Source: Chloroflexota bacterium
Lineage (GTDB): Bacteria; Chloroflexota; Dehalococcoidia; JACPQF01
Direction of reading: 5' to 3'
Assembly (NCBI GenBank): GCA_016190625.1
Contig: JACPQF010000011.1
Coordinates: 1-32,951, forward strand
DNA: 32,951 nt
Below, in pieces: positions 1-32,951 of this stretch. Position numbers and translations under genes: made by a program. The notes under the pieces were generated by a model. That model was not told the origin of the DNA. It did not search any database and saw only the letters and a list, made by a program, of their open reading frames with translations. Every line of letters begins with the position of its first letter. Within the stretch, counting starts at the first letter, position 1.

Positions 1-157
1 CTACGCACGCTGCATAAATAATCCAAAGCCTCGTCTTGGCCGCAGCAATTCGTTTCAAAGCCGGTTTACGGCTGGACTTCTAGGAAAGCGAGCTCTTGGG
101 TAGAAATCATCTGCGAAATCCCAAAATCAGTGCAATCGGCGGTTCAGACAACGTACC

Positions 158-3100
158 TCACCGCCAGACCATCGGCAAGTACAGCGTCCACCCTCTCGAT
201 CCCCACACCGGCCCGTACCACTCCGACCCGCCCCCCAGTCTCACCGCCTCCAGCCGGTATTGGTAACGCCGCCCCGTCCGAGCAGCTTCATCCACGTACC
301 GATACCGGTTGCCCCACGAGCCTCCCTCCGCCGTGACCCTCCCCTCGTTTAACTTGACCCAATCTCCCCCGTCTCCTTCCGCTCGCCACACGTCGAACCC
401 CGTAACGTTCAGCTCGCTCGCCGTCTCCCACTCCACGGCGATGCCCGAAGAGAGGCCGCGGGCCGCCAGCGAAGAGACCTCTACCCCCGTGGGCGAGCCC
501 TCACCGAGGGCGAAGGGAGAGAAGGTGGTCACACCGGCCAGCTCCACGTACTTGTTGGCGTTCTCGTCCGTCCCCCGAACCGCCGTCCCGCTCACCTGCA
601 TCCAGCCGTCGGTGGTGCCGCAGTGGAAGAGGTTCACGTTGCTCGCCGTGGTCCCGTTCGCCTCGCCGGGGGCGTAGTACAGCCGCAGCGTGCCCGATAC
701 CCCCGAGGTGGCGTTGGGCGTCACCTGGTAGAATCGCTTGACCGGCGTGCCGGCGAAGGCGCTCCCGTTGCAACTGGGCGGCGTCTGGCCGATGGTCACC
801 GTGATGGCCGTGCTCCCCAGGGCGGTGCCGCCGGTGGACGTGAGAGCCACCGTGGGGTAGCCGAGGGGGTCGTTGTAGGCGAGACGTGTATTCGCGGTGG
901 CGTTCTGGGCCGGGGCCTCGCGACGGATGGCGCCGTTGTTGGTGAGCGCGCAGCCATCGGCGATGGCGATGTAGTCGTCGGAGACGTCGAGGACCGTCGT
1001 GGTCCGGCTGATGGTGAGGTTGCAGAAGGTCTCTGTGCTGCCCGTGCCCGATTTGCTCAGAGTTGCCGTTCCCGCTTTGTCGAAGATGACCCTGCCGCTG
1101 GCGGGGGAATAGGTCCCTGCCGTGTTGGTCCAGTCGCCGGAGACCGTGAGGGTATAGCCGTTGGTATTGAGGGTGCCAGTGGTGAGGGACACCGAGCCGG
1201 AGATGGCGACGGTGGCGGAGATGGTGGCCGTCACGTTGGTAGAAAACGACAGGGACTGGGTGTAGGTCCCGCCGTAGATGTAGGCCGTTCCGCCGGTAAG
1301 AAGGCCGCCGAGAGCGAGGGCAAGGGTGGCAAAGCAGGGACTGTTCCCGCCACAGGCTTCGGCAGGGTCGGCGTAGGTGGCGGCGTTTGATATTCTGGCA
1401 ACAAAGGCGTCGGAGTCTGAGGCGTAGGCGCGGACCGGCGATCCCCAGGTGGCATTGCTCAGCCCGGAGACGTAGACGTTGCCGCTGCCATCAACGGCAA
1501 TCCCCTGGCCGTAGTCGGACCCCGTGCCGCCGAGAAAGGTATTCCACTGGAGGTTGCCGCTACTGTCCAGCTTGGCGGCAACGGGGTCGTTGCTCGCGGT
1601 GTAGCTGCGGATAGGAGATCCCCAGGTCGCATAGCTATAGCCGCCCACGTAGGCGTTTCCGCTTACATCCACGTCTATGGCATAGCCAATATCAGACCCC
1701 GACCCGCCGAGGAAGGTGCTCCATTGCACGCTGCCGCTATCAGCCAGCTTGGCGACAAACGCATCGTTGTCCGCCGTATAGCTCCGGATTGGCGATCCCC
1801 AGTTGGCCCCACTGTAGCCGACGACGTAGGCGTTCCCGCTCCCATCCAAGTCGATATCGACGCCGTAATCGTTTGCCGTGCCTCCGAGGAACGCGTTCCA
1901 CTGGAGGACCCCGCTGCTATTCAGTTTGGCGACAAAGGCGTCGTCGCCCGCCGTGTAGGTGCGGACTGGCGAACCCCAACTGGCGGCGCTATAGGCGGCC
2001 ACATAGATATTGATGCTCTCGTCCACGGCAATACCATAGCCATAATCGTTGCCCGAGCCCCCGAGGAACGTGTTCCACTGGAGGGTCCCGCTGCTATCCA
2101 GCTTCGCCGCGAAGGCGTCGGCGTTTGCCGTGTAGTTGCGAACCGGCGATCCCCAGGTGGTCCACCCGCCGCCGACGACATATACGTTCCCGCTCCCGTC
2201 CACGGCGATGCCTTCGCCCTGATCGCTGTCGGAACCGCCCAGGAAGGTATGCCACTGGAGGACACCGCTGCTGTTCAGCTTGGCGACAAAGGCATCCTTG
2301 CTCGCCGTGTAGCTGCGGACTGGCGAGCCCCAGGTGGCCTGACTGTAGCCGATTACGTAAGCGTTGCCACTCCCGTCGACCGTGATCCCATAGCCGATAT
2401 CGCTTCCTAACCCGCCAAGAAAGGTGTTCCATTGCAGGCTGCCGCTGCTATCCAGCTTGGCGACAAAGGCGTCGTTGCTTGCCGTGTAGATGCGAACCGG
2501 CGATCCCCAGGAAGCCGCGGTGTAGCCGACCACGTAGGCGTTCCCGTTCCCGTCCACGGCGATCCCGCCCCCATAATCAGATGCCGAGCTTCCCAAGAAG
2601 GTGTTCCAGGCCAGCTCAGGGTCGACCACCAGAGGATAGCGCCTGTCATACTCGTCCGCCGCGAAGCTCACCTCCCGCTCGCCCAGCAGACGAAAGGCCA
2701 CAGCCACGGGCACGCGCTCTCCCTCGACCTCCTGCCAGGCTACCGGCGCGCTCTCCCGCATCTCGCCGGCGTCGAAGCCAAAGACCAGGCTCCCGTCCTC
2801 TGCCATCTCCACGGGCGCGTTGTACCGCAGGCGGATATCCTCGACCCTCGCCCCCGGGTCCACAAAGTAGGTGCTCTTGGCTATGCCGTCCACCAGCGCC
2901 TCATAGCTCAGGCTGATGCCAGGCCAGAGGCCGGCATAGGTGACCTTGCCCAGAGGCGGAGAACTCGATAGACCGACTCGGTCTCCGAGACCGAGTCGGT
3001 CTGGGGGCGGCGAAGCGGCATCCGCAGTAGGCTGATCAGCCACCGGCGTCACTCCCGCGGTTCCCACGAATTCGACCCTTAAGAGGTGATCGCCGCCGGC

Positions 3101-3307
3101 CATGTAGACGCCGCCGGCCTCAAAGCCGAGAACGTGGCCGCCAGCGGTGAAGGTGAGGAGACTAGACGGTGTGTCGGCAAGGGGAGGGGAATGACCGACG
3201 GCAATGGCTGGCGAGGGGATGGCGAGAAGGTTCGCGACCAGCCCAAAGATTAGGCACAGGCCAGCTATTCCAGACAACGCGCGGATACGAAGCGGGGTGC
3301 TTTTCAT
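158..3307 (-). CDS. Secreted SBBP/beta-propeller repeat protein with N-terminal signal peptide and C-terminal fibronectin-like region
   Basis: 1049-aa ORF; hydrophobic N-terminus; seven ~59-aa repeats (AFVAKLDSSGxLQWNTFLGGxGSDxGxGIAVDGSGNAYVxGYSxATWGSPVRSYTA); C-terminus ends ...LYLPMVWR. Confidence 0.9.
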   Translation of the reverse strand: MKSTPLRIRALSGIAGLCLIFGLVANLLAIPSPAIAVGHSPPLADTPSSLLTFTAGGHVLGFEAGGVYMAGGDHLLRVEFVGTAGVTPVADQPTADAASPPPDRLGLGDRVGLSSSPPLGKVTYAGLWPGISLSYEALVDGIAKSTYFVDPGARVEDIRLRYNAPVEMAEDGSLVFGFDAGEMRESAPVAWQEVEGERVPVAVAFRLLGEREVSFAADEYDRRYPLVVDPELAWNTFLGSSASDYGGGIAVDGNGNAYVVGYTAASWGSPVRIYTASNDAFVAKLDSSGSLQWNTFLGGLGSDIGYGITVDGSGNAYVIGYSQATWGSPVRSYTASKDAFVAKLNSSGVLQWHTFLGGSDSDQGEGIAVDGSGNVYVVGGGWTTWGSPVRNYTANADAFAAKLDSSGTLQWNTFLGGSGNDYGYGIAVDESINIYVAAYSAASWGSPVRTYTAGDDAFVAKLNSSGVLQWNAFLGGTANDYGVDIDLDGSGNAYVVGYSGANWGSPIRSYTADNDAFVAKLADSGSVQWSTFLGGSGSDIGYAIDVDVSGNAYVGGYSYATWGSPIRSYTASNDPVAAKLDSSGNLQWNTFLGGTGSDYGQGIAVDGSGNVYVSGLSNATWGSPVRAYASDSDAFVARISNAATYADPAEACGGNSPCFATLALALGGLLTGGTAYIYGGTYTQSLSFSTNVTATISATVAISGSVSLTTGTLNTNGYTLTVSGDWTNTAGTYSPASGRVIFDKAGTATLSKSGTGSTETFCNLTISRTTTVLDVSDDYIAIADGCALTNNGAIRREAPAQNATANTRLAYNDPLGYPTVALTSTGGTALGSTAITVTIGQTPPSCNGSAFAGTPVKRFYQVTPNATSGVSGTLRLYYAPGEANGTTASNVNLFHCGTTDGWMQVSGTAVRGTDENANKYVELAGVTTFSPFALGEGSPTGVEVSSLAARGLSSGIAVEWETASELNVTGFDVWRAEGDGGDWVKLNEGRVTAEGGSWGNRYRYVDEAARTGRRYQYRLEAVRLGGGSEWYGPVWGSRGWTLYLPMVWR
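1390..2610 (-). repeat. Seven in-frame tandem ~177-bp repeats encoding the SBBP units
   Basis: 'ggcgatccccagg'-type motif recurs about every 177 bp (about 1438, 1615, 1792, 1969, 2146, 2323, 2500); seven WGSP(V/I)R motifs in the translation. Confidence 0.85.
2970..3002. repeat. Perfect 15-bp inverted repeat with 3-nt loop inside a CDS
   Basis: AGACCGACTCGGTCT-CCG-AGACCGAGTCGGTCT. Confidence 0.9.
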
Positions 3308-3483
3308 GGCGCGAGATCCTCCACCGGTTCAACTGTCGTCCACCCCACACCCCCAGAGATCTTCCCCACAACAGGTTGGAGCGAAAGAAGATGTTCTCTT
3401 TCGCAAGCTAGGTGACGCCTGGTGAGATTCTATGACATGCGGACGGCCGTGTCAAGGGCTGTTTTGGGGCACCATCCAGCCTG

Positions 3484-3894
3484 CTAAACCTCAAACGGGT
3501 TGAACAAGCGTACTCCCGTACGGGAGAGGTCAGCAGTGTTTCGGGTGACGAACAGTAGACCATGCACCTTGGCCGTGGCAGCCATGAGGCCGTCCACCAC
3601 TGGCAGCGCGTCGGGAACGTTCATGCGGCCCCATTCCTCTGCGATTTCCAGCGTGACGCTGAGAATCCGGTCGGCGTAGTCGGCCCGCAGCGAGGCCAGC
3701 CAGCTTTCGAAGACGGCAGCCTGCGCTGCATCGCGCCGGCGCAGACGGTCGATGCCCTGCCGGATCTCTCCCAGTGCAAGAACACTCAGGAAAAGATCTA
3801 TGCCGCTGATAGATGATAGCCAGGCTCGCACCCGCGGGTTCCCGTGGGGCTTCCGCGCCTCGGAGATAATGTTCGTGTCGAGGAGATAGCTCAC
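3484..3894 (-). CDS. PIN-domain ribonuclease toxin (VapC-like)
   Basis: Translation from GTG: (M)SYLLDTNIISEARKPHGNPRVRAWL...LPVVDGLMAATAKVHGLLFVTRNTADLSRTGVRLFNPFEV; PIN acidic residues present; the longer 218-aa ORF extends out of context into the antitoxin. Confidence 0.88.
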   Translation of the reverse strand: MSYLLDTNIISEARKPHGNPRVRAWLSSISGIDLFLSVLALGEIRQGIDRLRRRDAAQAAVFESWLASLRADYADRILSVTLEIAEEWGRMNVPDALPVVDGLMAATAKVHGLLFVTRNTADLSRTGVRLFNPFEV

Positions 3895-4133
3895 AGCTCG
3901 ATATCTCGCTGATGGTCGCCCAAGCGCTGGATATCTAGGGAGCTCAGATCCGGCCCAGTCAACAGAAACTCGGTGAAGTCCGGCTTGCCCCCGGTCAGGC
4001 GCCGGTAGTCCCCGGCCGACATGACCACGACCACGGTCTCGCCATGGCGCGTGACCGCTTGCGGTCCCTCTGAAATGGCCTGCTTCACCAATTGGCTGAA
4101 CTTCTGTTTTGCTTCCTGCAACTGCCAGGGCAT
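3891..4133 (-). CDS. Phd/YefM-type antitoxin
   Basis: MPWQLQEAKQKFSQLVKQAISEGPQAVTRHGETVVVVMSAGDYRRL; 4-nt GTGA overlap with the downstream PIN gene. Confidence 0.9.
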   Translation of the reverse strand: MPWQLQEAKQKFSQLVKQAISEGPQAVTRHGETVVVVMSAGDYRRLTGGKPDFTEFLLTGPDLSSLDIQRLGDHQRDIEL

Positions 4134-4233
4134 TCAACACCTCCGTCTAGTCTGACTAGATCATAAACCACACGACGGGTGATGTCAAGGCGTCACGATT
4201 ATTGGCCTGTGAGCCCTAATTCACGTTCCCACT

Positions 4234-4281
4234 GATCATGCAGGCGCGGTCCATCTTGGGAAGGATCGCGCCTGCATGATC
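4234..4281. repeat. 19-bp stem (one G-T wobble), 10-nt loop, intergenic hairpin
   Basis: GATCATGCAGGCGCGGTCC-atcttgggaa-GGATCGCGCCTGCATGATC. Confidence 0.9.
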
Positions 4282-4341
4282 GAGAGGTCCAACCTTTCTC
4301 GATAGATACGATTTGCGGCTGATGGTGTGGCGGCGCCCGCG

Positions 4342-4848
4342 CTAGTCCGGCTTGGACTCGCCCTTCCACGGAGAGCCGTCCTGCCTGGTCTCCGATGCTT
4401 TCCTGTAGTCGCAGACATCGGCGTATCGGGCAAGATCCGGCGGATTGGACGGCTTATCCTGCGCCGCCTTCTTCTCCTCCGGCTTTGGCGCCTCGATCTC
4501 CACGCCGAGCTTGTAATCGAAGGCAGTGGCATACCGCGAAAGTGAAGGTGGGTTGATCGGCTGCTCCTCGGCCGGCTGTTTCTCAGCCAACTCCTCCTCA
4601 TCGTCCTCCGCCGCCTCTTCCGGAACAGATGCCTGTGACGAAGGATCACGCCAGGGCCAATCAGTGCCCTGAATGCGAGTAGCCCAGCCAGTGTAGCTCT
4701 TGCTGAACACCGTGTACGAGTTCGCCAGAATACGGCTGGCCGTTCCCTGGCAGTCAGGACAGGCCGCATCCTCTGTTGCCTGGCTGAACGGTCTCACCAT
4801 CTCGAATACCTTACCACACGACTTGCACCGATAGTCATACCTCGGCAT
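4342..4848 (-). CDS. FmdB-type zinc-ribbon protein with charged C-terminal extension
   Basis: [16 protein letters not shown]...CPDCQG N-terminal CxxC...CxxC zinc ribbon. Confidence 0.85.
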   Translation of the reverse strand: MPRYDYRCKSCGKVFEMVRPFSQATEDAACPDCQGTASRILANSYTVFSKSYTGWATRIQGTDWPWRDPSSQASVPEEAAEDDEEELAEKQPAEEQPINPPSLSRYATAFDYKLGVEIEAPKPEEKKAAQDKPSNPPDLARYADVCDYRKASETRQDGSPWKGESKPD

Positions 4849-7450
4849 CTTCGCTTACCTCCTTCACCAGAAAACTGAAATCTCCGTTTTGATAACCGAC
4901 AAATACGTGGCCTCCCGTCCTCAGTCGCCCTTCGAGGATTTGAAGAGAAAGAGGCTCCAGAATAGCCTGTTGAATCAGCCGCTTGAGCGGTCTCACCCCA
5001 TAGTCGGGGTCGAAACCCTCCTCAGCCAGGGCATCCGCTGCCGCTTGATTTAGATCGATGGACATGCCCTTGTCCGCAAGTCGCTTGTTCGCCTCGGCCA
5101 GTTGCAGCTTGACGATAGCCTTGATGTCCTCCAGATCGAGTGAGCGGAAGATGATGGTGGCGTCCACCCGGTTGAGGAACTCGGGACGGAACTGCTCCCT
5201 GAGCGTCTTCTGCAGCTCGCGTTTGATCTCGTCTTCCGACTGGCCCGCCATATCCTGAAACAGCCGGCTGCCTACGTTGCTCGTCATCACCACTATGGAG
5301 TTCTTGAAATCGACCACCCGGCCATGACCGTCTGTGAGCCGTCCGTCCTCGAGAATCTGGAGTAGGATATTGAATACGTCGGGGTGGGCCTTCTCGATCT
5401 CGTCGAGCAACACGACCGAGTAAGGCCGCCGCCTCACCGGCTCGGACAACTGCCCGGCCTCGTCAAAGCCGACGTAGCCTGGCGGCGCACCGATAAGGCG
5501 AGAAACGGCGTGCTTTTCCATGTATTCGCTCATGTCGAGCCGAACCATGGCGCGCTCGTCGTCAAACAGGAACTCGGCCAGGGCGCGAGCCAACTCCGTC
5601 TTGCCTACTCCCGTCGGGCCGAGGAAGACGAAGCCGCCTATCGGTTTGGTCGGCTCGTTCAGGCCAGCCCTGGCCAGGCGTATCGCCCTCGACACCGCAC
5701 CGATCGCCTCGTCCTGCCCCACCACCCGGCGGCGGAGACGGCCCTCCATGTGGACGTACTTCTCGGCCTCACCTTCCAACATGCGGGCAACCGGAATGCC
5801 CGTCCAACTGCTGACGACCTTGGCCACGTCCTCCTCGTCCACTTCCTCTTTGAGCATCTTGCTAGCCTTCTGCAGCTCGTCGAGGTTATGCTCTTCCCCT
5901 TTAAGCTGGCGCTCCACGTCTGCCAGCGCCCCGAAGCGAATATTGGCGACTTTGGCGGCGTCCTGAGCTCGCTCGGCCATCTCGGCCATAAACCGCTGCC
6001 AGTCGATCTGCTGGCGGAAATTGCGGATGCGGTCGATGGCCGCTTTCTCCTTGAGCCAACGCTCCTTGGTGCGGTCTCTCGCCTCTCTCAGCTCGCCTAG
6101 TTCTTGCTCCAGCTTGCCCAGACGATCTCGCGAGAGATTCTCCTTCTCCTTGCTCAAACCCGCTTTTTCTACTTCCAACTGCACGATTCGACGCTCCAGC
6201 TCGTCCAACTGGGTCGGCATGCTCTCTATCTCTACTCTCAGCCTCGCGGCCGCCTCGTCGATGAGGTCGATGGCTTTGTCGGGGAGATAGCGGCTGGAGA
6301 TATAGCGCTTGGATAGCGTCGCCGCCGCCACGAGGGCGGAATCCCTGATGCTAACGCCGTGATGTATCTCATAGCGCTCCTTTAGTCCCCGAAGGATGCT
6401 AACCGCTTCGTCCACCAAGGGCTCGCCCACCATCACGGGCTGAAATCGTCGCTCCAGCGCCCCATCCTTCTCCACGTGCTTGCGATACTCCTCCAGGGTG
6501 GTGGCGCCGATGCAGCGGAGCTCGCCCCTGGCGAGCATGGGTTTCAACATATTGCTGGCGTCGATCGACCCTTCGGCGGATCCTGCCCCAACCACCGTGT
6601 GGAGCTCGTCGATGAACAGAATGATCTCGCCCTCTGCCTGTTGCACCTCTTTCAGGACCCCTTTGAACCTCTCCTCGAAATCGCCCCGATACTTGGTGCC
6701 GGCAACCAGCGACGGCATGTCGAGGGCGACAATTCGTTTCTGCTTGAGGCTTTCGGGCACGTCTCCCCTGACGATCCGCTGGGCGAGGCCCTCGGCAATC
6801 GCCGTTTTGCCCACGCCCGGATCGCCGATGAGCACGGGATTGTTCTTCGTTCGGCGGGACAGCACCTGGACTACCCGTCGTATCTCCTCATCCCGGCCAA
6901 TGACGGGGTCGAGCTTTCCCCGGCGGGCCAGCCCGGTCAGATAGCGTCCATACTTCTGGAGGTTCAGGTACTTGCCCTCGTAGGTCTGATCAACCACCCG
7001 CGTGCTACCCCGCACCGCAGTTAGGGCCGTGCTGATTCGGTCCTTGGTGATCCCCGCCTCCGAGAGGATCTTGGATGCCTGGCCGTCGACGTTGTCGTTG
7101 GCCATGGCCAGCAGCAAATGCTCGGTGCTCACGTACTCGTCGGTGAGCGCATGAGCCTCGCGCAAGGCCAGGTCGAGAACCTTGTTCAGCCGATCCGATA
7201 TCAAGACTCGCTTCGGACCAGGCTCATAGTTTCTCGGCATCTGATGGAGAGCGGTCTGAACCTTCTGGCGGACGGGGGTCGTGTCGACGCCCATCTGCTG
7301 GAACACCTGGGGCGCGATACCCTCCTCGAGGTCGAAAAGGGCGAAGAGGAGATGCTCGACATCGAGCTCGCTATGACTATAGTCGTCAGCGACCTGTTGG
7401 GCGACCACAACCGCTTCCTGAGCCTTCTCGGTGAGTTTCTGCCAGTTCAC
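4835..7450 (-). CDS. clpB: ATP-dependent chaperone ClpB
   Basis: 871 aa; Clp N domain, two Walker A motifs ([25 protein letters not shown]), middle coiled coil, [11 protein letters not shown] and [10 protein letters not shown] sensor motifs. Confidence 0.97.
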
Positions 7451-7623
7451 TGGAATTCACCCCTTATCTCGATAACCGCTTGTGCGCTGTGGACAGGTGA
7501 AGTATAACACGCCAGCGGATGCCTAGGCAAATATACCACATCTGTGAAGATTAGTTAAGTAGATCTGAGCTTGGTGCCATCTGCGCCGGAAGCCCGATGA
7601 GCTCGTCGCAAGTTGATGCTCTA

Positions 7624-7666
7624 TTAATTCTCCTCTAATCTTGCTCTAATGACGGCGGTGTAATCT
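7624..7666 (+). promoter_or_regulatory. Putative response-regulator box A (11-bp direct repeats) plus -10-like element
   Basis: TTAAT (7624), CTAAT (7635), CTAAT (7646); TAATCT at 7661. Confidence 0.6.
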
Positions 7667-7751
7667 TGAGGAAACGACACTGAGCAAGGTCTGTCTTGAG
7701 ACGCCAGACGGCCCAATGTTTACGAGGTGTCCTCTCAGAGGAAGGGTCTTG

Positions 7752-8291
7752 ATGTCGACTATCAGAATGGCTTCGGCTATGGGATTGATAATGCTGCTCA
7801 CGCTAGTAGTTAGCTGCGCCGATCCTCCCACCAGTCCGCCCCCCGAGCCGGCGGTTAGACAAGGCATCAACTCTGTGCCCGCAGCCGCGCCAACTGTGGC
7901 TTTGGCCAATCCTCAGTCCGTTACGCCAGCCAAACAGGTGGATCCCGCCTCAACCAAGGGCCCCCGGCTGACTATCAACGCCGAGGCGGTTGATTTCGGC
8001 GAGATACCCTACTCGCAGGCCATTGCCCTGAGCTTCACCATCAAGAACGTGGGAGCGGCGCCGGTGTCCCTCGGCCCGGCCTTCATCCGCGTGAAAGAAG
8101 GCTGCTGACCGCCGAATGTCGTCGTGGGTGCCACGACCCTGAGTCCCGAACAAACCACCTTCGCTAGATTGGCCTTTGCCATGCACGAGGGAATGGGGGG
8201 AGCGCATCTTTTTGAGGTAGTGTTTCCTTCCAACGACCCCTTCGAGCCGGAGAAGGTAGTCTCGATTCGTGCCATCTGGCCCCTGCCCTGA
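7752..8291 (+). CDS. Putative selenocysteine-containing DUF1573-like lipoprotein (in-frame TGA at 8106-8108 read as Sec)
   Basis: MSTIRMASAMGLIMLLTLVVSCADPP lipoprotein signal; LTINAEAVDFGEIPYSQAIALSFTIKNVGAAPVSLGPAFIRVKEGC-[TGA]-PPNVVVGATTLSPEQTTFARLAFAMHEGMGGAHLFEVVFPSNDPFEPEKVVSIRAIWPLP-stop; the frame stays open for 60 codons past the TGA; SECIS-like hairpin follows. Confidence 0.75.
8121..8137 (+). other. Putative bacterial SECIS element (upper stem-loop)
   Basis: GTCGTGG-GTG-CCACGAC: perfect 7-bp stem; GGT starts 18 nt after the TGA codon. Confidence 0.65.
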
Positions 8292-8303
8292 CGGCCCTCG
8301 TTT

Positions 8304-8357
8304 CTCATCTTCCTTTAATCTTGGCTCCATGTGGCATTCATTTTCGCCGGCTATAAT
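8304..8357 (+). promoter_or_regulatory. Putative response-regulator box B (degenerate 11-bp repeats) plus TATAAT
   Basis: CTCAT (8304), TTAAT (8315), TCCAT (8326), TTCAT (8337); TATAAT at 8352. Confidence 0.5.
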
Positions 8358-8393
8358 TTGAGAGAAGGACCTTAAGCTCGCAGGACTGGGTAC

Positions 8394-9617
8394 TTGCAGA
8401 AAAATATCCTACCCCTCTCCATCTTGCTTCTCCTCGGCGGTTTGTTATGGCCCTCAGCGACTTTGTACGCCGACTCGCCGTCCTATCAACGCGCCACCAT
8501 CTTCTACAGCAGCGGCTGCACCATGTGCTCCGATTTCATAGACTCGGACCTCATGGGCGTGCTTCGGGCCGCCAACGTGAAGGAAGTGGTGAAGAGAGAG
8601 TATTTGAACGATGTGGCGAATCGCAAGGAACTTCAGGATTTGAACCAGCGGCTGGGAATACCACCAGATCTGCAGGGCCATATCACCACGATAATCGACG
8701 ACAGGATCGTTCTCGAAGGGCATGTGCCCAAGGGCATCATGACAGACGTTATCTTTAACACCGAGGGAGACCTGTTTCCCCGCCTAGCCGTGTATCAGGA
8801 CGACATGCACGGCGTCGCCACCACCTATCGCATCTGGGCCTGGCAGGGTGATATTCTGGAATACTCTCTGGGCACGCCGGTGAGCGCGTATTTCGGTCAG
8901 CTCAGGTCGGGCTCGCCGGGGACAGGCCGAAGCGTGAAGACCGGTTCTGGCCTGCTATTGCCGGTAGTTATCGGCGCCGGGCTGTTGGATGGCATCAATC
9001 CCTGCGCCTTCGCCGTCATGGCTTTTCTGGTCGCCTTTCTCTTCACCCTGAGGCGGACCAGGTCAAACATCCTTCAACTCGGATCAGCCTACATCCTCGC
9101 AATGTACGTTACCTACTTCCTCATTGGCCTCGGACTGCTCAAAGTGCTCGTCCTCGCCGGCTATCCTCACATCATTTCTCGCCTTGGCGCTGCCGCGGTC
9201 GTCGTTCTTGGCCTCGTCAACCTTAAGGATTATCTCCTTCCGAATCTACCTATCAAGCTTTCCATGCCCAAGGTGGGCTGGGAAACCACCAAGGGATGGA
9301 TCTCGCGGGCTACGCTGCCTTCCACCTTGATTGCCGGCGCCCTAGTGGGATTGTGCACGCTGCCCTGTTCGGGGGGCATCTATGCGGCCATCCTTGGTCT
9401 ACTGACCGCGCAGACGACCTTCATCGGGGGCCTCGGGTATCTGGCCATCTACAACCTGATGTACGTGGCGCCGCTGATCCTGATTCTTCTGGCCATCACC
9501 ACTCGACCGGTGGCCCGGAATTTGGCGATTTGGGAGAGGGCTCACAGCCGGCAAACCAAGCTCCTGTCTGGAATTATCATGCTCTTGCTCGGCGTACTCA
9601 TACTTTGGATAATATAG
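8394..9617 (+). CDS. Glutaredoxin/thioredoxin-like domain fused to CcdA/DsbD-type membrane domain
   Basis: TTG start; signal peptide; ATIFYSSGCTMCSDF (CxxC); then GAGLLDGINPCAFAVMAFLVAFLF... and ALVGLCTLPCSGGIYAAILGLL, typical CcdA cysteine-containing TM segments. Confidence 0.9.
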   Translation: MQKNILPLSILLLLGGLLWPSATLYADSPSYQRATIFYSSGCTMCSDFIDSDLMGVLRAANVKEVVKREYLNDVANRKELQDLNQRLGIPPDLQGHITTIIDDRIVLEGHVPKGIMTDVIFNTEGDLFPRLAVYQDDMHGVATTYRIWAWQGDILEYSLGTPVSAYFGQLRSGSPGTGRSVKTGSGLLLPVVIGAGLLDGINPCAFAVMAFLVAFLFTLRRTRSNILQLGSAYILAMYVTYFLIGLGLLKVLVLAGYPHIISRLGAAAVVVLGLVNLKDYLLPNLPIKLSMPKVGWETTKGWISRATLPSTLIAGALVGLCTLPCSGGIYAAILGLLTAQTTFIGGLGYLAIYNLMYVAPLILILLAITTRPVARNLAIWERAHSRQTKLLSGIIMLLLGVLILWII

Positions 9618-9800
9618 CTCTGGTGTTCCAGATCAGGTAGCATTGCGTCTTATGACACACTCCGCTGCCCCAAACACCCTTACCCGCCTCTCCACCAGTT
9701 TGCCATTTCGAATTCAGCGCAGAGATCGGTTAAAATTGAGTTGCCTGGCAAAATGGCAGGCGGCGTTTTCGCCAACCCATGTCGATAGGAGAGATACGAT

Positions 9801-10469
9801 ATGCAGCTCTTGGTTGTCGACGACGATCCTCAGATCCTGAGCCTTCTCAGGCGGGGCCTCTCTCTTGAAGGCTACAGCGTCGACCTGGCCGAGGACGGTG
9901 CGAAAGCTCTCGCCATGCTTAGAGACAAGGCGTACGACCTTGTCGTCCTGGACGTAATGCTGCCGGGTGTGGATGGCGTGGAGATCTGTCGCCGACTTCG
10001 GGCTGGCAGCGAGGTCCCCGTGCTCATGCTGACAGCGCGGGCGTCGGTCCAAGACCGGGTGGTGGGACTGGACAGTGGGGCGGACGATTATCTGGTCAAA
10101 CCTTTCTCTCTCGACGAGCTCCTGGCTAGAGTGCGGGCTCTGCTGCGAAGGCATCAGCCTTCGGCCCACACCCTCTTGCAGTTTGGCGACCTCAAGCTGG
10201 ACCCGGCCACTCGCGAAGTGTGGCGCGGGGATGAGCAAGTCCAGTTGACCGCCAAGGAGTTCGAGCTGTTGGAGCTATTCATCCGACACCCCCGCCAGGT
10301 GCTCAGCCGGGAGACCATCTATGACCGGGTTTGGGGATACGATTTCGGTGGCGAGTCCAACATCATCGAGGTGTACATCCGCTATCTCCGAACCAAGCTG
10401 GAGCCACCGGGAAAGAGCAAACTCATCCAGACTGTTCGCGGCGTCGGCTATGCCCTGCGGGAGCGGTAG
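9801..10469 (+). CDS. OmpR/PhoB-family response regulator
   Basis: [20 protein letters not shown]...[11 protein letters not shown]...LTARA...[10 protein letters not shown] receiver plus winged-helix DNA-binding domain. Confidence 0.95.
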
Positions 10470-10473
10470 TTCC

Positions 10474-11868
10474 TTGTCACTCCGTCTGCGTCTAAGCCTG
10501 TCATATGCGGGCTTGCTGGGGATCGTGCTCGTCGTCTTCAGCGTTGTGCTCTATCTGACAATGGCCAAGATCTTACTAGACGAAGTCGACAGCCGCCTGC
10601 GTCTCGCCGCCTCCCAGGTACACATGTCGGTCGGCGCTGCCGACGAAAGGCATGACCTGAGGATCCTCGCCGATACTGTGTTGGGTGCACCGCTGACGAG
10701 CGAGCTCGCTGCACCGGGACTAACCGTCCAGGTGCTCGACGAGCGGGGCAGGCTCGTCGCCTCGTCTCCCAACTTGAAAAACGAGCAACTTCCCGTCGAC
10801 CCGGCGCTAGTCGATGGTGGCCTGCGTGGCGAACAGAGCGTGGCGACTCTTGCGGCGTTGGCGAAAGAGCGCGTTCGGGTCCTCACCATGCCGCTAACGG
10901 TCAACGCCAAGGTATTGGGCATCGTACAGGTGGGGCAATCCCTCCACGATACCGACATCGCCGTCGCCCGGCTTCGTCTTCTGTTGATCGCCGGCAGCCT
11001 GGCGACGATCGTCGCTGCCGGCATAGTCGGCTGGTTTCTGGCCCGAAGAGGGCTCAAGCCCATCGGCGACATCGCCGACGCCGCCCGGGAAATCGGCGAG
11101 ACCGCCGATTTCGGCCGCCGGATCGACGTGCAACTGCCGGGTGATGAGGTCGGCAGGTTGGCTACCACCTTCAACGACATGATCGAGCGAATCGAGGAAT
11201 CCTTCGAGTCACAGAAAAGGTTCGTGGCCGATTCCTCCCACGAGCTCCGCACGCCGCTGACGGTCATTCGGGGCAACGTGGACTTGCTAAAGCGGCCGCT
11301 GGGCAACGAGGACCGGCGCGAATGTCTCTCCGCCATCGAAAGTGAGGCGGAACGCATGAGCAATATCGTAGCCGAGCTGTTGCTCCTAGCCCGGCTGGAC
11401 TCGGCGCAGGAGTTCGATAGACAACCTGTTGAACTCGACACCCTTCTTCTCGAAGTTTACAGACAAGCGAAGGTCATGGCGCAAGGTAGACGCCTGCTGC
11501 TCGGCCACGAGGACTGCGCCGTCGTTACCGGCGACCCCGGCCGGCTGAGGCAAGTCCTCTACAACCTGGTGGACAACGCCACAAAGTACAGCGGCGAAGA
11601 AGCCACTATTACCCTCTCCCTTCATAGGTTGGACGGCTGGGTCCGGGTCGACGTCGCAGACACGGGCGTTGGCATCGCCGCCGAGGATCTGCCGCACATT
11701 TTCGACCGGTTCTACCGGGTGGACAAGGCCCGGTCGCGCGCCACCGGCGGCACCGGCCTCGGCCTCACCGTAGTCAAGCAGATCGCCGAAGCCCACGGGG
11801 GCAAGGTGACTGTTTCCAGCGCTCTCGGCAAGGGCAGCACTTTTTCCGTATGGCTGCCGCTGACCTAA
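10474..11868 (+). CDS. HAMP-containing sensor histidine kinase
   Basis: TTG start at 10474 right after the RR stop; two TM segments, HAMP, HisKA (FVADSSHELRTPLTVIRGN), HATPase (NLVDNATKYS, DTGVGI, GTGLGLTVVKQIAEAHGG). Confidence 0.93.
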   Translation: MSLRLRLSLSYAGLLGIVLVVFSVVLYLTMAKILLDEVDSRLRLAASQVHMSVGAADERHDLRILADTVLGAPLTSELAAPGLTVQVLDERGRLVASSPNLKNEQLPVDPALVDGGLRGEQSVATLAALAKERVRVLTMPLTVNAKVLGIVQVGQSLHDTDIAVARLRLLLIAGSLATIVAAGIVGWFLARRGLKPIGDIADAAREIGETADFGRRIDVQLPGDEVGRLATTFNDMIERIEESFESQKRFVADSSHELRTPLTVIRGNVDLLKRPLGNEDRRECLSAIESEAERMSNIVAELLLLARLDSAQEFDRQPVELDTLLLEVYRQAKVMAQGRRLLLGHEDCAVVTGDPGRLRQVLYNLVDNATKYSGEEATITLSLHRLDGWVRVDVADTGVGIAAEDLPHIFDRFYRVDKARSRATGGTGLGLTVVKQIAEAHGGKVTVSSALGKGSTFSVWLPLT

Positions 11869-11918
11869 TCTTCTCCTAATCTACCTCTAAGCATCGCCTA
11901 ACGACCATGTGGCATGCT
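11865..11918 (+). promoter_or_regulatory. Putative response-regulator box C (four 11-bp-phased repeats)
   Basis: CTAAT (11865), CTAAT (11876), CTAAG (11887), CTAAC (11898); weak -10-like CATGCT at 11913. Confidence 0.6.
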
Positions 11919-12017
11919 TACATGACAATCATCCATGCCCCGGCTGCTGTCGAGGCGGGACGCTCTAAGGCATCGCCTGTTATTTGATCACGGTTTGACC
12001 AGTGGCGGGAAGGACAA

Positions 12018-12512
12018 GTGCTTAGAAAAGCGGCAGGGCCATTCACAGATTCTCGGCTCAAGGGTCTGCCCCGACGAAGGCACCTTCTCACCGGCCTGGC
12101 GACAATACTGATTGTTGCCGCGTTCTCCTCTGCGCTGCTGCAGTGGCGGGCAGGAAGAGCGACGGATAGTCCTTATGGAGCGGCGCCAGCGGTGAGGCCG
12201 GGAGGAGTCAAAACACAGGAGAGGCCCTATCTGGGAATAACCTATGTCCCCATCACCACCCAATTGGCTACCAGCCATGGCCTGGCCGCCGATTCCGGAA
12301 TCTTGATCACCGCGGTGGCGGCGGCAAGCCCGGCCCAAAAGGCGGGCATTCAGCCCGCCGACATAATGACCGAGTTTGCCGGCCAGCGGCTGACCGAGAA
12401 CACAACCATCCTCGAGATCCTCAACCAGCACGCCGCCGGCCACGCTGTGATGGTCTGCGTTCTCCGGAAGGGAGAACAACGTCAGGTGGAGGTCACCCTC
12501 GGCGTGCAATAG
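12018..12512 (+). CDS. Membrane-anchored PDZ-domain protein (HtrA-like PDZ without protease domain)
   Basis: GTG start; one TM segment; RPYLGITYVPITTQLA...GILITAVAAASPAQKAGIQPADIMTEFAGQRL. Confidence 0.85.
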   Translation: MLRKAAGPFTDSRLKGLPRRRHLLTGLATILIVAAFSSALLQWRAGRATDSPYGAAPAVRPGGVKTQERPYLGITYVPITTQLATSHGLAADSGILITAVAAASPAQKAGIQPADIMTEFAGQRLTENTTILEILNQHAAGHAVMVCVLRKGEQRQVEVTLGVQ

Positions 12513-12558
12513 GAAGGCTAGACAAAGCCGCGGCGTCTGCGGCGGCTGTGGCCAGTTG

Positions 12559-12587
12559 TTGACAGCCTGAAATGCCTATGCTAGATT
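12559..12587 (+). promoter_or_regulatory. Sigma70-like promoter of the PAS histidine kinase
   Basis: TTGACA - 17 nt - TAGATT. Confidence 0.6.
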
Positions 12588-12629
12588 ACGAGTGACGGGG
12601 AGTAATTAGTTTGTGGTTCAAAGTAAGCC

Positions 12630-14258
12630 ATGGTGAGCCATCGAAGGACCTCAAGAAAGCAAATCGAGAAGCGAGTCCCGCCTCCTGGAGAGACCCTCGA
12701 TTCTGCGGTTTCCAGCATTGTCGAGGCTACTGGGAGCGCGGCTGGTGCTATCACCCTCTGGGACTCTGAGCGACGCCAGTCGTCTCATAGCTCCACCTAC
12801 GGCCTCCGCCCCGATGACTTCGAGCGAATAAAGCCGCTAATCGACCAGACTCTTCCCGCTCTTGACGGCGCGGCGACCGGCCAGGCGCTGCTTCCAGTTG
12901 ATGGAGACGAATCACGCTATCAAGTCGGCACAGCGTCGGCTCCTTTGCGGATGTTCGCTCTTCCTCTCCGCTCGGAAGGTCGGCTCGTGGGCCTGCTGTG
13001 CCTTTTCAACCCACCCGAACAGACCGTTCAAGCCGTGAGCACGGGCGGCCTTCAAGAAGTGGTGGTCAACCCCATGGAGGTAGTCTACCAGAACGCCCAA
13101 CTGCTCCAACGACTGATGGAGGAGAAACGCTGGCTGGAAGGTGTCATTCGCTCCAGCGCCGATGCAATCTTGATAGTCGACCGCGAGTGCCGCGTCGTCG
13201 GCTTCAATCCGGCGTGGGAAAGACTAACGGGGCTGCGAGTCAACGAGGCCCGGGGCCGGCCCTGTGGCGAGGTCTTTCCCCTGCGCGCTTCCACAGGCGC
13301 TGACGACTACCAGATCGGCCACCTGATGCGCGAGGCGGCCACCGACTGGGAGCGCCGAAATGCAGTCATCCCCAACGTGGAGATGCTCTTGCGCCGGCGC
13401 GATGGCAGTGAAGTGCCGGTCGAGACCAGTTACGCGATCGTCCACGACGAGGGGGGAGCCTCTCTCGGCGGCGTCATTACCGTCAGGGACATCACGGCTC
13501 GCAAGGAGGCCGAGGCGCTGCAAACCACTTTCATGTCCGTCATCTCCCACGAGCTCCAGACGCCGATCACCATAATCAACGGCTACGCCGGCCTTTTGAG
13601 CGACCAGGCTGGCAAGGTAGAGACGGCCCAACTGAAGCAGAAGCTCGACGTCATCAAAGAGGAGAGCGAGCGGCTCAGCCGTATGGTGGAAAACCTGCTC
13701 TCAGCCTCCCGCTTTCAGGCGGGCAGACTGGACGTTCAACAGGAGCCGCTCCGGCTGGCTCCCCTTATTCATCGCATCGTCCAGAGGATGCGCAGCATCG
13801 GCTTGCGGCAGACCATGACCACCCGCATTCCTCGCGATCTCCCGCTCGTCTACGCGGATCCGGAGAGAATCCACCAAGTTCTCACCAATTTGCTGGAGAA
13901 CGCGGTGAAATACTCCCCAACGGGCGGCGCCATCCGGGTGTCGGCGGCTGAGGGACCGAAGGAGGTGTTCGTTCGAATCCGGGATAGGGGCGCCGGGGTC
14001 GCCGCGGCCGATAGGGAACGCATCTTCCAGCCTTTCTCACGTCTTGACAGTCGCCTTGTCCGTGAGGTGAAGGGCGCTGGACTTGGCCTTTACATTTGCA
14101 AAGCGATTGTGGAGGCTCACGGGGGACGGATTTGGGTCGAGGCGCCAGAGGGAGGAGGAGCGCTCCTTGTCTTCAGCCTGCTACGAGACGATCACGTCAA
14201 CTCCCGCCAGCTTGCGTCGGGGGAAACATATCGAGGAGAGGCACGCATAAGTGGCTGA
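12630..14258 (+). CDS. GAF/PAS-domain sensor histidine kinase
   Basis: 542 aa; PAS (ADAILIVDRECRVVGFNPAWERLTG), HisKA (FMSVISHELQTPITIINGYAG), HATPase (NLLENAVKYS, GAGLGLYICKAIVEAHGG). Confidence 0.93.
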   Translation: MVSHRRTSRKQIEKRVPPPGETLDSAVSSIVEATGSAAGAITLWDSERRQSSHSSTYGLRPDDFERIKPLIDQTLPALDGAATGQALLPVDGDESRYQVGTASAPLRMFALPLRSEGRLVGLLCLFNPPEQTVQAVSTGGLQEVVVNPMEVVYQNAQLLQRLMEEKRWLEGVIRSSADAILIVDRECRVVGFNPAWERLTGLRVNEARGRPCGEVFPLRASTGADDYQIGHLMREAATDWERRNAVIPNVEMLLRRRDGSEVPVETSYAIVHDEGGASLGGVITVRDITARKEAEALQTTFMSVISHELQTPITIINGYAGLLSDQAGKVETAQLKQKLDVIKEESERLSRMVENLLSASRFQAGRLDVQQEPLRLAPLIHRIVQRMRSIGLRQTMTTRIPRDLPLVYADPERIHQVLTNLLENAVKYSPTGGAIRVSAAEGPKEVFVRIRDRGAGVAAADRERIFQPFSRLDSRLVREVKGAGLGLYICKAIVEAHGGRIWVEAPEGGGALLVFSLLRDDHVNSRQLASGETYRGEARISG

Positions 14259-14940
14259 AACGATCCTGATCGTCGACGACGAGCCCAACATGCTCGACCT
14301 CCTCCGCACGACCTTCGACCGTGATGGCATGTTGGCAATTGAGGCTGGGGATGGCTATGCCGCCCTAGAGAGAGTGAGAGAACATCTGCCAGATCTCGTT
14401 ATCCTGGACGTAATGATGCCTGGCATGGACGGCTTCGAAACGCTCAAAGAGATCCGGCTAATATCCAACGTGCCGGTGATCATGCTTACGGTCGACGCCT
14501 CCGAGCGCTCCCGAGTCCGTGGCCTAGAGCTGGGAGCTGATGACTACATCGCTAAGCCCTTCAGCCACCGGGAGCTGCTGAGCCGGGTCAAAGCTGTTCT
14601 TCGTCGCACGAGAATGGCAGCGCCTTTGGTCAAGTCCAGGATCGACGTCGATGCCGACCTTTCGATAGATTTCGATAAACGGGAAGTCATCGCGCGTGGC
14701 GAGCGTGTCAAGTTGCGTCCTACTGAGTACAAGCTGCTCTATCACCTCGCCAGCAACGCCGGTCGTCTGATGACCCACGAGTCCCTGCTATCGCGGGTGT
14801 GGGGACGCGAATATCGCGACGACACCCAGCTCCTCCGCCTCTATGTGACTTACCTCCGGCAGAAAATCGAAAAGGAGCCTTCACGCCCCAAATACATCCT
14901 CAACGAGCGAGGCATTGGTTACCGGTTCGCCGAGTTTTAG
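14251..14940 (+). CDS. OmpR-family response regulator
   Basis: GTG start, overlaps kinase end by 8 nt; ILIVDDEPNMLDLLRT...LVILDVMMPGMDG...GADDYIAKPFSHREL plus winged helix ...YVTYLRQKIE...GIGYRF. Confidence 0.95.
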   Translation: MAETILIVDDEPNMLDLLRTTFDRDGMLAIEAGDGYAALERVREHLPDLVILDVMMPGMDGFETLKEIRLISNVPVIMLTVDASERSRVRGLELGADDYIAKPFSHRELLSRVKAVLRRTRMAAPLVKSRIDVDADLSIDFDKREVIARGERVKLRPTEYKLLYHLASNAGRLMTHESLLSRVWGREYRDDTQLLRLYVTYLRQKIEKEPSRPKYILNERGIGYRFAEF

Positions 14941-14993
14941 CTGGCATGATATCTGCTTACTTCACATGGAGTTTAGGTTGTGTCGAGGCGCAT

Positions 14994-15566
14994 ATGGAGC
15001 GAGCAGATATCAGAATAGTCACGTTTGAATACATCGATGCCGAGTTGTTGCTTGAGTTACAGCAACGCCTCTATCAGGTGCTGCCACGGAGCATGACGGT
15101 CAAGGCCGAAACGGCCCTGAGTCTGCCCATTCCCGGAGCGTCATTCAATGCCCGACGCAGCCAATACCTGGCGACGACTTTTCTTGATGCTCTCGAACAG
15201 TTGCCCCTTCCGGGCATGCGCGTGATCGGCGTGGCCAACGTGGATCTCTATGCGCCAGACCTTCGCTACGTGTTTGGCCAGGCGAGAATCCTTGGCAGAG
15301 AAGGCATCATCTCTCTGGCGCGTCTCCGACAGGAGTACTACGGCAAGTCGGCCAATCGCGAGCTTCTCCTCCAGCGAGCGCGGGTAGAGGCCGTCCACGA
15401 GCTCGGCCACACCTTCGGCTTGGAGCACTGCTTCGACCACCACTGCGCCATGTTTCTGTCAAATGGCATTGCCCATACGGATCGCAAGGCCGACGAGTAC
15501 TGCGCTCAATGCCGCGCCGAGCTCGCCAGCCTCATAGACAGATTCTTGAGACAGAGCGCTGCCTGA
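14994..15566 (+). CDS. Archaemetzincin-type zinc metalloprotease
   Basis: VHELGHTFGLEHCFDHHCAMFLSNGIAHTDRKADEYCAQC matches HExxHxxxxxHCxxxxCxM...CxxC archaemetzincin signature; alternative start at 14946. Confidence 0.9.
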   Translation: MERADIRIVTFEYIDAELLLELQQRLYQVLPRSMTVKAETALSLPIPGASFNARRSQYLATTFLDALEQLPLPGMRVIGVANVDLYAPDLRYVFGQARILGREGIISLARLRQEYYGKSANRELLLQRARVEAVHELGHTFGLEHCFDHHCAMFLSNGIAHTDRKADEYCAQCRAELASLIDRFLRQSAA

Positions 15567-15580
15567 GAACTCGCAAAACA

Positions 15581-15634
15581 CTAACGTTTCTCTAACATTC
15601 CTCAAGTGCGACTCTAACAAAGCCTCGCTAAAAT
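15581..15634 (+). promoter_or_regulatory. Putative response-regulator box D upstream of hsp20 plus TAAAAT -10
   Basis: CTAAC (15581), CTAAC (15592), CAAGT (15603), CTAAC (15614); TAAAAT at 15629. Confidence 0.65.
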
Positions 15635-15688
15635 AACAATTGGGAAGGGAAAGAAAGCAAGTCCAACCAAATCAAAGGAGGCGACAAA

Positions 15689-16144
15689 ATGAGTCTTATC
15701 AGATGGGAACCCTTTGGCGACATCACTTCTATTCGGCAGGCTATGGACCAGTTATTCGACGATAGCTTCCTCCGCCCTCAGGCTGCCTGGGTGACGCCCG
15801 AGATGCCGACCATCGACATGTACGAGACCGACGATAGCCTGGTCGTCAAGGCCACCTTGCCGGGCGTGAAGCCAGAGGACGTCGACATCAGCGTCACCGG
15901 CGATACCCTGACGGTGAAAGGTGAGTCCAAGGCAGACCAAGAGGTTAAGAGAGAGAACTATATCAGGAAAGAACGCCGCCACGGCTCTTTCAGTCGGGCC
16001 ATCGCCCTGCCGCTGCCCGTCCAGGTCGACAAGGCTCAGGCGCTTTACGAGAACGGCGTGCTGACCCTGACGCTGCCCAAGGCCGAAGAAATCAAGCCAA
16101 AGTCCATCAAGGTCCACGCCGTCACCGAAGGCAAAGTCAAGTAA
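15689..16144 (+). CDS. Hsp20/alpha-crystallin small heat shock protein
   Basis: MSLIRWEPFGDITSIRQAMDQLFDDSF...LPGVKPEDVDISVTGDTLTVKGE...ENGVLTLTLPKAEEIKPKSIKV; strong RBS AAAGGAGG. Confidence 0.96.
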   Translation: MSLIRWEPFGDITSIRQAMDQLFDDSFLRPQAAWVTPEMPTIDMYETDDSLVVKATLPGVKPEDVDISVTGDTLTVKGESKADQEVKRENYIRKERRHGSFSRAIALPLPVQVDKAQALYENGVLTLTLPKAEEIKPKSIKVHAVTEGKVK

Positions 16145-16182
16145 TCTTTGCCGCAAACTCAGGCGCTTGCCGTTTTGATTGA

Positions 16183-16210
16183 GAACCCGGAGGACTGGAC
16201 CTCCGGGTTC
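16183..16210 (+). terminator. Hairpin downstream of hsp20, possible terminator
   Basis: GAACCCGGAGG-actgga-CCTCCGGGTTC, 11-bp perfect stem; no clear U-tract. Confidence 0.5.
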
Positions 16211-16436
16211 CCTGGACCCGGCTACGCGTCCAGACGGTAGAGCTGCCCAGAGGCAGTCTGGCGTTTGCGAGTAGATGGCGAATAACCGAATGAGCGGCGA
16301 GCATCCGCTTATTCGCTGTTCCATTCGATGACGCCGTCGCTCCCCTCACTGGCAAGCAAACGGACCACAGGCCAATCACCGGCCGACAATGGTCGGCGCA
16401 AGCTCCCGAACCGCCAGACATGGCCTGCTCGTCTTT

Positions 16437-16880
16437 CTATTGCCCCACGCCCCACAGCCGCCCTGTCCCGTCGACGCTGCCCGAGGCGAGCGTCTTCCCG
16501 TCGGGCGAGAAGGCCACACCGTAAACCCGACTGGAGTGAACGGCGATGGTGCACAGCTCCCGGCCGCCAGCCACCGCCCATAGCTTGACCGTCCCGTCGT
16601 GGCTTCCAAAGGCAACGGTCTGCTCGACGGTGAGCGGCCCTCGCTTCTCCAGCCTGTTCTCTAGGCTGCCGCCGCGCGCCCACCCCATGACGGGGCAGAG
16701 GTCGTCTTCCGCCTCATCGAAATCGTGAACCTTGACGACGTCGGGATGGTCGAGCCTGGCTCCCAGTTGGGCTTCGAAGTCGAACTGTTCGCGGTAGTGA
16801 CGGAAGTCACTGTTGCCCACGCCCGGCATGTCGCGCCGGAGGACCTTGAAGGCACGGGGCGCCGGGTCGGGAGTGAGCTG
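16437..16880 (-). pseudogene. Remnant of Ser/Thr protein kinase - WD40 protein (internal deletion)
   Basis: AFKVLRRD...FRHYREQFDFEAQLGARLDHPDVVKVHDFDEAEDDLCPVMGWARGGSLENRLEKRGPLTVEQTVAFG (kinase N-lobe/hinge) runs directly into SHDGTVKLWAVAGGRELCTIAVHSSRVYGVAFSPDGKTLASGSVDGTGRLWGVGQ (WD40). Confidence 0.75.
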
Positions 16881-17043
16881 TCATAGAATTCGGGAGCGGA
16901 TTGAGCGGACGCAAACGGTCATCCGTGAAATCCGTTCTCAGAAATCCAGTGACAGCCGGCCCGCTGGACTGTATTCGATTCTTCGTGCGTGATAGACAGA
17001 TAGAGATGAATATGGTAAGATCGAGACAGATGGAGGTGTGGGA

Positions 17044-17376
17044 ATGGAACAGGCAAACTCCGTAGATGAGTTCTTGACGTTGGAACAGGCAGAACGGCGC
17101 TACGCGGTCAAGCGTAGTACGCTCTATCGCTACATCGGGAAAGGTTATCTGTCAACATATCGCCGAGCTATGGATAAACGGGCCTACGTCAAGGCTGCCG
17201 ATATCGAGGCGCTCCGCCGCTTTCGACAAACCGTAGCCGTCGGTGGGGTGACCTTGGCGGCCGTTGAGCGCGCCCGTGACTTCCAGCGCCGCGTTTTCGG
17301 AGAGCGGCAATTCTCCACGTCGTCGGCCGAGTTGATTGAAAAGGGGCGCCGTGAGCGCGACGAAGAGCTGCCGTGA
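17044..17376 (+). CDS. Helix-turn-helix (excisionase-like) putative antitoxin
   Basis: FLTLEQAERRYAVKRSTLYRYIGKGYLSTYRRAMDKRAYVKAADIEALRRF; GTGA overlap with the following PIN gene. Confidence 0.8.
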   Translation: MEQANSVDEFLTLEQAERRYAVKRSTLYRYIGKGYLSTYRRAMDKRAYVKAADIEALRRFRQTVAVGGVTLAAVERARDFQRRVFGERQFSTSSAELIEKGRRERDEELP

Positions 17377-17825
17377 ACGGGACGATTGCAACCAAGATGG
17401 TTGCCGTCGATGCCAGCCTGGTCGCGATGTGGGTACTTCCAGAGCGGTACAGCTCACTCGCTCTGAGACTGGCATCCGACTGGGCGCGAGCGAAAGCCGA
17501 GGTCATTGCCCCCGCCTTTATGTTTGCCGAGGTGACAAACGCGGTAAGTAAGCGAGTACGGCGGGGAGAGCTCAGTCTGGCGCAAGCGCAGAAGGCAATG
17601 CAGGTTGTGCTTGGCTTTGGCGTGCGTCAGGAGGATGAACAGAATCTGTATGAACGTGCGCTAGAACTCGCCCACCGCTTGAATCGCCCTTCACCTTACG
17701 ACGCTATCTACATGGCGCTGGCCGAATTTCGAGGATGTGAGTTGTGGACAGGAGACGAGCGGCTCTACAACGCCACCGGCGCGCAGTTGCCCTGGCTGCG
17801 CTGGGTTGGCGCCTACACGCCCTGA
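17373..17825 (+). CDS. PIN-domain toxin (VapC-like)
   Basis: VAVDASLVAMWVLPERYS...APAFMFAEVTNAVSKRVRRGEL...SPYDAIYMALAEFRGCELWTGDERLYN. Confidence 0.88.
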   Translation: MNGTIATKMVAVDASLVAMWVLPERYSSLALRLASDWARAKAEVIAPAFMFAEVTNAVSKRVRRGELSLAQAQKAMQVVLGFGVRQEDEQNLYERALELAHRLNRPSPYDAIYMALAEFRGCELWTGDERLYNATGAQLPWLRWVGAYTP

Positions 17826-17930
17826 GCGCTGGCAGCCATCAGCCACGCCAAACCTTCATTCACGGGAGCTTGACGGCTCTCGCACCAGCATCGTAGACTA
17901 TCATGCAGAAAGCAGTGTTGAGAGGTCGCT

Positions 17931-18200
17931 ATGGGGCGAACTGACGTTAGACAGGCCAATTTCCTGTTGCCGGTTGATCTGATAGAAGAACTGCGGCGCA
18001 GCGTGCCCCGGCGTGAGCAAAGCAAGTTGGCAGTGGACGCGTTGCGGAACGAATTGCGGCGCCTCTGCCTGCGGCGCTCCCTGGATGAGTCGTTCGGCGC
18101 CTGGAGTGAGGAGCTCCACCCCGAGCTGGCGAAAGGAGTCGAGCACTTCATCAGGGCGGGTCGACAATCGTCTCGCAGGGCCAGACGTCCCGAACCATGA
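17931..18200 (+). CDS. Small putative ribbon-helix-helix-type antitoxin
   Basis: MGRTDVRQANFLLPVDLIEELRRSVPRREQSKLAVDALRNELRR; ATGA overlap with the truncated PIN ORF. Confidence 0.65.
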   Translation: MGRTDVRQANFLLPVDLIEELRRSVPRREQSKLAVDALRNELRRLCLRRSLDESFGAWSEELHPELAKGVEHFIRAGRQSSRRARRPEP

Positions 18201-18274
18201 GAGCCGTGCTCATAGACACCGACATCCCAGTAGATTCCTTGCGTGGCCGTTCAATTGTACCAGAGTCCCAGTAA
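18197..18274 (+). pseudogene. Truncated PIN-domain (VapC) toxin remnant
   Basis: MRAVLIDTDIPVDSLRGRSIVPESQ-stop resembles a VapC N-terminus (xVLIDTDxxxDxLRG) but ends after 25 codons. Confidence 0.7.
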
Positions 18275-18286
18275 AGCAGAGGAATA

Positions 18287-18838
18287 ATGAAGAGAGAGGA
18301 CTGCCTTCAATCAATCGCGCGGAACGTCAAGAACGGCAACCTCGTCAAACACATGCTGGCGACGGAGGCGATAATGCGGTGTCTGGCCAGGAGGTTTGGC
18401 CAGGACGAGGATCGATGGGGCCTCGCCGGCCTCCTGCACGACGTGGACGTGGAGATTACCGGCAGCGACATGACGAAGCACAGCAAGGTGGGCGGCGAGA
18501 TGTCAAAGGAACTGGGTGCGGACGAAGAAATGGCCGCTGCCATCGTCGCCCACAACGAGGCGCACGGAGTGCCCCGTGATAGCCTCATGGCCAAGGCGCT
18601 TTTCGCCGCCGACCCTCTCACCGGATTCCTAACCGCCGTGGCCCTGGTGCGCCTGGACAAGAAACTCGCGAGCGTCGAGGTTCGCTCAGCCCTCAAGCGC
18701 CTTCCCGAGAAGCGGTTTGCCGCCGGCGCCAACCGGGACCAAATGGCCACCTCCCGGGAGCTCGGCATGGCATTGGAGGACTTCGTGCGCCTCGGCCTCG
18801 AAGCTATGCAAGCCATCGCCCCCGACCTCGGACTCTAG
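18287..18838 (+). CDS. HD-domain phosphohydrolase
   Basis: LVKHMLATEAIMR...WGLAGLLHDVDVEITG...HSKVGGEM...AIVAHNE. Confidence 0.88.
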   Translation: MKREDCLQSIARNVKNGNLVKHMLATEAIMRCLARRFGQDEDRWGLAGLLHDVDVEITGSDMTKHSKVGGEMSKELGADEEMAAAIVAHNEAHGVPRDSLMAKALFAADPLTGFLTAVALVRLDKKLASVEVRSALKRLPEKRFAAGANRDQMATSRELGMALEDFVRLGLEAMQAIAPDLGL

Positions 18839-18884
18839 TTCACCTGTGGTAAAATAGGGGCGAAGTTCGAGGATAGGAGGGGAC

Positions 18885-19451
18885 TTGAAGGTCCTTGGCA
18901 TTATCGGCAGCCCGAGGGCGGATGGGAACACCGACCTTCTGGTGTCGCGCCTGTTGGTGGGCGCAGCAGCAGCCGGCGCCCACACAGAGAAAGTTCGCCT
19001 GGGCGATCTCAACTATCGGCCCTGCGATGGCTGCGAATCCTGCAAGCCTACGGGCGTCTGCGTGATCGACGACGACCTGCAGCCGGTCCATAGGAAGCTG
19101 ACCGAGGCTGACGCCCTCGTTCTCGGCTCGCCGATCTACTGGCACGGCTTGACCGCCCAGACCAAGGCCCTCATCGACCGCTGCCAGTGCTTCTGGAACC
19201 TCCGGACGGTGCTGCGCAAGGCGCACGCCGGTGCCAGGCGCCCCGCCATCTTCGTATCCCTCGGCGGGCAGCGCCAACCCCGTTTCGAACTGGCTATACC
19301 CACCGTTAAGCTCTGGTTTAGCGTTCTCGGCTTCGCCTACACCGGCCAACTGCTCGTGCCGAACCTCGACTCACCCGGCGAAATCGTAAGGCGCGAGGAC
19401 GTCTGGAGCCACGCGCTAGAGATAGGCAGAGACTTGGCCGTCCGCCGCTAG
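18885..19451 (+). CDS. NADPH-dependent FMN reductase/flavodoxin-family oxidoreductase
   Basis: VLGIIGSPRADGNTDLLVSRLL...CDGCESCKPTGVCVIDDDLQ...ADALVLGSPIYWHGLTAQTKALIDR; TTG start with AGGAGGGG RBS. Confidence 0.92.
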   Translation: MKVLGIIGSPRADGNTDLLVSRLLVGAAAAGAHTEKVRLGDLNYRPCDGCESCKPTGVCVIDDDLQPVHRKLTEADALVLGSPIYWHGLTAQTKALIDRCQCFWNLRTVLRKAHAGARRPAIFVSLGGQRQPRFELAIPTVKLWFSVLGFAYTGQLLVPNLDSPGEIVRREDVWSHALEIGRDLAVRR

Positions 19452-20257
19452 CTGGCGGTCATGCCGCCATCGATAAGGATCATCGCGCCCGTGATATAGC
19501 TTCCTGCCTCGGAAGCGAGCAGAATGGCAACACCTACCACCTCGTCCGGCCGCGCCAAGCGGCCGAGCACCGAATATCCTTTTAGCATCTCGAACAAGGC
19601 TGGATTGGCGCGAAGCCCAGCCGTAAACTCGGTCTCGACGTAACCCGGCGCCATCGCGTTTACCAGGATGTTGTGGCGCGCCCATTCGAGAGCCAGCACT
19701 TTGGTTAGTTGGACTATCGCTCCCTTGGTGGCCGAGTAAACCGAGAGTCGTGGAAGACCGATCTCCGCTCCCACTGAACCCATGTTGATGATCCTCCCCT
19801 GCTCCTGCTGAATCATGACCTTGCCCACCGCTTGGCAGCAAAGGAAAGTGCCCTTGAAGTTGACGGCCACTAGCCGATCGAACTCCTCCTCCGATATCGT
19901 CTCGAATCGCTTGTAGTAGGGGCTGATGCCCGCGTTGTTTACGAGAATATCGATCCGCCCAAAGGTCTCAAGTGACTTTGCCACGAGGCTGTCCACTTCG
20001 GCAGACAGGCTAACATCAGTCTTCACCGCTAGCGACCGCCGTCCGCGTTGGCGGATCTCTTCGGCCACTTTTTCCACGTCCCCAATGGTCCTGCTCGTAA
20101 CTATTACGTCGGCGCCGGCCTCGGCGTAGCCCAAGGCGATCTCCCTTCCCATTCCCCGGCTTCCGCCGGTCACCAACGCCACTTTTCCCGCTAGAGAAAA
20201 CCTATCAAGGGCTGCCAAGCGATTCACCTCCGAAGATATTCGTGGGACCTCGCCCAC
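19448..20257 (-). CDS. Short-chain dehydrogenase/reductase (FabG-like)
   Basis: LAGKVALVTGGSRGMGREIALGYAEAGADVIVTSR...NNAGIS...YSATKGAIVQLTKVLALEWA; ends ITGAMILIDGGMTAS. Confidence 0.93.
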   Translation of the reverse strand: MGEVPRISSEVNRLAALDRFSLAGKVALVTGGSRGMGREIALGYAEAGADVIVTSRTIGDVEKVAEEIRQRGRRSLAVKTDVSLSAEVDSLVAKSLETFGRIDILVNNAGISPYYKRFETISEEEFDRLVAVNFKGTFLCCQAVGKVMIQQEQGRIINMGSVGAEIGLPRLSVYSATKGAIVQLTKVLALEWARHNILVNAMAPGYVETEFTAGLRANPALFEMLKGYSVLGRLARPDEVVGVAILLASEAGSYITGAMILIDGGMTAS

Positions 20258-20317
20258 CGTTCAATGCCTGCGATTACACAAACTTCGTTGGAGCGAGGCA
20301 ACCCGCATCCTGTCCGA

Positions 20318-22330
20318 TCACGGCACCTTGACCGGGCCAAGCCTCAAGAGCGTGCTGCCATTGGCCAATTGAAGTCGAGTGTCCCCCGCATAGAGGCCGA
20401 AGTCCAACCAGTATCGACCGGGTGGCAGGTTTTCCGGCAACTGAATTGAGCGCCGGTCGACAAACTCCTCGCCCACCCGCCACTGCGAGGTGGACTCTTC
20501 ACCGTTGAGCGGAGCAGCGTCCTTCTGCGCCCAGCGTTCTCCCCTGTCGTCGAGGAAGTGGACAAACACGACATAGTCCGTATCCATTTTGCCCGTCGCT
20601 TTCCAGGTTAGGGACAGCCTTACCTCGCCACCCGGGGTCGCCGTCTTGGACAGCCCGGCGTCCAGCAACTTGATCTTGCCGCCGAAGCTCAGGTTCACCG
20701 GCAGACGAGGGGGATCTCCCCTGTCGACGCCGTAGCGCCTGACCGCTGTATCGCTCAGATCCCGGGAGCGGCCCGGAAAAGTATTTCTATTCAGCCAACC
20801 GGTAATCAGCTCTGAGCCCGGCCCGATCCCGTTTTGATAAAACGCTAGCCACAGGACGTCATGCTTGGCCGCCAGCTCGGGTAGCCGCTGCGCCACTCGT
20901 TCCGCCAATCCCCTCTCGAAATAGCCGGGCCCGACAATGAAATAGTCCCAGGGCAGATGCCGATGGCTCAAGCTGGCGTAGTAGCCTGCCTGTTCGAGTG
21001 TGATAAAGATCAGGCCATCGCCATCAGATGCGTTGGCGTCGAGGTAAGCTACCAGCCTCTGCGGATCCCAGAAAGAGGGTGGAAGGGGTGGCCGCAGGTA
21101 AAAATCACGCCAGCTTAGTATTCCAACGACGACCAGACCGGCCAAAGCCAGGAATGACACCTGTCGCGCCGTGTGGGCCAGCGACACTAGGCCGCGAGCC
21201 ACCAGCAGCAAGAAGAAAGGCAATACGACGACTAGGTAGCGGGAAGGCAAAGGAAGACGAAGCCATATCTCCGCTATCGCATAGGTCAGGACCAACGAGA
21301 ATACCAGGGCGATTGAAAGAAACCCGTCGCGACGGGAGGTTCCGACATTCCTCACATCGGACCCGCGCCAGCGCCTCAGCGTAGCCAGCGCCAGCGCCCC
21401 CAACGGCACCGCTACGCAAAGAGCCGTGACCGCACCATAACTGAAAGTGGCGTACTCGTTTACCGTTAGGTGGCGCAGCGCGTCGGCGGCAAAGGACCAC
21501 GGCGAAATCGCGCTCTCTCCGTATTCTCGTGGCGCCAGCCCATTGCCGATCTTCTCGAGGGTGGAGGCAATTGCTATCCAGCCCCAGGGGGCGTATAGGA
21601 CACCGATGGCAGCAAATGTGGCGATCCATGGCTTCAGCCTTCGCCGGCCGTCGCGGCTCATCACAACGTAAGCCAAATGAGCCATCACCACGCCGAGCAG
21701 AAGATACGAGGTCAGCAAGCCGGCGACACTAGAAAATGCGAAGGCCAGCCACGCTCCCCACCGTCCATCGCCAGCCCTGTAGCGCTCCGCGTCTAACGCT
21801 CGAAAGAAGGTGAAAGTGGACAGAGCGGCAAAGAAGCCGGCAGCAATGAAATCGCGCACCTCGGCGCTGTGGACGATGCCGAGCGGCGAGACGGCCATCA
21901 GCACTGCCGCCAGAATCCCCAGCCGCGGCCCGCCGAAACGCCGCCCGATGGCGCTGACAACGGCAACGCTCAGCAGCCCGAAAATCAGCGATAGGTATTT
22001 CGCGGCGAACGGCGTGGTGCCCACTGCCAGCATCCAATAGTGAAGAAGAAGGTAGAACAGCGGAGGATGGACGTCCTGGGCGCTGAGGAGGAACACCTCT
22101 CGGGGCCCCAGCCAGGCCAGGGCCAGCGACAAGCCGCCGTCCATTCCCAGCTCGGCCCTGTCGAGACCAATTAGCCGTAGGACAAAGGCAAAGAGAAGAA
22201 CCGCCAGGGCGACACAGACGTATTTGGCGTTATTCCGTCGAGTAGAGCGCCAGCCTGACCCCCGAGAAGGCGTGCTCTTCGACTTTGCGCAAGTGACTGC
22301 CAAGCCATTTCTCCACAAGTCCATCGGCAT
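20318..22330 (-). CDS. GT39-like (dolichyl-phosphate-mannose mannosyltransferase-type) membrane glycosyltransferase
   Basis: Multi-TM; DGGLSLALAWLG...QDVHPPLFYLLLHYWMLAVG; N-terminus overlaps the upstream gene, so the start is uncertain. Confidence 0.8.
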   Translation of the reverse strand: MPMDLWRNGLAVTCAKSKSTPSRGSGWRSTRRNNAKYVCVALAVLLFAFVLRLIGLDRAELGMDGGLSLALAWLGPREVFLLSAQDVHPPLFYLLLHYWMLAVGTTPFAAKYLSLIFGLLSVAVVSAIGRRFGGPRLGILAAVLMAVSPLGIVHSAEVRDFIAAGFFAALSTFTFFRALDAERYRAGDGRWGAWLAFAFSSVAGLLTSYLLLGVVMAHLAYVVMSRDGRRRLKPWIATFAAIGVLYAPWGWIAIASTLEKIGNGLAPREYGESAISPWSFAADALRHLTVNEYATFSYGAVTALCVAVPLGALALATLRRWRGSDVRNVGTSRRDGFLSIALVFSLVLTYAIAEIWLRLPLPSRYLVVVLPFFLLLVARGLVSLAHTARQVSFLALAGLVVVGILSWRDFYLRPPLPPSFWDPQRLVAYLDANASDGDGLIFITLEQAGYYASLSHRHLPWDYFIVGPGYFERGLAERVAQRLPELAAKHDVLWLAFYQNGIGPGSELITGWLNRNTFPGRSRDLSDTAVRRYGVDRGDPPRLPVNLSFGGKIKLLDAGLSKTATPGGEVRLSLTWKATGKMDTDYVVFVHFLDDRGERWAQKDAAPLNGEESTSQWRVGEEFVDRRSIQLPENLPPGRYWLDFGLYAGDTRLQLANGSTLLRLGPVKVP

Positions 22331-23696
22331 CCCAGGCGGTATTGGCTACGGGAACGGCCCAAATTCGCTTGTATGAGGTCGCCAGTTCCGCAAGAGATCG
22401 CTCGGTTCCGGCCCGGTCGAGTGGCATGTTGGAGGGAAGCATGCCTCGAGGCGTGCTGCCTCGATAGTAATACAAGAAGGTGGGATCCGGGTAGTTGAGC
22501 AGGATATAGTCCCCACTCCTCTCTTGCTGTCGAATCTCGGCTACCATAGCGCGCCAGCCCGCACTTTTGGCGTATTGCGGCTCGAAGAAGTAGTTTCCCA
22601 TCGATTGAACAGCCACCACGCCCACCAGGGCCGTCGCCAGGACAATTCCCGGCCAGCGCCAGGGCGTCAAGGTCACTGCCCCAAGGGAGATGACCAGAGC
22701 AAAGGCAGAAACGATGATTACGAGATGGCGCTCGTCGAACATGGGACGCCAAAGGGAGAGGGTGAAGAGCAGGAGGGTTGGAGCCGCCAGGTAGAAGGCG
22801 CCGACGGCCAGGGGCCAGGTCACACTCGCCCTCCTCGCCATCACCAGCCCGACCGCGGCCAACAACAACGCCAGCCCGACCATCGCAAACACCGACGGTC
22901 GCTGCTCGACGTCGACCGTGGTTCCCGCGCCAAGGGCGACAAGGGTACGCTCCAGAGATTCCCACCCATTCACCGGCTGGATCCAATCGGCCGAGTGGGA
23001 GGTAAAAGGAACCCTGGCCCACCAAACCCAGGGCAGGTAGGCAACGGCGAGGAGGGCCTGCGCCGAAAGCCACCGCCTAAGCGCTGCCAGCCACTCCTGT
23101 CGGTGAAATGGCAGCAGCGCCAGAGTGGCGACGTTCTCGGTCAGAACGATGTACAGGGCCGAGTAATGGGTGAGCACAGCAGCGTAGGTCACCAAGGCAT
23201 AGGCGAGCCAATTCCTACGCTTCGACAGGTCTGTAAGACTGAGAGCAACCGACGCGGTGGCGAAGAAGGCCAACATGGTGTAGCTTCTGGCATCTTGAGA
23301 GTGCCAGAGGAGGAAGGGGTTGATGGCCACTAGGAGGGACGCCAGCAGGGCCGCGCTCGTGACGGGCCCGCGCCCTCCCGCAAGCCGCTTCGTCAAGACC
23401 CTCGCAAGCCCGAACGTCGCGGGCACCACGAGAAGGCCAAACGCTACCGACACAAAGCGGACGGCAAACTCGCCATCGCCGGCGATACGTATCCAGAAAT
23501 GTAAGGTCGCGTAATACAATGGTGGGTGCGGCTCGCCGGTCGACAGGAGGTTGAACAGCCTACCGAGGTCCCAATTGGCCGCCATAACGCTGAAAGATTC
23601 GTCCCCCCGCAGTGACACAAAGTCGAGGCGGGCCAGCCGCAGGGCGAAAGCGAAGAGCGCGATCAGCAGCGCTAAGATGGTCGTCTTCTTCGCCAT
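22230..23696 (-). CDS. GT39-like membrane glycosyltransferase
   Basis: RLDFVSLRGDESFSVMAANWDLGRLFNLLSTGEPHPPLYYATLHFWIRIAGDGEFAVRFVSVAFGLL. Confidence 0.87.
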   Translation of the reverse strand: MAKKTTILALLIALFAFALRLARLDFVSLRGDESFSVMAANWDLGRLFNLLSTGEPHPPLYYATLHFWIRIAGDGEFAVRFVSVAFGLLVVPATFGLARVLTKRLAGGRGPVTSAALLASLLVAINPFLLWHSQDARSYTMLAFFATASVALSLTDLSKRRNWLAYALVTYAAVLTHYSALYIVLTENVATLALLPFHRQEWLAALRRWLSAQALLAVAYLPWVWWARVPFTSHSADWIQPVNGWESLERTLVALGAGTTVDVEQRPSVFAMVGLALLLAAVGLVMARRASVTWPLAVGAFYLAAPTLLLFTLSLWRPMFDERHLVIIVSAFALVISLGAVTLTPWRWPGIVLATALVGVVAVQSMGNYFFEPQYAKSAGWRAMVAEIRQQERSGDYILLNYPDPTFLYYYRGSTPRGMLPSNMPLDRAGTERSLAELATSYKRIWAVPVANTAWDADGLVEKWLGSHLRKVEEHAFSGVRLALYSTE

Positions 23697-25951
23697 ACCA
23701 TAGCCGCAACAAGCAGGATTATCGAGGAAAGCAATGTCAGTCCGGTGATCGCGTACCCGACCTTGAAGGAAGCCGGCTCGAAGGTCATTTCGATTACGTG
23801 CCTGCCGGGGTCGAGGGCCACCCCGCGTAGGGTCACATCGGCGCGCAGGATTTTCGACGGCTTGCCGTCCACTTTGACTTTCCAGCCAGGGTAGAACACC
23901 TCGCTCACGAGAAGGATGCCCGGCTTATCGATCTGAGTCTCAATCAGGAGCCTATCGGGTCGGGGCGACGAGAAGGTCGCCTCCGACGGTCCGGCTCCTT
24001 GCCCGGACAGCTTGAGACCGGAATCATCGGCCAGGACGACGACATTGCGAGGGTCGAACTCGGCGGAGCCCAGAATGGCCAGAGCCTTTTCGTCGCTCGG
24101 CTCAACTCTGGCCTCATGGATAACCGAGGCTCTGGGCAAAGGATCGGGCAACTCGTAAAGGTGTATTTTGTCCTCCGTCAAGATCTTCTTGCCCAGAGGA
24201 TAGTCTCCCCGCCAGGTCACCAAATACCGGACGTTCAAGATCTGCCACCACCGCTCCCACGGCAGCTTCTCGAGTTGCTTGTATCTCTTCACCACGAGGG
24301 GGCTGGCCCCCATAATGTCTTCCACGCCGTAGACAAGGCCGTAGTTGAGGGGAATCTGGTATTCGTTGTATACCCTCCCTAGCTTGCTGTGCTCCTGCAG
24401 GTAGCGCACGAGCGGCGTCGCAACGTAATGATCCTCCGGCTTCTTCTCTTCGAGGTTGTTCTTCCAGTTCACTGAGAACAAGTCAAAGACGATCAGGGCG
24501 ACGGCGGCCAGAGAGAAAAGCGGCGTGGCAAGGCCGTTTTCCCTCGCCCGCAGCAGGCCATACCCGAGCAACAGAAGGAGGCTGAGGAAGGACATCCCGC
24601 CCATCACGCTGTCGAGTTTCTCGAAGCGCAGGTCGAGGATGAAGATGACGCCGAGCAGAGCGAGCGCCCCCACACCACACACAAGCAGTACTCTGGCCGC
24701 CCTAGCGACTCGCGCCGTGTCGAGTCGCCCCTCGGCCAGCAAAAGCGCTCCGTAGCCCGCCAATTGGGCAGCGGCAAAGCTCGTCAGGTATATAGCTCTC
24801 TCCTGATCGCGAAAGGTGGAGAAGCCGGGAGCGAGCAAGTAGAACGCGCTATAAAGAAAAGTGTTGCCGCCAAAGGAAATAGCCAGTGACAGGCCCGCAA
24901 AGAACACCCAATAGAGCACCTCCCTGGCGCGACGGAACTGAATGGCCAACACCGCCAGTGCCACGGGGAAGATCCCGACGTACATCGGCGACATCACTGA
25001 AACCGAGCCCGGAAGCGCTATCTGGAGAATGTCTTTCAGAGGAAAGCCTCCGCTGGTGAAGCCATAGGTCAGCTTGTCCCGCGTGGAGACGCGCATGAAC
25101 TCGTAGGTCGGCACTAACTGTATAGCCGCCAGGCCGATCCCCACGATCAGGAGCGCTGGCAACACCCAGCAGGCGGCAAAGGCGGCGCGCTTCCCCTGAT
25201 CGCGATATAACACTGCCAATCTGAAAGCCAGGTAAGCCACGGTCCCGTAGACAACGTACATAAAGGCCTGTGGGTGGCCGGCGAGGGCAGACAGGCCGAG
25301 GGCGAGCCCGCCGCCGATGGTAGCAGCAAGCTGCGACCGCGCCGAGATTCGCGGGCGAGTGGCCAGGTGGGCGAACAGCAGGATCAGGGGCAGCCAGACT
25401 TCCACTTCGAGGATAGACACGCACTGGGTAGGGTAGGAGGTGAGATAGCCGCTGAAGGCGAACACCAGGCCGGCCACGGCGGCGGCAAAGCGGTTCCTGA
25501 AAAGCACCATCCCAAAGGCGTAGGCGAACACGGCAGCCAGGAAGATGTGGAAAACCACCTCGGCCTCATAGGCCCGGAAGGGAAACTGGGCGCCCCTAAT
25601 CAGAATCGTGAACCAACTGAGGGGATAGAACACCGCCGACTGAATATCGGCGACAAAAGGATGGCCGCCGAGAGCGTAAGGCTGCCAGAGGGGAATCCTT
25701 CCGGCAAGCAATTCCTGCGCCCGGAAGAAAGCGAAGGGGTAGAACTGGTCGATGAAGTCTCCCTTGGGAAAGGAGGCGCGATTGACGGCGTCAGGCGTGA
25801 TGATCCGCCAGTAGAAGAGGGCGGTGCCGAATAAGTACATCGCCACGACGGCGCTGTCCCGCCACGCCCTCTCGAATAGCCACTGCAGACGGGCCAGGCC
25901 AGCGCGGGAGGCCAAGCTGGCTTCCGCCCTGGGCAGCGTTACATCGGCCAT
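23672..25951 (-). CDS. YfhO-family multi-TM membrane protein
   Basis: Multi-TM; FIDQFYPFAFFRAQELLAGRIPLWQPYALGGHPFVADIQSAVFYPLSW; C-terminal SEVFYPGWKVKVDGKPSKILRADVTLRGVALDPGRHVIEMTFEPASFKVG. Confidence 0.9.
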   Translation of the reverse strand: MADVTLPRAEASLASRAGLARLQWLFERAWRDSAVVAMYLFGTALFYWRIITPDAVNRASFPKGDFIDQFYPFAFFRAQELLAGRIPLWQPYALGGHPFVADIQSAVFYPLSWFTILIRGAQFPFRAYEAEVVFHIFLAAVFAYAFGMVLFRNRFAAAVAGLVFAFSGYLTSYPTQCVSILEVEVWLPLILLFAHLATRPRISARSQLAATIGGGLALGLSALAGHPQAFMYVVYGTVAYLAFRLAVLYRDQGKRAAFAACWVLPALLIVGIGLAAIQLVPTYEFMRVSTRDKLTYGFTSGGFPLKDILQIALPGSVSVMSPMYVGIFPVALAVLAIQFRRAREVLYWVFFAGLSLAISFGGNTFLYSAFYLLAPGFSTFRDQERAIYLTSFAAAQLAGYGALLLAEGRLDTARVARAARVLLVCGVGALALLGVIFILDLRFEKLDSVMGGMSFLSLLLLLGYGLLRARENGLATPLFSLAAVALIVFDLFSVNWKNNLEEKKPEDHYVATPLVRYLQEHSKLGRVYNEYQIPLNYGLVYGVEDIMGASPLVVKRYKQLEKLPWERWWQILNVRYLVTWRGDYPLGKKILTEDKIHLYELPDPLPRASVIHEARVEPSDEKALAILGSAEFDPRNVVVLADDSGLKLSGQGAGPSEATFSSPRPDRLLIETQIDKPGILLVSEVFYPGWKVKVDGKPSKILRADVTLRGVALDPGRHVIEMTFEPASFKVGYAITGLTLLSSIILLVAAMVWRRRRPS

Positions 25952-26075
25952 CCGGTCAACTTTGTCGACTTCATCACTCCCCCGCGACCCCTGGGTTTGC
26001 TAGTGGCGATTATAACGCTTCCGCGAAGGCTTGTCCATCGAGACAAGATCGAAACGGCGGCGAAAGCTTACACCA

Positions 26076-27578
26076 TTACGTATTTTCGCCCCCGCGAAGG
26101 ATGACATCGTGCGCGCCGGCTTCTCTGAAGCTCAGCTCCGACACCAAAGTAAGGCGAGCCTTGCCGTGGTACTCTTGCAGAGAGCGCGCCCCGCAGTTGC
26201 ACATCACGGCCTTGATCTTGGAAAGCGTGGTGCGCACATTTTCGGCGAGCCCTCCAGCGTACGGCACGTAGGCGTCCACCCCTTCCTCAAAAGGCAGTAC
26301 GCCGCCCTTTCCCCCTAAATCATACCTTTGCCAGTTTCTGGCTCGGTTGCTTCCCTCTCCCCAATACTCTTTGACGTAGCTCGATCCCAGCTTCAACCTT
26401 TGCGACGGGCTCTCGTCAAAGCGGGCGAAGTATCGCCCCATCATCACGAAATCGGCTCCCATCGCCAGAGCTAGAGCGATGTGATAATCGTAGACCAGCC
26501 CGCCATCGGAACAAAGCGGAATGTAAACGCCCATCTTGTCGTAGTACTCATCCCGCGCTCGGTCGACCTCAATAACCGCGGTCGCCTGTCCTCTGCCGAT
26601 GCCTTTCTCCTCGCTTGTGATGCATATCGAACCGCCGCCGATCCCGATCTTGACGAAGTCGGCGCCCGACTCTGCGAGGAACAGGAAGCCCTCGCGATCC
26701 ACCACATTGCCGCCACCTACCTTGACCGAATCGCCGTACTCCTCCTTGACGAAGCGGATAGTATCTCCCTGCCACTCCGTGAATCCGTCGGAGGAATCCA
26801 CGCACAGCATGTCGACCCCGGCCTCCACCAGGGCAGGTACCCTTTCTCGATAATCCCTCGTGTTGATCCCAGCTCCCACCACCAGCCTCTTCTTAGCGTC
26901 TACCAGCTCCTGGGGATTGTCCTTATGCGCATCATAGTCTTTTCTAAACACGAGGTAGAGCAGTCGCTGCGCTTCGTCCACGATAGGAAGACAATTCAGT
27001 TTGTGGCCCCATAGCAGATCGTTTGCCTCTTCCAAAGTGGTCGTCTCTCCCCCACAGACCATCTGGGAAAACGGAGTCATGAATTCCTCGACCTTCGCAT
27101 CGACCGGGGTCCTAGAAGGTCTGTAGTCCCGACTGGTAACGATGCCCAACAAGCGCCCTGACGGCGAGCCATCCGCGGTGATCGCGATCGAGGAGTGGCC
27201 AGTTTTCTCCTTGAGAGCAAGAACATCTGCCAGCGTGTGCTTGGGAGTGAGGTTTGAGTCGCTGACCACGAACCCCGCCTTGTGCTTCTTGACCCGCCTC
27301 ACCATTTCGGCTTGCTCCTCGATGGGCTGAGACTGGTATATGAACGATATCCCCCCGGACCTTGCCAGGGCAATGGCAAGGCGGTCGTTGGACACAGACT
27401 GCATGACCGCGGACGAAAGAGGAATATTGAGGTTCAACGACGAAGCCTCACCCTTGCGAAACCTCACAACTGGGGTACGCAATTCCACGTTTTCGGCAAT
27501 GCAATCCCTGGCCGTAAGGTTTGGAATCAGCATGTATTCTCTGAATGTGCGGGAAGGCTCGTTGCAATAGTAGGCCAC
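26076..27578 (-). CDS. guaB: IMP dehydrogenase with CBS domains
   Basis: 500 aa; [37 protein letters not shown] segment; [27 protein letters not shown] catalytic loop; [26 protein letters not shown]. Confidence 0.92.
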
Positions 27579-27621
27579 GTCACCTCACCTCTTTTGTCGT
27601 GGAGTTCTAAATCGTGTCCCG

Positions 27622-27686
27622 CCATCGAAGTGTTAATCACTCCGATGGTATAGATTGCCGCGATCACCTCGATCGCGGCTCCATCG
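27622..27686 (-). promoter_or_regulatory. Leader with two mutually exclusive hairpins upstream of guaB
   Basis: Minus strand: CGATGG-A-GCCGCGATC-GAGGT-GATCGCGGC-AATCTATA-CCATCG-G-AGTG-ATTAA-CACT-T-CGATGG; the middle CCATCG can pair with either CGATGG. Confidence 0.6.
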
Positions 27687-27688
27687 TA

Positions 27689-27717
27689 ATTATACTAGCA
27701 TACCGAAATGCAAACAA
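27689..27717 (-). promoter_or_regulatory. Sigma70-like promoter for guaB
   Basis: Minus strand TTGTTT - 17 nt - TATAAT, reading into the leader. Confidence 0.7.
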
Positions 27718-27773
27718 CCTCTCCCACTATTCAAGATGATAGTGGCGGTCCAGTCCAGCACGTTCGACAGCTA

Positions 27774-28862
27774 TCATCTCGTCTTCACACGCAGAGCAGC
27801 AATATCGACGTCGGTGAGGGTCCCGTTTGCCACTTCCCATTCACGCCCCACCAAAGGATTCACTTCACAGGTGATAGGTAGGAAGTTGTGGAGGCGCTTG
27901 TAGCACTTATTGCAGGCATTGCAGACCGTGATCTCCGCTTCACGCCCTTCCCTGACCTTCTGTGCCCAGTAGGGATCGGCGATGAGCTGGCGGCCGACGG
28001 CGATGAGATCGGCTTTCCCTTCCCGCAAAACGCGCTCGGTTACCTCTCCGGTGTTCATGCGGCCGACGGCGATAACCTTGGCCCTCGTTACCACTCCCTT
28101 GACCGCTGCTGCCAGATCGGCGTGGGTGGCCATCGGCATGTTCTTGCGGGGCATGACGTAGTCTTTCCTGCCGGGACCATGCGCGACCGAGATGTCAAGT
28201 ACGTCCACGCCGGCATTTTCGAGGGCGACGGCGAATGGCAGCGTGTCCTCGATCGTGATGCCGTCGTCAAAGTATTCTATGGCGCTGTGCCGATACATTA
28301 TCACGTAGTCGTCACCCACAGCGGCGCGCGTTCCGGCGACGAGCTCCAGGGCGAAGCGCATGCGCCGCTCCAGGCTGCCGCCATATTCATCGGTGCGCTT
28401 ATTGGTTCGGGGTGAGAAGAACTCCTGGGCGAAATGGCTATGGGCGCCGTGCAAGTTCACGGCATCGAACCCGGCTTCCTTTGCCATAGCGGCAGCAAAG
28501 GCGAGCCGCTGAACGGTATCTCGGATCTCCTGTCTAGTGATCTCTCTCATGCCGTCGGTGGCGGAAGGCGCCACCGCCTCACCCGACGGTAACTTATTTC
28601 CGCACAACAATTGGATCGCCGCTTTGGCCCCCGCCGCATGTATCGCTTCGACTAGTCTAGCCACTCCGGCGACGAACGACGCCTTCTGGAAAACGTCGAT
28701 TGGCGTGGCCTGAGCGATGACAAGGCCGGCGCCACCCTTGGCCCGCTCAGCATAGTAGGTGACGGCCCGGTCCGAGCGCAGGCCGAAATTCGTGGCCATC
28801 GGCGGCATAACAATCCTGTTTTTGAGCTTGAGTGCGCCAATTTCCAGCGGCTCGAAAAGCAT
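27774..28862 (-). CDS. Old Yellow Enzyme-type NADH:flavin oxidoreductase, single TIM barrel with Cys-rich C-terminal end
   Basis: MLFEPLEIGALKLKNRIVMPPMATNFG...GFDAVNLHGAHSHFAQEFFSPRTNKRTDEYGGSLERRMRFALELV...ITVCNACNKCYKRLHNFLPITCEVNP; no C-terminal NAD(P)/FAD-binding domain. Confidence 0.92.
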   Translation of the reverse strand: MLFEPLEIGALKLKNRIVMPPMATNFGLRSDRAVTYYAERAKGGAGLVIAQATPIDVFQKASFVAGVARLVEAIHAAGAKAAIQLLCGNKLPSGEAVAPSATDGMREITRQEIRDTVQRLAFAAAMAKEAGFDAVNLHGAHSHFAQEFFSPRTNKRTDEYGGSLERRMRFALELVAGTRAAVGDDYVIMYRHSAIEYFDDGITIEDTLPFAVALENAGVDVLDISVAHGPGRKDYVMPRKNMPMATHADLAAAVKGVVTRAKVIAVGRMNTGEVTERVLREGKADLIAVGRQLIADPYWAQKVREGREAEITVCNACNKCYKRLHNFLPITCEVNPLVGREWEVANGTLTDVDIAALRVKTR

Positions 28863-28979
28863 CTGACCATCTCCTATCAAACTGCAGGTTTTTCCTTTTG
28901 TCTCGCCCCTGTCACTCAATGGTGGCACTGCGTAGAAGGCTTCCCAGATGGCATCTCTTGCCCGATCTAAGCAAGTAGT

Positions 28980-29028
28980 GGAAAGTTCCTTTCGGTCTTC
29001 CACGCTCAAAGGGTGAAAGAAACTTTCC
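28980..29028. repeat. 14-bp inverted repeat (one wobble) upstream of the OYE gene
   Basis: GGAAAGTTCCTTTC - 21 nt - GAAAGAAACTTTCC. Confidence 0.8.
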
Positions 29029-29215
29029 TCGATCTACTTAGTAGCTCGCCAATTCCCGCAGGTCAGTCTTGAATCAGGCACTGAGGCGACTAGCAGAGTA
29101 CCACCAAGCCTGTCGCCCTTGCTGACACCAACTGGCGGCCACAAAAAACGGAGATCCTTATGGCACGGTGCGATTATATTCCCTTTTGAGGTAGTGATCA
29201 ATCCTCCGATGTGTA

Positions 29216-29245
29216 CTCGTCCAGTAACAGGGGTTACTGGACGAG
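29216..29245. repeat. Perfect 13-bp inverted repeat, 4-nt loop, upstream of hicBA
   Basis: CTCGTCCAGTAAC-AGGG-GTTACTGGACGAG. Confidence 0.92.
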
Positions 29246-29378
29246 CACAGGCTGCAACCCACCGTTTGGAGGTGGGATTTCCGGCCTTGCCGATTCACCT
29301 TCAAACGATGGTACTGCATTGGGAGACAGGAATGTGCGATAATAAGTTTGTGGTCGACAAGGTTGCAAGGAGGACGAC

Positions 29379-29663
29379 GTGAACATCGAATATACGGTTC
29401 AAATCTGGAAAGAGGGCGGACAATTCGTAGCCCACGCCATGCCACTGGACCTGACGAGCTCGGGTCGAACGCCCGAAGAGGCGCGAAAAGCGCTGGATGA
29501 GGCGGTAACTCTGTTTCTCGAGACTGCCGGAGAAATGGGGACGCTCGATGACGTACTTCTCGAGAGCGGCTACGAACTTGAGCAAGGAAACTGGATCAGT
29601 CCTGTGTGGGTTGGGGTCGAAATGCATTCGATCGCAGTTGGCGCCGAGGCGTGGCGAAGATAA
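29379..29663 (+). CDS. hicB: HicB-family antitoxin
   Basis: MNIEYTVQIWKEGGQFVAHAMPLDLTSSGRTPEEARKALDEAVTLFLETA. Confidence 0.87.
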   Translation: MNIEYTVQIWKEGGQFVAHAMPLDLTSSGRTPEEARKALDEAVTLFLETAGEMGTLDDVLLESGYELEQGNWISPVWVGVEMHSIAVGAEAWRR

Positions 29664-29881
29664 CTCCCGTTCACTGGAGAGTGTTGGAAAGGGTCGTTCA
29701 GGCCGCAGGTTTTCGGTTTGCCAGGCAAGTGGGCAGCTACCGCTCTTACGTCAAATCCGGCGTCTCCAGACCGCTGGTAATCACTACTTGCGATGAAGTT
29801 CCAGTATCCATCATAAGAAGCAACGTGAAGACGGCAGGAATCTCAAGAGACCAATACTTCCGTTTGCTCGCGGAAGACTAG
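29651..29881 (+). CDS. hicA: HicA-family mRNA interferase, catalytic His apparently replaced by Tyr
   Basis: (M)AKITPVHWRVLERVVQAAGFRFARQVGSYRSYVKSGVSRPLVITTCDEVPVSIIRSNVKTAGISRDQYFRLLAED; GTG start, 13-nt overlap with hicB. Confidence 0.85.
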   Translation: MAKITPVHWRVLERVVQAAGFRFARQVGSYRSYVKSGVSRPLVITTCDEVPVSIIRSNVKTAGISRDQYFRLLAED

Positions 29882-30195
29882 CGCCAGACTTTTGGAGCAC
29901 GGTCTCGCTCTGCCATGCGAGGGATCGCGCGGACCGAAGCAGCCTTTTCCGTGGCCGCCTCGCTCCAGGCAGCGTGCGTCGCCTTGTCCCATTCCTCGCC
30001 GGCCAGAACGGTGGCTCTCGAATGAGAGGCCAGACTACCCTTTAGTGAGCGCTTATGTTCTGGCGGAACGAAGTAGACTTCTACGTGATCATTCACCAGA
30101 CGTTGGAGCGCGATCCATCCAGCCTGAACGCCGAGCCTATCGCGAATCTCCTTTGATATGACTATCTGGCCCCTTGAGCCTACGACGTTGGCCAC
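29878..30195 (-). CDS. AbrB/SpoVT-type antitoxin-like protein, apparently orphan
   Basis: VANVVGSRGQIVISKEIRDRLGVQAGWIALQRLVNDHVEVYFVPPEHKRSLKGSL; alternative upstream start at 30234. Confidence 0.8.
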   Translation of the reverse strand: MANVVGSRGQIVISKEIRDRLGVQAGWIALQRLVNDHVEVYFVPPEHKRSLKGSLASHSRATVLAGEEWDKATHAAWSEAATEKAASVRAIPRMAERDRAPKVWR

Positions 30196-30426
30196 CGCAT
30201 GTTCTCCAACTCTTCCGTAGAAACAAGATAACATGAAATGGTCTGCGCAGCAAGCGCGCTGATTTTGCAGACCTGGTACAGAGAGTGCACCAGGTCCTGG
30301 GGTCGCACCCTCGGCTCAGACAGCCGAGAAAAAGCGATCACACCGTATCTCCGCGCTGGGCAGACGCATGACACGGAGGTCTACAGAGTAAGGATAGTCG
30401 ATTTTCGATGTAGTGGGAAATCAGAA

Positions 30427-31218
30427 ATGAGGGATCGAGCGGAACACAAAAAACCTACGGCCTACGACCTCTGGGGCGGGCTGGGAATCACCGAGCACCC
30501 GGGCGGGGTGAACGCCACCCGCCGGCTCATCGCCCTATGCGGCGTCCGGCCGGGCCAGAACGTGCTGGTCATCGGCTGTGGCACCGGCCATACGGCCTGC
30601 CTGCTGGCCAAGGAATACGGCGCCAGAGTCGTCGCCCTCGACGTCAGCCCGCAGGTTCTGAGATGGGCCGGGAGAAGAGTGGCAGCAGAAGGCGTAAGCG
30701 ACAGGGTGATCCTCATGGTGGCCGACGCCCAGAACCTCCCCTTCGCCCCCGGTAGCTTCGACGCCGCCGTCGCCGAGTCCGTACTCATGTTCTGCGACCA
30801 GGCGCAAGCAGCGACCGAGGCTCGCCGGGTTCTAAAGCCAGGAGGTGTGTTCGGAGACAACGAGCTGACCTATCTCAAGCCCCCGCCGGACCGCCTGCGC
30901 TCCCTTCTTTCCGGCGAGATCTTCGGCGTGCGGGTTCGAGCCCTGAACGAGGTCGAGTGGAAAGCGGTTTTCGCCGGCGCCGGGTTCGCCCGAGTGACAT
31001 CAGTTCTGCATCGCCTCTCTGTCTGGGAACAGCTCTGGAGCCACCTCCAGATCGACGGCGTTCGGCAGTATCTCACGGCCACCATCCAGTCACTTCGCGA
31101 CCCGACAGTTAGATCCCTTGCCTTCAACTTGGACGTACTCCGGCAAGCCATCCGATTAGTGCCCTACGTCGGCTACGGTCTGTACGTGTGCCGGAATGCG
31201 CCGCCGGACGATAATTAG
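30427..31218 (+). CDS. SAM-dependent class I methyltransferase
   Basis: NVLVIGCGTGHTACLLAKEYGARVVALDVSPQVLRWAGRRVAAEGVSDRVILMVADAQNLPFAPGSFDAAVAESVLMF. Confidence 0.92.
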   Translation: MRDRAEHKKPTAYDLWGGLGITEHPGGVNATRRLIALCGVRPGQNVLVIGCGTGHTACLLAKEYGARVVALDVSPQVLRWAGRRVAAEGVSDRVILMVADAQNLPFAPGSFDAAVAESVLMFCDQAQAATEARRVLKPGGVFGDNELTYLKPPPDRLRSLLSGEIFGVRVRALNEVEWKAVFAGAGFARVTSVLHRLSVWEQLWSHLQIDGVRQYLTATIQSLRDPTVRSLAFNLDVLRQAIRLVPYVGYGLYVCRNAPPDDN

Positions 31219-31279
31219 CTACCTTGCCGCCTTCTCTTCCTTTTGGTATTCGAAGGCAGTCACCTTTTGAGCGCTCTTC

Positions 31280-32704
31280 TTATGAGGCCGTCGGAACAGG
31301 AGGCATCTCGGCCCTTGCTCGCCGGGAGAGAGCGTGGACCAGCGAAACGAAGATGCCGATGAAGGCCATGCCGGCGGCTGCCGCCGACGCTTGCCGAAAA
31401 CCGAGGATATAGGCAGCACTGCCCGCTGGACCGGGTGCTGCCCCCACCACTGCCGCTGCCATGATAGCGCCAGAGATGCTTACGCCGATCATATTCCCAA
31501 ACTGGCGAGAAGTCTCCAATATTCCCGCGGCGAAGCCCCGCAAATGGGCTGGCGCCTCGCTCATGATGATGACGTTGTTTGGCGTGTCGAAGAAGCCAAC
31601 GGTAACGCCCAGTCCAAGGCTGGCAGCCATCAGAAGAACAAAGGGCCAGCTGGGAGCGAGAAACCCCATTATTGCCAGCCCGATAGCGACGAGACCCATG
31701 GCCACCGGACACAGAAACCTCCATCGCGTCCGGTCGTAAACCCTCCCGCTCAGGGGCGACCCCAGCATTTTACCTGCCGACATTGCAATCAGAGCCGCCC
31801 CTACATGCGCCGGCGAGAGCCCGAGGCCCTTCTCGATCAGGAATGGCATGAGGAAGAAAGAGGACATCATTGTCGTGCGGAGAATGAGGTTGGCAACGAG
31901 GGAGAAGCTGAAGGTTGCGTTACGCAAAGCAGTCAGATCCACCATCGGCTGGGAGGCGCGCCTCTCGACAGCGGCAAACAGCAGCAAACCCATGATGGTC
32001 GCGGCCAGAAGTCCGCCATGATAGCGCCAGCCTTCAGAGGAGCTGGCTTCACCTGCGTGCAGGTGGCTGAAGGCAAGAGAGAAGACACTCAGCGTCGCGG
32101 CCAGAAGGGCCGCTCCTAGAAGGTCGACTTTCGGCGGATCCTTTGCTCGGGTATCGCCCGGTAGGTTTCGGCCTGCCACCATGGCGACCAGGCCAACGGG
32201 AAGCGTAACGTAGAACAGCCATTGCCAGTTCAAGTATTGGGCTAGAGACACGCTGAGGACAATCCCCAGAAGCCCGCCGAAGGAAGCAGACATTCCGATG
32301 ATGCCAATGGCCACGCCCCTGTCCTTAGCCGTGAAGGTATTGGTGATTATGGCTAGGCTGTTTCCGGATATTAGCGCTCCGCCTACACCCTGAGCCAGAC
32401 GGAGCGCGATCAAGGCTCCGAAGTCCTGCACAAAGCCGCAAAGAGTACCGACGCCAGTGTAGAGGACAATTCCAGCCAGATAGACGTTCCGGTGCCCGTA
32501 GAGGTCGCCCAACCTGCCCGCGACAAGCAGCGAACTGGCAAGAATCAAAAGGTATGCGGTCTGCACCCAACCCGCCGTGCCAGGATCGACGTGGAAGAAG
32601 TCCGCGATGGTCGGCATGATGGCCGATAGGGGACTAATCGTCAGCATGATCAGGAAATTGGTGACGACGCAGGCGGCAATGGCAGCGCTCTTGTGGCTAG
32701 TCAT
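31280..32704 (-). CDS. MFS transporter, DHA2-like multidrug efflux type
   Basis: MTSHKSAAIAACVVTNFLIMLTISPLSAIMPTIADFFHVDPGTAGWVQTAYLLILASSLLVAGRLGDLYGHRNVYLAGIVLYTGVGTLCGF; many TM segments. Confidence 0.93.
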   Translation of the reverse strand: MTSHKSAAIAACVVTNFLIMLTISPLSAIMPTIADFFHVDPGTAGWVQTAYLLILASSLLVAGRLGDLYGHRNVYLAGIVLYTGVGTLCGFVQDFGALIALRLAQGVGGALISGNSLAIITNTFTAKDRGVAIGIIGMSASFGGLLGIVLSVSLAQYLNWQWLFYVTLPVGLVAMVAGRNLPGDTRAKDPPKVDLLGAALLAATLSVFSLAFSHLHAGEASSSEGWRYHGGLLAATIMGLLLFAAVERRASQPMVDLTALRNATFSFSLVANLILRTTMMSSFFLMPFLIEKGLGLSPAHVGAALIAMSAGKMLGSPLSGRVYDRTRWRFLCPVAMGLVAIGLAIMGFLAPSWPFVLLMAASLGLGVTVGFFDTPNNVIIMSEAPAHLRGFAAGILETSRQFGNMIGVSISGAIMAAAVVGAAPGPAGSAAYILGFRQASAAAAGMAFIGIFVSLVHALSRRARAEMPPVPTAS

Positions 32705-32951
32705 GAGTGCCCTCCTCGAACTTGCAGACGGCCTCAGCATATCAGCCGCGTGGTACCTTGTCAACCGCCGTCGGCGCTGCAACCAAGCATTGTGCTCCTT
32801 ATCGCCATGCCGGTTATAGCTTCGCAGTTCAGCTAATCCCACTGCTGACACTTGCCCTTCCCAAGCGTGAATTTGGACTCATGCTCCTTTTGATCCCTAG
32901 AAATGCAGCCGAAAACTGGCAATATGCAGAGACCCGCGAATTCTGTCCCCA

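Follow-up and report, generated by a model that had tools for sequence, protein, structure and literature searches.

The stretch of DNA analysed here (the window) comprises 32,951 nucleotides of contig JACPQF010000011.1 (assembly GCA_016190625.1), from a Chloroflexota bacterium of the class Dehalococcoidia, and its features are collected in Table 1. At the locus of interest a forward-strand frame runs for 118 codons to an in-frame TGA directly after ...FIRVKEGC, continues for 60 further codons (PPNVVVGATT...AIWPLP) and closes at a second TGA (8289-8291). A mechanically derived open reading frame of 130 amino acids opens at an upstream ATG (7716); from the ATG at 7752, the start we prefer, the truncated form would have 118 residues and the readthrough product 179, with selenocysteine (Sec) as residue 119. 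Gene calling with translation table 11 ends these genes at the TGA. Most of what a sequence-only reading had claimed for the gene thus held, namely the 130-residue frame stopping at the first TGA (with the change of start just given), the 60 open codons up to a second TGA, the product of about 179 residues with a vicinal Cys-Sec pair (Cys118-Sec119), and the truncation of the gene by standard annotation. Its further claim of an exported lipoprotein fits a lipobox read by eye, and the export and lipid anchoring of the product are inferred from sequence alone. Scanning the window for Rfam families and for tRNAs gave no match.

Table 1. Features of the selenoprotein locus and its neighbours in the window
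Feature	Position	Strand	Basis and remarks
Direct repeats TAATCTTGCTC, 5' of the selenoprotein gene	7624..7668	+	Two of the copies 11 bp apart, operator-like
Shine-Dalgarno-like AGAGGAAGG	7736..7744	+	Purine-rich, just 5' of ATG 7752; sequence, by eye
Selenoprotein gene (very likely), about 179 aa with Sec119	7752..8291	+	Frame, homologues, fold; DUF1573-type domain in the C-terminal two thirds
Putative lipoprotein signal peptide	7752..7817	+	Lipobox LVVS-C22; sequence, by eye
UGA codon, very likely for selenocysteine 119, adjoining Cys118	8106..8108	+	90/98 distinct homologous contexts TGA, 8/98 Cys
bSECIS hairpin	8121..8137	+	6-bp stem, 8121-8126 with 8132-8137; loop 8127-8131, G-U at 8128-8129
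M144-H-E-G-M148-G-G-A-H152 motif	8181..8207	+	M, M and H invariant in 40 diverse sequences; candidate metal ligands with Cys118 and Sec119, no binding data
TAATCTTGCTC-type repeat, 5' of the CcdA-like gene	8304..8319	+	
CcdA/DsbD-like membrane protein	8394..9617	+	Thioredoxin-like N-terminus (SGCTMC); next gene after the selenoprotein; candidate reductant of Cys-Sec
OmpR-family response regulator	9801..10469	+	Best match heavy-metal cztR/silR/copR subfamily, 248 bits, below the cut-off of 279
Sensor histidine kinase	10321..11868	+	Second-best match heavy-metal cztS/silS/copS subfamily, 255 bits, below the cut-off of 292.55
TAATCTTGCTC-type repeat, 5' of the PDZ gene	11865..11891	+	Two copies 11 bp apart
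Membrane-anchored PDZ protein	12018..12512	+	Possibly same regulon; 39% homologue close to the selenoprotein gene at L078 and L026

The CcdA/DsbD-like protein has no Pfam match of its own, with a homologue matching DsbD_TM weakly, and a 43% identical homologue occurs in genome G242 among DsbA, CcmH-DUF1573 and DUF1573 genes, not far from FTR1. There, genes for a DsbA-like protein, a DUF1573-CcmH-DUF1573 fusion, a CcdA/thioredoxin fusion and DUF1573 proteins are clustered (L143, positions 3838-7583; G242:C98), a grouping that might serve as a thiol-redox route for cytochrome or metal-site assembly. The two-component system of the window is nearest to the CopRS/SilRS heavy-metal subfamilies, yet falls under their cut-offs, and the true start of its histidine kinase probably lies near 10462. 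The three genes preceded by repeats flank this system, and TAATCTTNCTC repeats match four times in the window against 0.48 expected. In our judgement they are likely to be the operator of the OmpR-type system, and their presence before the selenoprotein, CcdA-like and PDZ genes suggests a single regulon.

To see how the TGA behaves across relatives we searched 60 genomes from its class and, more widely, 399 from the phylum; the majority of strong homologues carried exactly one in-frame TGA. A scan of GTDB genomes yielded 80 named loci, with TGA at the column in 74 and a Cys codon (TGC or TGT) in 6; for the contig scan a tighter alignment was used, the first being too diverse. Pooled as distinct contexts (n = 98), the column holds 90 TGA, 8 Cys and no other residue, a recurrence of TGA that is well beyond chance. 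Most homologues belong to Chloroflexota, and the rest come from Methylomirabilota, Rokubacteria, Gemmatimonadota and Desulfobacterales metagenome-assembled genomes (MAGs); a scan of viral contigs found no relative. The tree requires three changes between Sec and Cys, each imposed by branches with good support. Past the TGA and the hairpin described below, 702 pairs (many of them between relatives) gave a median dN/dS of 0.054, showing that the sequence 3' of the TGA is under purifying selection. One tandem two-domain DUF1573 protein (L005/L015; G027:C46) reads EQGCAT in its first domain and EQGC-U-PP in its second.

The simplest objection is that the TGA represents a sequencing error, or a recent nonsense codon in a decaying Cys gene. 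In its favour, gene callers would stop here and Cys homologues do exist. However, the 90 distinct contexts come from unrelated assemblies, and a sequencing error is ruled out because the same TGA is shared by such assemblies, including the single-contig genomes G064, G166 and G381, and by the cultured Thermanaerothrix daxensis GNS-1 (L130). Together with a dN/dS of 0.05 beyond the TGA and the hairpin covariation and codon-shuffle results given next, this leaves the error or pseudogene explanation practically no room.

In this gene family the UGA is followed by a 12-nt spacer, a 6-bp stem (+13 to +18 paired with +24 to +29) and a loop of the form NGUNN, which in the window reads GUCGUG-GGUGC-CACGAC. 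The loop G-U at +20/+21 is present in 88 of the 90 distinct Sec contexts, the same position as in E. coli fdhF (UGA-CACGGCCCAUCGGUUGCAG-GU). In an alignment of 29 sequences all six pairs showed compensatory double changes and 99.4% of cells paired, with a stem covariation of 0.486, where shuffles gave 0.188 and slid partners no more than 0.142. Since the hairpin lies inside coding sequence, the control that matters is the shuffling of synonymous codons within each gene, and here 5.97 of 6 pairs were observed against 4.84 +/- 0.11 in shuffles, the full stem in 97% against 18%, and the loop G-U in 94% against 18.5%, with the Cys homologues at their own null. This comparative evidence shows that the hairpin is a SECIS element that codon usage does not explain. 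By single-sequence folding energy the hairpin was not unusual (z = -0.39). Near the in-frame TGA of selD, by eye, there is a hairpin-capable stretch without the loop G-U, which makes that gene unusable as an internal control. Three of the 8 Cys homologues (L062, L067 and in part L075) retain the stem wholly or mostly, and their genomes, despite the Cys form, still possess tRNA-Sec; we infer that in these the hairpin is a remnant of recent Sec loss. In the mechanism we propose, SelB would bind the bSECIS 12 nt past the UGA and direct Sec insertion. With a SECIS so unusually uniform, the family lends itself to a clean test of Sec recoding in bacteria other than Proteobacteria.

The source assembly (3.18 Mb in 160 contigs, 65% complete) was found to contain selA (563 bits), selB (327 bits, above cut-off), selD (410 bits, with an in-frame TGA of its own) and a tRNA-Sec, or selC (69.8 bits), whose anticodon loop CTTCAAA reads TCA (anticodon UCA). 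A second objection, that TGA has generally been reassigned to an ordinary amino acid in the source organism, would account for one in-frame TGA, but all non-TGA homologues carry Cys, the selenoprotein gene itself and other genes of the window terminate at TGA, and the full Sec machinery is present, so that reassignment is excluded as firmly as error. Across genomes reached through the loci, a clear tRNA-Sec was found in 14 of 18 with the Sec form versus 4 of 8 with the Cys form, a trend in the right direction that falls short of significance (p = 0.2), partly owing to incomplete MAGs. The 4 Sec-form genomes lacking a clear tRNA-Sec are probably themselves incomplete or misbinned MAGs. A contig titled Pseudomonadota (L086; JAKQEE010000346.1) carries a selenoprotein that matches those of Anaerolineales, in a genome without a clear tRNA-Sec, and is likely misbinned.

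On this comparative evidence, and in the absence of protein data, we consider it very likely that TGA 8106-8108 is a selenocysteine codon and not a stop. The machinery, the TGA/Cys column and the SECIS all support the putative selenoprotein with a Cys-Sec motif that had been proposed from the window. That proposal had aligned the TGA with the second Cys of a CC pair, which held, and had named among the findings that would refute it a genome lacking selA, selB, selC and selD, and homologues without Cys at the column. These two were looked for; all four genes are in the assembly, and the homologues have nothing other than Cys or TGA at this position.

With regard to domain identity, the window protein scores 18.3 bits to Pfam DUF1573 (PF07610), under the gathering cut-off of 26.1, whereas the close relatives L004 and L006 reach 41.6 and 43.7 bits. 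AlphaFold2 modelled the readthrough domain as an all-beta Ig-like sandwich (pLDDT 96.8, pTM 0.87), and Foldseek matched it to the ASH domains of HYDIN, CEP192 and OCRL and to P. gingivalis 2qsv (TM 0.76, rmsd 2.2). In a 40-sequence alignment the invariant positions are G-C-C/U-P together with M76, M80, G82, H84 and F86 in domain numbering, corresponding to Met144, Met148, Gly150, His152 and Phe154 of the 179-residue product. From strand order we tentatively infer that one end of the sandwich may bear both the GCUPP loop (49-54) and the M-H-E-G-M loop (75-81). Canonical DUF1573 proteins with T-S-C-G-C-T (the G242 cluster; solved relative 2qsv) share this fold and a conserved G-C in the same loop, but have C-G-C in place of G-C-U/C, no Met/Met/His motif and no Sec.

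A DUF1573 selenoprotein, OS_HP2 (pfam07610), has already been published, with its motif given as UxC (PMC2398784) or UGC (PMC9312934, PMC13188914), and a referee might ask whether the present gene is simply a member of it. Both have a DUF1573 Ig-like domain with one Sec in the same loop beside a conserved G-C, and the OS_HP2 model (NCBIfam NF041425) matches relatives of the window gene weakly. However, that match (33 bits) is far under the curated cut-off of 100, and the window gene is not matched at all. In OS_HP2 the Sec stands two residues before the Cys (U-G-C), whereas here it directly follows it (G-C-U); upon alignment with L135 the Sec of OS_HP2 lines up with the Glu, and OS_HP2 has a gap where the new Sec stands, with the two Sec columns three residues apart. 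OS_HP2 also lacks the Met/Met/His motif, M-x3-M-x3-H being specific to the present family. Moreover, the Desulfobacterales genome G437 holds both kinds, an OS_HP2 protein (L135, 132 bits) reading RTD-U-G-C-T and a G-C-U protein (L134/L136) reading EGC-U-SP. Membership in OS_HP2 is therefore very unlikely.

PMC13188914 (2026) treats a shared domain whose Sec lies elsewhere as a distinct subfamily, and its list of 119 families and subfamilies has no G-C-U DUF1573 entry. By comparison with the literature (deposited protein annotation lay outside our search), the present family is a new selenoprotein subfamily: the domain was known to bear Sec, and the site at which it does so here is new. The sequence-only reading had described a new, DUF1573-like selenoprotein whose part downstream of the TGA forms the second half of one beta-sandwich domain. 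The sandwich fits the model; the domain assignment held in part, as the window protein is under the Pfam cut-off while close relatives are above it and the fold is Ig-like; and the novelty also held in part, DUF1573 selenoproteins being known and only the Sec position and subfamily being new. The subfamily is widespread and well supported, and adds to a phylum on whose selenoproteins we found scant work in the literature searched.

To shed light on possible roles we surveyed the genes around family members in loci with flanks. Common neighbours encode the PCYCGC protein, a CopA-like ATPase, a 4Fe-4S polyferredoxin, FTR1, HMA, multicopper oxidases and a fusion of a COX2/CuA-type cupredoxin with cytochrome c (C-x3-C-x3-H-x2-M); rhodanese, TlpA-like and DsbA-like neighbours occur in some relatives. 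Of 26 nonredundant loci (identity under 68%), 17 have a gene from one or more of five groups, namely cupredoxin, PCYCGC, polyferredoxin, CopA and multicopper oxidase. This is a hand count of the union that had no background control, and the neighbour counts lean on related Anaerolineales. PCYCGC was found in 10 of 12 member genomes versus 5 of 48 others (p = 2e-6, uncorrected for kinship), its gene being several times on the same contig as a family member and often a selenoprotein itself (OS_HP4 type, UxxC). This PCYCGC/OS_HP4 CYCXC family (PF13798, NF041379) resembles ours as an envelope protein of unknown function that is often a selenoprotein and is encoded alongside, but it is unrelated in sequence, and hence a candidate partner and not a relative. 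PCYCGC proteins beside the family, several with an in-frame TGA, include L145 5459-6136 and 838-1332 (G036) and L137-L142; one contig of G036 carries both a Sec PCYCGC gene and a Cys DUF1573 gene. The window's own neighbourhood contains neither a cupredoxin nor a copper ATPase, and a search of its assembly (65% complete) did not find PCYCGC.

Taken as one joint reading, a selenoprotein whose Cys-Sec pair has a redox role, a metal role or both is likely, because C, U/C, M, M and H are invariant, because copper and electron-transfer genes are neighbours and PCYCGC co-occurs, and because the window gene has a CcdA/thioredoxin neighbour and a CopRS-like two-component system with shared upstream repeats. 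More specifically, Cys118-Sec119, Met144, Met148 and His152 may together make up a single redox-active soft-metal site, with Cu(I) as its most likely metal. The protein would then bind copper, or reduce a thiol or metal centre, as envelope copper or cytochrome electron-transfer proteins assemble; in the window the adjacent CcdA/thioredoxin membrane protein would keep the Cys-Sec pair reduced.

The main rival holds that the pair is a plain thiol/selenol oxidoreductase without a metal site, whose substrates would be disulfides, peroxides or oxidised envelope proteins and whose electrons would come from CcdA/thioredoxin, the Met and His residues serving the fold or substrate binding. This is consistent with the CcdA/thioredoxin neighbour, with the DsbA, CcmH and DUF1573 genes that surround its G242 homologue, with the rhodanese, TlpA-like and DsbA-like neighbours of some relatives, and with redox enzymes making up the majority of selenoproteins (PMC13188914). 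Against it, Met, Met and His equal the Cys-Sec pair in invariance and are missing from the OS_HP2 type, and the relatives' neighbours are chiefly copper and cytochrome genes. We regard the metal-free enzyme as a serious contender that trails slightly, and prefer copper, in the knowledge that Cu(I) binding is inferred and that the choice could readily fall either way.

Sco and PCuAC chaperones are exported, membrane-linked proteins whose Cys, His and Met ligands build the CuA site. Their likeness to the copper reading is confined to the proposed way of working; no sequence match was found, and no copper binding has been shown for the present family. Although speculative, it is possible to go further and picture a selenolate-copper site in a protein that depends on Sec and serves the CuA-type cupredoxin/cytochrome proteins of Chloroflexota as a copper chaperone or reductase, in many cases together with the PCYCGC selenoprotein. 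The copper context makes testable the idea of bacterial selenocysteine in copper handling, and T. daxensis GNS-1, as a cultured carrier, puts such a test within reach.

Elsewhere in the window, the minus strand at 158-3307 encodes a 1049-residue secreted protein composed of repeated 'LQWNTFLGGSGSDYGYGIAVDGSGNAYVVGYS' units, which by eye appears beta-propeller-like.
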